Positions 1 through 64,000 of a stretch of DNA of 64,000 nucleotides are shown here, piece after piece (the first letter of the stretch is position 1; every line of letters begins with the position of its first letter). Source of the stretch: Bacillota bacterium. GTDB lineage: Bacteria > Bacillota > UBA4882 > UBA10575. A program made the position numbers and the translations under genes. The DNA lies in the NCBI GenBank assembly GCA_012838955.1, contig DUOH01000050.1, forward strand, positions 62,001 to 126,000. The letters are read 5' to 3'. Under the pieces are notes generated by a model. The model was not told the origin of the DNA, ran no database searches, and saw only the letters and a list, made by a program, of their open reading frames with translations.

Positions 1-91
1 TGTTTATATTAGCCAAGTTATTGGCGATGGTGTCTTGCCGGTTCAGTTGAAAATTCATGCCGGTAGCGGCGGTATATAACCCTCTAAACAT
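1..91 (-). CDS. Flagellar basal-body rod protein, N-terminus only (FlhO/FlgG type)
   Basis: Only the first 30 codons are inside the window. They read MFRGLYTAATGM followed by NNLANIN, the N-terminal signature of the flagellar rod/hook family (FlgF, FlgG, FlhO, FlhP), whose members assemble into the axial rod outside the membrane. The start at 91 is set by a strong Shine-Dalgarno sequence (GAGGAGGTGA) just upstream. The gene follows mbl by about 30 nt on the same strand, matching the B. subtilis order spoIIID-mbl-flhO-flhP, so flhO is the likely ortholog. FlgF or FlgG cannot be excluded from this fragment. Confidence 0.85.
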   Translation of the reverse strand, partial: MFRGLYTAATGMNFQLNRQDTIANNLANIN

Positions 92-121
92 ACATTCACC
101 TCCTCTTCCATACAGTGTTTC

Positions 122-1144
122 CTATACGGAACGACTACCCACAATGATGTTACTCTTCAGCCCGTCCATGCTCTCCAGGAGCTTACCGGTGCCCAAAACA
201 ACACAGGATAAAGGATCCTCTGCTAAATGTATCGGTATTCCTGTCTCTTCACTTAATAGTTTTGTGAAACCCTCTAATAAAGCTCCTCCACCGGAGAGGA
301 CAATTCCCTTATCAACAATGTCCGAGGCCAGTTCCGGCGGTGTTTTTTCCAATACCGACTTCACCCCGTCGATGATCGCGGTGATCGGCTCCGCCATAGC
401 CTGGAAGGAATCGGCGGAAGTAAAATTAATGGTGCGCGGCAGTCCGGTCACTAAATCCCGCCCTCTAATCTCCATGGCTTTGCCTTCGCCTTCCGGATAA
501 GCTGATCCGATCTGAACCTTTATCTCTTCGGCCGTGCGTTCTCCAATCATCAAATTATACATTTTCTTTATGTACTTAATAATAGCCTCATCAAACTTGT
601 CCCCGGCAATCCGCAAAGATTCACTGACCACAATACCACCCAGGGATATGATGGCAATATCTGTGGTGCCCCCCCCGATATCCACCATCATATTCCCACT
701 GGGTTCATAGATATTGATTCCCGCGCCTATCGCGGCGGCCATAGGTTCTTCAATAATGTATGTGTGCTTAGCGCCGGCCTCCATGGCCGCCTCCAATACC
801 GCTCTCTTCTCCACACTGGTCACTCCGGAGGGAATACAGACCACAACCTGTGGGCGGAAGAGGCGTGGTTTTGGGCTGACCTTCTCCATAAAATATCTGA
901 GCATGGTCTCGGTGACGTCATAATCAGCGATGACTCCGTCTTTCAGTGGTCGGACGGCTACTATGTTTCCGGGAGTTCGACCAATCATCCGGCGGGCCTC
1001 TTCGCCAACAGCCAAAATTTTATTGGTGTCTTTCTCCATGGCCACGACTGACGGTTCTCGGATTAAAATACCCTTGCCTCGAACATAAACCAGGACATTG
1101 GCTGTTCCTAAATCAATTCCTATATCCGTAGCAAAATTCAACAT
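122..1144 (-). CDS. mbl: MreB-like actin homolog Mbl
   Basis: Bacterial actin that forms membrane-associated filaments and guides lateral cell-wall synthesis. The 340-residue length is normal for MreB/Mbl. The start [15 protein letters not shown] is the phosphate-1 ATP-binding loop, [12 protein letters not shown] near residue 158 is phosphate-2, and [10 protein letters not shown] near residue 284 is the adenosine motif. Choosing Mbl over MreB rests on context: it lies directly downstream of spoIIID and upstream of a flagellar rod gene, as in Bacillus, and not next to mreCD. An AAAGGAGGGAA ribosome site precedes the ATG. It is probably co-transcribed with spoIIID at least during sporulation; no separate promoter was recognised in the 57-nt gap. 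Confidence 0.93.
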
Positions 1145-1201
1145 AAAATATAGTTCCCTCCTTTATCTGGAGCGAAATACAAAAACATTTATGCTTAAAT
1201 T

Positions 1202-1492
1202 CTATATTTTTTTGGAATATCCTCCTTTTTTCCCCCCTCTTTCTAACTTGGTCTGATATTTCCGTCTGGTGGCTTCGCCACCTCTTATATGCCGTTCCGC
1301 TTTATTGGTTTCTAAGATTCTCTTTACCTCTTTGGCCAAGACTTTATTAATCCCGGGTAGTCTCTCCGTAACGTCTTTATGTACCGTGCTTTTACTCACT
1401 CCAAAATAACCTGCGGCTTGACGCACAGTGGCTCCCTTATCCACAATATACCGACTCAAATCCAGAACCCGTTTGTGAATATAATCCTTCAA
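1202..1492 (-). CDS. spoIIID: Stage III sporulation transcriptional regulator SpoIIID
   Basis: Mother-cell DNA-binding protein that activates or represses many SigE-dependent genes and leads into SigK expression. The core KGATVRQAAGYFGVSKSTVHKD is the helix-turn-helix, followed by the conserved RLPGINKVLAKEVKRIL and HIRGGEATRRKY segments. I choose the TTG at 1492 (protein starts MKDYIHKRV, 96 residues, close to the usual ~90) because AGAGGGT lies 8 nt upstream and the sequence aligns with the known N-terminus. An in-frame ATG at 1534 has no ribosome site and would lie only ~10 nt after the predicted transcript start. The tail is rich in Lys/Arg/Gly. A SigE-type promoter lies at 1552-1580, as expected for this gene. 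Confidence 0.93.
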   Translation of the reverse strand: MKDYIHKRVLDLSRYIVDKGATVRQAAGYFGVSKSTVHKDVTERLPGINKVLAKEVKRILETNKAERHIRGGEATRRKYQTKLERGGKKGGYSKKI

Positions 1493-1551
1493 GCCCCCCC
1501 ACCCTCTCGTTTTAACATGTCCGCGCGCGTCCACGCGCGCGCATTCACTTA

Positions 1552-1580
1552 ATTATATGGGTTGGGCAGGGTCAATATTA
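1552..1580 (-). promoter_or_regulatory. SigE-type promoter of spoIIID
   Basis: On the minus strand TAATATT (1580-1574) and CATATAAT (1559-1552) are separated by exactly 14 nt. The B. subtilis SigE consensus is about KMATATT-N14-CATACAMT: the -35 matches 7/7 and the -10 7/8. spoIIID is a classical SigE target, so motif and gene agree. Transcription should start near 1545. Confidence 0.75.
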
Positions 1581-1746
1581 CCAAACGCCAAGACATATCC
1601 GGGTAGGCCGCCCAGCGTTCACTGGCCTCTCTCTGACGGATTAACATTTAAAAAACACACACAAATCTTTCCTGCTGTGTATGTTCTGGAAGACTAATAA
1701 ACTGAGGTCATGTAGAACAAACCAGGCTGACGGACCCAAAGGGCCA

Positions 1747-1772
1747 AACCCAATGGGTAAACCCATTGGGTT
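1747..1772 (-). terminator. Hairpin downstream of spoIIQ-like gene
   Basis: Perfect 12-bp inverted repeat (AACCCAATGGGT / ACCCATTGGGTT) with a 2-nt loop, 28 nt after the spoIIQ-like stop codon. The T tract after it on the minus strand is short (TTT), so it is a probable rather than certain intrinsic terminator separating spoIIQ from spoIIID. Confidence 0.55.
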
Positions 1773-1799
1773 AATATTCTGAACGTTGCTTCCAGTTAA

Positions 1800-2579
1800 T
1801 TACAGTCCGGGAATTACCGAACGGGGGTCAATCTCTTCCCCCTGATAGAGGAGGTCAAAATGAATGCCGGGTTCAGGTCCGCACGCTGCTGATGAGGTCT
1901 TCCCCAAGACGGCGCCTTTCTTGACCTCCTGTCCGCCGGAGACACATACTGCAGTAAGGCGCCCATATATGCTCTCCCAGCCGGAGCCATGATCAATCCG
2001 GATCATCGTGCCCAAGACCGGATGAGTCTTTACTTCTTTGATCCGCCCGTCCGCGCAAGCCAGAACAGACCGGCCGCTGGGCAGTTCAAGATCGACCCCG
2101 GAGTGATATCGCCATTCCCTACCGTTTCTGATCCATCCCGGTCCCCGGATTACTCGGCCGGCGGCTGGACGACAAAAATCCGTCGGCCTAACCTCGGCGT
2201 CGGCTGGTTTCTGCTGCTGGTGTGCATCTCCAGTAAGCTCTTCCACTTTACTTCGTAAAGCAACGATCTCCTGTTCCAATTGGATGAGGGAAGGAGTCTT
2301 CGTTTCCCTTAGTTCCTGCGGCGAGAGGTTTGCTTCTCGTATCGCCTCTCCGATGAGTAAGGGGACTGTTCTTTCTCTTCTGTCCGACCTGACCAAATAG
2401 ATCCGGGCCGACACAATTAACAAAAGAAGGAAAACCGCCAGGGTTAAACGGATCCTCAGCGCCGGAGAGCGGAAAAGACCGGTCACCACCGGCCCACCAT
2501 ATTTTTTTATATGTTGTACCCACAGCAAAAGCTGGTCTTTACAGCTGGAAAGGGCTCTGTGCCTCAGTTGTTTACGCAT
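1800..2579 (-). CDS. spoIIQ: SpoIIQ-like membrane-anchored LytM/M23 protein
   Basis: Forespore membrane protein whose LytM domain meets SpoIIIAH of the mother cell to form the engulfment/feeding-tube channel. From the ATG at 2579 (GGAGGTG 8 nt upstream) the 259-residue protein has a basic N-terminus, one transmembrane segment at about 42-62, a coiled-coil-like stretch around 97-117, and a LytM domain at about 135-255. The zinc ligands H159 and D163 (HSGVD) and H240 (GIHFD) are present, but the first His of the usual HxH motif is Gly238. Position between spoIID and spoIIID matches the conserved sporulation order. Known SpoIIQ orthologs vary in active-site content. Another M23 family member is possible, but context favours SpoIIQ. 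Confidence 0.82.
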   Translation of the reverse strand: MRKQLRHRALSSCKDQLLLWVQHIKKYGGPVVTGLFRSPALRIRLTLAVFLLLLIVSARIYLVRSDRRERTVPLLIGEAIREANLSPQELRETKTPSLIQLEQEIVALRSKVEELTGDAHQQQKPADAEVRPTDFCRPAAGRVIRGPGWIRNGREWRYHSGVDLELPSGRSVLACADGRIKEVKTHPVLGTMIRIDHGSGWESIYGRLTAVCVSGGQEVKKGAVLGKTSSAACGPEPGIHFDLLYQGEEIDPRSVIPGL

Positions 2580-2658
2580 TAGAAAACACCTCCGCGAGAT
2601 AGTTTTCCCAAAAATGCCACTATTATCCACAAGCCCTCCAAATAAAAACAATCCTGCT

Positions 2659-4023
2659 CTACCAGTGAATATCATCAATATACAAGTCACCTTTCCAGGC
2701 CGGAGACGTTTTTTTTCTGATAATACTTATACCAAAGCCGCGAATACAGTCGATGTTTCCACTGATCGGCTTCCCCCGCCACTTGTATTGAAAAGTATTC
2801 CACCCGCTTTGAGTAATAGCAAAACCTTCACTCCGGTCGGTAATCCAGTCCATATCGATTGTGGAGTAAAGCAAGAAGCGAAGTTCGTAGCCGAGGCCGG
2901 CTAAATCTTGAGGAATATAGACTGAAAACTCAATCTCCTTGTCGGCAAGATCTTCAAAATAGACTGAAGAAGTGTCAAAGACTAACTCCTCACACCGCCC
3001 AAAATCAGCAGACACCCTCACGCTTCCGGACTGCCCGTCCACTGAATACCTGGAATCCGTAGAGTAACTGCATTCTGCACCAAAATTTGTATTCCAGTCA
3101 TAAAACTGGGTGGAAGTACGAAAGTCATAAAAGAAAGTCTGATACGATAGATCAACGGCACCGGTCTCTTGGGGAGCGGAGATCCGGTCAGCGCCGCCCA
3201 ACAGCATCCTTAATCCGTCAACCAAAGTCAGGCGGGTGGTGGAATAGTGGTCCGCCCCGGGGTAAGCATGGCGCCAAAATCGTAATTTCCCTAAGTTGCC
3301 CCGTTCCAGGATGGCGAAGAGTCTTTGATTGGGGCTTCTATACGCATAACTACTTTCCTTTTGCCCATAGGCCAGATACAGGCCAACGTCTATGTTACGT
3401 TTCTGGGAAACAAGTTCCTCGGCGGTTTCAAATACCTGAGTGTGTAGTATATTGGGCGAAGAACCGATGTACCCGTAGAAAGTTTTCCTCGCTGCCAAGG
3501 CGTTTTGTAAAAAAGCATACACCACAAAATGTCCGCCTGCCGAAGCGCCAAATAAAATTCGCCGGTTCTGATCCACACTATACTTTCCTTCTACTACAGG
3601 AATAATCTCCTCAGTCATCTCCCGCAGAAAGGAGTGGGGATCATACAGCAGATCATACATTCTGGCCAGGTCGGCCGGGACTTCCTGTGGATAACCTACT
3701 CCGACCACAAGCACCGGCGGGATTATCTTCTTATATGTGAGATAATGAATGTACTTGTGATCGATCCTCCGCCATTGACCATCCGTCAGATAAATAACCG
3801 GTACATTGGGCAATCCCTTATTCTCCGGCAGGTAACTCAGATCAACTTGCAGCTTATAATCGGTATACTCCGGATCTACCACAAAACTCTCCATAGCGAG
3901 GTTAAAATCATAGATGTCTTTTTCAATAGAAAAAGGGGGCAGATGTTCTTCTGCAGTCCGCCCCTGAATACTCCCGGCCACCAAAGGCACGAGAACGAAG
4001 AGTAACAAGATTTTTCCTTTCAA
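2659..4023 (-). CDS. Secreted esterase (alpha/beta hydrolase) with C-terminal beta-sandwich-like domain
   Basis: A 454-residue exported protein. A signal peptide covers about residues 1-24. Residues 40-275 look like the putative esterase/enterochelin-esterase family: VPVIYLTDGQW after the first strand, nucleophile elbow FGASAGGH near residue 160, and GADHYSTTR supplying the likely catalytic His. From about 290 a second domain rich in aromatic and acidic beta-strands (ending YIDDIHW) resembles carbohydrate-binding or galactose-binding-like modules found in polysaccharide deacylases. The start is a TTG at 4023 behind AGGAGGGG. It separates spoIID from spoIIQ, which are normally adjacent. Substrate unknown; an acetyl or feruloyl ester on polysaccharide is a guess from architecture. 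Confidence 0.75.
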   Translation of the reverse strand: MKGKILLLFVLVPLVAGSIQGRTAEEHLPPFSIEKDIYDFNLAMESFVVDPEYTDYKLQVDLSYLPENKGLPNVPVIYLTDGQWRRIDHKYIHYLTYKKIIPPVLVVGVGYPQEVPADLARMYDLLYDPHSFLREMTEEIIPVVEGKYSVDQNRRILFGASAGGHFVVYAFLQNALAARKTFYGYIGSSPNILHTQVFETAEELVSQKRNIDVGLYLAYGQKESSYAYRSPNQRLFAILERGNLGKLRFWRHAYPGADHYSTTRLTLVDGLRMLLGGADRISAPQETGAVDLSYQTFFYDFRTSTQFYDWNTNFGAECSYSTDSRYSVDGQSGSVRVSADFGRCEELVFDTSSVYFEDLADKEIEFSVYIPQDLAGLGYELRFLLYSTIDMDWITDRSEGFAITQSGWNTFQYKWRGKPISGNIDCIRGFGISIIRKKTSPAWKGDLYIDDIHW

Positions 4024-4117
4024 ATTTCAACCCCTCCTATGTCCGTATGTGTACATAAGGAGTATCGTCTGTAAGTTCCAATCACATTAGGAGTTTTTTC
4101 CATCCGGTTTCAACAGT

Positions 4118-5059
4118 TTATTTGATCTTCTTTATTTCTGTTCCCTGATAATAGTAAGATAAGATCTGTTGAAAGTTCCGGCCTGCTTTAGCCAGGCCGT
4201 CAGCGCCATACTGACACATCCCCACGCCATGGCCATAGCCGGTGGTCCGGAAATAAACCGTATCACCGGAGACTCTACACTGAAAATTGGCAGAATTCAG
4301 TCCCAATTTTAGGCGGAAATCCTCCCCTCGGAAGCTTTTCGTCCCAACCCGCAGCCGCTTGATGCGGCCTCCGGCCGTGGTTTCGATAACCCGGAAGGGC
4401 AGGGCGCCGGCAGGCAAACCGTTGGCTATGCCCAGTCTCTCCTGGAGGATTGGGCGGGGAATGGCTATTTCCTCAACATATCTGCGGGAGTGTTGGCAAT
4501 AAGGGCAGGCCACACTCTGTAAGTAGGGATAACCGACACCCCATAAATCTTCAGCGTTTTCCGTCCGCGGACCGCTGGTGGAGTGGTACACAGCATCGAT
4601 GGGCCGACCTTCATAAGTAAGGATCATCCCCTTCGTCTCCTCCACCGCTTGCGCAATCTTAGCCCAGTTTCTCTGGAAGCCCCAGAATCCCCACTTCTTT
4701 CTCAACTCTTTTCTGCTGAGCCAGGCCTGACCATCCCGAAAATCATCGGAGAAGTCGGCCTCCGCTTTGTCGGCATACCCCCGGCCGCCGAATCTTTTTA
4801 AGCGTTTCACAGTTACGGTGCGGGCGGCAACAGCCTGGGCTTTTAAGGCTTCCTCATGAAAATTGGCGGGCATCTCCGCAGCCACCACTCCCTTGACATA
4901 CTCCTCCAATTCCACCATGACTACCTTGTTCTTTGCGGTTAAATAAAGGCCTACGCTAATCTTCTGTCTTGAGCAATCGTGGAAGATAACTAACAAGAGG
5001 GGCAAGAGGATCAACAGGAAAAAAAGAGACAAAAAAAGACCGGTTATGGCCTGTTTCAT
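4118..5059 (-). CDS. spoIID: Stage II sporulation protein D (lytic transglycosylase)
   Basis: Membrane-anchored peptidoglycan lytic transglycosylase that drives engulfment of the forespore together with SpoIIM and SpoIIP. N-terminal transmembrane anchor at about residues 7-27 (LFLSLFFLLILLPLLLVIF). The SpoIID/LytB signature is clear: EEYVKGVVAAEMPANFHEEALKAQ, where the Glu of AEMP is the catalytic acid, and near the end YGHGVGMCQYGADGLAKAG. Two Cys in CPYCQ are also present. The 313-residue length fits. A SigE-like promoter is found at 5138-5166, consistent with mother-cell expression. The neighbouring spo genes support the assignment. Confidence 0.95.
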   Translation of the reverse strand: MKQAITGLFLSLFFLLILLPLLLVIFHDCSRQKISVGLYLTAKNKVVMVELEEYVKGVVAAEMPANFHEEALKAQAVAARTVTVKRLKRFGGRGYADKAEADFSDDFRDGQAWLSRKELRKKWGFWGFQRNWAKIAQAVEETKGMILTYEGRPIDAVYHSTSGPRTENAEDLWGVGYPYLQSVACPYCQHSRRYVEEIAIPRPILQERLGIANGLPAGALPFRVIETTAGGRIKRLRVGTKSFRGEDFRLKLGLNSANFQCRVSGDTVYFRTTGYGHGVGMCQYGADGLAKAGRNFQQILSYYYQGTEIKKIK

Positions 5060-5137
5060 CTATACCCTCCCACGCTACATTTAATACAGCATGCCACCAT
5101 ACAGGCAGGCCGAGACTCATAAATAAAGCCATATCTA

Positions 5138-5166
5138 CCTTTATGCGCGGCGGGAATAGATTATGA
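5138..5166 (-). promoter_or_regulatory. SigE-like promoter of spoIID
   Basis: TCATAAT (5166-5160) and CATAAAGG (5145-5138), spaced by 14 nt on the minus strand, 79 nt before the spoIID start. The -35 has one mismatch to KMATATT; the -10 keeps CATA and the following A. spoIID is a known SigE gene. Confidence 0.55.
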
Positions 5167-5183
5167 CCGTCAACCGATCTCTT

Positions 5184-6464
5184 TTAGAGCATAAACTCTC
5201 GTACTCTTTCAAACCAGATTTTAGGTAGTTCCGCCTCGAGCAGAATCCCGTCAGTCCGGTATTCTTCCTGTAAAACCCGGCCTTTATCATGAAAAATGGA
5301 GAGGTTTTGCCCATACTTATAGGGTAAAAAGAACTTTCCCCTCCTCACTCTTGAAATAAGCATCTCCCTGATCTTTTCCAGTAATCGTTCCCGACCGACG
5401 CCGGTCAAGGCCGAAACCGCCACACTGTCCGGGTAATTTCGCTCCCACCGGGCTACAGTGAACTCGTTGCTCACCAGGTCTCTTTTGTTCAAGACCGTGA
5501 TCCGCGGTTTCTCCTCAATCCCTAACTCTCGCAGCAGATCGTTTACTGCCGTAAACTCCTGTTCTATATATGGGCTACCCAAATTTACCACATGTAGCAA
5601 TAAATCAGCATGGACCGTCTCTTCCAAGGTTGCCCGGAAAGAGTCGACTAATAGATGGGGAAGCCTTCTGATAAAGCCTACCGTATCAATGACCAAGACT
5701 TCCTGCTGATCAGCGAGGGTTAGCTTACGGAAGGTCGGATCTAAGGTACAGAATAACTCATCCTTGATTGCTACTTCCGCTCCGGTTAATAAGTGAAATA
5801 ACGTTGATTTACCGGCATTTGTATAGCCAACCAGCGCAATAAGGGGCCAACCCCTTTTTTTTCTGGGCGCGCGCTGTAATTCCCGGTTGGCCCTAACCTC
5901 CTTCAAATGCCTGTTAATTCTGGCGATCCGGCGCCTGATGACCCTCCGATCCAACTCCAGTTTAGTCTCACCCGGACCTCTGGCGCCAATGCCGCCCCCC
6001 AGTCGCGAGAGGGCAAGCCCCTCCCCGGCCAATCTGGGCAATAAGTATTCCAATTGCGCTTTTGCCACTTGAAGCTTAGCTTCTTTTGTTCTGGCCCGCG
6101 CAGCGAAGATGTCCAGGATAATCCCGGTTCGATCCAGCACCTTCTTCCCCAACCGCAGTTCAAGGTTGCGGTTTTGTACCGGTGTCAACTCATCGTCAAA
6201 GACCACAAAATCCCCGCGGCAATCTCTGAGTAAATCTTGGAGTTCCCCAACTTTTCCGGGACCGATAAAAAAAGCGGCGTCCGGTTTTTCTCTCCTTCTA
6301 ACCAACGTTCCCACTACTTCGGCGCCGGCTGTCTCCACCAGACCGGCCAATTCCCATAGACAGCCGACGTCCGCCGGAAAATCTATTGCCGGATCAGGAA
6401 GAAGGTGTTCTTCTTTCGTTCCAACCAACACCGCCCGCTCCCGGCGGGGAGGCGTATTCCTCAT
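5184..6464 (-). CDS. hflX: Ribosome-associated GTPase HflX
   Basis: GTP/ATPase that binds the 50S subunit and splits or rescues stalled ribosomes. The 426 residues show the HflX N-terminal domain, the glycine-rich linker ARGPGETKLELDRR (about 163-176), then the G domain: GYTNAGKST (P-loop), DTVGFIRRLPH (switch II) and NKRD. The ATG at 6464 has GGAGG 7 nt upstream, inside the end of coaX, so translation is probably coupled. It is the last gene of the nif3-like - coaX - hflX operon. Confidence 0.95.
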   Translation of the reverse strand: MRNTPPRRERAVLVGTKEEHLLPDPAIDFPADVGCLWELAGLVETAGAEVVGTLVRRREKPDAAFFIGPGKVGELQDLLRDCRGDFVVFDDELTPVQNRNLELRLGKKVLDRTGIILDIFAARARTKEAKLQVAKAQLEYLLPRLAGEGLALSRLGGGIGARGPGETKLELDRRVIRRRIARINRHLKEVRANRELQRAPRKKRGWPLIALVGYTNAGKSTLFHLLTGAEVAIKDELFCTLDPTFRKLTLADQQEVLVIDTVGFIRRLPHLLVDSFRATLEETVHADLLLHVVNLGSPYIEQEFTAVNDLLRELGIEEKPRITVLNKRDLVSNEFTVARWERNYPDSVAVSALTGVGRERLLEKIREMLISRVRRGKFFLPYKYGQNLSIFHDKGRVLQEEYRTDGILLEAELPKIWFERVREFML

Positions 6465-6467
6465 CAG

Positions 6468-7265
6468 TCATCCTCCTGCTTGATCTTTATTCATTTCATA
6501 GATGATTCTTAACCCTTCCAAGGTCAGAATCGGATTAACCTCCTCGATCCGCCGGGACTCCGCAGCGATCAACTCCGCCAAACCTCCGGTGGCTACTACC
6601 TTGATCCCGTCACCGCACTCCAGTAAAGCCGACATCTCCTTCTGCAGGCGGCTGATTAACCCATCCACCAGATCCGTGTAGCCATAAATCAAGCCCGCTT
6701 GAATACTGGAAACAGTGTTTCTCCCGATTACCTTCTGCGGAGGCGTCAACTCCACCCGCGGTAATTTGGCGGCCTTCATAAAAAGGGCCTCTGCGGAAAT
6801 CTGCAAACCGGGAACAATAACTCCACCAAGGTATTCTCCTTTTTGATTGATTGCGCAAAAAGTGGTGGCTGTTCCGAAATCCACCACAATGAGAGGTGGG
6901 CCATAGAGTTTGATCGCAGCCACCGCATTCACTACTCGATCAGCCCCTACCTCCTTGGGATTCTCATACCGAATAGGCAATCCTGTACGAATCCCCGGTC
7001 CGACCACCAAGGGTTCCAGATGAAAATACTCCCTGCACATCTTGGTAAACAACCCGGTCACCGGTGGAACTACACTAGAAAGGACGATCGCCTCCAGCCT
7101 GCTTCGGTCAATACCTTTATTGGCCAAAAAAGACTGGATCAGTAAACCATACTCATCTACAGTCCGGCTCCGGTTAGTAGTCAAGCGACAATCGGCCAAT
7201 AAATGACGGCCGTCATAGATCCCCAATACCGCCTGGGTGTTGCCTACATCCAAAACCATAATCAT
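6468..7265 (-). CDS. coaX: Type III pantothenate kinase
   Basis: Phosphorylates pantothenate, the first step of coenzyme A synthesis, using an ASKHA-fold kinase that resists CoA feedback. The 265 residues begin MIMVLDVGNTQAVLGIYDG (phosphate-binding loop) and contain VVDFGTATTFCAI near residue 124 and the GADRVVNA segment, all typical of CoaX. AAGGAGGGTG precedes the ATG at 7265. Its first 4 nt overlap the stop of the upstream nif3-like gene (ATGA), showing an operon. CoA synthesis fits an organism whose window also has several CoA-linked enzymes. Confidence 0.95.
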   Translation of the reverse strand: MIMVLDVGNTQAVLGIYDGRHLLADCRLTTNRSRTVDEYGLLIQSFLANKGIDRSRLEAIVLSSVVPPVTGLFTKMCREYFHLEPLVVGPGIRTGLPIRYENPKEVGADRVVNAVAAIKLYGPPLIVVDFGTATTFCAINQKGEYLGGVIVPGLQISAEALFMKAAKLPRVELTPPQKVIGRNTVSSIQAGLIYGYTDLVDGLISRLQKEMSALLECGDGIKVVATGGLAELIAAESRRIEEVNPILTLEGLRIIYEMNKDQAGG

Positions 7266-8059
7266 GTCTGTACACCCTCCTTACCTGCGGCGCTCTCTTG
7301 ATCTCCTATGGTATGATAGAAAGAACCGGTTTGGTAATGCACATTATATAAATCCGGAAAAAACTCCACTTCACATTGGTAGATCTTTAACTTGTTCTGT
7401 AATAAATAAGCAAGATGTTTCATTCCGGGTTTAGCCATCAGACTATGACCGGCATTAACCAGGTTAACCCCTTGGCCTCCCAGGTACGCCACGGCATATC
7501 TTCCAAGTTCGGATGAGATGATCGTATCATACCCTTCGGCCAGCCAGTCTTGCCACTTTTCTTTATTGAGGCAAGAAAAACCGGGACCGGAAAAGATTAC
7601 TACTTTCTTTACTAAACTCTGCAGATCACCGATGTATGGCAGGATATTAACCTCCAGAATTCGCTGACAACAACCGATTAACTCCCTGAAGGACATGGCG
7701 GTTTCGCCCTTAAGCATATCCCCCTCTAATTCGGTGTTTTTCAGATTCAGTAACCGGCCCAAAGTTGAGGTGTTTCCTTCGGCTGCTCTATTCCAGACCG
7801 AATGCAGGCAGTATAGGCTAAGCTTCTTCTCTTCCACCACCTCCACGGCTTCGCCCAGCCATTGGTGGTGCGAAAGGAGAAGTTGGACCCCCCGCTCACT
7901 GGCTATGCGGATATTTTCGGCTGTAGGATCTACACATACCCCGATCTTTTCTACCTTTTCCTGATATCTCCGACTGTAGCATGGGGTATCATACAGATCG
8001 GCCAACTCTGGCGAGGCTAATTCTTGCAGGATTGCTTCCAACCGTCCTAGCTCTATCAA
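7262..8059 (-). CDS. Nif3-like (DUF34) protein with altered metal-site residues
   Basis: A 265-residue member of the Nif3/YbgI/YqfO family, usually a dinuclear-metal hexamer of unsettled function. Recognisable family pieces: GVCVDPTAENIRIA, then LLLSHHQWLG (the HH metal motif near residue 64), LHSVWNRAAEGNTSTLGRLL, and NAGHSLMAKPGMKHLAYLL near the end. In characterised members the third segment has Asp (xDxAxGG) and the fourth is HxxxE. Here the Asp position is Asn and the Glu position four residues after His is Ala. Metal binding may therefore be changed or lost. It lacks the central insertion of the YqfO type. First gene of an operon with coaX and hflX. Confidence 0.75.
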   Translation of the reverse strand: MIELGRLEAILQELASPELADLYDTPCYSRRYQEKVEKIGVCVDPTAENIRIASERGVQLLLSHHQWLGEAVEVVEEKKLSLYCLHSVWNRAAEGNTSTLGRLLNLKNTELEGDMLKGETAMSFRELIGCCQRILEVNILPYIGDLQSLVKKVVIFSGPGFSCLNKEKWQDWLAEGYDTIISSELGRYAVAYLGGQGVNLVNAGHSLMAKPGMKHLAYLLQNKLKIYQCEVEFFPDLYNVHYQTGSFYHTIGDQESAAGKEGVQT

Positions 8060-8200
8060 GGAATCACCTCATTAAATAACCCTCATTCCCATGCATCCTT
8101 ACTTATATTCTAATTTTCCTCCCTGATTTCCTGCTGTAAGAGAAGAGAAAAACCCCCGAGCGTGTCTGGAACGAACGTTTCTTACCAGAGTTTGAATCTG

Positions 8201-8229
8201 TTGACAAGTAATAGATCTAGCCGTACCAT
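8201..8229 (+). promoter_or_regulatory. SigA-type promoter of the penicillin-binding protein gene
   Basis: TTGACA at 8201-8206, 17-nt spacer, TACCAT at 8224-8229. The -35 is perfect and the -10 matches 4/6. It lies about 100 nt before the start codon, leaving a leader of roughly 95 nt. Confidence 0.6.
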
Positions 8230-8330
8230 AAAATCTATGATAATTTTAAAAAAAGGCGTGTCTCGTCTCCATTGCCCAGCCGAAAAAGCCCGGATCGCCA
8301 GGGACTAAAAGCCTGTTGGAGATGGTGTTA

Positions 8331-10403
8331 ATGAAAACAAAAACCGCTATCATCTTTTTTCTCTTACTATTCGGCCTAACCATGGCCTATACGATCATTC
8401 TAACCAAAGATATTGATGATACTCTTAAAAACATCAGTATGTCTTCGATTGTTTATGATCGACACGGGCAACTCATTGGTAACCTCTTTGATCACAGAAA
8501 AACCTGGGTCTCCCTGGACAAAATCCACCCCCATCTGCAAAAAGCAGTGGTCGCCATTGAAGATGCCCGTTTTTATAATCACTTTGGGATAGATCTAAAA
8601 GGAATCGCCCGAGCGGTGGTGCGGAACTTGATTCCTGGCGGACCGATGGAAGGCGGCAGTACAATCACCCAGCAATTAGCGAAGATTGCCCTTTTGTCCT
8701 CAGAAAGGACGCTGATTCGTAAGTTTAAGGATATTACCTGCGCCTTGGGGATTGAGCAATCTTTCACCAAAAATCAAATCCTCGAACTCTATCTAAACAG
8801 CATCTATCTGGCCCATGGTAATCTGGGTGTGGAAGCCGCTGCCCAATATTACTTCGGTAAATCCGCGGCAGCCCTCACCCTGGATCAAGCCGCGTTGATC
8901 GCCGGCTTAATCCGAAGTCCCGAGAATTATTCTCCGTTTAAACACCCGGATCTCGCGGTCGCCCGCAGAAACCTGGTGCTCAAAAAGATGTATGAGCAGG
9001 GTTACATCACCGCGATTGAGTATAAAAAAGCCTCCGTCAAACCCTTAAATGTGACAAAAAGAGAGAACACCTCGATCGTCGGCGCCTATTTCCTCGATTA
9101 TGTGAAAGAAAGCCTCATCGCAGAGCATGGATTCTCCGAGGAAGAACTGCGCTTGGGAGGTTTTCGCATCTATACCACACTGGATATCACCGCCCAAAAA
9201 GCCGCAGAAGAAACCGCCACAAAACTACCTGGTTTCACTGGGAAAGACGCGCCTCAGATCGCCCTGCTTACGCTCGACCCGCGAACCGGTGAAATCTTGG
9301 CGATGGTGGGCGGCAGAAATTATACGGACACGCAGTTGAACAGAAGCGTAAAATCCTATCGTCAACCGGGTTCCGCCATTAAACCTTTTGTGTACGCCGC
9401 CGCTTTGGACGAGGGTTTTACCGCCGCCTCCATCTTGGAAGACAAGCCACTCGTCATTACCCTGGCGGACGGCGCCGAGTGGCGCCCGGAGAATAGCGAC
9501 CATAATTACCGTGGTAAGATTACTCTACGGCGGGCCCTCTCTGAATCCGTCAATACGGTAGCCGTCCAATTAGTACAAACCCTCGGTGTGGAAAATGTGG
9601 CTGCAAAAGTTGAGGCCATGGGGATCAACAGTCTGGTGAAGAGCGGAAGCAATAATGATTTAAACTTGGCGCCGCTGGCCTTGGGCGGACTGACCAAGGG
9701 AGTCACGCCCCTGGAACTGACCGCCGCCTACTCCGCTTTTGCCAACGGCGGAAAGTACAGTAAGCCCTATGCCGTGCAGAAGATCGTGGACAGCAAGGGA
9801 AAGACTATCAAACAATTTCATCCTTGGCAAAAAGAGACCCTTTCCCCGCAGACCGCCTATATCATCACCATGCTCCTGCAGGATGCGGTGGAGAAGGGTA
9901 CAGGCCGACAGGCGAAGTTACCGGACCGACCGGTCGCCGGGAAGACCGGAACCACCAGTAACTACACTAATGCTTGGTTTATCGGATATACTCCGGATTT
10001 AATCACCACTGTCTGGCTGGGAAACGACCGGCAGGAGGAGCCCATGGTTTACCAGAAAGGTAGAATCGGCGGTGCAACCGCGTCCGCGCTCTGGAAGCAT
10101 TACATGGCTAAGGTAATCAATAACCGACCCGTACTGGACTTTACGCAGCCGCCCGGCATTGTCTGGGCTAATGTTGACCCGGATACAGGAAAAACCGTCT
10201 CCGGCTTGTTCCACCGGGACAGCTATAAAGAGGTTTTTACCGAAGATAATGTGCCCCGGGGTCGTATCCAAAAAATCTGGCACTGGCTCTTCTCTCCACC
10301 CAAAAAAGAACCGAAAGAGGAGGAAGCCCCCTGGCCCGGAGAAACCGGCGCAACCGGAGATTCCCCGGTCATCTCCGGAAAAGGTGAGGCACGTGAATAC
10401 TGA
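8331..10403 (+). CDS. Class A penicillin-binding protein 1A (glycosyltransferase/transpeptidase)
   Basis: Bifunctional peptidoglycan synthase: polymerises glycan strands from lipid II and crosslinks the peptides outside the membrane. About 690 residues. N-terminal signal anchor (TAIIFFLLLFGLTMAYTII), GT51 domain with EDARFYNHFGID and GGSTITQQLAK, then a transpeptidase domain with SxxK (GSAIKPF), SxN (SESVN) and KTGTTSN. The acidic/basic C-terminal tail is disordered. I place the start at the ATG at 8331, preceded by TTGGAG; an in-frame TTG at 8316 lies inside the ribosome site. The 3' end converges on the SleB-like gene. Confidence 0.93.
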   Translation: MKTKTAIIFFLLLFGLTMAYTIILTKDIDDTLKNISMSSIVYDRHGQLIGNLFDHRKTWVSLDKIHPHLQKAVVAIEDARFYNHFGIDLKGIARAVVRNLIPGGPMEGGSTITQQLAKIALLSSERTLIRKFKDITCALGIEQSFTKNQILELYLNSIYLAHGNLGVEAAAQYYFGKSAAALTLDQAALIAGLIRSPENYSPFKHPDLAVARRNLVLKKMYEQGYITAIEYKKASVKPLNVTKRENTSIVGAYFLDYVKESLIAEHGFSEEELRLGGFRIYTTLDITAQKAAEETATKLPGFTGKDAPQIALLTLDPRTGEILAMVGGRNYTDTQLNRSVKSYRQPGSAIKPFVYAAALDEGFTAASILEDKPLVITLADGAEWRPENSDHNYRGKITLRRALSESVNTVAVQLVQTLGVENVAAKVEAMGINSLVKSGSNNDLNLAPLALGGLTKGVTPLELTAAYSAFANGGKYSKPYAVQKIVDSKGKTIKQFHPWQKETLSPQTAYIITMLLQDAVEKGTGRQAKLPDRPVAGKTGTTSNYTNAWFIGYTPDLITTVWLGNDRQEEPMVYQKGRIGGATASALWKHYMAKVINNRPVLDFTQPPGIVWANVDPDTGKTVSGLFHRDSYKEVFTEDNVPRGRIQKIWHWLFSPPKKEPKEEEAPWPGETGATGDSPVISGKGEAREY

Positions 10404-10426
10404 ATGTAATAATGTAATATTGAAAA

Positions 10427-10447
10427 ACGGGCGCGCACTGCGCCCGT
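10427..10447 (-). terminator. Terminator of the SleB-like gene
   Basis: ACGGGCGC / GCGCCCGT stem with a 5-nt loop, followed by TTTTT on the minus strand. Sits between the convergent pbp and SleB-like genes, 22 nt after the latter's stop. Confidence 0.8.
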
Positions 10448-10469
10448 GAAGTATATGATAACAATACAA

Positions 10470-11315
10470 TTATTTAAAGAAGATATGGTTACCAATCTCT
10501 ACAGTTTTTGTCAGATTAGCGGTGGCAAAGAAGCGTAATCCCTCCAAGGACGAGAGTCGGGGATTGTAAAAAAACAAAGCTCCCTTTGAAGGATCTTTCC
10601 CCCTCATTGCATCTTCAGCTGCCCGTAAAGCGCTCTCTGTGGGAACAGTCTTTGGTAGTTTAGGCACAGAGCTAAACTGATTCTTTTGGTAAATCACTTC
10701 CTTGATCGTATTCGGGAACTGAGGGCTCTTCACCCTGTTCAGAACGACGGCGCCTACCGCCACCTGACCCTCATACGGTTCACCCTGGGCTTCCGCAGTG
10801 ATTAACTTGGCCAGCAGATATAGATCGTCATCACTCAGGGGACCAAAGAAGCGGTAGTTGAGAGAAAGACCGACATGGGGCGAATCGCTGTTATCATCAG
10901 CGGAACCAGTAAGTGTAGCCGGATTTAACCGGATCTCCAAAGCCGTGGAGAAGCCGGGGAGGAACTTGCCTAAATCAGCCTCCAAACCAGCGCATAACTG
11001 TAAATTATCTTTAAAGGAAAGTTCCGGCCCGGTCAGATCAGAGAAACCCAGGCCGAAATAACGGGTCATCCAGGTACCGGCCGGCTCCTTATAGAGAAAG
11101 GTGGCATAGAGATCATTCTTTTGCCAATCATAGCCGGTGCGCAGCCCCCAACTGCTCGTCAGCCACCAGTTGACCTTGAGAGCTGCGGGCTCCAGCCCAT
11201 CATCGGTGATTTCGCAGTTCAGGCCGGCTTGATAGTAGGCTAAGGCAGGCGAGGCAATGGTAAAAATGAGACAAATAACAACGGTTAGAAGAAGGATTCG
11301 GCCTTGTGTCTTCAT
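10470..11315 (-). CDS. SleB/CwlJ-type cell-wall hydrolase with beta-barrel-like N-terminal half
   Basis: 281 residues from the ATG at 11315 (GGGGGAG 7 nt upstream). Signal peptide ending near ASPALA. The C-terminal ~115 residues are a cell-wall hydrolase 2 domain: LAKLITAEAQGEPYEGQVAVGAVVLNRVKS (catalytic Glu in AEAQGEP), FPNTIKEVIYQKNQF, ALFFYNP and IGNHIFFK. This family includes the spore germination lytic enzymes SleB and CwlJ. In between, residues ~25-155 are alternating hydrophobic/polar strands rich in Tyr, Trp and Gly, ending VGLSLNYRFFG, which looks like an outer-membrane beta-barrel rather than a SleB N-terminal PG-binding domain. A SigE-like promoter lies upstream, suggesting sporulation expression. 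The exact role is unproven. Confidence 0.8.
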   Translation of the reverse strand: MKTQGRILLLTVVICLIFTIASPALAYYQAGLNCEITDDGLEPAALKVNWWLTSSWGLRTGYDWQKNDLYATFLYKEPAGTWMTRYFGLGFSDLTGPELSFKDNLQLCAGLEADLGKFLPGFSTALEIRLNPATLTGSADDNSDSPHVGLSLNYRFFGPLSDDDLYLLAKLITAEAQGEPYEGQVAVGAVVLNRVKSPQFPNTIKEVIYQKNQFSSVPKLPKTVPTESALRAAEDAMRGKDPSKGALFFYNPRLSSLEGLRFFATANLTKTVEIGNHIFFK

Positions 11316-11372
11316 GCATATGCTCCCCCAAACTATTTGTCCGGACGAATCTTCAGACTTGCGCATCAAGTA

Positions 11373-11400
11373 CGCGTATGAAACGGATCCGGAATTATGC
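11373..11400 (-). promoter_or_regulatory. SigE-like promoter of the SleB-like gene
   Basis: GCATAAT (11400-11394) and CATACGCG (11380-11373), spaced 13 nt, about 58 nt before the start codon. The -35 matches KMATATT at 6/7 and the -10 keeps CATAC. Its resemblance to the spoIID promoter supports the call. Confidence 0.5.
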
Positions 11401-11453
11401 TTCAAGGGAATTATTAGCTGTTCGCCTAGAAAAACCCTGCCGGGAAAAGAAAT

Positions 11454-12203
11454 TTATTGCACGGCCGGTAATCCAAGAGTGATATTTGTTACCTCATTCA
11501 GCTCATCATATTTATAGACAAATTCCAGGTTAACCTCTTCTCCGTTCCTTACAGTTTTTCCTTTGATATATTTTGACCGACCACTCCATCGTCCGGCGCT
11601 ACCCGCAGGTTCGGCGCAGACACAAACGGCCTTCACTCTGTTAAACGCCTCTTTCATTAGGGTGGTGGCCTCTTCTTCGTTGAGTCTGCCCGCCCATCTC
11701 CCCCGCACAGCAAGGAAAAACGGGTTCATCTCCTCCTCCCATTGCAAACCTTTCTCCAAGAAACGCAAGCACTTATTAAGGCCGGAAACGGAATCCGCAT
11801 ACCCAAGAAAACCGCAGTGAGTCTCGCCCTTATACTCCGGACTCTTTACGGATTGAAAAGTCAGAATCAGTCTCGCCTTTTTTTGCGGAAGAATCCCATC
11901 AAGACTAACAAAAGAGAACCCCTCCTCCTCCCCTTTGACCGGCGGAAGCTCCATCCGCAACCCAAGCCTACGGCGGTAGCTTTCGGCTAGTCTTTCTAAC
12001 TTATCCAGCTGATTAAAGCCGTCCTCAATCTTTTTCCATCCTTCGATCCGTATTTCTGCAATGGGAATACCCAGCGTCTCCCAGGCCACAGTCAAGGGAT
12101 GTTCACCCAGGGGAATACTGAGGGTCGAATCGGAATAATTCATGGTAAATAAGACTAAGAATAAGTATGAACAGAACATCTTCAGGAAAAAACGGCGCAA
12201 CAT
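11454..12203 (-). CDS. ywmB: YwmB-family protein (TATA-box-binding-like fold)
   Basis: 249-residue secreted or membrane-anchored protein of the YwmB family, found next to sporulation and cell-wall genes in Firmicutes; its function is not established. N-terminal signal/anchor (FLKMFCSYLFLVLFTM), then the family domain with LGIPIAEIRIEGWKKI, YRRRLGLRMELP and the C-terminal AVCVCAEPAGSAGRWSGRSKYIKGKT. The ATG at 12203 is chosen because GGGAG is 8 nt upstream; the GTG at 12212 lies in the ribosome site. In B. subtilis ywmB is near spoIID; here it is ~6.4 kb away. A short gap separates it from the SleB-like gene on the same strand. Confidence 0.8.
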   Translation of the reverse strand: MLRRFFLKMFCSYLFLVLFTMNYSDSTLSIPLGEHPLTVAWETLGIPIAEIRIEGWKKIEDGFNQLDKLERLAESYRRRLGLRMELPPVKGEEEGFSFVSLDGILPQKKARLILTFQSVKSPEYKGETHCGFLGYADSVSGLNKCLRFLEKGLQWEEEMNPFFLAVRGRWAGRLNEEEATTLMKEAFNRVKAVCVCAEPAGSAGRWSGRSKYIKGKTVRNGEEVNLEFVYKYDELNEVTNITLGLPAVQ

Positions 12204-12443
12204 AAAAAACACTCCCGGTAGGTTTTTGTTACTGGCTAGTATTGCCGGATCCGGGAGGGTTTATACATTTTGTCACAAAACACCGTTATTTTCTCTAATA
12301 AATAATACCCTTAACAAAGCATTACCATGTCAAATCTGCGCGCACACACCTCTCATCGCTGGTCGAAAGCGGCTTGTGTGGAGGCTCGACACCGGCCAGG
12401 ACGTCCGAGCGTTCACTGTCGCTCGATCTTTTCCAACCTCTAT

Positions 12444-13124
12444 TCACTCTTTCTCCTTCTCTCTCAGCCGGAAAGGGTTATAATCCACGCCATAGTCAAA
12501 GGTATCCACTTGTTCAAGGATCTTTAATTTATTGACTGTTAGATAGGTCAGGGGCATGTTAACTACCTCGAGCCCGATCTTCAATAGATAGTTCGAAATA
12601 AAGATATTGAATAACAAGGCATTAGAAAAAGCGCCATAAAAAGCGATTATGGTGAAGACTCCCGTATCCAGCAACTGTCCGACTATTGTCGACCCAAGGG
12701 CTCGCCGCCAGAGATGCCGGCCGCCGCTACTTATCTTCATTCTTGACAGCACATATGAATTAGCGAATTCCCCTAAAAAATAAGCGGTGGTACTCGCGGC
12801 GATGATCCGCGGAGTATAAAGTAGAATCGCTTGATATGCTTCTTGGTGGGTCCATTCCGGATCCGCCGGCGCCCAACCAATCAACGAAAAAAACCCGGCC
12901 ATCAGCAGATTGCTGATTAAACCCGTCCAAATCACCCTCCTGGACCGCTGGTAACCATAGACCTCCGTCAGGATGTCCCCAAAAATATAAGACAAAGGGA
13001 AGAGAAGTGTACCGCCGTCAAAACTAAAGGGCCCCAGAGCGATGATTTTCGTCGAGGCTACATTGGAGATTAATAACACCGCCACAAACAATCCTGTCAC
13101 TATATCCAAATATCTGTATTTCAC
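12444..13124 (-). CDS. Queuosine precursor transporter (YhhQ/QPTR family)
   Basis: Integral membrane protein of about 227 residues with about six hydrophobic segments. The family signature is visible: LLISNVASTKII near the N-terminus, GGTLLFPLSYIFGDILTEVYGYQRSRRVIW, FAANS-type AYFLGEFANSYVLSRMK, and LGSTIVGQLLDTGVFTIIAFYG. YhhQ-type proteins take up queuosine precursors such as preQ0/preQ1 for tRNA modification. GTG start with GAGGAGG 7 nt upstream. No preQ1 riboswitch was recognised in the short leader. Divergent from the acyl-CoA ligase. Confidence 0.88.
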   Translation of the reverse strand: MKYRYLDIVTGLFVAVLLISNVASTKIIALGPFSFDGGTLLFPLSYIFGDILTEVYGYQRSRRVIWTGLISNLLMAGFFSLIGWAPADPEWTHQEAYQAILLYTPRIIAASTTAYFLGEFANSYVLSRMKISSGGRHLWRRALGSTIVGQLLDTGVFTIIAFYGAFSNALLFNIFISNYLLKIGLEVVNMPLTYLTVNKLKILEQVDTFDYGVDYNPFRLREKEKE

Positions 13125-13208
13125 CTAAATACCTCCTCGAAAAAAAATGCAGGAGAAATCATTTTTTAACCGAAAAAAAGAAGAATAATACATAAGGAGG
13201 AGATTCTC

Positions 13209-14825
13209 TTGGAAAAATGGCTGGCTTACTATGAGAAGAATTTACCGCAGCACCTGATATATCCTTCCACAACTCTGGTTGATCTGCTGAATATATCTTC
13301 CGCGAAATACCCGGGTTGTCCGGCTATGGTATATCTGGACCACACCTGGTCTTACCAGGAATTGAACGCGCTGGTCTCCAGAATGGCCAACGCCCTCATT
13401 GCACTGGGTATTCACCCCGGAGATCGAGTGGGTATTCATCTTCCGAACTGTCCCCAGTTCGTCATCGGCTATTATGGCGCGCTCCGGGCGGGCGCTATCG
13501 CCGTCTCCATCAACCCCTTATTCTCAGGGGATGATCTCTCCTTTATTATTGAGGACAGCGGACTCCAGGTGGTCATTACCTCTACTGACCTCTATCCTGC
13601 TTTGGAAAAGCTTAATCTGGAAGGTTTAAAAATTTTGGTCACCAATATTCATGAAGTATTCTCTCCCACTAGTAATCAAAAAACTCCTGTCGGCAGCGGT
13701 GAATCCGTCTTTAATCTGGAAAATTATCTCTTCGCGCAGCCGGAGACGGATCCGGGGATCACGATTACTCCGGATCAAATCGCCAACCTGCAATACACCG
13801 GGGGAACAACCGGCCGGTCCAAGGGGGCCGTGCTCACCCATAGAAACTTGGTAGCCAATGCCGTACAGTTCCGGGTTTGGCTGCAAAACGTCTTTGAAGA
13901 CGGCGATGGCAGGTTCATCGCGGTTATCCCCTTATTCCACATTTACGGCTTGACCACCTGCATGAATACACCGATCCTCACCGGTTCAACCATACTTCTC
14001 CTTTCTAAATTTGACATCAATGAGCTGATGAGGGTAATAGACAAATATAAACCAAATATATTTAACGGCGTTCCCGCCATGTACGGCGCGCTGGTGATAC
14101 GCGAATCCGAATATGATATGAGCTCCATCAAGGCTTGTGTCAGTGGCTCCGCTCCCCTGCCCCCCGCTATTCAAGAAAAATTTGAAGAGCTGACCGGCGG
14201 TAAGTTGGTCGAAGGTTATGGTCTCTCCGAGGCTTCCCCCATCGTGACCATTAACCCCATCTATGGAAAAGTAAAGATCGGGAGTATCGGGGTACCGATC
14301 TTTGATACGTGTGTAAAGGTGATGAACCCCCAGACCGGCGAGGATATTACCCATACCGGTGAAATCGGAGAACTAGTCGTGAAAGGTCCCCAGGTGATGC
14401 AGGGATATTGGCGGCAACCGGAAGAAACGGAATTGGTCCTAAAGGACGGATGGTTGCGTACCGGAGATCTGGTGCGCATGGATGAAGAAGGCTATATTTT
14501 TGTGGCGGACCGGTTAAAGGATATGATTATTATGGGTGGAGAGAAGATTTACCCACGGGAGATCGAAGATCTCCTCTATACGCATCCGGCCGTCCGGGAG
14601 GTGGCAGTCGTCGGAGTTCCCCACCCCCTGCGCGGCGAGGTACCTCAAGCCTATGTAGCCCTGAAAGAGTCGGCGGCCGCTTCCGAAAAAGAATTAAGAC
14701 AATTTTGTTTCAACCACCTATCCAAATTTAAAGTGCCAAAAATTAAAATTGTGGAGGCCCTCCCCCGTAACTCCGTAGGTAAAGTCCTGCGCCGTCTGTT
14801 GCGGGAAGAGAGCGAGGCCCAGTAG
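13209..14825 (+). CDS. Acyl-CoA synthetase (long/medium-chain fatty acid-CoA ligase)
   Basis: AMP-forming ligase that activates a carboxylic acid as acyl-adenylate and then acyl-CoA. 538 residues, TTG start with AAGGAGGAG just upstream. Motifs: YTGGTTGRSKGAVLTH (P-loop, about residue 197), EGYGLSEASP (A5), and TGDLVRMDEEGYIFVADRLKDMIIMGGEKIYPREIE (A7/A8 hinge), with the catalytic Lys in NSVGKVLRR near the C-terminus. It looks complete. FadD-like by overall similarity, but chain length cannot be read from the sequence. It stands alone, followed by a strong 17-bp hairpin. Confidence 0.9.
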   Translation: MEKWLAYYEKNLPQHLIYPSTTLVDLLNISSAKYPGCPAMVYLDHTWSYQELNALVSRMANALIALGIHPGDRVGIHLPNCPQFVIGYYGALRAGAIAVSINPLFSGDDLSFIIEDSGLQVVITSTDLYPALEKLNLEGLKILVTNIHEVFSPTSNQKTPVGSGESVFNLENYLFAQPETDPGITITPDQIANLQYTGGTTGRSKGAVLTHRNLVANAVQFRVWLQNVFEDGDGRFIAVIPLFHIYGLTTCMNTPILTGSTILLLSKFDINELMRVIDKYKPNIFNGVPAMYGALVIRESEYDMSSIKACVSGSAPLPPAIQEKFEELTGGKLVEGYGLSEASPIVTINPIYGKVKIGSIGVPIFDTCVKVMNPQTGEDITHTGEIGELVVKGPQVMQGYWRQPEETELVLKDGWLRTGDLVRMDEEGYIFVADRLKDMIIMGGEKIYPREIEDLLYTHPAVREVAVVGVPHPLRGEVPQAYVALKESAAASEKELRQFCFNHLSKFKVPKIKIVEALPRNSVGKVLRRLLREESEAQ

Positions 14826-14871
14826 ATACTGTACCCTTACCAAAATCCATAAAGTCACCTATGGTAATGAA

Positions 14872-14908
14872 GAGATGAGAAAAGCGCCTAGGGCGCTTTT
14901 CTCATCTC
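14872..14908 (+). terminator. Perfect 17-bp hairpin after acyl-CoA ligase
   Basis: GAGATGAGAAAAGCGCC / GGCGCTTTTCTCATCTC with a TAG loop, 47 nt after the stop of the ligase gene. The four T are inside the stem and no T run follows, so it may be a terminator or an RNA-stabilising hairpin. Confidence 0.6.
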
Positions 14909-14985
14909 GTGGCCCGCATTTTAACTTCTTTACCGCTGCGTTTAGCAGCCTTCTGTCTTTTTTCGTAAAAAATTGTTGCTAATCG

Positions 14986-15696
14986 TTGAAAAAACAGGAA
15001 TTTCTGGAAAGGTATTTCCAAATAAGTCACGAATTTGAAGGTGGTGAATTTACAGGAGATGAGGTGAGCAACTTGGCATTACAATTGGAAGAGTCCATGC
15101 TTCAAGAGCAACTCTATTATCCCAACAAGGAAGCCCTGGCTAAACTGGAGTCTCTCTACAGAAAAGGCACGCGCGTAATGGGAGAAAAGCTTTCCCTGTT
15201 TTACTTAAAGGAATTACGGGCGGAACTAAGCGGTTTCTTCTTCCTTCCCTTTCCCTGGTTGATGCGGCAGATCGAAGAAGCCGGTCCTGTGGAACAAGGC
15301 GCCCATTCCAGAATCTCCGGGGATATCCGCGGCGAACTCTATCTACGGTTTCCGATAGAGACCGGATCTAAACTGATTCGACTGGGGATGAAGTCCTGGG
15401 GATTTCGACGGATTCTTTTCACCAAAAAAATACAGGAATCCATCCTCACTGAGACCATGAATTTACTGATTAATACCTTCTGGGCGACTTTACAGGAGAG
15501 AATCCCAATTCAGTGGGCTTTAACCCCACCTGTTCCTGTGGCCAGTATATCGAAGTCCTTAAAGCTAGCTAGTAAGATATACTCATCGGATCATAGTGTA
15601 TTATGGGCGGAGATCTCCGTACAGCCCGACCTGAAAATGGATCTGATCTTTATTCCCATGGAAGATGCGCTAAGTTCCTTTCTCTTGAGTTTATAA
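14986..15696 (+). CDS. Hypothetical protein with CheC/CheX-like C-terminal segment
   Basis: 236-residue cytoplasmic protein without signal or membrane segment. The second half reads ISGDIRGELYLRFP..., then ILTETMNLLINTFWATL..., then ALTPPVPVAS. It ends in a strand-rich segment (DHSVLWAEISVQPDLKMDLIFIP). This order resembles CheC/CheX/FliM phosphatase-like domains (E-x-x-N helix, then a TPP motif), but the match is by eye. The catalytic E...N pair could be E151 and N154 of TETMN. The start is uncertain: the TTG at 14986 has no clear ribosome site, and an in-frame TTG at 15073 follows GGAGATGAGGTGAG. It lies 13 kb from the chemotaxis operon. Confidence 0.55.
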   Translation: MKKQEFLERYFQISHEFEGGEFTGDEVSNLALQLEESMLQEQLYYPNKEALAKLESLYRKGTRVMGEKLSLFYLKELRAELSGFFFLPFPWLMRQIEEAGPVEQGAHSRISGDIRGELYLRFPIETGSKLIRLGMKSWGFRRILFTKKIQESILTETMNLLINTFWATLQERIPIQWALTPPVPVASISKSLKLASKIYSSDHSVLWAEISVQPDLKMDLIFIPMEDALSSFLLSL

Positions 15697-15800
15697 GCAT
15701 AACTATTTATGCGGATTCCGGACCACAGGAAAAAGGCGGGGAAAACTATCTAGCCATCTGGATATAATAATAAATAAAAGGCTGTTTTGAGGAGTTGCCA

Positions 15801-15977
15801 ATGGGGAAGAAGAAAAACCTGCATGTGCGCATCGAAGAAGAGGTCTACGAAAAACTTCGCCATGTGACGTTCTATGAACGCCGCACCATTTCCGAGGTAG
15901 TCAGACGTTTGATCACGGAATACCTGGAAGAAAAAGCCATAGAAAAGCCGGACTTTGTGGCGCCCCACCGCCTTTAG
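15801..15977 (+). CDS. Small ribbon-helix-helix-like protein
   Basis: 58 residues, ATG at 15801 with GAGGAG 6 nt upstream. A basic start (MGKKKNLHVRIEEEVYEKLRHV) forms a beta-strand of the type that inserts in the DNA groove, followed by two helices with TISEVVRRLITEYLEEKA. This is the CopG/Arc/MetJ ribbon-helix-helix pattern, so a DNA-binding regulator or the antitoxin half of a pair. No toxin-like partner is adjacent. Confidence 0.7.
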   Translation: MGKKKNLHVRIEEEVYEKLRHVTFYERRTISEVVRRLITEYLEEKAIEKPDFVAPHRL

Positions 15978-16120
15978 GATCATGACAGTAAAAAAGCAAC
16001 CACCTACCTAAGAAGGTGATTGCTCTCATTAAAAAATCCCCGCCCTCCGGCGAAAGTAGTCACTATCTCCGGTTTACTCGGATTTAGCAGGCCTAATTAT
16101 TCAAGTATACATAATTCAGA

Positions 16121-16159
16121 CCCGAATAATTCAGGCCTAAGAATCCTGAATTATTCGGG
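16121..16159 (-). terminator. 15-bp hairpin overlapping the ferredoxin stop codon
   Basis: CCCGAATAATTCAGG / CCTGAATTATTCGGG, loop of 9 nt. The right arm contains the last codons and stop of the ferredoxin gene. Related ATAATTCAG and TAATTATTCA copies lie just downstream (16095-16120). It may act as terminator or transcript end; the T tract is weak. Confidence 0.5.
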
Positions 16160-16321
16160 TTTAATCGCCTCTACCGGGCAGGTTCCAGCACAAGCCCCAC
16201 AGTCTATACACTTATCCGGATCGATAACGTATTTATCAGTACCCTCACTGATAGCCTCCACAGGACATTCAGGGGCGCAAGTCCCACAGCTAATGCATTC
16301 ATCATTAATTTTATGAGCCAT
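16151..16321 (-). CDS. 2[4Fe-4S] ferredoxin
   Basis: 56-residue clostridial-type ferredoxin, a soluble low-potential electron carrier. Two cluster-binding motifs are visible: CISCGTCAPECP and CIDCGACAGTCP, each CxxCxxCxxxCP. The start at 16321 is fixed by AAAGGAGGTG; the reading frame is open further upstream but without a plausible start. Expected in an anaerobe; redox partners such as the 2-hydroxyacyl-CoA dehydratase activase type proteins at 52.7-56 kb are possible but not shown. Confidence 0.97.
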   Translation of the reverse strand: MAHKINDECISCGTCAPECPVEAISEGTDKYVIDPDKCIDCGACAGTCPVEAIKPE

Positions 16322-16691
16322 TCTTACACCTCCTTTCCCCGCACAAAAGAATTGTGGGTTGAGGATGAGTATAAATTGAGAATAAATATATGATATACAC
16401 CCCCAACCCACAACCGTAATGGCTATTCATAACCGGAATCCCCGCCACAAACTGCTCTCCTCACTGAAACAGCGGTGGATTCTCCGGTATGGCATTAATA
16501 ATGTAATATTCTTTTTACTGTCTTTGTAATCCTTCTTAATTAAAAAAAAATTAACTAAACACCGGCATAAGTACGATAGGCGTCTCCGAGAAGCTTCTTG
16601 TCAAAAAAAAACAGACTAACCCTCTTGATTTTCGATAGGAAAAAGGTTAAAATATTATATGCGCATAAGCGTCAGGTAACCAAAATAAGGT
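16322..16691. other. Intergenic region upstream of ferredoxin and tRNAs
   Basis: No protein gene seen. AT-rich. Contains the ferredoxin ribosome site and the tRNA promoter at 16625-16653. Confidence 0.6.
16625..16653 (+). promoter_or_regulatory. SigA-type promoter of the tRNA pair
   Basis: TTGATT (16625-16630), 17-nt spacer, TAAAAT (16648-16653); 39 nt before the tRNA-Gly 5' end. Confidence 0.65.
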
Positions 16692-16766
16692 GCGGGCGTG
16701 GCTCAGTGGTAGAGCATCGGCTTCCCAAGCCGAGGATCGCGGGTTCGAATCCCGTCGCCCGCTCCA
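16692..16766 (+). tRNA. tRNA-Gly (anticodon CCC)
   Basis: 75 nt including an encoded CCA. Acceptor stem GCGGGCG/CGCCCGC, D-arm with GCTCAGTGGTAGAGC, anticodon loop TTCCCAA giving CCC, T-arm CGGGTTCGAATCCCG. All stems pair. Confidence 0.97.
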
Positions 16767-16813
16767 TTTATACTCCGCTCATTCTCCCACTGCACCACAT
16801 AATTGTAATAATT

Positions 16814-16889
16814 GCTGGCGTAGCTCAATTGGCAGAGCAGCGGTATCGTAAACCGCAGGTTGCGGGTTCGAGTCCCATCGCCAGCTCCA
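16814..16889 (+). tRNA. tRNA-Thr (anticodon CGT)
   Basis: 76 nt including CCA. Acceptor stem GCTGGCG/CGCCAGC, D-arm GCTCAATTGGCAGAGC, anticodon loop ATCGTAA giving CGT (reads ACG), T-arm GGGTTCGAGTCCC. Probably co-transcribed with the tRNA-Gly 47 nt upstream. Confidence 0.96.
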
Positions 16890-16899
16890 GCTAAAAAAG

Positions 16900-16927
16900 A
16901 AATCCGGATTGACCGGATTTTTCTTTT
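16900..16927 (+). terminator. Terminator of the tRNA pair
   Basis: AAATCCGG / CCGGATTT stem, 5-nt loop, followed by TTCTTTT. Confidence 0.85.
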
Positions 16928-16983
16928 GCCCATTAATTAAACGTGTTAACACGATAACGCTTTCACGCGTAAAACGCTTGATT

Positions 16984-17385
16984 CTAACCCCAAAACTGCG
17001 TCTTTTTCACCTTGAATAGATAATAATCCCAATTCCCGCATAACCCGGCGTAAAGCCAGAGAAACGGCGCCACCCCCACCCCAAACAACATAGTCAGCAA
17101 GACCATTAGCAAACCTTTAGCCCACATGCCTTTTACAAAATACCACAGGGTTCCGAAGAGAAAGGCCGCCCAATTCCAAGACAGGATAAAGCCTCCGCCA
17201 TTGGCGTCGAAGATTAGGAATACCTGTTGATAATATCGGTTGAGTACAACATACTTCTGGTGCTTGGCTTTCGCCAGTTTCTCCGCTTCCTTCCTTCGTT
17301 CCTCCTCCGGATCAATCCTTCCCCCGCACCAATGGCAAAAGGTAGCGTCATCTTCAAGTTTAATCCGGCAGTAAGGACAGACCAT
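16984..17385 (-). CDS. Zinc-ribbon membrane protein, DUF2628-like
   Basis: 133 residues from the ATG at 17385 (GGAGGTAA upstream). N-terminal zinc ribbon: CPYCRIKLEDDATFCHWCGGRI with two CxxC pairs. A charged linker helix follows, then aromatic hydrophobic segments (FILSWNWAAFLFGTLWYFVKGMW and LLMVLLTMLFGVGVAPFLWLYAGLCGNWDYYLF). This zinc-ribbon plus 'GNWDYY' arrangement is common in DUF2628 proteins, whose function is unknown. Stands alone. Confidence 0.7.
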   Translation of the reverse strand: MVCPYCRIKLEDDATFCHWCGGRIDPEEERRKEAEKLAKAKHQKYVVLNRYYQQVFLIFDANGGGFILSWNWAAFLFGTLWYFVKGMWAKGLLMVLLTMLFGVGVAPFLWLYAGLCGNWDYYLFKVKKTQFWG

Positions 17386-17573
17386 CTGTATTACCTCCAA
17401 AATGAAGAAGATTAAAGGCGTCAAGACTGTGACGACTCATTACTAATTTATACATGGACAAACCGTTGGAGAAAAAAACAACCGCTCATTCTAAGATTAT
17501 AGTATACTATTGGACCGGAATCTCTGTCTAGTTTATTCGTTACACTTTGCTTTCAAAATCTCCTCTGTATTGA

Positions 17574-17720
17574 AGGTCAATTTTTCGTAAAATAACCCAA
17601 CCGAACATTGACAGCAACCCATACAGTTATGTCTACGCTGGACGGCGTGTTCCGGTTGGAACATGGGATCCGGTCTGGAATGGACTGCTAATTGCGATAG
17701 GTTCTTTCCGTTTTGTTCCT
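17574..17720 (+). pseudogene. Possible remnant of an RHS/YD-repeat protein
   Basis: An open stretch with no start codon reads NIDSNPYSYVYAGRRVPVG, then TWDP. RHS-associated core domains carry a similar NPY-YVYAGNNP-x-x-x-DPSG motif. The fragment is about 45 codons, lacks the rest of the protein and runs into the antisense of the pseudouridine synthase gene. It is the only coding-like content in the 337-nt gap 17386-17722. Assignment is by eye and weak. Confidence 0.25.
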
Positions 17721-17722
17721 AA

Positions 17723-18460
17723 TCAAGCTAGGGACAGGCTACCACACTTTAAGATCGCCACCTCCGCTTCTGTCAATTCCCGCACTTCCCCTGGTTTTAA
17801 GGACGGATCCAATCTCAAGCCTCCCATGGCCGTGCGTTTTAGATAAAGCACTTTCTTTCCTACAGCCGCAAACATCCTTTTCACTTGGTGAAATTTTCCT
17901 TCATAGATTACCAGTTCCATGTCGTAGGTTTCTCCTGCCCTTAACACCCGGACCATGGCCGGTTTGGTCCGGTATCCGTCCTCAAGCTCTACACCGGTTT
18001 GCAGCCGCTCAAGTTCTTCCGGACCGATCGCACCGTTGATGCGGACGAAATAAGTCTTTCCCACCTGATATTTGGGAGACAATAAAGTATGGGCCAATTG
18101 TCCATTATTACTTAAGAGCAACAGTCCTTCCGTATCCTTATCCAACCTTCCGATGGGAAACAAGTCCCAACCCGTCCAGACGGAAGGCAACAAATCAAGT
18201 ACGGTTTTTTCAGATCGATCCCTGGTGGCCGAGATGTACCCCGCAGGCTTATTCATCATGAGATAAATAAACTCCCGATAGACAAGGTCTTGCCCATCCA
18301 GACTGACCCGGTCACTTCCCGGATGAACTTTAACCGCATAATCTTTGGTCACCACCCCATTAATTCTGATCCGACCGGCCCGCACCAAGAGTCTACTCTC
18401 TTTTCTGGTTCCAATCCGCAGATGAGAAAGGAACTTATCCAAGCGCATCTGATCGGCCAT
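17723..18460 (-). CDS. rsuA: 16S rRNA pseudouridine synthase (RsuA/RluB family)
   Basis: Isomerises a uridine in ribosomal RNA. 245 residues from the ATG at 18460 (GGAGGTG 9 nt upstream). An N-terminal S4 RNA-binding domain (MRLDKFLSHLRIGTRKESRLLVRAGRIRING) leads into a catalytic domain with GRLDKDTEGLLLLSNNG, where the Asp is the nucleophile, and EGKFHQVKRMFAAVGKKVLYLKR. RsuA (16S position 516) is more likely than RluB by length and motif, but the exact uridine cannot be decided. The next gene upstream is also an rRNA-modifying enzyme. Confidence 0.9.
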   Translation of the reverse strand: MADQMRLDKFLSHLRIGTRKESRLLVRAGRIRINGVVTKDYAVKVHPGSDRVSLDGQDLVYREFIYLMMNKPAGYISATRDRSEKTVLDLLPSVWTGWDLFPIGRLDKDTEGLLLLSNNGQLAHTLLSPKYQVGKTYFVRINGAIGPEELERLQTGVELEDGYRTKPAMVRVLRAGETYDMELVIYEGKFHQVKRMFAAVGKKVLYLKRTAMGGLRLDPSLKPGEVRELTEAEVAILKCGSLSLA

Positions 18461-18505
18461 CCCGATTGCCACCTCCGTTTTTCACACATCCAGAAAGCTT
18501 GTTTC

Positions 18506-19903
18506 CTACAGCAACCGCCAAGCAGCGGGGTAGTGATTCTTGATCAGACCGCCCAAACGCTTGGCCCACCCCAGAGGGAAGCCATCCGTAGTCACCAAGA
18601 TCCAGCCCTTCTCCGGAAGGGTCTCTTCTCCCAGCAGCAAGGTTTCTCCGCGTAGATAACGGAGGAGTTCCGGGCTGTCACTGGGCAACTCCAGTCTCCT
18701 TTCTGCTTCCCCCCGGCCAAGAGCCAGAGCGAAGGCTTGGGCGGGCTGAAAACGCCCGGGTTTTAAAGCGCCCAGTAAAAGGCCGTAGCGGATGACCTTA
18801 AGTCTGGACAGATCAGGTAAATCACCGGGCAGCAAGTACAGTTCTTCGCCTGATCTATATAGCCCGCCGGATGGAGGGTCTATCCCCACCTCGGAACAGA
18901 AAGCCAAGAAGGGCGCCAGCTCTCTCTGGTCAGGAGCTGAATATGGAAAGCCGCGCCGTGTGGATTCACCGTCACCCTTGCGCTCTATCTCGCCTTGTCT
19001 GGCCATGACTGCGGCAAACTGCCCTTCTCCTCGTGACAAGTGAGGCCAAATCCGGCCGGTTTGTGCAAAACGCGGATCCCCAATCCATTCCCCCCGGCCC
19101 GGACTGACCCCGTCAACTCCGGACAAAGCGAGCAGCTGGAAATCGGGGTGCCGCTCTAAGAAGCTTTGGACCTGGCCTTCATTTTCTTCCGGGGAAAAGG
19201 TGCAAGTAGAATAGACCAGTCTTCCTCCGGGAGCAACCATCCGCGCAGCCGCCTCCAGCAGACTGCGTTGCAACGGCACGCAACAAGAAGGATGAAAATT
19301 CCGGCGCCAGGCAGTAATCAACCGGGCCTCCCTCCGGAACATCCCCTCACCCGAGCAAGGGGCGTCCACCAATACCCGGTCAAAGTACCCCGGATAGAGG
19401 GCAGCCAAGTCCTCAGGGTTATTATTGGTGATTACCGCATTGCGCACTCCGAAGTTTTCCACGTTTTTAACCAACGCTTTTATCCTCTTGGTATTGATAT
19501 CATTCAGCACCAATACTCCTCTTCCCTCCATGGCCGCTGCGATCTGGGTAGATTTTCCACCGGGCGCGGCGCACAGATCCAACACCTTCTCCCCGGGGTG
19601 GGGCGTCAGTACGGTTCCAGGCAGCATGGCGCTGGGATCCTGCAGGTAGTATAAGCCTGCATAATAGTAGGGGTGTTTAGAAGCCTTAAAACCTTTGGGC
19701 AGATAAAATCCTTGTTTGCACCAGGGTACCTGCTCCAAAGGATGAGGAAAAATCCGTAAAAACTCCTCCACCTTTATTTTTAGAGTATTAACCCGCAGAC
19801 TATGGATTTGAATCTTGGCCTTAATTGCCTGCATAAAGCTGTTATATTCTTGTTCATCCATTAAGTTCCGCATACGCTCGACAAATTCTTGGGGTAATCT
19901 CAT
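18506..19903 (-). CDS. rsmF: 16S rRNA (cytosine-C5) methyltransferase, RsmF type
   Basis: SAM-dependent RNA m5C methyltransferase of the NOL1/NOP2/Sun family. Motif I VLDLCAAPGGKSTQIAAAM, motif IV VDAPCSGEGMFRRE and motif VI VYSTCTFSPEENE supply the two catalytic cysteines. After the ~290-residue catalytic core comes an RsmF/YebU-type C-terminal PUA-like region (LKVIRYGLLLGALKPGRFQPAQALA-type), which favours RsmF over RsmB. The ATG at 19903 has better spacing from AAGGG than the ATG two codons upstream. Total about 465 residues. Confidence 0.88.
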   Translation of the reverse strand: MRLPQEFVERMRNLMDEQEYNSFMQAIKAKIQIHSLRVNTLKIKVEEFLRIFPHPLEQVPWCKQGFYLPKGFKASKHPYYYAGLYYLQDPSAMLPGTVLTPHPGEKVLDLCAAPGGKSTQIAAAMEGRGVLVLNDINTKRIKALVKNVENFGVRNAVITNNNPEDLAALYPGYFDRVLVDAPCSGEGMFRREARLITAWRRNFHPSCCVPLQRSLLEAAARMVAPGGRLVYSTCTFSPEENEGQVQSFLERHPDFQLLALSGVDGVSPGRGEWIGDPRFAQTGRIWPHLSRGEGQFAAVMARQGEIERKGDGESTRRGFPYSAPDQRELAPFLAFCSEVGIDPPSGGLYRSGEELYLLPGDLPDLSRLKVIRYGLLLGALKPGRFQPAQAFALALGRGEAERRLELPSDSPELLRYLRGETLLLGEETLPEKGWILVTTDGFPLGWAKRLGGLIKNHYPAAWRLL

Positions 19904-19945
19904 CTTCATCTTCCCTTCAGGCGACGCTCGAAAGCATAAGGAAAA

Positions 19946-19962
19946 AGGCCGGAAAACGGCCT
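19946..19962 (-). terminator. Terminator of asparagine-synthetase-like gene
   Basis: AGGCCG / CGGCCT stem, 5-nt loop, followed by TTTTT on the minus strand, about 50 nt after the stop at 20014. Confidence 0.8.
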
Positions 19963-20013
19963 CCTCCTATTTTACCCTGTTCTTCAGGATTTTTCTACAA
20001 AAATTTCGCAACT

Positions 20014-21402
20014 TCATACCACCGGCGCACCCTTGGTCCGGCCCACAAAAGTCAAGTCAGAGAGTTCTCCAAAGTGTTCTTTGAAGATCCGGTAATAGAG
20101 GAGTTCTTCTTTGGTGTTGAGGAGGGAACCGTCAGGTAAGCGCCTTTCCAGGAAAAAATCATGGTCGCTGATGCGTTCCTCCGCATAGGCGGCCAACCGT
20201 TCTTCCACACCCGCTCCCTCCCAGAATTTCACCTTCGGTCGCCATAAGACCCGTTCCGGCAACAAATCTTCGACGGCTTTCCGTAAAACCCACTTTTCCA
20301 CCGGATCCTCATTCTCTTCTCTGTATAACTTGTATTCAATAGGAATCCGCACTGCCAGCTTGACGACTTGCGGATCAAGAAAGCCAACATAAGCTTTGGT
20401 TCCATGAGCGGCTGTGGACCGATCCACCCGCTGCAAGGCTGTATTGTGCAAACGGTTAGTGATGTCAATCAACTCTCCGTTTAAATCCTGCGGCTCGATC
20501 TCCTTCAGGTAGGAATAACCGGCGAAAAGTTCATCCCCGCCCTCGCCGGAAAAAATCGCAGGCACATAATTGGCGGCCAACTTCGCTACCAGGTAATTGG
20601 TGAGGGTGGAGCGGATTAAGAGCGCGTCAAAAGACTCCAAATGATACACAACCTCAGGTAAGACCGCTAATAATTCGTCAAAAGTAAAGACCCCCTCATG
20701 ATGAACGGAACCGATGTGTTCCGCTACCTCCTTGGCAAATTCCAAGTCCGGGGCGTCTTTTAAGCCTGCGGCAAAAGTATGGAGTTTATCCACTTTCTCC
20801 CGGGCCAAAGCCGATAAGGCGCTGGAATCAATTCCCCCGGAAAGGAGCGAGCCCATCTCACTCCGGCCCTGTATATACTCTTCCACCACTTCCTCCAAGG
20901 CTGTCCTGAGACCGGAGGCGGCTTCCTCTGCCTCCAGAGGTAAGGGGGGAACTTCTTTCAACCTGAAATACTTGATCAAGCCTTGCTTGGATGAATATTT
21001 ATGTCCCGGTGGAAACTCCTTAATCTCTTCGGTGACGCCCAGGAGCGCCTTGACCTCGGAAGCAAAGACCAATGTGCCTTCGGTCTCTCCATAGTACAGG
21101 GGAGAAACGCCCAGTCCGTCCCGGAACAAAAACGTCTCCCCCGCCCGGAAAGCGGCCAGGGCTAAAGGCGCTTGGGACTCGATCTTCCGCCAATCTCCGA
21201 AGAAACGGCCGTCCCAAACTGCGGTCAATCCGGGTTGCTCTGTATACGGCGCCCGGGCTGTTCTCCTGTACACCACCCCCAGAGTACCTCCGTTTGCCTC
21301 AATGATCTTTCGTCCGCCAATCCCCCGGTAGCCGATCTTATCCAACATCTTTTTGACCAGCCTCTTCTCTCCAGTGCGACAGATACCTACTATTCCAGAC
21401 AT
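20014..21402 (-). CDS. Asparagine-synthetase-like protein lacking the glutaminase cysteine
   Basis: 462 residues. The synthetase half is intact: GSLLSGGIDSSALSALA (ATP pyrophosphatase loop, near residue 190), FSGEGGDELFAGYSYL, and RVDRSTAAHGTKAYVGFLDPQVV. This half makes an aspartyl-adenylate that reacts with ammonia. The N-terminal half is reduced: it starts MSGIVGI, whereas glutamine-dependent enzymes start MCGI with Cys as nucleophile. It is also short (~150 versus ~200 residues), and the usual NGEIYN motif is replaced by WDGRFFG. AGGAGG fixes the start, so Ser2 is real. The enzyme is therefore expected to use free ammonia or to modify another substrate. Single-gene unit with its own terminator. 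Confidence 0.85.
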   Translation of the reverse strand: MSGIVGICRTGEKRLVKKMLDKIGYRGIGGRKIIEANGGTLGVVYRRTARAPYTEQPGLTAVWDGRFFGDWRKIESQAPLALAAFRAGETFLFRDGLGVSPLYYGETEGTLVFASEVKALLGVTEEIKEFPPGHKYSSKQGLIKYFRLKEVPPLPLEAEEAASGLRTALEEVVEEYIQGRSEMGSLLSGGIDSSALSALAREKVDKLHTFAAGLKDAPDLEFAKEVAEHIGSVHHEGVFTFDELLAVLPEVVYHLESFDALLIRSTLTNYLVAKLAANYVPAIFSGEGGDELFAGYSYLKEIEPQDLNGELIDITNRLHNTALQRVDRSTAAHGTKAYVGFLDPQVVKLAVRIPIEYKLYREENEDPVEKWVLRKAVEDLLPERVLWRPKVKFWEGAGVEERLAAYAEERISDHDFFLERRLPDGSLLNTKEELLYYRIFKEHFGELSDLTFVGRTKGAPVV

Positions 21403-21547
21403 AACAACCTCCTATGAACTACTTACTACTTTTCTCTTTTTTTATCTTAGCCTTCCGGCGCCGGGAATCCTTCTTTTTTTGCCTTTTGTTTCAGCGCGCA
21501 ATTACCACCGACCGGAGGCGCCCGGTGGAGCCGCTTGCATAATAAAA

Positions 21548-21574
21548 ACAGGCCGCCCTTTATAGTCGGCCTGT
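21548..21574 (-). terminator. Terminator of Na/Pi cotransporter gene
   Basis: ACAGGCCG / CGGCCTGT stem with 11-nt loop, followed by TTTTT on the minus strand; 49 nt after the stop. Confidence 0.8.
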
Positions 21575-21622
21575 CACTTATAGAGATTTGCCTAAAAACC
21601 GTTGCCGCCCCTCTTTCTCTTC

Positions 21623-23320
21623 TTACCCGGCGCTTCGATGGTGGGGTTCCTGGTCCAAGACCGCTTCCGCCACATTATTACAGTGGTCAGCGATTCTTTC
21701 CAGATTCTTCATGAGCTCGGAGTAGACTACTGCAGATTTGGGATTACACATGCCCGCGTTCAACCTTTCCAGGTGATCCAGGCGGGACTCTTTTTCTGTG
21801 GCGTCCATTCTCTTCTCCAACTGTAGAACCTGATCGGCTGCGGAAAAATCATTATACCGAAGGGCCTGGAGACTCAGGTTAAACATCTCCTTAGTCAGAC
21901 TGAATATCTTCTTTATATCCTCCATGGCTTGATCGGAGAAGACGATCTTTTCTTCATTCATATATTCGAAGAGTTCAGCCAAGTTCATACAGTGATCGCC
22001 GATCCTCTCCAAGTCGCCGGCCACGTGCATTAAATTGGCCAAGATGACGGATTGCCGTTCGGTCAAAGTATTTTGCGAAACAATACTGGAGAGATAATGA
22101 ATAATGTCATCCTGTAAATCATCTAAAATCTCTTCGCTATCTTGTACGATCTGCAGATTGGTCTTTTTATTCTGTTCAGCCGGCAGATAATCAGCCTCTA
22201 CTTTTTGAAACATATCCAAGGAGATATTACCCATCCTGGACAGTTCCTTGACGGATAAATCCAATGCCAGCTCGGCATTGTTGATCACATGCAGATCAAT
22301 GAATTTGACGCCTCTCTCCAAATAAACATCCTTACCTGGGAAGAGTTTCGTGACTAATTTAGCCAGAAGACCCACAAAAGGTAACCACAGTATGGTATTG
22401 ATCACATTAAAGAAAGTATGGGCGTTGGCGATTTGACGGGAAACCACGCTTGCTTCAGTGAGACCCGCCCCGGGATTCGCCTGAGGGGAAACTCTGTATA
22501 CAAAGGAGACAAATAACGGTAAAAACAGAAGTCCAACTATGGTCCCAAAGACATTGAAGAGCGTATGGGAGAAAGCCGCCCGTTTTGCCGTCCGGTTTGA
22601 CCCGATACTGGCCAACGCGGCGGTAATGGTGGTTCCGATATTGCTTCCGAACAGAATCGGAACAGCAGCTTTCAAGGGAATGAGGGCTCGTACTGTTCCC
22701 CCCACTTCCACAGGTTGAGAGGCCAGACTCTGCAGGACACCGATGACCGCGCTACTACTCTGCACAATCATGGTCATCACTGTACCCGTCAACAATCCCC
22801 AGACCGGGTTCTTACTCATATTGGTAATCAGCCGCCTGGACGTTTCATTCCTCGCCAAAGGTTCCAGCACGTCAGACATGGTATTCAGGCCGATAAAGAG
22901 GACTCCAAAGCCGAATAATACTTGTCCCAGATAGCGCAAGGTCTTCTTTTTCCCAAAGAAAAACAGGGCAAAACCGAGCCCTGCAGCTAAATAAGCATAA
23001 TGTCCGATTTTAAAGGCGATTAATTGGGCGGTCATGGTGGTGCCGATGTTGGCCCCCATGATCACGCCAATAGCCTGAGACAGGGTCATCAGGCGCGCAT
23101 TGACAAAACTGATCACCATGACCGTAGTAGCGCTGCTGCTCTGAATAATCGCTGTCACCAGGGCGCCGACGGCTACCCCGATCAGCGGATTGGTAGTGAC
23201 CGCCTCCAAGATATTGCGCATTCTTTCCCCGGCAGCCTTCTTCAACCCCTCACCCATCAAATTCATACCATAGATAAAAAGGGCCAGCCCACCGATTACG
23301 CCGAAAATTATCTCTTTCAC
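21623..23320 (-). CDS. Na/phosphate cotransporter family protein with PhoU-like C-terminal domain
   Basis: 565 residues from a GTG at 23320 (GGAGG 7 nt upstream). Two related membrane halves carry the Na/Pi repeat: TAIIQSSSATTVMVISFVNA with GANIGTTMTAQL in the first, and MIVQSSSAVIGVLQSLA with GSNIGTTITAALA in the second. The C-terminal ~200 residues are helical and PhoU-like (LMHVAGDLERIGDHCMNLAEL and ELMKNLERIADHCNNVAEAVL). This YjbB/NptA architecture moves phosphate with sodium. A PhoP-box-like repeat lies ~185 nt upstream, which fits phosphate control. Confidence 0.93.
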   Translation of the reverse strand: MKEIIFGVIGGLALFIYGMNLMGEGLKKAAGERMRNILEAVTTNPLIGVAVGALVTAIIQSSSATTVMVISFVNARLMTLSQAIGVIMGANIGTTMTAQLIAFKIGHYAYLAAGLGFALFFFGKKKTLRYLGQVLFGFGVLFIGLNTMSDVLEPLARNETSRRLITNMSKNPVWGLLTGTVMTMIVQSSSAVIGVLQSLASQPVEVGGTVRALIPLKAAVPILFGSNIGTTITAALASIGSNRTAKRAAFSHTLFNVFGTIVGLLFLPLFVSFVYRVSPQANPGAGLTEASVVSRQIANAHTFFNVINTILWLPFVGLLAKLVTKLFPGKDVYLERGVKFIDLHVINNAELALDLSVKELSRMGNISLDMFQKVEADYLPAEQNKKTNLQIVQDSEEILDDLQDDIIHYLSSIVSQNTLTERQSVILANLMHVAGDLERIGDHCMNLAELFEYMNEEKIVFSDQAMEDIKKIFSLTKEMFNLSLQALRYNDFSAADQVLQLEKRMDATEKESRLDHLERLNAGMCNPKSAVVYSELMKNLERIADHCNNVAEAVLDQEPHHRSAG

Positions 23321-23504
23321 TGAACACCCTCCATCTCCGAGTTCCTTATGTTCCCACTGTTTTTTTGGGAGATTCAACGACTAATTTCGACAATTCCTAA
23401 ATCCTCCCCTCCCCGGATAAAAAAAGGCGTATAAGCAATAAAACTAAAGAAAAATCGCGAACTCAAGAGAAAATAGGAAATATCAGGTTTGTGCTCCAGA
23501 AGAA

Positions 23505-23543
23505 TGTTAAGATGATTTTAACCATACTTTGTTCGGATGTTAA
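23505..23543 (-). promoter_or_regulatory. PhoP-box-like direct repeats upstream of the Na/Pi symporter
   Basis: Minus strand: TTAACA (23543-23538), ACAAAG (23532-23527), TTAAAA (23521-23516), TTAACA (23510-23505), each separated by exactly 5 nt, an 11-bp period. B. subtilis PhoP boxes are tandem TTAACA-like hexamers with this period. Two of the four hexamers are perfect. A possible -10 (TGATAT, 23485-23480) follows 19 nt downstream, without a normal -35, as in PhoP-activated promoters. Confidence 0.6.
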
Positions 23544-23680
23544 TCAGCCCGGAATAATCTATGAGCATATGCTAAAATATTCCTGAAAATCCGGAGAAAA
23601 AAGATCAGTTATAACATAATATCTACATATCTACCAGATTGCCTTGTGCCTGATCGATCATGAAAAACCTGGAGACTTTG

Positions 23681-23706
23681 AAAAACCGCCCTATAGCGGT
23701 TTTTTG
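23681..23706 (-). terminator. Bidirectional terminator after deoC
   Basis: AACCGC / GCGGTT stem flanked by A5 and T6 runs, so it can end transcription on either strand. It lies 42 nt after the deoC stop. Confidence 0.85.
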
Positions 23707-23747
23707 TATAACATTCCCCGGCGTGAGGGTATCCACCTGAACGGGGG

Positions 23748-24515
23748 CTACTCGCCTTGGACAATCTTCCTCCCTGCGCTGGCGCCCAAGCGGTTGGCGC
23801 CAGACTTAATCATCTGCGCCGCAGAGGCGAAGTTTCTAATTCCGCCAGAGGCTTTAACACCTAACTCAGGACCGACTACCTGCCGCATTAAGGAAATATC
23901 CTCCGGCACCGCGCCTCCACTACCAAAACCGGTGGAGGTTTTGACAAAATCCGCGCCTGCCTTTTTCGCCAGAAGACAGGCTTTAATCTTTTCTTCGTCC
24001 GTCAGATAACAGGTCTCAATAATCACCTTCACCTTGGCGGAACCATGCACAGCCTCGACTACCTGTAATATATCCTGATATACCCCTTGGTAATCACCGG
24101 CTTTCAAAGCGCCGATATTAATGACCATATCAACTTCTGTGGCGCCGTTTTCCACCGCTTCCTTGGCTTCAGCCGCCTTAATCGTTGATGTATTGGCCCC
24201 CAGCGGAAAACCGATCACCGTACAGACCTTAACCGCAGATCCCTTTAGTAAACGCGCCGCCAATCTCACATATACCGGATTAACGCAGACCGAGGCAAAG
24301 CCATGCTCCTTCGCCTCCGCACAAAGCGCTTCCACCTCTTCCGAAGTAGCGGTGGCTTTTAATAGAGTATGATCAATCATCTTCGCCACCAGTTCCGAAG
24401 TAACCGGATCCGGTATTGAAAGGTCCCCCTGCTTAACTTGGAATTGATCAGGCTCCAGCCCTAATTTTTCACAGATCTCGTCTGCACAAGCCTTGATTTT
24501 ACTCTGTAAACACAA
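23748..24515 (-). CDS. deoC: Deoxyribose-phosphate aldolase
   Basis: Cleaves 2-deoxyribose-5-phosphate to glyceraldehyde-3-phosphate and acetaldehyde in deoxynucleoside breakdown. TIM-barrel of 255 residues with [39 protein letters not shown], the Schiff-base Lys in [13 protein letters not shown], and KASGGIR. A TTG start follows GGGAGGAG. An extra ~35 residues precede the core IDHTLLK motif. No other deo gene is adjacent, but a nucleoside hydrolase and nucleoside-binding protein occur at 61-63 kb. Confidence 0.95.
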
Positions 24516-24654
24516 GACAACTCCTCCCCTCCATATCTACTATTAATCTAAGCTTATCCTTTACTCCCGACTCTTGTCAACCGAATCTCGGGAACCCTTT
24601 CCGGAACTGCAATAGAGCTCGTCCCGATTTTCCTCGGGTATAGTATAGAAAAAA

Positions 24655-24674
24655 GAGGCCGTCGGACAGGCCTC
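24655..24674 (-). terminator. Terminator of the CBS-domain gene
   Basis: GAGGCC / GGCCTC stem, 8-nt loop, followed by TTTTTT on the minus strand; 36 nt after the stop. Confidence 0.85.
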
Positions 24675-24709
24675 AATCAAAGAGAAAAAACCTCAGAGCG
24701 TTGGTTTAC

Positions 24710-25141
24710 TTACATCTTCACCGGTCTGGACGGCGTAGAGATCTCCGCCAGGGTCCGGCTTAGTTCCACATCATACTTGGCCTGAGTGGCCAGGTCACCC
24801 AGGGACACAATACCGACAAGCTTATTTCCCTCGATCACCGGTAACCTTCGCACCTGCTTGCTGGACATGATTTCAGCCGCTTTGTTCAGCTCCATCTCAG
24901 GTGTTACCGACTCCACTTGAGAAGACATAATTGCGCTGACCTGGGTAGTAGCAGGATCCTTTTCATGGGCTACATTACGCACGACAATATCTCGATCCGT
25001 AACCATTCCCACTACATTATCCCCATCCACTACAGGCATGGCCCCGATATTATGCTTTTGCATCAATTGAGCGACTTCCACCAGGCTCATTTCAGGACTG
25101 ACATAAGCCACTTTGTCCGTCATGATCTCCTTAATCCTCAA
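24710..25141 (-). CDS. CBS-domain pair protein
   Basis: 143 residues made of two CBS motifs: IMTDKVAYVSPEMSLVEVAQLMQKHNIGAMPVVDGDNVVGMVTDRDI and IMSSQVESVTPEMELNKAAEIMSSKQVRRLPVIEGNKLVGIVSLGDLA in abbreviated reading. Such stand-alone pairs bind adenosyl ligands and act as energy or redox sensors. The MVTDRDIV and GIVSLGDLA ends are characteristic of YhcV/YrpB-like proteins. No partner gene is in the same transcript. Confidence 0.9.
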   Translation of the reverse strand: MRIKEIMTDKVAYVSPEMSLVEVAQLMQKHNIGAMPVVDGDNVVGMVTDRDIVVRNVAHEKDPATTQVSAIMSSQVESVTPEMELNKAAEIMSSKQVRRLPVIEGNKLVGIVSLGDLATQAKYDVELSRTLAEISTPSRPVKM

Positions 25142-25200
25142 GACATCATCCCTTCCTTTTTGCCATTATTATCTCCTGGTTACGGAAAGTAATACGTACA

Positions 25201-25260
25201 ACTCGTGGCTCGTGGCTCGTCGCTCGTTCTACATAGTTCGTGACGCGTGGCTCGGGGCTG
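25201..25260. repeat. Short GC-rich intergenic repeat (copy 1)
   Basis: Tandem CTCGTGG / CTCGTCG units; CTCGTCGCTCGTT at 25216-25228 recurs exactly at 58865-58877. Both are followed by TTCGT(G/C)ACGCG. Confidence 0.6.
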
Positions 25261-25310
25261 GCAATTTTAAACTTAGTAAAATTGCTACACGCAAACACTC
25301 ACGCGCATTG

Positions 25311-25994
25311 TCAAACGGTTTTTCCCGATCCGATCAAGTCAATTAATTCCTGCACAGAGATTTTGCTCAAATCGGGTACGGTATGAGTAGCCTTTGGATG
25401 ATGGCAGGCCGAACCCACACCCAAGACAGACATACCTCCGGACAAAGCGGCTTCCACCCCGGAATCGGCGTCCTCAACCACCAGACAATTTTCTGCCGGT
25501 ACCCCTAGTCTTTTCGCAGCCAATAAGAAAACCTCCGGATCCGGTTTACTCTTTTCTATCTCGTGGCCATCCACCACTACATCGAAGTATCCGTCCAAAC
25601 CAATTTTTTCCAAAATAAGCAAGGCGTTTCTGCTGGAAGACCCGATGGCAATCCCGATCCGTTTCCTTTTCAGACAAGGGAGAAGAGTCATTACTCCTGG
25701 TAGAATGTAGCTGGGATTCAATTGACTATTAATTAATTCTATGTAATACTCATTCTTCTCTGCAGCCAGTTGCTGCTTATCCGCTACTCCATATTCCCGA
25801 GTGGCTTTTTCCAAAATAATCTCCAGACTTTGCATTCTGCTAATCCCGCGTAACTTTTCATTGATCCAGCGGTCAAAATAGATACCCTCCCGTTCGGTCA
25901 GGCGCTTCCACGCCCAAAAATGAAACTCGTCCGTAGAGACGATAACTCCGTCCAGATCAAAGATTACCGCCTGAGAAAAACCTTTTTCCTTCAT
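25311..25994 (-). CDS. HAD phosphatase, beta-phosphoglucomutase-like
   Basis: 227 residues of the haloacid-dehalogenase family, subfamily I cap. Nucleophile motif AVIFDLDGVIVSTDEFH, cap residues KLRGISRMQSLE (the LRG-S-R pattern of beta-phosphoglucomutase), motif II GIAIGSSSRNA, motif III SKPDPEVFLLAAKRLG and motif IV VVEDADSGVEAALS. Most likely converts beta-glucose-1-phosphate to glucose-6-phosphate (PgmB), although the usual maltose phosphorylase neighbour is absent, so a general sugar phosphatase is possible. Confidence 0.82.
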   Translation of the reverse strand: MKEKGFSQAVIFDLDGVIVSTDEFHFWAWKRLTEREGIYFDRWINEKLRGISRMQSLEIILEKATREYGVADKQQLAAEKNEYYIELINSQLNPSYILPGVMTLLPCLKRKRIGIAIGSSSRNALLILEKIGLDGYFDVVVDGHEIEKSKPDPEVFLLAAKRLGVPAENCLVVEDADSGVEAALSGGMSVLGVGSACHHPKATHTVPDLSKISVQELIDLIGSGKTV

Positions 25995-26327
25995 CCTACT
26001 CTCCCTCTCAGTCTTGACTAAATGTTACGCTTTTACATTCATTATACTAGTTTCCTGCTAACATTTCATCCCCTCACCGTCCAGGCGGGAGGGTAAATCT
26101 CGGCACCGCAGGCCAAGTCATCCATAGACCCGGTACAAAAATATTGATTGTATCCTCAATTACCATTTCAATGTCAAAATCTTAAATTTTTGCTCTATGG
26201 TATTTTCCTCAAGATCCAGCTGCTTCTTGACGATATACAATATACAGATCTTATCTTAGCGCTTGAGAATAAGATTAGATCCTGACAATCAAATCAGTAT
26301 ATTACTAGCAAGAAGAGGTGCTCCACG
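25995..26327. other. Intergenic region before the chemotaxis operon
   Basis: No gene seen. Divergent promoters for pgmB-like and mcp are expected here. A 7-bp inverted repeat ATCTTAT/ATAAGAT (26248-26275) is the clearest structure. No SigD (TAAA-N15-GCCGATAA) match was found; a TTGACG at 26227 lacks a good -10. Confidence 0.5.
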
Positions 26328-28244
26328 ATGTTGACGAAATTAAGACTAAAACCCAAACTGATTTGTCTATTTCTCCTGATCGGCCTGGTGCCCATGATGG
26401 TGATAAGCTCGATCAACTATTTTCTGGCTGTCAATGAGATTGATGAACAGATCAAAGAAAAGTTCATTCTATTCTCCTCGCAAAAACAACAACTCCTCTC
26501 CGACTGGTTCTCCTTCCAACTGGATTTAGCGATCCAGCTGGCAAATACGAAAGAATTAATTGATAACGCATTCCAATATGAGATGTTTAACTCCGCCGGG
26601 GCCTGGTCCACAGTAGAAGAGGTAATCGTCCGGCCCGTTTTGAAAACACACCAAGATAATCACAGATTTTCAGCAGTCTTTTTAGTTAACGCTCAAGGCG
26701 TGGTCATCAGCTCCACGAACCTAGAGATGCTGGGCTATGACTACAGCGACCAGGATTTTATCCGGGAAGCGGCTGCCGAAAAAGGCGCTTTCTCGCCCGT
26801 TTTTTACTCTGACTTTACTAAACAAAGCACATTGGCCATAGCCGTTCCTTTATATAAAAGCAACGAGGCAAATCCGATGTACGTCGGCACTTATGTGGTT
26901 TTTCTGAATAGCGAATACCTAGATCATAATCTTCTGCAAAACCTGGACTCCATAGGAAAATCCGCTGATACCTATCTAATCAACGGTGACGGTGTGTTAA
27001 TCACCAAACCAAAATACAGCGAAGGCCTGACTGTTCTGGAAACCGTAGTTGAGGCGGCCGGCGCCAGAGAATTGCGAGCCGCAATTAGAGCCGGTGATCT
27101 AGCCTTTCAGAAAAACATAATCACCACCGATTTTCATGGTAAGAAAAGCTTAGTCAATATCAGATGCTTTTCTTTAGGTAATCAACCCGTGGGCTTAACC
27201 GTGAAGATCGACTATGACGATGCATTCTCCGTAGTTAATATGATGAAAATAATTATCCTGATCTTGACTTTAGTCATCACTCTGGCGATTGCCTTTATAG
27301 GCGCTTATTTCGCTGGTTCTCTGGTTAAACCGCTTGCCATCATTAATAATAAAGTTGCGGAATTCTCCCAAGGAGATCTGACCGTAGATTTTGATATTAT
27401 CAGAAACGACGAAATCGGTGACTTGGCCAGAGAAGAGAATACCATGGTGCAAAAGATCTCCGCTCTGGTTCGCCAGATTATGCTCAGCGCCGAACGGGTA
27501 CAAGCAACTGCGGAACACATCGCCTCCGGAAACGAGAATCTCTCCCAACGTACCCAAGAACAAGCCACCACTCTGGAAGAGATCGCCGCCACCATCAAAG
27601 AGATAGCCTGTTCCATCCAGGAGATATCCGCCTCGTCCGACCGGGCCGGAAGCCTCTCCCAAACAACTCTTAACGCGGTAAGTGAGGGAGAAGACTCCAT
27701 CAGAGAAACGCTTGAGGCGATGAATCAGATCTCCGCCAGTAGTAAACAGATTGCCGAGATCATTAAAGTCGTCAATGATATCGCCTTCCAAACCAACCTG
27801 CTGGCTTTGAACGCTGCAGTGGAAGCGGCCCGCGCCGGCGAACAGGGACGTGGTTTTGCCGTGGTGGCCGCAGAAGTACGCAATCTAGCCGCCCGTACCT
27901 CTGAATCGGCAACCGAGATTGAAAAATTAATCAACGAAAGCGTCCGCCGGGTTGAGCTGGGAAACGCCTTGGTGCAAAAGTCCTCGGAGATGTTGGAATT
28001 AATTGTAGATAATACAAAGCAAACATCTGATGTCATCCTGGAGGTGGCCACCGTCATGCGGGAGCAGACCGCTTCCTCCCAGCAAATTCGGGCATCTGTC
28101 GAGCAATTGAATGAGGTGACTCAACAAAACGCCGCTATGGTCCAGGAGGTAGGTTCCTCTAGTCAATCTCTGAATTCGGAAGCGGAATTACTGCGCGACG
28201 CAGTAAACAAATTCAAACTTGAAAAGCAGGAAACTGCTGGATAA
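26328..28244 (+). CDS. Methyl-accepting chemotaxis protein
   Basis: Membrane chemoreceptor of 638 residues. Transmembrane segment 1 at about 11-33, an extracellular sensor of ~270 residues with dCache-like features ([29 protein letters not shown]), transmembrane segment 2 at about 304-330, a HAMP linker, and a long cytoplasmic coiled coil. Its hairpin tip contains [30 protein letters not shown], the CheA/CheW contact. GAGGTG precedes the ATG. First gene of mcp-cheW-cheA-cheR-cheB, so it probably signals to this dedicated CheA. The ligand is unknown. Confidence 0.95.
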
Positions 28245-28258
28245 AGGAGGAAAAAAAG

Positions 28259-28843
28259 ATGGCGCCGCTCAATGATACGATGGACATTTTAAATCTTCAA
28301 CTCACAGAAGGTGATAATGATGAACAATTTATCGTCTTTTCCGTGGGTGGCGAAGAATACGGTCTGCCCGTATTACGTGTTCAAGAGATAATACGCTATC
28401 TAACGCCCACGAAAGTTCCGCACGGACCATCCTTTGTGGAGGGGGTAATTGATTTTCGCGGAGAAGTGATCCCGATCGTGAACTTGAGATCAAGATTTGG
28501 CCTCCCTCCAAAAGAATATGATTCTTTCAGCGTGATTATTGTGATCGAAGCGAACGGTAAGATCGTTGGCCTGACCGTGGATCAAGTCTCCGAGATCATC
28601 AACATTCCAAAAGACCGGATTCACCCGGCTCCTGATTTTTCTGCTCAGAAGAATACCAGGTTCCTTACGGCCATGGGCAAGCTCAATGAGAAGCTGATCT
28701 TCCTCATCGATCTGGACAAGATCATGGATCTCAGTGAACAGGAAGACCTGGAGGGTTATATCTCCGAGCTGCAGCCGGGAGATTTATCTTCATCTTCCAC
28801 CACAAAAACCGCGAATCAGGCTACAGAAGTAAGGGAGTCTTGA
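28259..28843 (+). CDS. cheW: Chemotaxis coupling protein CheW
   Basis: Couples receptors to the CheA kinase. 194 residues: an N-terminal stretch, then the CheW beta-barrel (EEYGLPVLRVQEIIRYL, VEGVIDFRGEVIPIVNLRSRFG, VDQVSEIINIPKDRIHPAP, LIFLIDLDKIMDL). There is a ~35-residue acidic/Ser-Thr tail after the domain. AAAGGAGG directly precedes the ATG. Its stop overlaps the ribosome-site region of cheA by a few nt, indicating tight coupling. Confidence 0.95.
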   Translation: MAPLNDTMDILNLQLTEGDNDEQFIVFSVGGEEYGLPVLRVQEIIRYLTPTKVPHGPSFVEGVIDFRGEVIPIVNLRSRFGLPPKEYDSFSVIIVIEANGKIVGLTVDQVSEIINIPKDRIHPAPDFSAQKNTRFLTAMGKLNEKLIFLIDLDKIMDLSEQEDLEGYISELQPGDLSSSSTTKTANQATEVRES

Positions 28844-28845
28844 CA

Positions 28846-30825
28846 ATGGATAACAATAACTCACAATATATTGATGAAGGCCTTCTCTCTACTTATATTA
28901 CTGAAGCCAGGGAACAGATCGAACGATTGGTCTTTATTCTACTGCAAATCGAACAACAACCTGAAAGACAAATCGGGTTTATTGATGAAATGTTTCGTTT
29001 GGCGCATAACCTGAAAGGATCATCGGGAATCGCTGGTCTGAATGAGCTAAAAGAAACCATGCATGAAGTAGAGAATCTTTTTGATTCTGTCCGGAACGGT
29101 GATTATCAGTTGGACGAGGACGATGTGGATCTTTTATTATCACTCACTGATGAACTAGTCTCTTACCTGGACACCGGCAACTTCAGAGCACCATTCCCCA
29201 AAGAGGTTTGGGTAGAAAAGATCAGAAGTTGCACAGGAATTAATGACCAAGACCAGTCCAGATCCAGAGTCCGTCGAAGATCCGATCCACCGCTGACTTT
29301 GAATAAAGAAGACAAGAAGACGGTCGCCTCCTGGCAGGAAGCAGGGAAACAAGTCTACGGCATCGAACTACACTTTACCGATGAAGCGCCCATGCGCAGT
29401 GTAACTGCTTTGGTCTTCATAAAATACTTACAAAATTACGGAGAGATTCTCACCACCGCTCCTCCCCGCGAGGAGCTGGAAAACGAAGAATACTCCAGTG
29501 TAAAACTGGTCCTCTTACGGACAGACCCCTTAACCACGGTAGATGAATTAAAAATTATGGACTACCCGACCAATGACGGGGTGGAAGGAGTCAAGATCCG
29601 GCAATGGCAATACCGGCGAGAAGAGAGCAGCGGTCTAAATATTGGGCGTATCAACGGCGGGCAAACCATTCGGGTGGAAGCGGAACGGATTGATACTGTC
29701 CTTAATCAACTGGGTAAGATCCTTACCTTAAAAACCGGGCTTTTGCATCTACACAAAGAAGGATATAAAGGTAAGACCAGTTGGGAAGAGTTGGGTAAGT
29801 CTTTACAGGATCTGGATCAGACCATCTCTATTCTACAAACCAGCGCCATGAATCTACGGATGATCCCCGTTCACCAGATCTTTACCAGGTTCCCCAAGGT
29901 GGTCCGGGATTTGGCAAAGAAATACGGAAAAAAAATCGAACTTCACTTTATCGGTGAAGAAACCGAGATCGACAAGCAGATCGCCGAAGAACTGGTTGAT
30001 CCCTTAACCCACCTCTTACGAAACTCCATTGATCATGGTATTGAAGAAATCGAGGAGCGTAAGAGTAAAGGGAAGGATCCCATCGGTCACATCACTTTGG
30101 ATGCCCATCAAGAAGGCGGCCATATTGTGATTAGTGTCCGGGACGACGGGCGCGGCCTCAATCTGGAGAAGATTAGAAATAAAGCCCTCAAGAACGGGAT
30201 AATCCAAGAAGAAGAAGTCCTTGGTGAAGAGGAACTCACCAGGTTAATCTTTGCCCCAGGTTTCTCCACTGCCGACCAAGTAACCGAAGTCTCCGGGCGC
30301 GGAGTTGGGATGGATGTGGTCAAAACCGCGATCAAGAGATTACAAGGAGATATTGAGGTCAAATCCGTGCCGGATAACGGAACGGAATTTGCTCTAAAAG
30401 TACCGCTCACCTTAGCTATTATCCAGTCCTTTATGGTGAAAATCGGCGAGCAAATCTTTGGGATTCCCGTAGGTGACGTGGTGCAAAATATTGTAATTAA
30501 GGAATCCGATATACACCTTGTAGCCGGTCGCTTAATTTATTACCGATATCCCGAAACAATCCCCTTAATCGACCTGGCTTCCAGGTTTGGGTTTGAGTAT
30601 GATAGAGACAAAAACCTCATCCCTGTGGTAATAATTAATCACGGCCGGGGACGGGTCGGTTACATCGTTGAAGAACTCCTGGGTCTGGAGGAGATTATGA
30701 TAAAACCGATCAACAAATCCATGGGCGAGGTGAAAGAGATCTCCGGCGCTGCCTTGCTCGGCAACGGAAATATCGCTCTGATCCTGGACAACCAGGCTTT
30801 AGCCCAAAAAGTAATAAATCTGTAA
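28846..30825 (+). CDS. cheA: Chemotaxis histidine kinase CheA
   Basis: 660 residues. HPt domain with the phosphorylated His54 in RLAHNLKGSSGI; a P2-like regulator-binding domain at ~165-255; dimerisation helices; the ATP-binding domain with LTHLLRNSIDHGIE (N box), RDDGRGLN (G1), FAPGFSTA and GRGVGMDVV (G2); and a CheW-like regulatory domain at the end. I start at the ATG at 28846 (AAGGGAG 8 nt upstream). Phosphoryl acceptors seen in this operon: only CheB; CheY must be elsewhere. Confidence 0.96.
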   Translation: MDNNNSQYIDEGLLSTYITEAREQIERLVFILLQIEQQPERQIGFIDEMFRLAHNLKGSSGIAGLNELKETMHEVENLFDSVRNGDYQLDEDDVDLLLSLTDELVSYLDTGNFRAPFPKEVWVEKIRSCTGINDQDQSRSRVRRRSDPPLTLNKEDKKTVASWQEAGKQVYGIELHFTDEAPMRSVTALVFIKYLQNYGEILTTAPPREELENEEYSSVKLVLLRTDPLTTVDELKIMDYPTNDGVEGVKIRQWQYRREESSGLNIGRINGGQTIRVEAERIDTVLNQLGKILTLKTGLLHLHKEGYKGKTSWEELGKSLQDLDQTISILQTSAMNLRMIPVHQIFTRFPKVVRDLAKKYGKKIELHFIGEETEIDKQIAEELVDPLTHLLRNSIDHGIEEIEERKSKGKDPIGHITLDAHQEGGHIVISVRDDGRGLNLEKIRNKALKNGIIQEEEVLGEEELTRLIFAPGFSTADQVTEVSGRGVGMDVVKTAIKRLQGDIEVKSVPDNGTEFALKVPLTLAIIQSFMVKIGEQIFGIPVGDVVQNIVIKESDIHLVAGRLIYYRYPETIPLIDLASRFGFEYDRDKNLIPVVIINHGRGRVGYIVEELLGLEEIMIKPINKSMGEVKEISGAALLGNGNIALILDNQALAQKVINL

Positions 30826-30840
30826 CTACGAACAGGAAAC

Positions 30841-30867
30841 GGCGCCAACCCAAACGCGCTTGGCGCC
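30841..30867 (+). other. Hairpin between cheA and cheR
   Basis: GGCGCCAA / TTGGCGCC, 8-bp stem with 11-nt loop, no T tract after it. Probably reduces or separates expression of cheRB rather than ending transcription. Confidence 0.5.
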
Positions 30868-30928
30868 TGATAAGCCCAGAAAGAAGGCCCTACTCAAGGA
30901 TAGAAGATGAGAAAGTGGTAGAGCACAG

Positions 30929-31882
30929 ATGAACCAGGTAAATAAGACCAGTCAAAACAGGGAAATACCCGATGTTCCACCAGATACCCACGTCAATGAA
31001 GGAGTTATTACACCTCCCACTGATCGGGAGTTACAACAGATCTGCGAGATCATCAACACCAATTTAGGCTTCAATTACAATGCCCAAAAAAGGTATCTGA
31101 TCGAGTCCAGGCTGAATAAGAGATTGACCCAATTGGGCATCACCAATTACGGTGATTATTTAAGCCTCCTAAAAGAAGAGCCGCTGGAGGAGAGGATCTT
31201 ATACGAATACTTAACCACCAATGTAACTTCGTTCTTCCGTGAACCCGCGCAATTCGAATATCTCACTTCAACTCTGCTACCAAAGATCACAGCGGCAAAA
31301 AAGGAGAAAAAGATCCGTTGCTGGTCGGCAGGGTGTTCCTCCGGAGAAGAAGCTTATAGTTTGGCCATTATTTTAACGGAAGCCCTGGGGGCGGCATGGG
31401 ACATCAAAGTGTTGGCTACTGATATCAACGGCGAAATGCTGCAAGTCGGAATGGCAGGAGAATATACGGAAGAAGCAGTCTCCAATATCCCACTCAAGTG
31501 GCGGGATAAATACTTTATACCTCAAATCGTCGCCGAAAACAAACGCTATCGTGTGGTTCCGGCTTTACGCCAAAAAGTTATCTTTCGTCTGATGAACTTA
31601 CTCTCCACCCAAGACCTTCCTCCGCATATCCGGGTGGATCTAATCTTTTGCCGAAACGTCTTTATCTATCTAAACACCGAAGCCAGGCGAAAAGTACTCA
31701 ACCACTTTCACCGGCGTCTGCGGAACGGCGGTTATCTCTTTTTGGGACACTCGGAAACAATCAACGTGCCTACGAAGGCAGACCCGGTGAACGTCGGCGC
31801 GGTGGTCACAGACTCGAACCCATGGCTTTACCAAGGAAAATCAATATATCGTAAAGGAATTGATGAAAATAAAGTGGAATAG
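30929..31882 (+). CDS. cheR: Chemotaxis protein methyltransferase CheR
   Basis: Methylates glutamates of chemoreceptors with SAM for adaptation. 317 residues with an unusual ~30-residue polar N-terminal extension before the CheR N-domain (LQQICEIINTNLGFNYNAQKRYLIESRLNKRL). The catalytic domain has NVTSFFREPAQFEYL, CWSAGCSSGEEAYSLAIIL (SAM motif I), LATDINGEML and VDLIFCRNVFIYLN. The ribosome site is weak. It overlaps cheB by 20 nt. Confidence 0.95.
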   Translation: MNQVNKTSQNREIPDVPPDTHVNEGVITPPTDRELQQICEIINTNLGFNYNAQKRYLIESRLNKRLTQLGITNYGDYLSLLKEEPLEERILYEYLTTNVTSFFREPAQFEYLTSTLLPKITAAKKEKKIRCWSAGCSSGEEAYSLAIILTEALGAAWDIKVLATDINGEMLQVGMAGEYTEEAVSNIPLKWRDKYFIPQIVAENKRYRVVPALRQKVIFRLMNLLSTQDLPPHIRVDLIFCRNVFIYLNTEARRKVLNHFHRRLRNGGYLFLGHSETINVPTKADPVNVGAVVTDSNPWLYQGKSIYRKGIDENKVE

Positions 31883-32927
31883 ACCAATAAAAGTCTTGAT
31901 CATAGATGATTCCGCATTCATTCGCCAATTTCTCTCCCGGATTTTCCATGAAACCGAAGATTTCCAAGTACTGGCCGCAGTCAGTGACCCGACCAAAGCC
32001 GTGAAGATCCTGAAAGAAGAAAGTCCGGATGTAATCACCCTTGATGTGGAGATGCCGAATATGGATGGGTTGGAATTTCTGCGTTATCTGATGCGGTTCA
32101 AACCCATTCCAGTAGTGATGATCAGTTCCTGGACCAGCCAGAATAGTGAGATTGCCCTGAAAGCCCTTTCACTGGGCGCCGTCGATTATGTAGCCAAACC
32201 TACCGTTGGACTGAGGGAAGGGATGGCTGAATGCCGGAACGTAATCATCACTAAAGTAAAAGCCGCGGCTACGGCCCGGATAAAAACTAAACCCTTACGG
32301 CGTGACCCTCTTCCGTCCCTCCCTAAACCGGAACCGAGTGGCCTGACGAAGGCCACAGACAAAGTCATTGCCATCGGCGCTTCAACCGGTGGAACCGTAG
32401 CTTTAACAGAGATCTTTAAGGACCTCCGGCCAGAGACCCCCGGGATCATTATCATCCAGCATATGCCCAAAATGTTTACGGCTTCCTTTGCCTCCTCTCT
32501 CCAACAGGTAAGTAGGTTACGGGTGAGTGAAGCCAGAGGAGGAGAAGTATTAACAACCGGACAAGCTCTCTTAGTTCCAGGTGGGAAAAGTCTGACTGTT
32601 AAAAAAAGCGGCGCCAAGTATGTGGTAGAAGTAGGGCCTTCTATTGAGCACAGCATCTATAACCCGTCAATTGACTACACCCTGTTTTCTGTGGCGAAAG
32701 CAGCTGGGCCCAATGCCATGGGCATCATCCTGACCGGTATGGGCGACGACGGGGCCAAAGGACTGAAGGCCATGCGTGAGTGGGGCGCGTACACTATCGC
32801 GCAAGATGAGGAGAGCTCGGTAATCTATGGAATGCCCAAAAAAGCCTGGGAAAACCAGGGTGCGATCAAACAAGCGCCGTTGAGTGAGATCGCCGGAGAG
32901 ATTCACCGGTGGGCCGGGATTAGCTAA
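31863..32927 (+). CDS. cheB: Chemotaxis methylesterase/deamidase CheB
   Basis: Removes receptor methyl groups after phosphorylation by CheA. Receiver domain with phosphoacceptor Asp61 (VITLDVEMPNMDG) and Lys in AKPT, a linker, then the esterase domain with catalytic Ser174 (IGASTGGT), His200 (IIQHMPKMF) and Asp295 (TGMGDDGAKG). ATG at 31863 with AAAGGA upstream, inside the end of cheR. Last gene of the chemotaxis operon; the next gene is convergent. Confidence 0.96.
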   Translation: MKIKWNRPIKVLIIDDSAFIRQFLSRIFHETEDFQVLAAVSDPTKAVKILKEESPDVITLDVEMPNMDGLEFLRYLMRFKPIPVVMISSWTSQNSEIALKALSLGAVDYVAKPTVGLREGMAECRNVIITKVKAAATARIKTKPLRRDPLPSLPKPEPSGLTKATDKVIAIGASTGGTVALTEIFKDLRPETPGIIIIQHMPKMFTASFASSLQQVSRLRVSEARGGEVLTTGQALLVPGGKSLTVKKSGAKYVVEVGPSIEHSIYNPSIDYTLFSVAKAAGPNAMGIILTGMGDDGAKGLKAMREWGAYTIAQDEESSVIYGMPKKAWENQGAIKQAPLSEIAGEIHRWAGIS

Positions 32928-32940
32928 CTACATAACTTAC

Positions 32941-33378
32941 TTAAGCTTCATTGAGCAAACTTAAGAAAGCTTGTGTAAACCGGTGGTCGTTCTCCTTCGT
33001 CCGGGCCGTCGGCCCTTTGGTGCGACCTCCGCCCCGCCGGTGCTTTGCCTTTAAATGCCGCTCCTCCAGAAGAAAATCAATCTTGGATTCGGTAAAGACC
33101 CGCCCGTTCGGGTCCAGGGCTCTGGCGCCCTTTCCGATGATGACGGCGGCCAGCCCCCAATCCTGTGTCACCACTATATCACAAGGAAGGGTCCGGTTAA
33201 TGATGGCCAGGTCAGCCGCTTGCTCTTCATCACCTACGTAGACGTGGTGAACGCCCTCTCCCTCCACGGAATGGCGGTGATTAAAGGAGGATACTATAAC
33301 CAGATCATACCCATACTCCCCCTGTGCCTTACGGATGATCTCCATTACCTTACGGGGACACGCATCAGCGTCAATCAA
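32941..33378 (-). CDS. YaiI/YqxD family protein (DUF188)
   Basis: Belongs to the UPF0178 family, predicted PIN/NYN-like nucleases of unknown target. Key pieces: LIDADACPRKVMEII, DLVIVSSFNHRH, VGDEEQAADLAIINRTLPCDIVVTQDWGLAAVIIGKGARALDPNG and a basic C-terminus KAKHRRGGGRTKGP. The Asp residues of DADACP, DEEQAADLA and TQDWG form the expected acidic site. I place the start at a TTG (33378), 4 nt after the stop of the upstream gene, giving 145 residues, the usual size. Longer in-frame starts would overlap the upstream gene by ~75 nt. Confidence 0.8.
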   Translation of the reverse strand: MIDADACPRKVMEIIRKAQGEYGYDLVIVSSFNHRHSVEGEGVHHVYVGDEEQAADLAIINRTLPCDIVVTQDWGLAAVIIGKGARALDPNGRVFTESKIDFLLEERHLKAKHRRGGGRTKGPTARTKENDHRFTQAFLSLLNEA

Positions 33379-33382
33379 TACT

Positions 33383-34216
33383 TTATACCTGATTACCTCT
33401 CCCCCTTCCTCCGCTACCGGCGCCCTCCTCCGCCACGGCAAACAATAGTTCATTACCATGCTTTCCCACGATCTTAATTAAACCGGACTTTCGTAGGCAG
33501 TATGTAAATTTACGGACCTCCCTAACCGGTTCTCCCATCTGTACAGCCAGGTCCTTATTGGAGAAAGGCTCGGTCAGTCCCGGTGGTAAAAAACCCAATA
33601 AATCCCGGCCTTTTTCCAGCTTAAGACTGGCGGTGACCCCCAGCAACTTACGGTCTTGCACTGTTACTCCTTTTCGCCGCCAACTTCCTTTCCCGTCCTC
33701 GCACCAGATATCCTCTTCCTTAATTAGTAAGATCTCAATGGTGAAATTGTCTTCGTTTAAGAGATCCGGGATCCTGATTAGCTCCTTGAATAGGTGGAAA
33801 GGCTTTCCTTTTTTGGGAGATTTTCTTCTTCTAATAAATTCTCCGTTTTCCTTAATCCTGATAATCCATTTTTCTTCAGCAATAGGATAGAGCAGACAGA
33901 CGCGGTGCTTTTTCAGAAGTTTCCGCAGCTTATTAGCGATGGCGGTAAAATTACCGGTTTGCACCTCAATGAGCTCCCGTCCCCGGCGGATATCAATAAT
34001 ATACCCGTCTACCTTAGCCTCGAACTCATCTCCTGGACGGGCATACCAGTTTTTCAAAGCCGCGTGTAGGGAACTTTCATTCTCAGTTCCGATCCCATTC
34101 ATCTCTTTTCCCCATGACTTTCCCACCGGATAATTCCGACGTTTCTTATTCCCTGCTCCGTCTCTCTTTGTCTGGCCGTCAATCCTTTTCCTACGAACCG
34201 GTTTTTCCTGTTCCAT
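33383..34216 (-). CDS. Hypothetical protein with nuclease-like core and winged-helix C-terminus
   Basis: 277 residues, ATG at 34216 with CGGGAG upstream. After a very basic N-terminus (~40 residues) there is ESSLHAALKNWYARPGDEFEAKVDGYIIDIRRGRELIEVQTGNF read as strand-turn-strand. The D...ExQ arrangement recalls PD-(D/E)xK nuclease folds such as Holliday-junction or restriction-like enzymes. A strand-rich middle follows, and a C-terminal helical segment (LAVQMGEPVREVRKFTYCLRKSGLIKIVGK) fits a winged helix. I do not recognise a named family. Translationally coupled to the YaiI/YqxD gene. Confidence 0.5.
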   Translation of the reverse strand: MEQEKPVRRKRIDGQTKRDGAGNKKRRNYPVGKSWGKEMNGIGTENESSLHAALKNWYARPGDEFEAKVDGYIIDIRRGRELIEVQTGNFTAIANKLRKLLKKHRVCLLYPIAEEKWIIRIKENGEFIRRRKSPKKGKPFHLFKELIRIPDLLNEDNFTIEILLIKEEDIWCEDGKGSWRRKGVTVQDRKLLGVTASLKLEKGRDLLGFLPPGLTEPFSNKDLAVQMGEPVREVRKFTYCLRKSGLIKIVGKHGNELLFAVAEEGAGSGGRGRGNQV

Positions 34217-34409
34217 CACTATCTCCCGTCTATGTAATCTTCAATATGCGTTTTAACCAAACAGGCTGCTTCAATTATAACATGCTACGGTTCAAAACGC
34301 ATTCTAAGCAGAAAAATGGTTGGCATCTGGCTGACAACTGCCAGCCGCCGGTGGTACAAGAAACTTTCACCGCGCAGTTCCATAACAGGTCTCGTGCGGG
34401 CGAAAAAAA

Positions 34410-34435
34410 GCGGACGCCTGAATGCAGGCGTCCGC
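34410..34435 (-). terminator. Terminator of the tolC-adaptor-RND operon
   Basis: Perfect 11-bp stem GCGGACGCCTG / CAGGCGTCCGC with a 4-nt loop, followed by seven T on the minus strand; 38 nt after the RND gene. Confidence 0.93.
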
Positions 34436-34473
34436 ACGGTTCTCCCTCATCCGACTATACTTCAGCCAAAAGT

Positions 34474-37400
34474 TTATCTGGTATATGCCTTCGCCGCACC
34501 GTCTCTTCTAAAGATCCGGCGTAAAAAGAGACCAAAATCATCCATTAGCGTATAGAGCACCGGGATGACCACCAAGGTTAAGAGAGTGGAGAAAGTCAGC
34601 CCACCGATGATCACTGTAGCCAAGGGCGCTTCCAGTTCCGCGCCTTCACCGATCCCCAAAGCCAAAGGGAACATGCCCAAGATGGTAGTCAGGGTGGTCA
34701 TCAACACCGGACGCAGTCTGGTGGGACCTGCCATCAACACGGCGGACCTGCGATCCATCCCTCTGTTCCGTAAAGTCTCGATATAATCCACAAGGACAAT
34801 CGCGTTATTCACGACAATTCCAGCCAACATAATAAGACCGATCAACCCAACAACGTTCAAAGGACGATTGGTAAGATACAGACTCCAAGTCACCCCAAAG
34901 AACATCAGGGGAATGGAGAGCAAGATGGTGAAGGGGTGCAAGAGTGATTCATATTGGATGGCCATTACCATATACACACAGAGGATGGCGGCCAAGAGAG
35001 CATTAGTCAAGTCGCCAAAGGATTTCTCCATCTCCATGACCTGCCCGCCCTTGGTTAAATTGTACTGAGGCGGTAGAACCAGTTCCTCGGCGAGTAGTTG
35101 GTCGATCTCCCGCTTCACCGAGCCCTGATCCCGCTGATACAAATCAGCACTCACCGTCACATATCTGGTTTGGTGCTTCCGTTGAATCTGCGTTGGTCCG
35201 GTGGTCACCTGAATATCAGCGATGTCGCCCAGGGGAACCATGCTCCCGGTAGGGGTGAGGAGCATCAGGTACTTCAGATCTTCAACATTCTTGCGGTCCT
35301 CTTCTTTCAGAATAACCCGGATATCATATTCATTCCCTGCCAACCGCATCTTCGTAGGGGCGCTACCTTGATATGCGGTGCGTACTGTTGAAGCGATCAT
35401 CGCGCCGGATATCCCGAACAGATTGGCCTTTTCCCTGTTGATCTTGAGATGAACCTCCGGACGTCCTTCATCCAGGGAAGTGGTGACCTCCCGCGTTCCC
35501 TCCACTGAGGCGATTATATCCTTCACTTGCGTACCTAATTCCGCCAACATCTGCAAGTCCGGACCGGAGATCTCATATTCAATGGGTGAACCGCTACCCA
35601 TTCCTCCCCCGTGCATTCCGCTGACTGTCGCAGTAATCTCAGGCATAGTGGCGGCGAACACCCTGATCTCCTCCATAAAATCATTGATGAAACGGGTATG
35701 TTCGTCTTTTAATTTTACCCGGATACTCCCTTCATTGGGGTCGTTGGGAGAAAAGCCAAAACCGGTGCTGCCCACACTGGTGCTGACCGTTTCCACCTCC
35801 GGCCTGCTGAATAAATACTCCTCGAATCTGCGGCAAATCTGGTCCGTTTCTGACAAAACCCATCCGACAGGGAGCTCAAAACTGATTATAACCTCCCCCG
35901 TGAGGCTGGCCGGCATGAACTCCATTTTCAGGCCGGTAAAGAAAGGAACAAATGCCAGAATGAAGCAGATAAACGCCAAAATAACCGTAGTCTTCCGATG
36001 GTGCAACGCTTTGCTCAAAACTCTCCGGTAGAAAGCCTGTACTCTCCCGAGGCGGCTCTCTCCAGCGAAGTCCTCATCCTCCCGAAGCCGTGCCGCTTTA
36101 CTAATGGCCAAAAGTTTGCTGCTTAACATCGGTACTAAAGTTAATGCCACCAAAAGGGAAGCGCCTAAGGAGAAGACCACGGTTAAGGCCATATCATTAA
36201 AGATCTGCGCAGTAATCCCCTCCACAAACAGGATGGGAAGAAAGACCACCATCGTAGTGAGAGTGGAGGCGGTAATGGCCATCGCCACCTCGGAGGTGCC
36301 TTCCCGCGCCGCTGAAATCCGGTCGTAGCCCTCTTGCCGGAACCGATAGATATTCTCCAAAACCACGATAGCGTTGTCAACCAGCATCCCCACGCCCAAA
36401 GCCAATCCACCTAGGGAGATCATGTTTAAAGTCATTCCCTTGAAATAAATCATGGTAAAGGTGGTGATGATCGAGATCGGGATGGAAATTGAAATTACTA
36501 AAGTGCTACGCAGATTGCGTAGGAATAACCAAAGGATTAAGGCGGCCAACAGAGCGCCGATGATCCCGTTTTCAACCACGGTCTTAATGGAAGATTCAAT
36601 AAATTCCGCCTGATCGATGACGATCTGGTAATTAAAAGCCTCCCCCAACTCTTCGTGCAAGGCGGCCAACTCTTCCCTGACCGCTCTGGCCACCAAAACT
36701 GTATTGGCGTCGCTCTCCTTTTGCAGGTTAAGCATTAACCCGGGCCGTCCGTTTAGCCTGCTTTTCGTCTTTTGTTCTTCATAGTCGTCGACTACAGTAG
36801 CGACTTCACTTAAGGTAATGGAACCGCCGCCCGGGAGAGTTAAGCGCAGATCTTTCAAATCCTGCAATGATTTGAAAGCGCCGATACTGCGAATATAGAG
36901 TTCCGTCTTACCCTGCTGCGTGGTACCGCCGGGCATATTCAAGTTTTCGCTCACCAGAGCCTGCTCAATCTGGGAAAGCGTCAATCCGTAAGCTAATAAA
37001 CGCTTCGGATCCACCTCCACCCGAAACTCCCGCGTCAAACCTCCGTTAACACTGACAGACGCCACACCGCCGATACTCTCCAAACGGGGCTTAACGCGAT
37101 CTTCAATGATTTTGGTGGTCAGTTCCAAATCATGGCCACCGCTGACCCCCACAAACATCATGGGCATCATGGAAGGGTCAAACTTGAAGACAATAGGCGC
37201 GCTGACGTCATCCGGAAAGTATGGTTTCACTAAATCTATACGTTCCCGGATGGTAAGGGAGATGTAATCCATATCCGCCCCGTAATTAGCTTCGGCAATA
37301 ATGATACTGGCCTCCGGAGCGCTGAACGAGGTGACTGTCTCAATGTTGGGCACAGCCGCCACCGCTTCTTCCAAGGGGCGGGTAATGATCGTCTCTATCT

Positions 37401-37572
37401 CTTCCGAACCCGCTCCAGGGTAATTAGTAGAAACCGCCACAATGGGAAATTGGATATTCGGATAAAGGTCTAATTTAAGCTTGTTCAAAGATAAGAGACC
37501 GACGAGAACCACCAGGGTAAATAGGATGGCGACTCCCACCGGGCGACGAATGGAGAGGTCGGTAATTTTCAT
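34474..37572 (-). CDS. RND efflux transporter (AcrB/HAE1-like permease)
   Basis: Proton-driven inner-membrane pump of a tripartite efflux system. 1032 residues with the two-fold RND layout: TM1 (VGVAILFTLVVLVGLLSL), first porter loop, a TM2-6 cluster containing GVGMLVDNAIVVLENIYR with the proton-relay Asp, TM7 near 530, second porter loop, and TM8-12 with AGIVVNNAIVLVDYIETLRNRG. Its start overlaps the stop of the adaptor gene. A TolC-type channel in the same operon indicates export across an outer membrane. Confidence 0.95.
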   Translation of the reverse strand: MKITDLSIRRPVGVAILFTLVVLVGLLSLNKLKLDLYPNIQFPIVAVSTNYPGAGSEEIETIITRPLEEAVAAVPNIETVTSFSAPEASIIIAEANYGADMDYISLTIRERIDLVKPYFPDDVSAPIVFKFDPSMMPMMFVGVSGGHDLELTTKIIEDRVKPRLESIGGVASVSVNGGLTREFRVEVDPKRLLAYGLTLSQIEQALVSENLNMPGGTTQQGKTELYIRSIGAFKSLQDLKDLRLTLPGGGSITLSEVATVVDDYEEQKTKSRLNGRPGLMLNLQKESDANTVLVARAVREELAALHEELGEAFNYQIVIDQAEFIESSIKTVVENGIIGALLAALILWLFLRNLRSTLVISISIPISIITTFTMIYFKGMTLNMISLGGLALGVGMLVDNAIVVLENIYRFRQEGYDRISAAREGTSEVAMAITASTLTTMVVFLPILFVEGITAQIFNDMALTVVFSLGASLLVALTLVPMLSSKLLAISKAARLREDEDFAGESRLGRVQAFYRRVLSKALHHRKTTVILAFICFILAFVPFFTGLKMEFMPASLTGEVIISFELPVGWVLSETDQICRRFEEYLFSRPEVETVSTSVGSTGFGFSPNDPNEGSIRVKLKDEHTRFINDFMEEIRVFAATMPEITATVSGMHGGGMGSGSPIEYEISGPDLQMLAELGTQVKDIIASVEGTREVTTSLDEGRPEVHLKINREKANLFGISGAMIASTVRTAYQGSAPTKMRLAGNEYDIRVILKEEDRKNVEDLKYLMLLTPTGSMVPLGDIADIQVTTGPTQIQRKHQTRYVTVSADLYQRDQGSVKREIDQLLAEELVLPPQYNLTKGGQVMEMEKSFGDLTNALLAAILCVYMVMAIQYESLLHPFTILLSIPLMFFGVTWSLYLTNRPLNVVGLIGLIMLAGIVVNNAIVLVDYIETLRNRGMDRRSAVLMAGPTRLRPVLMTTLTTILGMFPLALGIGEGAELEAPLATVIIGGLTFSTLLTLVVIPVLYTLMDDFGLFLRRIFRRDGAAKAYTR

Positions 37573-38858
37573 TATTTCACCTCCACCAAAACGCCGTCAG
37601 TCAAGTAGTGTTGACCGGAGACTACAATCAGATCGCCTGGTTTTATCCCGGATGTGATCTCAACAGCTTTTCCATCATCAACTCCGGTGGTAACAGTTTT
37701 CACGCGCGCCCGGCCATCTTCCACCACATAGACTATTTTTTCACCGCTATATTCAATAACCGCCTCTCTCGGCGCCACCGGATTGGCCGGGTTACTCTCC
37801 CGCACCACGAAGAAGGCCTCGCCCACCATCCCGCCTTTTAGTTTCTCAGAGGCGTTTTCCAAAGCGATCTTAAACTCATAGGTTCTCAGTTGCGGATCAA
37901 CCATACTGCTTAATACGGATAGATCCCCGTTGATATACTCAACTTCGCCGTTGGTCCGCACGGATACACTCACCGTCTGACCGACGGATAAAGCATTGAC
38001 CATGCTTTGACCTACATAACCTACGGCATTAACCTTGCTCAAATCAGCCAAGCCAACCACTGGCACTCCCGGAGCAGCCATCTCTCCCTCGCTGATCTTG
38101 ATCATGGTCACATATCCGCTGAAAGGCGCGGTTAATCTAGCTTTCTCCAGTTGACTCTCGGCAATCTCCAGAGCGACGGCAGCCTGTTTGACTTGGGCCT
38201 CAGCTACTTCCAGCGTTTCTTTGCTAGCGCCTTGTTTCGCCAAGGACAGACTTTCTTCCGCTACCCGTGCTTGGGCGACGGCCGAGTTATAGGCGGCGAC
38301 CGCCGAATCGTATTGCTGCTTGGAGATTAATTCTTCTTCATATAGCTTCTTCATGCGCTCCAGGTTCTTGGCTTGCAGCTCCAAATTGGCCTGGGCCTGT
38401 TTTAATTGGGCCTCGCTGATCTGAATATTCTCCGGACGGCTACCCGCTTTTATATTGGCCAAATTCGCCTTTGCCACTTGCAGAGCGCTCTCTGCTTGCT
38501 TAATCTGATTCCTGATATTCACCTCATCCAACTGGATTAAAAGTTCTCCCTTGCTCACCTTATCGCCAAGTTCCACCGGAACGCGCTTAACTGTTCCACC
38601 CAACTCAAAGGAGAGGTTTGTTTGCTGCGCCGCTTGAATTGTCACCGGTACCCGAGTTACTTCAGCAATCCTCGCGCCCTGGGCAACCTGGATCTTCACA
38701 GAGATGGCCTTCTCCGCTGCTCCGGCGTGAGCTTGACCCGCCTCCTTCTTCCCACACCCGGTCAGCAGGAGGGAGAGAGCGGCCAGCACCAAGAGACTTC
38801 CTGTCAAAAACAGAGAATTATTGAGCACCCGGTTTTTTTTCAAGTCATTCTTATTCAC
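37572..38858 (-). CDS. RND efflux periplasmic adaptor lipoprotein
   Basis: Membrane fusion protein linking the RND pump and TolC. GTG start at 38858 behind GGGAGGTAA, overlapping the tolC stop by 8 nt. Lipobox LLTGCGKK predicts a lipid-anchored Cys near residue 36. A barrel/lipoyl half-motif (VKRVPVELGDKVSKGELLIQLD), a long helical hairpin of Ala/Gln-rich coiled coil (~residues 100-230), the second lipoyl half (APFSGYVTMIKISEGEMAAPGVPVVGLAD), and beta-barrel and membrane-proximal domains follow. About 428 residues, typical length. Confidence 0.93.
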   Translation of the reverse strand: MNKNDLKKNRVLNNSLFLTGSLLVLAALSLLLTGCGKKEAGQAHAGAAEKAISVKIQVAQGARIAEVTRVPVTIQAAQQTNLSFELGGTVKRVPVELGDKVSKGELLIQLDEVNIRNQIKQAESALQVAKANLANIKAGSRPENIQISEAQLKQAQANLELQAKNLERMKKLYEEELISKQQYDSAVAAYNSAVAQARVAEESLSLAKQGASKETLEVAEAQVKQAAVALEIAESQLEKARLTAPFSGYVTMIKISEGEMAAPGVPVVGLADLSKVNAVGYVGQSMVNALSVGQTVSVSVRTNGEVEYINGDLSVLSSMVDPQLRTYEFKIALENASEKLKGGMVGEAFFVVRESNPANPVAPREAVIEYSGEKIVYVVEDGRARVKTVTTGVDDGKAVEITSGIKPGDLIVVSGQHYLTDGVLVEVK

Positions 38859-40245
38859 TGATCTTACCTCCCTTAGCGTTCCCAACCCGGTATTGACCTA
38901 AAGCCTTTTCCAGTTTCAGTTCGCTTAAAAACAGATCATACCTGGTGTTTAAATCATTAACCCTTGCTTGTTCCAAAGCGATTTGCGCTTCATTAACTTC
39001 CTGGGCCGTACCGACCCCAACCTCAAACCGTTTCGTGGCGAGCAGCGCGTTCTCTTCAGCCAGTGTCAAGCCTAAAGCAGTTAATTCCAGTCTTTGCTGC
39101 GCTTCCGCCAACGCTAGTGTGGCCTGTTTGATCTCGAGTTTGGCGCCTTGCACCGCCAGCTTTAATCCTTCTTCCGCATTTTTCAGCCCTTCCTTCGCTG
39201 CTTTCACCGCATTCCACGTCTTTCCGTTCAGCGGCGGCGACCAGCTTAAGCCGAGAGTAATGGTTTCACCAGGATCATCAAAGACAAACCCGTCAGCGCC
39301 GCTCTGTGAGTATTGCACATTTAGATAGGCCACAGGATAGTAACCGGCGCTGGCCATCTTCACTCCGTATTCGGCGATCTCTACAGTAACTTGGCTGGCC
39401 AACAAATCTAAGCGTTCCCGCAAGATCTGTTCTTCACTGGACTCAACCTGAGGGGTAATCCCTTGAGGCTCAAGAAAGCCTGGATCTTCAATTAAGCGAA
39501 GTTCTGTGTTTTGATCCATCCCGATACTGTTTTTAAAGGCAGCCATGGACATTTGCCTTCCGTTCTCCACTTGTAATAGATTCTGTCTGGCTTGCGCCAC
39601 CGCCAACTCCATCTGTAAAACCTGGTTCTTCGTGAACAGTCCGGCTTCATAGTGAGCCTTGGCGATCTCCAGATTCCGTTGGGCTTGGGCCAAGGAGCTC
39701 TCTGCAATCTTCACCAGCTTTGCGGTTTTGATCGACTCCAGGAAGGAGCTGGTCACGGAGAAGGCCAATTCTTGTCTGGCCTTTTCATAATCGAGTTTAT
39801 TCAGATAAGCGTTGCGTTCCGCAATTTTATAACCCAACCAGACTGGGGCGGCAAAGATGCTCTGTGTAATATCGACAGAGGTCATATAAGGGGTTTCCTT
39901 CGGATCTTGAAGACTTCCCGGTGGTACGATGTTTAGTGCTTCAAGATAATCATTCATACCAGCCATGAAATTCGTTCCCCCGTCCACGTAATTGAGGCCC
40001 ACATTTACCTGGGGCAAAAACTCCCCTCCTGCCTCCCTCTTCTTCGCCTCCGCTTGTTCCAGTGTGTGCTCGGCAATTTTCAGAGTAGAACTATGTTCCA
40101 AAGCGTAATGAATGGCAGCCGCCAAATCCATCTCCACTATCTCCTGGCTCAATGCCACAGAGGGGCTAATAACTATACCCGCTATAATAAGCACTGAAAT
40201 CACCAATGCGCATCCGCGCCTAATCAGTGATGTAGACTTCCTCAC
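38851..40245 (-). CDS. TolC family outer-membrane efflux protein
   Basis: 464 residues with a Sec signal peptide (CALVISVLIIAGIVISPSVALSQ) and two repeated outer-membrane-efflux domains made of long helices and short strands: LEQAEAKKREAGGEFLPQVNVGLNY in the first and ERLDLLASQVTVEIAEYGVKMASAGYYPVAYLNVQYS in the second. The repeat, with FEVGVGTAQEVNEAQIALEQARV, is diagnostic of TolC. GTG start behind GGAGG. First gene of the operon. A TolC homolog is only useful in a cell with an outer membrane. Confidence 0.92.
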   Translation of the reverse strand: MRKSTSLIRRGCALVISVLIIAGIVISPSVALSQEIVEMDLAAAIHYALEHSSTLKIAEHTLEQAEAKKREAGGEFLPQVNVGLNYVDGGTNFMAGMNDYLEALNIVPPGSLQDPKETPYMTSVDITQSIFAAPVWLGYKIAERNAYLNKLDYEKARQELAFSVTSSFLESIKTAKLVKIAESSLAQAQRNLEIAKAHYEAGLFTKNQVLQMELAVAQARQNLLQVENGRQMSMAAFKNSIGMDQNTELRLIEDPGFLEPQGITPQVESSEEQILRERLDLLASQVTVEIAEYGVKMASAGYYPVAYLNVQYSQSGADGFVFDDPGETITLGLSWSPPLNGKTWNAVKAAKEGLKNAEEGLKLAVQGAKLEIKQATLALAEAQQRLELTALGLTLAEENALLATKRFEVGVGTAQEVNEAQIALEQARVNDLNTRYDLFLSELKLEKALGQYRVGNAKGGKISE

Positions 40246-40355
40246 TCTTTCCTTACCTCCTATATACCAGATTTTCGGGACATTCCTTTCCCGGCTGGTT
40301 TTTGTTATATATACTCTCCCTACTGTTCGCTCTCTGCGACCAACAGTTCAATTTT

Positions 40356-40592
40356 TTATTCATTCGCCACCTCTCGCCGCTCCTCTCCCTGTGGTTCAAA
40401 CTTTAAAATATCACCGGGCTGACATGCCAGCTCCCTACAGAGCGCCTCCAAGGTGGAAAAACGGATGGCTTTTGCTTTGTTATTCTTTAAAATAGAAAGA
40501 TTGGCCATGGTAATTCCCACCCGATCCGCTAAATCAGTAAGTGACATTTTTCGCTCTACCAGCATCCGGTCGAGATGCACAATTATACTCAC
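40356..40592 (-). CDS. Small XRE-type HTH regulator (YozG-like)
   Basis: 78 residues: MSIIVHLDRMLVERKMSLTDLADRVGITMANLSILKNNKAKAIRFSTLEALCRELACQPGDIL, abbreviated here, is the Cro/CI-type helix-turn-helix of the YozG family. Such regulators typically sit downstream of a DUF2975 membrane protein, as here. It may bind the AT-rich repeats at the promoter of the DUF2975 gene (41470-41530). The tail is acidic and basic without a further domain. Confidence 0.88.
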   Translation of the reverse strand: MSIIVHLDRMLVERKMSLTDLADRVGITMANLSILKNNKAKAIRFSTLEALCRELACQPGDILKFEPQGEERREVANE

Positions 40593-40788
40593 TTGGGCTA
40601 CCTCCTTAGAACACGTAATCCACTCCCATGCCTATCCAATCTACGGCCCATCAAGATATGGCAGACTACTATCTCGACTGAGAAGATAAATCTTCACCAG
40701 TCTCTACATATACTTGTCCCAAACCGCTCAGCGCTGTAGTTGCCCTTGTTATGTCCGCTCTTGTTCTCATGAGCGCTGCGGAGACGGA

Positions 40789-41376
40789 CTAAATAGTCAG
40801 GTTTTGATCCTCTTTAATTTCGGTCCCTTCTTTTAAGACTTCCGCCAGGACTAATACGGATAAACCCGCGAGCAGAGCAGGGAAGTTCAATCCGAAATCC
40901 GGGACAAGTCGCATGCCTTGGATCATAACGTGTTGTACTACGAAATACCCGATCAGATACTCCACGATTGACTGTAAAACTGCGCCCACTAAAACGATTA
41001 CACCGATTTTTCTGACCCGTAGCACGTTTTCTTTGACGAATGGCTCTTCCTTTACTAGATTGGAGAAGATCTTCCTTAATTGATACAAAATAAATAACGA
41101 CACCGCAATAAAACAGATCGCCGAGCCGAAAACTGCTACAATAGTAACCCGGGGGAGGGGTCTCACTGTCACCATCCGCAGATCAATAAAGAACTTCAAC
41201 CCTGGCGCTTGAAAAGAAAAGTCCTTCATGAGTTGTGGAAGTATCTCAGAGCCATGGATGGCGAAGAAAAACAATCCCAGGAGTAAAATACCACCGAGAA
41301 TTAGATTAAAGTACCATGCGATGTTACAGGCAATCCTTAGAAAAGACGAGATTGAATTCTTTCCCAGATACCGCAT
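40789..41376 (-). CDS. DUF2975 membrane protein
   Basis: 195 residues with four hydrophobic segments (IAWYFNLILGGILLLGLFFF, VAVFGSAICFIAVSLFILYQL, GVIVLVGAVLQSIVEYLIGYFVV, LLAGLSVLVLAEVLKEG). The loop KEEPFVKENVLRVRKIG between TM2 and TM3 is characteristic of DUF2975/YoaS-like proteins, which are paired with YozG-type regulators. Function unknown. GGAGGAG precedes the ATG. The regulator follows 196 nt downstream on the same strand. Confidence 0.85.
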   Translation of the reverse strand: MRYLGKNSISSFLRIACNIAWYFNLILGGILLLGLFFFAIHGSEILPQLMKDFSFQAPGLKFFIDLRMVTVRPLPRVTIVAVFGSAICFIAVSLFILYQLRKIFSNLVKEEPFVKENVLRVRKIGVIVLVGAVLQSIVEYLIGYFVVQHVMIQGMRLVPDFGLNFPALLAGLSVLVLAEVLKEGTEIKEDQNLTI

Positions 41377-41446
41377 TAAGACTCCTCCTTACCATCAACA
41401 CCTGTATTTTCTTGAAGTCTCCCTTTTTTCCTCAAATACCGTATAT

Positions 41447-41476
41447 AGGATAACAGAACGTCCTGGCGTTTGTCAA
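41447..41476 (-). promoter_or_regulatory. SigA-type promoter of the DUF2975-HTH unit with adjacent AT-rich repeats
   Basis: TTGACA (41476-41471), 18-nt spacer, TATCCT (41452-41447). Directly upstream of the -35 (41477-41525) TTTATTG occurs three times, including TTATTGTTAACCGATAATAA and TTATTGTTTCTCAATAA, both with dyad symmetry. These are candidate operators. Confidence 0.6.
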
Positions 41477-41534
41477 TAAAATTTTATTGAGAAACAATAA
41501 ATTATTATCGGTTAACAATAAATTTACATAAGAA

Positions 41535-41562
41535 GACGCCAATCGAAAGATCGATTGGCGTC
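41535..41562 (-). terminator. Hairpin between DUF3307 and DUF2975 genes
   Basis: GACGCCAATCG / CGATTGGCGTC, 11-bp stem with 6-nt loop. The minus-strand tail TTCTTAT is only moderately T-rich. Probably ends the satD-DUF3307 transcript. Confidence 0.6.
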
Positions 41563-41687
41563 CCTAGAAGAAAGGCCCGGTACTTAGTGGACATATGTAA
41601 TTATTCAGCAGAACATGACTAAGAGCCGCACCGCCTGTAATCTGGCTGTCTATTTCCAACTACCCTCCATTTCCCGGAAGCGAATTG

Positions 41688-42491
41688 CTAAGCCAGGCAG
41701 GACAGTAAATAGCGCAATCCCACCCCGCCCATAATCCCCAGCAGCACACTTAATAAAGTACCGGTCAGATAATACTCGGCAAAATCCTTCTGATTTAACT
41801 CATTGAATCTTGCAATTGATTTGGCGGTGAAGACAAAGGCGACCGCGCCGATGGAGTTCAGAGCAGTAAAGGTGATAATCAACGCTCTTTCTAGCATTCC
41901 TAAGTAACAACCGACTTTTTTGATCTCAGCCACCTCGTCTCCGGTCAAGGCAGGCTGATCTTCCCGGTTTCTTAGGGAAAATAGCGGTAGATCAAGCACC
42001 TTCTTTATAAAGATCGCGCCCCCATAGACTACTGAGGTATACACGATTAAGGTTAGAAGCGCTTTTTCAGCAGACAATCCCTGACAGAAAAGCTCCCAAA
42101 CGGCTACGGCTTTGGGAAACAAAAGACCGGAGGCGGCGGTCTGCACCCATTTATTGCCGGTGAATTCGGTCACTCCCCAGAAAATATAGATTAAGACAAG
42201 ATGAACGCCTTGATCCAACAGAAAAAGGGGAAGATCCGTTCTCTCCTCCGCAGTGAAAAGGTTTTTGATTAGATCCACGAGGATGTGGAGGAGAGAAAAC
42301 AGGAGGAGGGCGAGGAGCAATTCCAAGCTGAAATAAGGCAAAAACAAGACCACATAGGTCAGAAAGACAATAAGCAAATGTTTGACAAAACCCCGGCACC
42401 GGAAGGCGCTCTTCTCCGCACAGATCCGGTGGGTTTGAAAGAGAAAATCCGCCACTATATGTCCGAGTATGAGCAGGAATAAGCTGTTCAA
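41688..42491 (-). CDS. DUF3307 membrane protein
   Basis: 267 residues, TTG start with AAAGGAG 9 nt upstream. N-terminal SLFLLILGHIVADFLFQTHRIC and LLFSLLHILVDLIKN (GHIxADF and HxxxDxxK) are the DUF3307 signature, with six or more membrane segments. These proteins are found next to SatD-like regulators, as here; their biochemical role is not known. The conserved His/Asp residues face the membrane and could bind metal. The leader carries the same two-site operator as satD. Confidence 0.85.
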   Translation of the reverse strand: MNSLFLLILGHIVADFLFQTHRICAEKSAFRCRGFVKHLLIVFLTYVVLFLPYFSLELLLALLLFSLLHILVDLIKNLFTAEERTDLPLFLLDQGVHLVLIYIFWGVTEFTGNKWVQTAASGLLFPKAVAVWELFCQGLSAEKALLTLIVYTSVVYGGAIFIKKVLDLPLFSLRNREDQPALTGDEVAEIKKVGCYLGMLERALIITFTALNSIGAVAFVFTAKSIARFNELNQKDFAEYYLTGTLLSVLLGIMGGVGLRYLLSCLA

Positions 42492-42505
42492 TTAAGTCAG
42501 CTCCT

Positions 42506-42554
42506 TTCACCATAAAAAGGGTTAATTCATTGGTTTCACCATGTTATGGGTGAA
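42506..42554 (-). promoter_or_regulatory. Two-site operator in front of the DUF3307 gene
   Basis: TTCACC-N8-GGTTAA (42506-42525) and TTCACC-N8-GGTGAA (42535-42554), start to start 29 bp. The same pair with the same 29-bp offset is found before satD (43259-43307). Confidence 0.75.
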
Positions 42555-42606
42555 TTAATGCACGGGCGCCGATAGTTTCACTAAAATAGTATATAAATTA
42601 AATTTC

Positions 42607-43254
42607 TCAACCCGACGAAACCCGGATCAGTTCACTGACGAACTCCTGATATTCCTCTTCCACCGCTTTTACCACCTGCCATCTGGCGGCCACACACCGC
42701 TTTTCCACGTTCTGAAAGGCGATTCCCAACTGCTCGGCGGTTTTTTTGAGGGTTCCCGTTTTTTCGTATAAATGAATGGCCTCCCATTGTTGCGCAGTCC
42801 ATTTATCCTGAATCAGATCGAGGAGTCGTAAGATAGGTGTGACGCCCTTCTCCAATAAGGAGTTTTCCGTGCGGAGCCTGGTCTTCTCCCACCTTTTTTC
42901 CTTGATCTCATCAAGTGCTTCCCTGGCTAGATGGAAAGCTTCCCCATTCATCGCCCAAGAATCCGCTGGATTAACCGGAGTAGAGATCCGGCCAACCCCG
43001 ATTCCGATCCGGATGGCCAAGGGAAAAAACCTGTACCGAAGCTTTCTTAAGATCGGCAAGAGATTTTCGGGGGATCTGAGCACCCCCTGTGCTTCATCAC
43101 CCCTGGAGAGGGAGAACTTAACGACTACATCTTCTTTGATCTCGTCATTAAAAAACTCGAGCCGTTCTTGGATTTGTAACACTTCCTCCGGGCGATAGAA
43201 TCTTCTTTTGGAATCAATAATATCAGCAGTAAGTACCGTGTAAGTTACGTCCAT
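42607..43254 (-). CDS. SatD family protein (predicted regulator)
   Basis: 215 residues from the ATG at 43254 (GGGGTG 6 nt upstream). SatD-family features: TVLTADIIDSKR at the start, then SRGDEAQGVL, LRYRFFPLAIRIGIGVGRIST with a cyclase-like strand pattern, and NGEAFHLAREALDEIK. The C-terminal ~60 residues (WEAIHLYEKTGTLKKTAEQLGIAFQNVEKRCVAARW) form a helix-turn-helix, so DNA binding is likely. It is followed by its usual partner, a DUF3307 membrane protein. The shared operator upstream of both genes suggests SatD autoregulates the pair; this is inference. Confidence 0.82.
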   Translation of the reverse strand: MDVTYTVLTADIIDSKRRFYRPEEVLQIQERLEFFNDEIKEDVVVKFSLSRGDEAQGVLRSPENLLPILRKLRYRFFPLAIRIGIGVGRISTPVNPADSWAMNGEAFHLAREALDEIKEKRWEKTRLRTENSLLEKGVTPILRLLDLIQDKWTAQQWEAIHLYEKTGTLKKTAEQLGIAFQNVEKRCVAARWQVVKAVEEEYQEFVSELIRVSSG

Positions 43255-43258
43255 ATAA

Positions 43259-43307
43259 TTCACCCCATAAACGGTTAATCGTATATATTCACCCTAATTA
43301 TGGTGTA
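43259..43307 (-). promoter_or_regulatory. Two-site operator in front of satD
   Basis: TTCACC-N8-GGTTAA (43259-43278) and TTCACC-N8-GGTGTA (43288-43307), offset 29 bp. The proximal TTCACC (GGTGAA on the minus strand) overlaps the ribosome site. The distal spacer holds a CATAAT that could be a -10. Confidence 0.75.
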
Positions 43308-43430
43308 TAATTCGTCCTTATTCTCTATTTTCCTCCTATTATTGCCAACTTTTACCTATCATATGCGAAACCAGCCGCCAATCTTCACTTGACTGGAGAA
43401 ACTCTAAATAGCGATGAACTCTTTCCATCA

Positions 43431-43459
43431 AAAAAAGCAGCAATGGTGGCTGCTTTTTT
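43431..43459 (-). terminator. Terminator of the trp operon
   Basis: GCAGC / GCTGC stem with 7-nt loop flanked by A6 and T6-7, working on either strand; about 103 nt after the trpA stop. Confidence 0.85.
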
Positions 43460-43561
43460 AAGTGATCCGAGGTCCAGATTAGAACGGTTTTTTAATACGA
43501 ACTGCGCCATTTTCTCTAATCCTTTCGGTACAATCTGATGACAGTCCCTGCCTTCCACTGT

Positions 43562-44359
43562 CTACGATTGATCAATGGCCTGACGCACTTCTGTGATGAA
43601 GTCACCGACCCGGGCGGCCACTACCGGAAAAGGTTCTCTAGTTATTCTCTTCACCACAGCGCTACCGATGATGACCCCCGCCGCTGACTTGGTAACTTCC
43701 CTAGCTTGCTCCGGTCCGGAGACCCCAAAGCCTACCACCACCGGTTGTCCTACTTGAGCTTGAACTTTTTCGATTAAGCCCGGTAATTCAGAGGTAAAGG
43801 CGGTGCGTTCCCCGGTGACGCCCCGGACGGAGACCAGATAGATAAAGCCCGTATTATGCTCGGCAATCATCTTGATCCTCCGGGATGAACTAGTCGGTGC
43901 GATCAGAAAATTAACGGCTAAAGCATGGGCTGAAGCCGCCCCTAGCAACTCCCCGGCTGCCTCCGGCGGTAAATCCGGAATCACCAAACCGTCAACGCCC
44001 ACCCCGGCCGCCTCACTAATGAACCGCTCCACTCCATATTGGAAAAGCAGGTTATAATAGATCAAGACCACCAAGGGCACGGAAACCCCGGCTCTCACCT
44101 CCTCCACTAGCTGGAAAAGATGAGCGAGGCGAAAACCTCCCTCCAAAGCCTGCTGGGCGGCGGTTTGAATCACCGGACCGTCCGCCAACGGATCGGAGAA
44201 AGGTACCCCGATCTCAATCAGATCAGCGCCTTTCTCTTCCAAAAGCGGAATTAACCCCTTGGTATAAGCGAAGGAAGGAGCGCCCGCCATTAAAAAGGGG
44301 ATCAACACCTTTCTCCCTTTCGCCGATAATTCTGCCAGTTTTTCCCGGACTCTATTCAT
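43562..44359 (-). CDS. trpA: Tryptophan synthase alpha chain
   Basis: Cleaves indole-3-glycerol phosphate to indole and glyceraldehyde-3-phosphate. 265-residue TIM barrel with [24 protein letters not shown] (catalytic Glu of the LIEIG strand and Asp of SDPLADGP), [23 protein letters not shown] and [12 protein letters not shown]. Its ATG overlaps the trpB stop by 4 nt (ATGA). Last gene of trpEGDCFBA. Confidence 0.97.
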
Positions 44360-45543
44360 AGCTCCACCCCCAAATATGCGGCCACTGTATTCAGGTCTTT
44401 ATCCCCCCGGCCGGAGATATTCACGATTACCATCTGCTGCGGTTGATAGGTCTTCGCCTCTCTGATTACGGCAGCCAAGGCATGAGCGCTTTCTAAGGCC
44501 GGAATAACCCCTTCACACTGAGAAAGCAGGGTCAGGGCTTGCACTGCCTCCTGATCGGTGGCTGTTTCATAACGTACTCGTCCGCTCTCTTTCAGATAGG
44601 AATGTTCTGGACCCACTCCCGGATAATCAAGACCGGCCGAGATCGAATGGGTCGGCTTCACCTGCCCGTCCTCATCCATTAGTAAATAACTGAAGGCGCC
44701 ATGTAACACCCCCGGCCTTCCCCGATTCAAAGTAGCCGCGTGCCGCCCGGTCTCGAGGCCCTCCCCGGCCGCCTCCACTCCCACCAGTTCGACCTGGCGG
44801 TCATCTAAGAAGGGATAAAAAATCCCAATCGCGTTGCTGCCTCCGCCCACACAGGCATAGATGGCATCCGGCAACCGGCCGGTCTCCGCCACAATCTCCT
44901 CCTTGGCCTCCCGTCCGATCACTGTTTGAAAATCCCTGACCAACGAAGGATAAGGGTGCGGTCCGGTGGCCGAACCCAAGAGATAATAAGTATCATCCAC
45001 ATTGGTCACCCAATCTCTAATCGCTTCATTGGTCGCATCTTTCAGGGTGCGACTACCGGAGGTAACCGCCCTTACCTCCGCGCCCAGCAGTTTCATACGG
45101 AAGACGTTCAGGGATTGTCGGCGTATATCTTCCTCTCCCATGTATACTACGCATTTTAAGCCGAAGAGCGCGGCTACGGTCGCCGACGCTACTCCGTGCT
45201 GGCCAGCGCCGGTCTCTGCCACAATCCTTCGCTTACCCATTCTTCTGGCCAGCAGGATCTGACCGAGAGCATTGTTGATCTTATGCGCCCCCGTATGATT
45301 CAGATCTTCCCGTTTCAGATAAATCTGAGGCCCGCCCAGTTCAGCACTGAGCCGGGCGGCTTTATAAAGGGGCGTCGGCCGTCCGGAATACTTCTGTAAA
45401 TAGTATTCCAGCTCTCGCTGGAACTTCATGTCTTGCCGGCATTCCTGATAGACCCTGTCCAGCTCGGCTAAAGCTTCCATTAGTGTTTCCGGGACAAATT
45501 TACCGCCAAACGGGCCGAATCGCCCCCACTCATCCGGTTGCAT
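44356..45543 (-). CDS. trpB: Tryptophan synthase beta chain
   Basis: PLP enzyme joining indole and serine to tryptophan. 395 residues. The ATG at 45543 has AAGGGGGA at good spacing; the ATG two codons upstream is too close to it. PLP Lys in [23 protein letters not shown] loop, phosphate loop GGGSNAIG, and [17 protein letters not shown] at the start mark the TrpB1 type that pairs with TrpA. It overlaps trpF by 14 nt. Confidence 0.98.
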
Positions 45544-46183
45544 CTGCATTCCCCCTTCTCTTCTTCTCCCAGGAACGGACGGCCTGTATAAACCGGTTGA
45601 CCTTGACCGGATCCTTCCGTCCGGGCGCGCTCTCTACTCCGCTCCCTACATCAACTCCAGACGGAGCCGCCAAGTCCAAGGCTGTTTGCACATTATCCGC
45701 CCGCAACCCCCCGGCCAGGATTACCGGTAGATTATACTTTTTATAACGGCTGACTTCCCGCCAATCAAAGGTCTCGCCCGTTCCCCCATGGTAACCTGGT
45801 TTATAAGTGTCCAGCAATAGAGCGCGACAGCGCCGTCGGGAAAGGTCCTGATCGGCAAGGAAGTCGCTCCCGCTGCGCACGGGGACAGCCCTAATCATCC
45901 TGGCCGGCGGCGCCCATTCCGGTAACTGTGGATCACCATGGATCTGAATTAGATCAAGTACACCGGCGGCAAATAAATCTATCCATCCCCGGTCCGCCTC
46001 GGGGGTAATTACCCCCACCCGTAAGACAAAAGGTGGCAGCCGCTTTGCGATCTCTTCTACGGTGACACAGGAGATTCTCCGGGGTGAAGGGGCCAGGATA
46101 AAGCCTACGGCATTGGCGCCTGCTTCCGCGGCCAGTAACGCATCTTTCAGGTTGGTAATCCCGCAGATCTTTACGCCTACCAC
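45530..46183 (-). CDS. trpF: Phosphoribosylanthranilate isomerase
   Basis: Amadori rearrangement step of tryptophan synthesis. 217 residues, GTG start with GAGGA upstream. [32 protein letters not shown] contains the catalytic Cys; [27 protein letters not shown] (catalytic Asp) and [12 protein letters not shown] complete the barrel. Overlaps trpC by 7 nt and trpB by 14 nt. Confidence 0.97.
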
Positions 46184-46980
46184 TCCTCTTTTTCCCCTTT
46201 CAGTTCACGCAGGGCTTTACCGGGATCTTCCCTCTTGACCAGTGTCTCCCCGATCAGAAAGCCATCAATCCCCAGCGCCCAGAGATTGGCCACATCTTGA
46301 CGGTTCTTGATTCCGCTCTCACTAATCACCGGAAACGTCCTGGCGCCCGCCTGCGCTCTAATCATCGGTACGAGCTCTTTAGTCACCTCCAGAGAAACCC
46401 GGAAAGTAGCCAGGTCCCGATTGTTGATGCCAATTACCTCCGGTTCCAGGGCAAGAGCGCATTCTATTTCGGCTGCTTGATGCACCTCGACCAGGACCTC
46501 CAGTCCGCACTCCCGGGCGCAGGCGCGCAGTTCCGCAGCTTGCGCCCGGGAGAGGGCGGCCATGATTAGTAAGACCGCGTCCGCCCCGGCCCACTTCGCT
46601 TCTAAAACCTGATACGGATCGATCATAAAGTCTTTCCTGAGAATAGGCAGGTTGGTCACTGCCCTGACCGCTTGCAGATCGGCCAAGCTCCCCCGGAAGA
46701 AACGTTCATCGGTTAAGACCGATAGCGCGGACGCGCCGTTTGCCGTATAGACTGCTGCCAGTTTCTCCGGAACCAAGCCGGGCGCCAAAACACCGAGCGA
46801 AGGTGAGGCCCGTTTAATCTCCGCCACGATTGACGGCCCCGGAGTTTGCAGGGCGGAACTGAAGCTCCTGATACCCGTGTTCCGTCTGGCGGTTTCACCC
46901 AGGAACGAAGCCGCCGGACGCTCCCTGGAGCGTTTCCTGACCTCTTCCCGTTTCCACTTCAAAATCTCCGCTAAGAACAT
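46177..46980 (-). CDS. trpC: Indole-3-glycerol phosphate synthase
   Basis: Ring-closing decarboxylase. 267 residues from the ATG at 46980 (AGGAG 8 nt upstream). Catalytic Lys and Glu motifs are seen: VAEIKRASPSLG, LRKDFMIDPYQVLEAKWAGADAVLLI, VLVEVH, VIGINNRDLATF and ISESGIKNRQDV. The monofunctional form is separate from trpF. It overlaps trpD by 10 nt. Confidence 0.97.
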   Translation of the reverse strand: MFLAEILKWKREEVRKRSRERPAASFLGETARRNTGIRSFSSALQTPGPSIVAEIKRASPSLGVLAPGLVPEKLAAVYTANGASALSVLTDERFFRGSLADLQAVRAVTNLPILRKDFMIDPYQVLEAKWAGADAVLLIMAALSRAQAAELRACARECGLEVLVEVHQAAEIECALALEPEVIGINNRDLATFRVSLEVTKELVPMIRAQAGARTFPVISESGIKNRQDVANLWALGIDGFLIGETLVKREDPGKALRELKGEKEEW

Positions 46981-48011
46981 CTGGTCTTCTCCTGCCGGGC
47001 GCATCTGCGGCTCACCTCGATTAATTCCTCCAGTTTCCGCAGAGCGGCGCCGGAGTCAATCACCTCGGCGGCCAGTTTCACTCCGTCCAGCATCGTCTCT
47101 ACCTTTTCTGCAGCTAATAAAGTGGCCGCTCCGTTAAGCAACACCACGTCTCTCCTGGGCCCAGTCGCTCCTTGAAAAACCTCCTGTAAAATCCGGGCAT
47201 TTTCTTTGGCATCGCCGCCCCGGATCTCTTCCAGCGGCGCCCTGGCTAGACCAACTTCCTCCGGGGTAAGTCTGAAGGATGACTCCACTTTTCCCTGGCG
47301 CACCCGGCACAGCTGGTTCTCTCCGGCCAGGGATAACTCGTCGACTCCCCCCGCCCCGTGCACGACCAGGGCGTTTTTAACACCCAGCAAGGCTAAGACC
47401 TGGGCTAAAACGGGGAGAAGCTTTTCATCATACACCCCCAGGAGTTGTAGTTCGGCTCCAGCCGGGTTGGTAAGCGGGCCCAGGATATTAAAGACTGTGC
47501 GAAAGCCCAATTCTTTCCTGGGACCGACCGCGTATTTCATCGCCTGGTGGAAATGGGGGGCAAACATAAAGCCGATCCCGGTCTTTTCTATACAGTACTC
47601 TACCTGCTCCGGATGGAGGTTGACCTCCACTCCCAACTCCTCCAGCACATCCGCGCTTCCGCAAGCGCTGGACACGGCCCGGTTCCCGTGTTTGGCCACG
47701 GGCACTCCGGCGGCGGCTACCACAAAGGCGACGGCTGTTGAGATGTTAAAAGTGTTTTTGCCGTCTCCCCCGGTTCCGCAGGTATCCAAGAGCCCTTTCT
47801 TGCCTGCGCAGATCCGGACCGCCTTCTCGCGCATGACCAAAGCCGCCCCATAGATCTCCTCCACTGTCTCTCCTTTCGCCCGCAAGGCCGTTAAAAACCC
47901 GCCGATCTGAGCGGGAGTCGCCGCGCCTTCCATCACCAGACGCATGGCGCCGGCCATTTCTTCTGTGTTTAAACTCTCCCCAGTCACTAGCTTACTGATC
48001 AGCTCTTTCAT
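46971..48011 (-). CDS. trpD: Anthranilate phosphoribosyltransferase
   Basis: Transfers phosphoribose from PRPP to anthranilate. 346 residues with the glycine-rich PRPP loop LLDTCGTGGDGKNTFNISTA, KHGNRAVSSACGSADVLE, and FMFAPHFHQAMKYAVGPRKELGFRTVFNILGPLTNPA. A monofunctional enzyme, not fused to TrpG. It is separated from trpG by 111 nt, the only real gap inside the operon. Confidence 0.98.
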   Translation of the reverse strand: MKELISKLVTGESLNTEEMAGAMRLVMEGAATPAQIGGFLTALRAKGETVEEIYGAALVMREKAVRICAGKKGLLDTCGTGGDGKNTFNISTAVAFVVAAAGVPVAKHGNRAVSSACGSADVLEELGVEVNLHPEQVEYCIEKTGIGFMFAPHFHQAMKYAVGPRKELGFRTVFNILGPLTNPAGAELQLLGVYDEKLLPVLAQVLALLGVKNALVVHGAGGVDELSLAGENQLCRVRQGKVESSFRLTPEEVGLARAPLEEIRGGDAKENARILQEVFQGATGPRRDVVLLNGAATLLAAEKVETMLDGVKLAAEVIDSGAALRKLEELIEVSRRCARQEKTRCS

Positions 48012-48122
48012 GCTCAGCTCTCCTTTCTCTGCTCACCCTGAATTGAACGGCTCAACCGGGAATCCAAGTTGAGGCCGTCTGAAGCAACCATCCTTCTTCA
48101 GCAAACAATAAAACATCAGCTT

Positions 48123-48698
48123 TCAAAGGACTAACCCAAGAAAATTTTCCATCACCCTCTTTCCACCCTCCGTTAAAACTGACTCCGGATGAAATTGCAG
48201 GCCCCAAATGGGGTGCTGTCGGTGACGGAGGCCCATAACCAAACCCTCCTCCGTCCAGGCTGTAACCTCCAGGGGAAGATCCGACTCCTCGTCCCAAGGT
48301 TCCACCACCAAGGAATGGTAGCGTACCACAGTCAAGGGGGAGGGCAAGCCGGCCAGAATCCCCGCGCCTTTATGCCAGACTTGGGAGGTCTTGCCGTGAA
48401 CAGGAGAAGGCGCCCGTCTCACCCTGGCCCCGAAAACCTGCCCAATGCACTGATGTCCAAGGCAAATCCCGAGAATGGGAATTTGCCCGGCAAAATACTG
48501 GACGGCCTCGGTACTGATCCCCGCTTCTTTTGGCGTCCCCGGACCGGGAGAGATAACCAAAGCCTGCGGAGACCAAGAGGCGATCTCTACCGGCGAGGTT
48601 TGATCATTACGGACCACCCGCGCCTTGGCTCCTAATTCTCCCAGGTATTGGAGGATATTGTATGTAAAAGAATCATAATTGTCGATGATCACAACCAT
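48123..48698 (-). CDS. trpG: Anthranilate synthase glutamine amidotransferase subunit
   Basis: Delivers ammonia from glutamine to TrpE. 191 residues: IIDNYDSFTYNI, VISPGPGTPKEAG (oxyanion region), ILGICLGHQCIGQVFGA with nucleophile Cys, VVRYHSLVV, and GLQFHPESVLTEGG with the His/Glu of the triad. Such subunits can also serve para-aminobenzoate synthase (PabA); no pabB was seen in the window. Overlaps trpE by 10 nt. Confidence 0.96.
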   Translation of the reverse strand: MVVIIDNYDSFTYNILQYLGELGAKARVVRNDQTSPVEIASWSPQALVISPGPGTPKEAGISTEAVQYFAGQIPILGICLGHQCIGQVFGARVRRAPSPVHGKTSQVWHKGAGILAGLPSPLTVVRYHSLVVEPWDEESDLPLEVTAWTEEGLVMGLRHRQHPIWGLQFHPESVLTEGGKRVMENFLGLVL

Positions 48699-50242
48699 CC
48701 TTCTCCCCCCTTTTCCAACAGGGTCACACTCTTAAAAAGCGCCCGTAGCTTGAAGATAGTCTCCTGGAACTCTTTTTCCGGATCGGAATCAGCAACAATC
48801 CCCGCCCCGGCCTGCAGATGCATAAATCCGTGCGCAACGATGGCCGTCCGAATGGCGATGCACGTATCCATCCGGCCGTCAAAACCGATATACCCTACGG
48901 CTCCCCCGTAAATTCCACGCTGGCAAGGCTCTAACTCGTCAATAATCTCCATGGCCCGCACCTTGGGCGCACCGGTAAGCGTTCCCGCAGGAAAAACCGC
49001 CTTTAGCAGTGAGAGAGCTCTGGAAAACAGGTCCGCTTCCCTTTCCATCCTACCGGTCACCCTGGAGACCAAATGCAGAACATGAGAGTAGCGCTCCACT
49101 GCCATGAACTCTTCCACCTTCACTGTGCCGTACCGGCAGACCCGTCCCAGGTCATTCCGGCCCAAATCCACCAACATCAAGTGTTCGGCCTGTTCTTTCT
49201 CATCACTCAATAATTCTTGCACTAAAGAATCCTCTGTCCGGCCTGGCAGAAAACGTGGCCTGGTACCGGCGATCGGACGCACCTCCGCCTCATCTCCGGC
49301 CAGCCGCACCAGCATCTCCGGAGAAGAACCGATTACCTGGTGGTCGGCGCCATCCAGATAAAATAAGTATGGGGAGGGGTTCACTGTGCGTAACACCCGA
49401 TAAAGTGCAAAAGGATCGCCGGTAAAGGGAAGGCTCAAGCGTTGGGAGAGAACAACTTGGAAGATGTCACCGGCAAATATGTAGTCCTTGGCCCTCCGCA
49501 CCGCCCGGTAAAAGTCTTCCCGGGTAAAGGTGGAGATGATCTTTTCCTCACCGGGCAGGATCGCCTTAGCCGGCGGCAGTGGCCGGGTGGTGGCAAGTTT
49601 TTGCAAAAGTAGGCGCATCTCCGCGTAAGCTTTGTGATAAAGATCCGCGTGGCCGGAAGGAGTGAGGAAAATAAGGAGGATTTCTTTTGTTAGGTGATCA
49701 AACACAAGCAATTGGCAGGGAACAAGCCAATACGCAGTAGGTAAAGCTAAGGGATCCGGTTTCTTCCCGGGCAGCTTCTCCAACTGCCGGACATAATCAT
49801 AAGCCAGATAACCCACGGCGCCGCCATAGAAGACGGAGGAGTCTTTTACAGGCGCCACCCGCAACTCTCGGATGGTCTGGGCCAAAACCGCCAGGGGATC
49901 GCCGGTTGTTTCCCGGGTCTCTCCCGCTGTCTGCTTTACTACTCTGGCACCTGAAGCGGAAATTACTGTCAACGGTTCCAGTCCAATCAATGAATACCTA
50001 CCGATCTTCATTCCCTTCTCCACACTTTCCAGGAGAAAAGAATTCCTGCCCCGCCCCAGCGCCAGATAGGCTCCGATTGGAGTCAAGCAATCCGCATGTA
50101 ATCTGTAACAGAGCGGAATATACCGATAGCCGACTTCTCCCAGCCGCAGGTACTCCTGGAGACTCATCTCTACCCTGTCTCTTCTGTCTTCAGCTTCTTG
50201 AAGATTGGAAAATATACAAAATTGCTCCTTGGTCTCTTTCAT
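48689..50242 (-). CDS. trpE: Anthranilate synthase component I
   Basis: Converts chorismate to anthranilate. 517 residues from the ATG at 50242, with AAAGGA about 10 nt upstream; a TTG at 50290 is in frame but without a ribosome site. The N-terminal tryptophan-feedback element LLES lies in RNSFLLESVEKGMKIGRYSLIG. The C-terminal chorismate-binding core has DIFQVVLSQRL, PSPYLFYLDGADHQVIGSSPEMLVRL, PIAGTRPRF, DEKEQAEHLMLVDLGRNDLGRV, and FPAGTLTGAPKVRAMEIIDELE. First gene of the operon, behind an attenuator-type leader (50243-50515). Confidence 0.97.
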   Translation of the reverse strand: MKETKEQFCIFSNLQEAEDRRDRVEMSLQEYLRLGEVGYRYIPLCYRLHADCLTPIGAYLALGRGRNSFLLESVEKGMKIGRYSLIGLEPLTVISASGARVVKQTAGETRETTGDPLAVLAQTIRELRVAPVKDSSVFYGGAVGYLAYDYVRQLEKLPGKKPDPLALPTAYWLVPCQLLVFDHLTKEILLIFLTPSGHADLYHKAYAEMRLLLQKLATTRPLPPAKAILPGEEKIISTFTREDFYRAVRRAKDYIFAGDIFQVVLSQRLSLPFTGDPFALYRVLRTVNPSPYLFYLDGADHQVIGSSPEMLVRLAGDEAEVRPIAGTRPRFLPGRTEDSLVQELLSDEKEQAEHLMLVDLGRNDLGRVCRYGTVKVEEFMAVERYSHVLHLVSRVTGRMEREADLFSRALSLLKAVFPAGTLTGAPKVRAMEIIDELEPCQRGIYGGAVGYIGFDGRMDTCIAIRTAIVAHGFMHLQAGAGIVADSDPEKEFQETIFKLRALFKSVTLLEKGGEGWL

Positions 50243-50291
50243 AAAAAAACCATCCTTTCTCCTAATTTGGAGATGGACGGCCAAAAGCAAG

Positions 50292-50314
50292 GTTTATACA
50301 TAAAGTGTATAAAC
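50292..50314 (-). other. Hairpin between trp terminator and trpE ribosome site
   Basis: GTTTATAC / GTATAAAC, 8-bp stem with 7-nt loop. Further downstream CCATC...TCC / GGA...GATGG (50250-50276 region) can pair over the trpE Shine-Dalgarno sequence. Confidence 0.45.
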
Positions 50315-50319
50315 AGGAA

Positions 50320-50444
50320 GACCGGACTCCGAAAGTCCGGTCGGTTTTATCTGGTGGACCTACTCTCGGCTCGTCTCTACTCCTCTGTAATTACATGTGT
50401 AAATTACAACTCAACTAAACTAAACTCATCTAAGATCTAATCTC
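50320..50444 (-). promoter_or_regulatory. trp leader: TRAP-like (G/T)AG repeats with antiterminator/terminator
   Basis: Minus strand, 5' to 3'. Block A has seven triplets: GAG 50444-50442 and TAG 50439-50437 (2 nt apart), then after 4 nt TAG-GAG-TAG-TAG-GAG beginning at 50432, 50427, 50422, 50417 and 50412, an exact 5-nt period. A hairpin TGTAATT/AATTACA follows (50386-50408). Block B has an adjacent GAG (50385), then GAG-GAG-GAG-GAG-TAG beginning at 50382, 50377, 50372, 50367 and 50362, again exactly 5 nt. An antiterminator pairs CCGAGAG and GTCC (50369-50356) with GGACTTTCGG (50338-50329). The competing terminator is GACCGGACT/AGTCCGGTC (50342-50320). The TAG/GAG triplets overlap the antiterminator arm, as in the B. 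subtilis trp leader controlled by TRAP. Confidence 0.75.
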
Positions 50445-50486
50445 ACCATAAATGAACAACTCAGAATGGGAAATAATTTTAGAATT

Positions 50487-50515
50487 ATATTACCCTACTA
50501 CGGCCAAAAAGTCAA
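50487..50515 (-). promoter_or_regulatory. SigA-type promoter of the trp operon
   Basis: TTGACT (50515-50510), 17-nt spacer, TAATAT (50492-50487). Start near 50480, giving a leader of ~240 nt before trpE. Confidence 0.75.
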
Positions 50516-50544
50516 GTGCAGGCAGGTAAAATTCTTACCGTCCC

Positions 50545-52662
50545 TTACTGTTCAACCCCGCTCTCTTGCTCCGTTGCTTTCTCCGGAATATAATGGCCTA
50601 AGGGCTGCTTTACCATATAATAATTGTTGGAATTATTCCACAAAGTAAAACCGGAAGACGGAGCAGCCAGCGTCCCTTTGATCTGTTCCAGCAGGTACTG
50701 AGTATACTGCGGGGCCTTCATCCTCAATTCACCGCCCAGTAAAAACGCTTGCACATATGGACGGATCAGGCAACGGTCTTCTACAATCTGAACGGCGCGC
50801 GCCACCCCTTCCTCATAGATGAGCCGGGCCCGTTTGTTATAGGTTTCTTTCCCATAGAAACTGCCGGGGAAGTGTGAAGGATAAAACATGGGAGAGATGA
50901 CATCAACGTAATCTGAGAAGATGTTGGCGTTTTGCCCGGTAAGTCCTTCCATCCGGTACCAACAATTAAATCCGTAAAGGTCGACACTGATTGGGATCTC
51001 CAGGTTCTCCCGGGCCATGGCCAAAAATGACTCCAAGGCGTCTACCTTCAACATGCCTGGACGCCGATGACGAAAGGCGATTCTGGACAGATCGCCGTCC
51101 GTAGGAAAACGGATATAGTCGAATTGTACTTCGTCGACTCCCAGTTCTTCCAGTTCTTTAGCGATGGCGATATTATACTCCCACACCTCGGCGGAGAAGG
51201 GATCCACCCAGTACTCCCCGGTCACCCAAGGTTTCTGTGCAACTTTATCCCATAAAGCGTACTGGTGGTTATTGTACTTATGCAGTTGCCGGTCCTTAAA
51301 CACCACCACCCTGCCGATGACGTAAACCCCGTTGGCGTGGGCCCTTTTAATCAACTCTTCAATCCGGAACTTCTGGCTGACGGCGCCGATCTGATTCGGT
51401 AACGCCAACTTCGTGTTGTATGTAAGCAGGCCCTGATCGTTCTTGAAGTCTACCACAATTGAGTTGAGATTATGTTTTTTGATGAAAGGCAGGTGATCCT
51501 CAAACCTTTTCCAGGCGTAATTCACATATATCCCGTATTTGTCAGCTGCCTTTCGTCGGCGCGCTTCCGCTTCCGCCGACAACGTCTCCCTGGTTCTCCC
51601 TTTTTTTACCTCTTCTTTCAACAACGACATAAATGTTGAGGAGTATGAGCGTTTATGTCCGGTAGTGACCACCTCCAACACCCAATCGTCCTGCAACCAA
51701 AAAGCGGGCGGTGAGGCATTCAGCCGGAAATGCAGACCGATGACGGCCTCCGGAGCTGTGCTGCTCTTCTCTGCGCCCAGTTTCTCTTCATTTTTCGGAT
51801 TAGCCGTTGGTGGCAGAGAAAAAACGCTAGCTGTCTCCGTTACCCGGTCCAGTCTGTATAGGCCCTTCCCAAATCCGCACGCAAAGAGGAGGGCTTGGCT
51901 GTCTCCGGGATGATAAGTTAAGGCGGATATCTCCTCGGTATACCGGGCTTGCCTGAGAAAATAGAGTCCGCCGCTGATCCTGCGCCAGGAAGCCCCAAAG
52001 TCCTTGCTTTCAAAGATGCCGGAATAAGCGGTGCCCACCGCAATCGTAGCTGGATCATGAGGCGACAGAGCCACTGCTGTCAGGTATACCCCTGGCGGAA
52101 TGGTCTTGATCTGTTGCCAGTTCTCCCCGAAATCGGTAGAGATATAGAGACCCGTAGCGGTAGTGACCGCCAGCCGCTCATTATTAACAGGATCAACTCC
52201 CAACGCCGTAAGCTGCCTGACCTTAGACTCGTCAAAGGGATACACGTTTTTCCTGGGAAGGCCGTTATTCTTCTCCTCCCAAGTAATACCGTTATTATAC
52301 GAGACCAAGAAACCGCTCTTCCGACAAATTCCTAGATAAACCCCGGAATTTATCTCATAGTAACAACCGGGCTGCGCTTCTAGGCCTTCAGAGCCCAACC
52401 ACTGGGGAAGATTAATCTCCGGTAGCCCTACCGGTTCCTGGTACTCATCGGTAACGGCGCCGTCTTCGCTCTCCGGCGCGTTCGTACTTGATCCAGGAGA
52501 AAACAGCAGAGGGGAGCCTGACTTCTCCTGCCCGTCTGCCTCTGCCCTGACCGGTTCTCCGGAGAAGATCACCTGGAACATCCCGCCCACCAAGACTGTT
52601 AAAAGGATGAAGACAAATACACCCCGGCGTCCGCCGGTGATCGCTAGTGGCTTTTCATTCAT
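50545..52662 (-). CDS. Membrane-anchored/secreted protein: BNR-type repeats plus DUF4015 glycoside-hydrolase-like domain
   Basis: 705 residues. Signal anchor at ~13-32 (VFVFILLTVLVGGMFQVIF). Residues ~90-290 hold beta-propeller-like repeats: LVSYNNGITWEEKNNGL, LYISTDFGENWQQIKTI and IFESKDFGASWRRISGGL are sialidase/VPS10 Asp-box repeats (S-D-x-G-x-x-W). Residues ~370-690 match the DUF4015 putative glycoside hydrolase: LNSIVVDFKNDQGLLTYNT, VYVIGRVVVFKDRQL, LGVDEVQFDYIRFPTDG, ISVDLYGFNCW, DYVDVISPMFYPSHFPG and VRPYVQAFLLGG. Acidic residues in DFKND and QFDYIRFP are probable active-site positions. It should act outside the cell on an unknown glycan. Confidence 0.85.
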   Translation of the reverse strand: MNEKPLAITGGRRGVFVFILLTVLVGGMFQVIFSGEPVRAEADGQEKSGSPLLFSPGSSTNAPESEDGAVTDEYQEPVGLPEINLPQWLGSEGLEAQPGCYYEINSGVYLGICRKSGFLVSYNNGITWEEKNNGLPRKNVYPFDESKVRQLTALGVDPVNNERLAVTTATGLYISTDFGENWQQIKTIPPGVYLTAVALSPHDPATIAVGTAYSGIFESKDFGASWRRISGGLYFLRQARYTEEISALTYHPGDSQALLFACGFGKGLYRLDRVTETASVFSLPPTANPKNEEKLGAEKSSTAPEAVIGLHFRLNASPPAFWLQDDWVLEVVTTGHKRSYSSTFMSLLKEEVKKGRTRETLSAEAEARRRKAADKYGIYVNYAWKRFEDHLPFIKKHNLNSIVVDFKNDQGLLTYNTKLALPNQIGAVSQKFRIEELIKRAHANGVYVIGRVVVFKDRQLHKYNNHQYALWDKVAQKPWVTGEYWVDPFSAEVWEYNIAIAKELEELGVDEVQFDYIRFPTDGDLSRIAFRHRRPGMLKVDALESFLAMARENLEIPISVDLYGFNCWYRMEGLTGQNANIFSDYVDVISPMFYPSHFPGSFYGKETYNKRARLIYEEGVARAVQIVEDRCLIRPYVQAFLLGGELRMKAPQYTQYLLEQIKGTLAAPSSGFTLWNNSNNYYMVKQPLGHYIPEKATEQESGVEQ

Positions 52663-52720
52663 GATTCACGTTCGTTCCTTCCGTTTTCCCAATTTCGCGC
52701 CTCCACACTATCCTCCGTCC

Positions 52721-53827
52721 CTATATGGCCTCTCCTGCGGTCTCCGTGACCAGATCCGACCATTTACCGCACCGATCATCCAGGTAGGCCAGTACTTGGC
52801 CTCCTCTCTTCAAGACCACCAGTTCGCAATGGTTACTGCATCCGTCACAGGTTTGACCTACTGTGGTTATGTCTTCCGTGCACAACTGCCACCCCCGGAA
52901 GTTGCTGGACTTCTTCGTAGTCAGGTATTGGTTACGGGCTAGAAGCGCCGCGCCTACGGCTCCCATCACTCCAAAATATTCCGGTGTGACCAAGGAATAA
53001 CCTAGCACCTTTTCAAAGGCTCTTTTAATCCCCGGATTGGCGGCGACTCCACCTTGGAAAACTACGGTCGGCTTGATCTCCTTTCCTTTACCCACATTGC
53101 TCAAGAAATTTCGGACCAAGGCCTCACAAAGTCCGGCCGCTATATCACTCAACGGATGTCCCATCTGTTGTTTATGGATCATATCCGATTCGGCGAATAC
53201 CGCGCACCGGCCGGCGATGGTCACGGGATTCTTGGCTGTTAATGCCAGATTGCCGAATTCCTCGATTTCCATTCCCAACCTGGCGGCTTGTTGATCCAGA
53301 AAAGAACCGGTGCCTGCCGCGCACACCGTATTCATGGCAAAATCCACCACTATACCGTCTCTGACGATGATGAGCTTCGAATCCTGCCCGCCGATTTCAA
53401 TGATGGTCTGCGCATCGGGTTGATAATGCAAAGCAGCTACTGCGTGTGTGGTAATTTCATTCTTCACCAGATCCGCGCCTACCATCAAACCGATTAAACG
53501 CCGGGCGCTGCCGGTAGTAGCCACCCCGGCAATTCTTATTTCTTCTGATGAGCGACTAAAACCGTATCCTTCCGTTGTTTTCTGCTCTTCTAGGCTTTCT
53601 GTAGTCTGCCCCCGGTCATCTTCGCTTTGGAGTGGAGTGGCAGACGCTTTGGGTAAAGAAGATGACCCCATTGTTTCCCGTAACCGCTTTAGCCCCAGTT
53701 GCACAGTGGAGATAGGGCGGCCACCGGTTCGCAAATACACGGTCTGCACAACCTGTCCTTCCAGATCCAGCAAGGCCAGGTTGGTACTGACTGAACCGAC
53801 ATCAATTCCGATAAACATCTCTTTCAT
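52721..53827 (-). CDS. 2-Hydroxyacyl-CoA dehydratase activase-type ATPase (BadF/HgdC family)
   Basis: Iron-sulfur ATPase that injects a low-potential electron into radical dehydratases or reductases. 368 residues from the ATG at 53827 (GGAGG 7 nt upstream). ASKHA motifs MFIGIDVGSVSTNLALLD and EIGGQDSKLI. The [4Fe-4S]-bridging Cys are in MNTVCAAGTGSFLDQQA and AGRCAVFAESDMIHK. Unusual features are a polar insertion after LKRLRETMG (~45 residues, Ser/Glu/Thr-rich) and a C-terminal CDGCSNHCELVVLKRGG cysteine motif typical of the larger activase-related proteins. Downstream partner of the two genes at 53841-55965. Confidence 0.88.
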   Translation of the reverse strand: MKEMFIGIDVGSVSTNLALLDLEGQVVQTVYLRTGGRPISTVQLGLKRLRETMGSSSLPKASATPLQSEDDRGQTTESLEEQKTTEGYGFSRSSEEIRIAGVATTGSARRLIGLMVGADLVKNEITTHAVAALHYQPDAQTIIEIGGQDSKLIIVRDGIVVDFAMNTVCAAGTGSFLDQQAARLGMEIEEFGNLALTAKNPVTIAGRCAVFAESDMIHKQQMGHPLSDIAAGLCEALVRNFLSNVGKGKEIKPTVVFQGGVAANPGIKRAFEKVLGYSLVTPEYFGVMGAVGAALLARNQYLTTKKSSNFRGWQLCTEDITTVGQTCDGCSNHCELVVLKRGGQVLAYLDDRCGKWSDLVTETAGEAI

Positions 53828-53840
53828 TATGAATCCTCCG

Positions 53841-54971
53841 TCAACTTCGCGCGCGGGAGCCAAGTCCTGAACTTGTACGGGCTTTCCTGTTTTGAATTAG
53901 ATCCACAAAGGCTTCAATCCGGGTCAGCGCTCCAGCCTCCGCGGTATGCTCATCCATGAGTAATGATAAGACCGGAATCTGCCGCTCCTTACTGACCTGT
54001 CCGATGATGCTCATGGCCGCCACCTCGGGCATACACCCTAACGGCGCCAATTGTACCACCCCATCATAGTGCCGACGGGCCGCCCGTACCGTATAGGCCA
54101 CAGTCTCCAAACCGTGTCCCCCAATGAACCTGGATAAATACGGTTTGGCCTCCTCACGCAGGCTTTTTTGCCAATCTATCCGCAAAAAATTGAGTATAAT
54201 CTGTTGCCATATCCATTCCGATATGTAAATCGTCCTGGTGACTTCGATCCCCATCAACGACAGTCTCCGCTCCACTTGGAAGTTTACTGCCGGCTCCAAT
54301 ACGGTATAGATCTCCCCCACCACCATGACGCGGAAAACATCGGCCCTGGGTTCTTGGGGAAAAGAGGCGAAGACCTCTTCCGCCTCGGCCAGTATCGCTT
54401 TGAGGCGCCCCGTCTTCCCTGTTTGATCAATTGCGATCAAGAACTCATCCCGTTTTCGCCAAAGCTCTTTCCGCCACTCCACCGATAAATGAGGAGCAAG
54501 CGAAAGCGTCATTTTGTCCAAAACATCCGTAACTTTAGCCTTACACCAGCAAATCCGTATCGCCCGCGGAAGATTTCGCCAAAACTTTCCTCCCAAAAAT
54601 CTGGTGAAGTTCTGGATCACCTCGGTAAAATGCTTCTTCGGCGGTTCGATCACAATAAAGGGGAGATCATACCCCAAACTGCGCAGGATCTCTTTTTGCA
54701 CTTCACCATAGAGGCCGAAACGGCACGGTCCGATCCCCCCGGCCATAAAAATCAGGTCCGGATCTTGCGTCTCCAAGGTCTGCAAGTAATTCCCCAAGTT
54801 AACCTTTAAGGGCAGACAAGCAAATTCCGGAGTATACCGGCTGCCCAAAGATAAAGTTTCTTGAGTAATCGGCGGAGGCAGCAATGGCTCAAAACCCAAC
54901 TCCTCAAGAAAAGAGCGGAGAAAGATATTACTCGTTCCCATCCGGGCGATGGTCACTTTATACCGCGGCAT
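53841..54971 (-). CDS. 2-Hydroxyacyl-CoA dehydratase-like subunit (activase-associated)
   Basis: 376 residues from the ATG at 54971 (GGAGGAAG upstream), starting inside the end of the next upstream gene. IARMGTSNIFLRSFLEELGFEPLLPPPITQETLSLGSRYTPEFACLPLKVNLGNYL, shortened here, matches the C-terminal dehydratase-like half of the large CoA-enzyme activases: Cys in PEFACLPLK and in GPCRFGLYG, and PLGCMPEVAAMSIIGQ and LLMDEHTAEAGALTRIEAFVDL near the end. This is a homolog of HgdB-like Fe-S subunits. The substrate is not known; no classical HgdA/HgdB or CoA-transferase gene is nearby. Confidence 0.82.
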   Translation of the reverse strand: MPRYKVTIARMGTSNIFLRSFLEELGFEPLLPPPITQETLSLGSRYTPEFACLPLKVNLGNYLQTLETQDPDLIFMAGGIGPCRFGLYGEVQKEILRSLGYDLPFIVIEPPKKHFTEVIQNFTRFLGGKFWRNLPRAIRICWCKAKVTDVLDKMTLSLAPHLSVEWRKELWRKRDEFLIAIDQTGKTGRLKAILAEAEEVFASFPQEPRADVFRVMVVGEIYTVLEPAVNFQVERRLSLMGIEVTRTIYISEWIWQQIILNFLRIDWQKSLREEAKPYLSRFIGGHGLETVAYTVRAARRHYDGVVQLAPLGCMPEVAAMSIIGQVSKERQIPVLSLLMDEHTAEAGALTRIEAFVDLIQNRKARTSSGLGSRARS

Positions 54972-55965
54972 ACTGCTTCCTCCATTCCAGTAGATCCAGG
55001 AAAGCTTCCACCCTGGTCTGCAAACCGGCATCGCCGGTGTGCTCATCTACGGTTAGCTTGAGCAAAGGAGGAGCGTCCTCCACTTTCCCCAAGTATTTTT
55101 CGAGCAACTCACCGATCAAGGCGTCGGGTCCGCAGAGGCAGGCCGAATGGAAGATAACCCCGTCAATCTGCCGCCTACTAACATAATAATAGGCGGCAGA
55201 GAGCATCTGTTGCCCCAAGGTCCAGAAGACCCGTTTTTCTTGGGTGGGCCAGAGCTTGTCCTCTTCGGCAGCAGGAACCATTTCTTTAGTGAACACCCTG
55301 GCCCCAGCCTTTGTTAAAGTTTGCAACAACCCCTGTCCCGCCAAGTTGTCATAGACCATATACGGATGGCCCAAAACCAGGATCCTGGGGCCCTTCTCCT
55401 GTTGGCTCCCGGCCTTAAACATTCGGGCAGGATCCTCACCCGACGCCAGACGGACGTCTAATTCTTTGAAGGCTTGCGGTAGCAGATATCCCTGTCGGCA
55501 AAGGGCGACAAAGGCCGCCTGCTTGTTTTCTCCTTCTTTTAACGCATAAAGCAGGGTTTTCTTTTTAACTCCCGGCGCCAGCTGACGTAGAGGAGCCAGC
55601 CAATACTCTTCGACAATACTGTTTGCCTCATCCAACTCGTGGTGGAACTCTAAAGTCCCCTGAAATTGCAGGCGCGTCAGATCCGGCAGACTAATCAGTT
55701 TGGGGCAAAAATGGCTCCTCCGTCCCCATCTGCCAAAACCAGGCGAGAAGATGAGATCAACTTTATCCGCTAAATAATGCGCGTGCCCGAAATGGAGTTT
55801 CACCGGCAAACAGATCTCATCCGCAGTCAGAGTGGCGCCGTTCTCCATGATTCCCTTGGTGGTTTCCGGGGAAACCAGGTAGGTAAGGCCTAAGGCTTGA
55901 AAAACGCCGGACCAAAAAGGAAAAAAATAATAATAAAATAGGGAGCGGGGAATACCAATAACCAT
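54958..55965 (-). CDS. Acyl-CoA dehydratase activase-related protein (DUF2229-like)
   Basis: 335 residues. Starts VIGIPRSLFYYYFFPFWSGVFQALG, then ADEICLPVKLHFGHAHYL (conserved Cys), GRWGRRSHFCPKLISLPD (Cys), ILVLGHPYMVYDNLAGQGL, FHSACLCGPDALIGELL and LTVDEHTGDAGLQTRVEAFLDLLEW. This is the other half of the activase-associated dehydratase-like module; paired with the 53841 gene it resembles one large fused protein of other anaerobes. Overlaps the next gene by 14 nt, so the three genes form an operon. Confidence 0.8.
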   Translation of the reverse strand: MVIGIPRSLFYYYFFPFWSGVFQALGLTYLVSPETTKGIMENGATLTADEICLPVKLHFGHAHYLADKVDLIFSPGFGRWGRRSHFCPKLISLPDLTRLQFQGTLEFHHELDEANSIVEEYWLAPLRQLAPGVKKKTLLYALKEGENKQAAFVALCRQGYLLPQAFKELDVRLASGEDPARMFKAGSQQEKGPRILVLGHPYMVYDNLAGQGLLQTLTKAGARVFTKEMVPAAEEDKLWPTQEKRVFWTLGQQMLSAAYYYVSRRQIDGVIFHSACLCGPDALIGELLEKYLGKVEDAPPLLKLTVDEHTGDAGLQTRVEAFLDLLEWRKQYAAV

Positions 55966-56049
55966 GCTTACACCATGTCCTTTTCGCTCTGTTTTTTATC
56001 CCAACTAAGAGTAGTGTTATCACCCGTATACACGGAACATTACATCTAT

Positions 56050-56155
56050 CCTTACATACGTATGCATGTGCATACGCATGCTAGGTAAACTATTCTTAGC
56101 CAAACACCAGATTGGTAACCTCACACATGCCTACGTATGCGCATGCATGCTTATA
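56050..56155. repeat. Palindromic alternating purine-pyrimidine tracts
   Basis: CGTATGCA-TG-TGCATACG (56059-56076), CATACGTATG (56055-56064), and TACGTATGCGCATGCATGC (56132-56150). The two tracts are also partly inverted copies. Lies in the 296-nt gap 55966-56261, which holds no recognisable gene. Confidence 0.6.
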
Positions 56156-56261
56156 CAACTTGACATAACAAGCGGATTCCGGGAAATCCTGTTCCTGTTT
56201 GCCGCTATTCCAGGCAACCAAATGTTAGCACCAGTAACCCGGATCAGAAGAACCGGCGACC

Positions 56262-57299
56262 TTATGAACAAGAAAACTTATAAATCGTAGTCTGCCGGTA
56301 GACCTCTCCCGGGTTTAGCGTAGTAGATGGGAACTCCGGACGATTGGGGGAATCAGGAAAATGCTGGGTTTCTAAGCAGAATCCGCTGTGTTTCTCATAT
56401 TTTCTCCCGCTCTTACCGGTAAGAGTTCCATCCAGAAAATTCCCAGTATAAAACTGCATCCCCGGCTCGGTGGTGAAGACTTCCAACACTCTTCCGCTCT
56501 TCGCCTCGCGTACCCTGGCCGCTAACCCCAATTCCGCCGGTGGATGGTCCAACACATAATTATGGTCATATCCGATTCCCACCTTTTCCAGGTCGGCGCC
56601 GATCCGTTTATACTTGGTAAAGTCAAAAGCGCTGCCTTCTATCGGGACCAATCTCCCGGTGGGAATCAATCCCTCATCAACCTCTGTGTAATGACTGGCG
56701 TTAATCATGATCTCGTGATTCAAAATATCACCGCAGCCCTCTCCTTGCAGATTAAAGTAACTGTGCTGGGTTAAGTTGACAACTGTCGGCCGGTCGGTGG
56801 TGGCTGTATAGTCAATCACCAACGCGTTCTCATTAGTCAAGAGATAAGTAACGGTAGTGGTCAAATTCCCCGGATAGCCTTCTTCTCCGTCTTTGGCCAG
56901 GTAGGTCAGTTCTACCCCGACGCCTTCCGCCTTCCGCACCTCCTTGGTCCGCCAAAGCACCTTATGAAAACCGACAACCCCCCCGTGCAGATGGTGGGCG
57001 CCGTCATTTACGGCCAAGCGGTACTCTTCTCCGTTCAGCACAAACCGTCCGTTAGCGATCCGATTTCCATACCTGCCGATTAACGCTCCGATGAAAGGAT
57101 GCTCCGCCAAATATTGGTCCAGGGTGTTGAAACCGAGCACCACATCGGCGAGGTTCCCCTCGCGATCCGGCACTAAAATCGAGGTAATGATCCCGCCGTA
57201 ATTGATGACCTTGACAGTCATCCCCAACTGATTAGTCAAGGTGAATAAGGATACGTCTTCTCCATTAACCTTACCGTACGGGGCTTTTGTAATCTGCAA
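56262..57299 (-). CDS. galM: Galactose mutarotase (aldose 1-epimerase)
   Basis: Interconverts alpha and beta anomers of galactose/glucose. 345 residues from the TTG at 57299, where AAAGGAGG lies 7 nt upstream and the protein aligns as MQITKAPYGKVNGEDVSLFTLTN. Catalytic His motif NDGAHHLHGGVVGFHKVLW and LTQHSYFNLQG; catalytic Glu near the C-terminus in FCLETQHFPDSPN; GIGYDHNYVLD sugar-binding Asp. The in-frame open region upstream to 57449 has no ribosome site. No other Leloir gene is adjacent. Confidence 0.95.
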   Translation of the reverse strand: MQITKAPYGKVNGEDVSLFTLTNQLGMTVKVINYGGIITSILVPDREGNLADVVLGFNTLDQYLAEHPFIGALIGRYGNRIANGRFVLNGEEYRLAVNDGAHHLHGGVVGFHKVLWRTKEVRKAEGVGVELTYLAKDGEEGYPGNLTTTVTYLLTNENALVIDYTATTDRPTVVNLTQHSYFNLQGEGCGDILNHEIMINASHYTEVDEGLIPTGRLVPIEGSAFDFTKYKRIGADLEKVGIGYDHNYVLDHPPAELGLAARVREAKSGRVLEVFTTEPGMQFYTGNFLDGTLTGKSGRKYEKHSGFCLETQHFPDSPNRPEFPSTTLNPGEVYRQTTIYKFSCS

Positions 57300-57453
57300 T
57301 CTTATTCCTCCTTTGTCCAACCGGATAGTGACCACAGTCATCTCCATTACTACCATTTTACTGAGATAAATCGGTAAAATCAAGGAATTAAAAACCTTCA
57401 AAAAGCAGTTCTCCACGGAAGAACCGAAGAGTATCCGTAGTAGAGCCACAGTC

Positions 57454-58569
57454 TTACTTCAGATGCTCCGGGTTTAAAGCCTCAAGTTCCGGCCGGACAA
57501 AAAGCCCGTCTTTCCGGATGAGTGTCTCATCAAAGTAGATCTCTCCCCCTCCGTATTCCGGGCGCTGGATACAGACGAGATCCCAGTGAATGGCGGATTT
57601 ATTCCCGTTATCACACTCATCATAGCAGGAACCCGGGGTGAAATGAAAACTTCCGGCGATCTTCTCATCAAACAAAGTATCCTTCATCGACGTCAGGATA
57701 TACGGGTTTAGCCCCAAGGCGAATTCCCCCACGTAGCGTGCGCCCTCGTCGGTACTTAAGACCTCTTCTATGCGTTTGGTGTCATTGGCCGTGGCCGTCA
57801 CGATTTTTCCGTCTTTAAACTCCAGCACAATCGATTCATAAGTGAATCCTTCATGTACAGACGGGGTATTAAAAGAGATTCGGCCATTTACGGACTCCTT
57901 CACTGGGGCAGTAAAGATCTCTCCGTCCGGGATATTCATATGCCCGTCACATTTAATAGCCGACATCCCTTTGATGGAAAAAGACAGGTCGGTACCGGGC
58001 CCGGTGATCCGTACCCGGTCAGTTCGCTCCATCAATTCCCGCAGAGGCTCCATGGCCTTGGACATTTTAGAATAGTCTAGGTTACAGACGTTAAAATAAA
58101 AATCCTCAAACCCTTCAATACTCATATTGGCCAGTTGGGCCAGGGAAGGATTGGGGTACCGCAAGACGCACCACTTGGTATGTGGAACTCTCTCTTCCAT
58201 ATGTACAGGTTTGGTGTAGTGGGCATTATAGATCTTCAACTGCTCTCCGGGTAAGTCCGCCCACTCATTGACATTATCCCCGGCCCTAACTCCGATATAA
58301 GCCTGCATCTCGCTCATCCTGGCCTGGTCCCACCCGGCCATAGCCTGTAGCTGTTCGACTGTTGCCCCTTTCAAAATCTCCCGTAGCAAAGTATGGTTCA
58401 GCAAGTTCAGGAAGGGAACGCCACCCGCTTGATACACCTGCTTGATCAGTTCTGCCGCCAGCGGACCGGCTTCGCCAAAGACTTCGATGAGCACCTTCTC
58501 TCCAGGTTGGACATTGGTAGAATAATTAATGAGTGTATTGGCCAGTTTTTCAATGCGTGGATCCTTCAC
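57454..58569 (-). CDS. M29-family aminopeptidase
   Basis: Metal-dependent aminopeptidase of the AmpS/PepS type that trims N-terminal residues from peptides in the cytoplasm. 371 residues: LANTLINYSTNVQPGEKVLIE at the start, GTDLSFSIKG, IPDGEIFTAPVKESVNG (metal Glu), GRISFNTPSV, and the cluster GSFHFTPG...AIHWDLV, which carries His, His and Asp ligands, with GGGEIYFDETLIRKDG at the end. Same strand as galM and spaced 155 nt from its start. Confidence 0.92.
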   Translation of the reverse strand: MKDPRIEKLANTLINYSTNVQPGEKVLIEVFGEAGPLAAELIKQVYQAGGVPFLNLLNHTLLREILKGATVEQLQAMAGWDQARMSEMQAYIGVRAGDNVNEWADLPGEQLKIYNAHYTKPVHMEERVPHTKWCVLRYPNPSLAQLANMSIEGFEDFYFNVCNLDYSKMSKAMEPLRELMERTDRVRITGPGTDLSFSIKGMSAIKCDGHMNIPDGEIFTAPVKESVNGRISFNTPSVHEGFTYESIVLEFKDGKIVTATANDTKRIEEVLSTDEGARYVGEFALGLNPYILTSMKDTLFDEKIAGSFHFTPGSCYDECDNGNKSAIHWDLVCIQRPEYGGGEIYFDETLIRKDGLFVRPELEALNPEHLK

Positions 58570-58749
58570 TGTCTCATCTCCTCCTCCATTTTATTCTTGC
58601 TTTAAAATATTTTCCCTTTCTCCAGATCAGAAATAACGACTCCTGAAGATCGGGCAAGAGTAAAAGCAACCTTCGAAAATTACTCCAGTAAAATTACTTT
58701 GGCGGAATCACTAAAGTAATAGTAATGCAGCCACCACCATAAACAAAAC

Positions 58750-58780
58750 CGCCTTCAAGATAAGTCCATTCCTGAAGGCG
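58750..58780 (-). terminator. Probable terminator downstream of htpG
   Basis: CGCCTTCA / TGAAGGCG with a 15-nt loop, followed by GTTTTGTTT on the minus strand; ~130 nt after the htpG stop. Confidence 0.6.
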
Positions 58781-58849
58781 ACTTTTCGCGCGTATTTACG
58801 AAGAAAACTCCTCTTATAATACGCTTTTCTCCTGCACGTGCCTACGGGT

Positions 58850-58900
58850 ATACACGCCTCATGCCTCGTCGCTCGTTGTTCGTCACGCGCCTGCGTACGC
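58850..58900. repeat. Short GC-rich intergenic repeat (copy 2)
   Basis: Contains CTCGTCGCTCGTT (58865-58877), identical to 25216-25228, followed by TTCGTCACGCG. Confidence 0.55.
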
Positions 58901-58907
58901 CCGTGAG

Positions 58908-60788
58908 TCACGCCATTAATTTGCAGATATCATTGGTGAATTCCACCGGGTCCTTAATGGGCAGGCCCTCAATGAGCAAGGCCTGGTTGTAGAGTAAATT
59001 CGTAAACAACGCCAGTTTCTCCTCATCATTCTCCTTAGCGCTCAACAAGGCTCTAAAGACTTCATGGTCGGCGTTGAGCTCCAGTATTTTTTCGGCCTTT
59101 AGATTAGGATTGTTCGGCATCGCGCTTAAGACCTTCTCCATCTCAATGGAGATCTCCCCTTCAGTGGTTAAACAGACCGGATGGGATTTCAAACGTTTGG
59201 AGATCCTGACCTCTTTTACCTTATCCTGTAGGATCTCTTTCATCTTCTCCAACAACTCTTGGTGGACTTTTTCATCCTGATCTTTCTCTTCCTGCTTATC
59301 CTGGTCTTCAATCCCAAGGTCGTTACCGGAAACGGATTTGAACTCCTTCTCCTGATAAGTATGGAGGACCTTCAGAGCAAACTCATCAATATCATCCGTC
59401 AAGTACAGGATCTCGTAGCCTTTTTCCGCCACCAACTCGGTTTGGGGTAATTTTTCTATCCGTTCAAGGGAATCACCGGCTGCATAATAAATATATTTTT
59501 GCTCCGTCGGCATTCTGGAGACATACTCCGCCAAAGTAACCAGCTTCTTGTCTTTGGACGAATAGAAGAGCAGTAGATCCTGTAGCATTTCTTTGTTGGC
59601 GCCGAAGTCATTATAGACCCCGAATTTCAGTTGGCGCCCGAACGACTGATAAAACCGTTCGTACTTTTCCCGGTCATTCTTCAAAAGAGCCAATAACTCT
59701 GTCTTAATCTTGTTCTTGATATTCTTGGCAATCAATCGCAACTGCCGGTCGTGCTGTAGAATCTCTCTGGAAATATTGAGGGACAGATCCTCCGAATCCA
59801 CCAAACCCTTGACGAAACTGAAGTAATCCGGAAGCAGATCCGGACATTTATTCATGATCAAAACGCCCTTGGAGTATAGCTCCAAGCCTTTTTCGTATTC
59901 TTTGGTATAGTAGTCAAAAGGTATTTTTTCAGGAATATATAAGATCGCCGTATAACTAACCATCCCGTCGGCCTTGATGTGGATGTGCTTTACCGGCTGG
60001 TCGTAGCCATAGTGCTTTTCCATATAAAAGTTGTGGTAATCTTCGGCTGTGAGTTCGTTCTTGTTTTTCCGCCAGATCGGAACCATGCTGTTGATGATCT
60101 GTTCTTCAACAACCTGTTCGTACTCGTTCTCCTTCCCATCTTTTGGTTTAGTGACGGTAAGATCCATCTTAATCGGGTAACGAATAAAATCGGAATATTT
60201 CTTAATCAGATTCTTCAACCGGAATTCATCTAGGAATTCATCATAATTCTCTTCTTCAGAGTTCTCCCGGAGTTTCAAGATAATCTCCGTACCCGTCGTC
60301 TCCTTGCCGCACGGCTCGATGATGTACCCGTCTACTCCTTGGGATTCCCATTTGTAAGCTTGGTCACTACCAAAGGCCCTGCTGATTACGGTCACCGTGT
60401 CAGCCACCATAAAAGCGGAATAAAAACCCACCCCAAACTGGCCGATAATGTCATATCCGTCTTTGAGCTCATGGTCTTTCTTAAAATTAAACGAACCGCT
60501 TCTGGCGATAATCCCCAGATTATCCTCGATTTCTTCTTTGGTCATCCCGATCCCGGTGTCAATAACCCGTAATATCCTCTGCTCCCGTTCTGGAATGATC
60601 TTTATATAATAGTCCTCCTTATTAAACTCGATGTTTTCATCGGTCAACGCCTTATAGTATAACTTGTCAATAGCGTCACTGGCATTGGAGATCAACTCTC
60701 TTAAAAAAATTTCTTTGTGGGTATAGATGGAGTTAATCATCAACTCCAACAGGCGTTTGGATTCAGCTTTAAATTGCTTTTTCGCCAT
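58908..60788 (-). CDS. htpG: Molecular chaperone HtpG (Hsp90)
   Basis: 626 residues from the ATG at 60788 (AAGGAGAG upstream). N-terminal GHKL ATPase: [45 protein letters not shown]-type [21 protein letters not shown] and GTEIILKL. Middle domain with [23 protein letters not shown] and [15 protein letters not shown] (catalytic Arg). The charged linker and C-terminal dimerisation domain look complete. A CIRCE operator at 60873-60899 shows HrcA heat-shock control. Confidence 0.97.
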
Positions 60789-60872
60789 ATCAGTCTCTCC
60801 TTCCCTAAGTAAAACTACACATAAGATCAAGTGCGAGAGTTCCTACTCCATAGGGTGTAGGTAAAACACTTA

Positions 60873-60899
60873 TTAGCACTCATGACACGCGAGTGCTAA
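60873..60899 (-). promoter_or_regulatory. CIRCE operator (HrcA binding site) of htpG
   Basis: TTAGCACTC-N9-GAGTGCTAA, a perfect CIRCE inverted repeat, located a few nt after the predicted transcription start of htpG. Confidence 0.96.
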
Positions 60900-60909
60900 C
60901 CTAATCTTT

Positions 60910-60938
60910 TATATACTACATCTTGTCCTATCTGTCAA
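60910..60938 (-). promoter_or_regulatory. SigA-type promoter of htpG
   Basis: TTGACA (60938-60933), 17-nt spacer, TATATA (60915-60910). Start near 60903, directly before CIRCE. Confidence 0.85.
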
Positions 60939-60999
60939 TAAGACCACAGCGTCTAACGGCCTCAAAAGCCTACCGGTTTTTTAATAAGGAAAAAAGCGC

Positions 61000-61944
61000 C
61001 TAACCGTAGAGTTTGATTGTTTCATAAATAATGCTCCAGAATCCGTCGGAGTCAAGATCCGTCACCACCTCGGCATTGGCTGATTTATTGAGTGTTCCAT
61101 AATAATCACAGTACGTGCGGCCGTATGATTGGGCGCTCTTTAGCTCGATCTCCACATACATCGGCTTCGTCGTAAAGATAGACGGATTAATCAAATAAAC
61201 AATGGCGGCCGGATCGTATAAAGGGGAAACCTCCTCACAAAAAAAGCGGTGATTCGCCCTATTATAAAAGGTCATCAGTTTGGAAAAGAGCAGCGCCGCC
61301 CGGTTATTTATAGAGCCGATCTTCTCCATCACCTCTTTTGTGACCAGCACGCGCTCGGTGATACTCAGTCCAATCATCACAATCGGTCTGCCACAGGTAA
61401 AAACGATGTGCGCCGCCTCCGGGTCGGCATAGATATTAAATTCTGCGGCCGGAGTGATATTCCCGAAGCCATATGAACCACCAATCAAGACAATGCGCTT
61501 AATCTTCGGTATAATGCGCGGTTCCAGCCTGATCGCCATGGCCAGGTTAGTCAAGGGCCCCAAAGCGACAAAAGTGATCTCTTCCTCCGCACTGAGCAAG
61601 ATATCAATAATCAGGTTCACTGCATGTTTGTTGCTCAGTTTTATGGTGGGCTCCCCAAATTCCAGATTGGCGAGGTCGTTTTCTCCATGAATCCCCTTGA
61701 TCACCACCTGCTCCCGGACTAGTGGCCGAACCATCCCCGCCGCAATCGTAAGCTGATCAAGCCCCAGATAGGAACAGACAGCAAGGGCGTTTCGCGCCGT
61801 TTTGGGCAGAATGTCGTTCCCCGCCACAACCGTAAGGGCTTTCAGGTTCAAGCAGGCTTGTTTGGCGGCAAGCATAATCGCTACCGCATCATCACAACCG
61901 GGATCGGTGTCAAGAATAATGGATGTACTTCTTGTGGTTTCCAT
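61000..61944 (-). CDS. Nucleoside hydrolase
   Basis: Cleaves ribonucleosides to base and ribose. 314 residues from the ATG at 61944 (AGGGG upstream). The family signature is SIILDTDPGCDDAVAIMLA with the Ca2+-binding Asp cluster; other pieces are LTVVAGND, GIHGENDLANL, FVALGPLTNLAMAI, LIGGSYGFGNITPAAEFNIYADPEAA and the second metal Asp in LYDPAAIVYL. Pyrimidine or purine preference cannot be read. The neighbouring BMP-type protein (62167) suggests uptake and breakdown of nucleosides. Confidence 0.93.
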   Translation of the reverse strand: METTRSTSIILDTDPGCDDAVAIMLAAKQACLNLKALTVVAGNDILPKTARNALAVCSYLGLDQLTIAAGMVRPLVREQVVIKGIHGENDLANLEFGEPTIKLSNKHAVNLIIDILLSAEEEITFVALGPLTNLAMAIRLEPRIIPKIKRIVLIGGSYGFGNITPAAEFNIYADPEAAHIVFTCGRPIVMIGLSITERVLVTKEVMEKIGSINNRAALLFSKLMTFYNRANHRFFCEEVSPLYDPAAIVYLINPSIFTTKPMYVEIELKSAQSYGRTYCDYYGTLNKSANAEVVTDLDSDGFWSIIYETIKLYG

Positions 61945-62113
61945 TCTTCCCCTTCTTTCCACTACTATCTTATAGCGTAATTGTCATCATCGACTTTGCA
62001 TAACTATTCATCGCGAGCAGCCTCTTCGAACTTTTTTGCTTATTCCAGAAAATCTTAAAGTTAAAAGACCATTGTAAAGTGTACACAGTTTAAAAACCAC
62101 TCTAAAAATCAAA

Positions 62114-62142
62114 AGAAGAGAACACAGTATCAGTCCTCTTCT
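62114..62142 (-). terminator. Terminator of the BMP-family gene
   Basis: AGAAGAG / CTCTTCT with 15-nt loop, followed by TTTGATTTTT on the minus strand; about 25 nt after the stop. Confidence 0.75.
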
Positions 62143-62166
62143 GCCTCGGCATTTATTTAATCCTGC

Positions 62167-63234
62167 CTACTTTAGCAAATCCCCTTGTTGATCAGAGACG
62201 GTTATTTTCCCTGATTTGAGATCTACTAAAACTTTAGCCACTATCTCCTGGGCTTCCTTAGATAGATTGGGATTTTCTTGAGGAATTCCAACTCCGTCTG
62301 TCTTGGCGTCAAAAACCAAGGTCTGACCACCCGGGTACTTTCCTTCCTTTAAAGCCTTGATCATGGCGTACGCGGCTTGGTCCACTCGCTTTACCGCGGA
62401 AGTCAAAATTACAGATTTATTATCTTCATAGATACCATCCCAATACTGGTCCCGATCAACACCCACCACCCAAACTTGGTGGCCGACCTTGACTCTCGCC
62501 TTGGCTTCATTTATCGAGCCGATTCCCACATCGCCGGCAGCGCAAAAGATCGCTTTCACGCCTTGGTCATACATCTGAGCCGCCAGTTGCTGCCCGGCAG
62601 CCACATTATCAAAGGATCCTACGTAAATTACATTTTCAGGCTTGATGGTAATTTGAGTCCCGTAATTTTCATTGGCAAACTTGAGTCCTTGTTGAAAACC
62701 CCAGTTAAATCTCTGCACAGATGGGACGGCCATTCCGCCGATAAAACCGGTGGCGCCCTCTTTAAGCTGCACAGCTGTGGCCACTCCGGCCAAAAAACCC
62801 GCTTCATGCTCAGAAAAGAGGATGGACACAGTTTTCTTCCCTACTACGGTAGCATAATCTCCGGCGTGCGGTGTACCGTCAATCAGCACAAAGTAGGCAT
62901 CCGTATATTTTTTTTGCGCCCTAAATATAGCGGTTTCAAATGAACATCCCGGACAAATAATTAAACGAAACCCCGCATCATACAAATTCCCAATCTCTTT
63001 TAAATAATCCGCTTCCGTCGTGCCTTCCGGTTTCAAATATTTAGTCTCCAAGCCAAAGTCTTCTGCCCCCTGCTGGATTCCTTCCCAAGTTCCCTGATTA
63101 AATGATTTGTCGTCTATGGTTCCGGAGCTGGTTATCATGCCAACTTTAAAATTCATTACTCCATTTACTGTCCCCGAGATCATTGTCATAATCATCACCA
63201 GAACCAACCACACCTTAATAAGGTATTTCCTCAA
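62167..63234 (-). CDS. BMP-family nucleoside-binding protein (ABC transporter component)
   Basis: 355 residues, TTG start with GGGAGGG 7 nt upstream. Signal peptide (KVWLVLVMIMTMISGTVNG), then FKVGMITSSGTIDDKSFNQGTWEGIQQ, FETAIFRAQKKYTDAYFVLIDG, GFLAGVATAVQLKEGATGFIGGMAVPSVQRFNWGFQQGLK and VWVVGVDRDQYWDG. This is the BmpA/Med/PnrA family of purine-nucleoside binders. No Cys follows the signal, so it is not a typical lipoprotein. No ABC permease or ATPase gene is adjacent; it may work with a transporter encoded elsewhere. Confidence 0.9.
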   Translation of the reverse strand: MRKYLIKVWLVLVMIMTMISGTVNGVMNFKVGMITSSGTIDDKSFNQGTWEGIQQGAEDFGLETKYLKPEGTTEADYLKEIGNLYDAGFRLIICPGCSFETAIFRAQKKYTDAYFVLIDGTPHAGDYATVVGKKTVSILFSEHEAGFLAGVATAVQLKEGATGFIGGMAVPSVQRFNWGFQQGLKFANENYGTQITIKPENVIYVGSFDNVAAGQQLAAQMYDQGVKAIFCAAGDVGIGSINEAKARVKVGHQVWVVGVDRDQYWDGIYEDNKSVILTSAVKRVDQAAYAMIKALKEGKYPGGQTLVFDAKTDGVGIPQENPNLSKEAQEIVAKVLVDLKSGKITVSDQQGDLLK

Positions 63235-63298
63235 TTAACATCCCTCCCACATGAATAAGGTATTTATTTCCGGCGTTAGCGCCGGTCCTTTCCGCTTA

Positions 63299-63919
63299 CT
63301 ATCTACAAGCGATGATGACAACATCTTGTATTATTTGATTAGTTGTCCGTTGATAAGCATGATAATGTTTGGTTATAATCCGGTACCCCAATCTTTTCAG
63401 GTATTTGAGAATCCGCCGAGGCGAAAAATAATTGAAATAAATTTCTTCTTGAGAAAAGCTTGCACGTTCGAACCCAGGCTTCCCACCGGACATGAAGCTT
63501 AGATATAAATACCCGCCATCATTTAGGAGCTGAAAAGTTTTCTTCAAAAGATGAAAAGCGTCGGACTTTTCCAAATGGATAATACAGAACGAAGCAACTA
63601 TCGCATCAAACTTATCCTGCAACGACAAATACCTTAGATCCGCAGACACAAACCTCCCTCCGGGCACATGCTTTTCTGCCAATTGCAGCATTTCGGCGGA
63701 TAAATCCAGCCCTAATATTTTATAAGCCTTATTTTGACTCATTAAAAACCTTCCGATATTACCCGGGCCGCAACCTAAATCCAAGATCGATGCGCCCTCC
63801 CTAAGCAAATCTGAGAATTCCTGAACATACTCTGTAAATACTCCCAGATCCATAAATTCTTCAGCAAACGCGTTGGCGCACTGATTATAACCTTCTATTG
63901 TTTTTAAAGTTTTATCCAT
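63299..63919 (-). CDS. Class I SAM-dependent methyltransferase
   Basis: 206 residues with the Rossmann-fold motifs ILDLGCGPGNIGRFLM (SAM-binding, near residue 45), ILGLDLSAEMLQLAEK, FVSADLRYLSLQDKFDAIVASFCIIHL and DGGYLYLSFMSG. Small-molecule methyltransferase of the UbiE/Tam type by general pattern; the substrate is not recognisable. It lies upstream of the BMP gene on the same strand, with 64 nt between them. Confidence 0.88.
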   Translation of the reverse strand: MDKTLKTIEGYNQCANAFAEEFMDLGVFTEYVQEFSDLLREGASILDLGCGPGNIGRFLMSQNKAYKILGLDLSAEMLQLAEKHVPGGRFVSADLRYLSLQDKFDAIVASFCIIHLEKSDAFHLLKKTFQLLNDGGYLYLSFMSGGKPGFERASFSQEEIYFNYFSPRRILKYLKRLGYRIITKHYHAYQRTTNQIIQDVVIIACR

Positions 63920-63954
63920 ATAGCCCTTACCTCTTCACTCCCCTTTGAAACGGC

Positions 63955-64000
63955 TTACTCATTTTTACTATCTTCCTCTTCTTGGGCTAACGCCACTAAA
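63955..64000 (-). CDS. C-terminal end of a gene running off the window
   Basis: Minus-strand frame from the window edge reads LVALAQEEEDSKNE then stop at 63955. The acidic tail is plausible as the last residues of a protein. Too short to assign. Confidence 0.4.
   Translation of the reverse strand, partial: LVALAQEEEDSKNE

Follow-up and report, generated by a model that had tools for sequence, protein, structure and literature searches.

TRAP is a textbook RNA-binding ring that has been studied in a handful of Bacillus species. In B. subtilis its binding has a second effect, a hairpin that masks the ribosome-binding site of trpE. A continuous array of (G/U)AG triplets separated by 2-3 nt defines the Bacillus form of its target, and we treated departures from this layout as variants rather than as grounds for exclusion. 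The trp leader of Bacillus halodurans carries 19 triplets and is read by a 12-subunit TRAP (PMC3184956), and a TRAP site over the ribosome-binding site of B. subtilis trpG is among the subjects of the works cited by PMC3913778. The locus described here lies on the minus strand of a 64-kb window, the whole stretch of DNA analyzed, and comprises seven genes in the order trpE-G-D-C-F-B-A behind a long leader. NCBIfam models assign trpE (48689-50242, TIGR00564), trpG (48123-48698, TIGR00566), trpD (46971-48011, TIGR01245), trpC (46177-47004, NF001377), trpB (44356-45549, TIGR00263) and trpA (43562-44359, TIGR00262) above their cut-offs, and trpF (45530-46183, NF002298, E 2e-57) below its own. The first-pass annotation had proposed a TRAP-type attenuator before trpEGDCFBA, a reading supported by the presence of mtrB, the conservation of the triplet arrays and a predicted folding switch. 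Judged from these features, the leader is very probably a tryptophan-sensing attenuator read by TRAP.

Read directly, the leader contains 12 (G/U)AG triplets, arranged as seven, a 7-bp hairpin, and five. Block A (50444-50410) consists of GAG50444, TAG50439, TAG50432, GAG50427, TAG50422, TAG50417 and GAG50412, and block B (50382-50360) of GAG50382, GAG50377, GAG50372, GAG50367 and TAG50362, each numbered by its 5' end on the minus strand. Block B keeps an exact 5-nt period, and ten of the 12 triplets do so overall, as two runs of five; this matches the earlier description of 12-13 triplets in two blocks with ten in register, the count being 12. Out-of-register GAGs also occur at 50385 and 50365. 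The spacer from 50439 to 50432 is 4 nt, against the classical 2-3 nt, and a 27-nt interruption holding the hairpin separates the two blocks, which sets the array apart from a continuous one with 2-3 nt spacing. The window has two exact five-triplet runs, against none in 100 dinucleotide shuffles of it; across the whole 2.5-Mb genome the same pattern matches twice, both times in the trpE leader, with no match for a reversed-pattern control. Because the array exceeds chance in both comparisons, it counts for the TRAP attenuator. The exact pattern reveals no further TRAP target in this genome outside the trpE leader, and matches with one mismatch elsewhere were discarded as lying inside open frames or lacking a longer array. 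Upstream, a consensus scan finds a promoter-like site (TTGACT-17 nt-TAATAT, 50515-50487, 9 of 12 positions) that is weak on its own, with a chance mean of 0.9 in the region.

Folding of the nascent RNA predicts two mutually exclusive structures downstream. The antiterminator (50369-50329) pairs CCGAGAGU (50369-50362) with ACUUUCGG (50336-50329) and GGUC (50360-50357) with GACC (50342-50339), giving 8 + 4 bp that overlap the triplets of block B. The competing structure is an intrinsic terminator hairpin (50342-50320). In free RNA ending at 50328-50324 the antiterminator has a predicted probability of 0.95-1.0; from 50320 on the terminator competes, and once complete it is about equally favored. 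Since the free-state fold is then nearly balanced, the switch depends on the order of transcription. When all triplets are held unpaired, the terminator alone forms. The overlap of block B with the antiterminator arm and the alternative terminator, both read from the sequence in the first-pass annotation, are thus borne out by folding with and without blocked triplets, and the weak U tract noted there, TTCCTGTTTA, is real. Directly 3' of the terminator lies a 9-bp A+U-rich hairpin (50314-50292) that is missing from the aligned sister leaders; like the hairpin in the array, it looks lineage-specific. Neither of these two A+U-rich hairpins has a second copy in the window with up to three mismatches, and we rejected the idea that they are a mobile repeat.

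In ample tryptophan, by analogy with established TRAP biology, the tryptophan-loaded ring would wrap the triplets beginning with the 5' block, and the hairpin between triplets seven and eight would be left looped out. Block B would be kept single-stranded, the antiterminator would not form, and the predicted terminator at 50342-50320 would stop transcription before trpE. When tryptophan is scarce, TRAP would remain unbound, the antiterminator would form as polymerase passes, and the operon would be read.

The genome encodes one mtrB (G000:C31:45878-46075; PF02081, E 5.3e-37), whose product qualifies as an NCBIfam equivalog (129.6 bits against a cut-off of 117). Glu36, Lys37, Lys56 and Arg58, the residues with which Bacillus TRAP grips the triplets (PMC4027176), are all kept in this protein and in 27 relatives, within the motifs KFHHTEKLD and AMKIRG. 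The MtrB homolog that the first-pass reading presupposed is thus present here, and mtrB occurs in all 16 family genomes and in 27 of the 29 genomes of the class (22/22 of the good-quality ones). Within a sample of the phylum, PF02081 is found in 200 of 399 genomes and 142 of 267 genera, about half, a wider distribution than the first-pass annotation supposed; taken as a claim about distribution, its remark that few genera are known to have TRAP control is incorrect. One family member, G007, carries two different mtrB genes (C7:49982-50182, L014, and C29:85806-86000, L017), and in G005, G007 and G012 mtrB lies directly upstream of the trpE leader. Five genomes (G001, G002, G003, G013 and G014), two of them <90% complete, have mtrB and no TrpE match. 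For anti-TRAP, the 29 class genomes gave no match exceeding the family cut-off. Three weak matches lie inside frames of ~380 aa and were rejected; they are presumably DnaJ-like zinc domains.

Omp85 is encoded by 29/29 genomes of the class, with four matches in this genome, and the organism is probably diderm, which fits the earlier guess of a diderm lineage. The second-ranked named relative of its TrpE (L019, 46% identity) is labeled Limnochordia, a known diderm class of Bacillota (PMC11456536). As judged by sequence, the role of TRAP at trp leaders would extend through a class of Bacillota that probably bears an outer membrane.

The unusual part of this leader is the split array. The hairpin between the blocks (TGTAATT...AATTACA, 50408-50386) has 7 bp, as first annotated, with a loop of 9 nt and a p of 0.03 against shuffles of the gap; within its own genus it is known here from one species. 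Comparable structures recur in other genera, unrelated ones included. In the sister genus g3, a G+C-rich hairpin follows the second triplet in three species (GACCGGC-UGAU-GCCGGUC in G011, ACCGGC-GGAU-GCCGGU in G010 and GCCGGC-GAAC-GCCGGC in G009); at one position an A-U pair is exchanged for G-C, a double change. Beyond the family, G299 carries six triplets, then the hairpin UCCACC-GUUG-GGUGGG and five more triplets, exactly 11 in all, and G412, of the same genus, keeps six triplets, 22 nt and five triplets with a stem of only ~3 bp. Two hairpins lie between triplet blocks in G028, and one or more in G023, G349, G040 and G360; in some leaders the gaps are unstructured. Among 58 gaps of at least 13 nt, selected by a rule set after examples had been seen and including a few that share a genus or whose array does not immediately precede trpE, nine fold at p<=0.01 (0.6 would be expected by chance; binomial P 7e-9) and 15 do so at p<=0.05 (P 1e-7), in shuffles that kept base rather than dinucleotide composition.

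These data bear on whether the hairpin does anything. It may be incidental to a TRAP attenuator, the gap serving as a tolerated linker or TRAP binding one block and a few triplets at once, an account whose chances fall only a little short of even. TRAP stably binds RNAs with at least seven triplets (PMC4027176), the number in block A, and the reduced stem of G412, the unstructured gaps of several leaders and the modest p of the hairpin itself all agree with such a linker. Against it stand the enrichment of gap hairpins, the g3 hairpin kept in three species through a double change, and the position of the antiterminator overlap in block B and not in block A. The bridging role proposed in the first-pass annotation, in which the hairpin would join the two blocks on the ring, is plausible: the enrichment speaks for it and the loss of the stem in one close pair against it. 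More generally, split TRAP sites may be a recurrent second architecture, found in several lineages with one or two hairpins at varied positions, in which structured loops would link the two or three stretches of RNA held by the ring; we put this at slightly under an even chance. If so, the hairpin would shorten the path between the blocks and could steer or time wrapping during transcription. A literature search, in which subscription papers were poorly covered and which is weak for that reason, found no account of hairpin-split TRAP sites or of TRAP in diderm Bacillota.

A second predicted switch involves the start of trpE. In free RNA, block B (GACGAGCCGAGAGUAGG, 50375-50359) and CCUUGCUUUUGGCCGUC at 50292-50276 form a predicted duplex of -24.1 kcal/mol (p 0.002), and the energies of its equivalents in four relatives from two other genera range from -20.0 to -21.8 kcal/mol, with p from 0.008 to 0.052, so that this predicted switch is conserved across three genera, its own included. 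In folding, the 50292-50276 strand can instead form one side of the outer stem of a hairpin that covers the trpE ribosome-binding site (GGCCGUCC-A-UCUCC...GGAGA-AA-GGAUGGUU, 50282-50248). An 11-nt core, GACGAGCCGAG, is invariant in the five leaders, which fits a segment that serves in three ways. Where transcription reads through, unbound block B is predicted to pair with 50292-50276 and open the outer stem over the trpE start; with TRAP bound, the 50292-50276 strand would be released, the hairpin would close, and trpE translation would be lowered. Because the inner UCUCC/GGAGA stem stays paired whichever state is adopted, support for the translational step is only partial. The ATG best spaced from the Shine-Dalgarno sequence, at 50253, opens a four-codon ORF (ATG GTT TTT TTA TGA, 50253-50239) whose stop overlaps the trpE ATG, whereas the corresponding ATG of G011 and G015 in the alignment shares the trpE reading frame; the T7 run in this ORF may point to a shifted start or to translational coupling.

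Given the weak U tract, TRAP could act mainly on trpE translation and not on transcription termination, which we consider unlikely. The conserved pairing of block B with the start region, the start-site hairpin and the poor tail would suit such control, as would genera g2 and g4 (L103-L108 and L102), which have a second periodic triplet run over the trpE start instead. However, in the sister genera the leader alignment shows a terminator at the corresponding position, followed by a good U tract, and B. subtilis TRAP achieves efficient termination although its terminator is weak (PMC3913778). In several relatives the genes that follow also have a triplet run over their start (trpD in G015), and triplet runs over gene starts are a possible means of direct repression of translation by TRAP.

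In the family, triplets are kept ahead of trpE in every genome with a trpE match (11 genomes), and no loss of the kind that would weaken the first-pass reading was seen. For the wider phylum we compared the trpE upstream regions of 80 other genomes with mtrB and 20 without it, drawn from the best TrpE hits and thus not phylogenetically balanced. A chain of at least six triplets precedes trpE in 48/80 of the former versus 0/20 of the latter, whereas a T-box, scored by a simple motif, does so in 6/80 versus 19/20. Arrays and T-boxes before trpE thus appear nearly mutually exclusive, and because arrays go with mtrB and T-boxes with its absence, the contrast counts for TRAP attenuation. In the trpE leaders of the mtrB-bearing L171 (G018), L220, L222, L231, L237, L239 and L249, a T-box motif replaces or accompanies the triplets. 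In families f2 and f5 (L161, L162, L163, L165, L168 and L169) the TrpE match lies in a frame of ~770-815 aa with the array ~1 kb upstream, which suggests an N-terminal fusion with another enzyme domain. It is extremely improbable that the triplets are incidental to a T-box or to a ribosome-mediated leader-peptide attenuator: both devices are common for trp operons, as the T-boxes of the mtrB-less relatives illustrate, but the leader has no T-box (RF00230) or other Rfam match, the Rfam scan of the window returning only tRNAs and so refuting a T-box at Rfam sensitivity, its sole ATG-started short ORF (MVRLDLR) has no Trp codon, no trpL-like ORF with tandem Trp codons is seen when the leader is read directly, and the triplets are conserved alongside mtrB.

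Counted against the TRAP attenuator are the weak U tract, the nearly equal free-state folds, the inner start stem that is always paired and the interrupted array. On balance, TRAP control of this operon is supported about as well as sequence evidence allows; TRAP binding itself, and bridging by the hairpin, are what we infer from these patterns. The leader suggests that a single unbroken strip is not a requirement for TRAP binding, and split sites would give direct access to the way TRAP wraps RNA as it is transcribed.

Compared with known systems, the leader most resembles that of the B. subtilis trpEDCFBA operon, with which it shares an mtrB with the same RNA-binding residues, a similar number of (G/U)AG triplets (about 11 there, 12 here), an antiterminator overlapping the last triplets, a weak terminator and a hairpin over the trpE start. 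It differs in that the array is split 7+5 by a hairpin and has one 4-nt spacer, and in that it belongs to an Omp85-bearing lineage with trpG inside the operon and no anti-TRAP above cut-off in the class. A non-canonical triplet number is shared with B. halodurans, although here the 12 triplets form two blocks. Finally, the TRAP site of B. subtilis trpG finds its likeness in the g2 and g4 relatives, with periodic triplets over the trpE start, and in those with triplets over the next gene starts, whereas the trpE start described here has a hairpin and no triplets.
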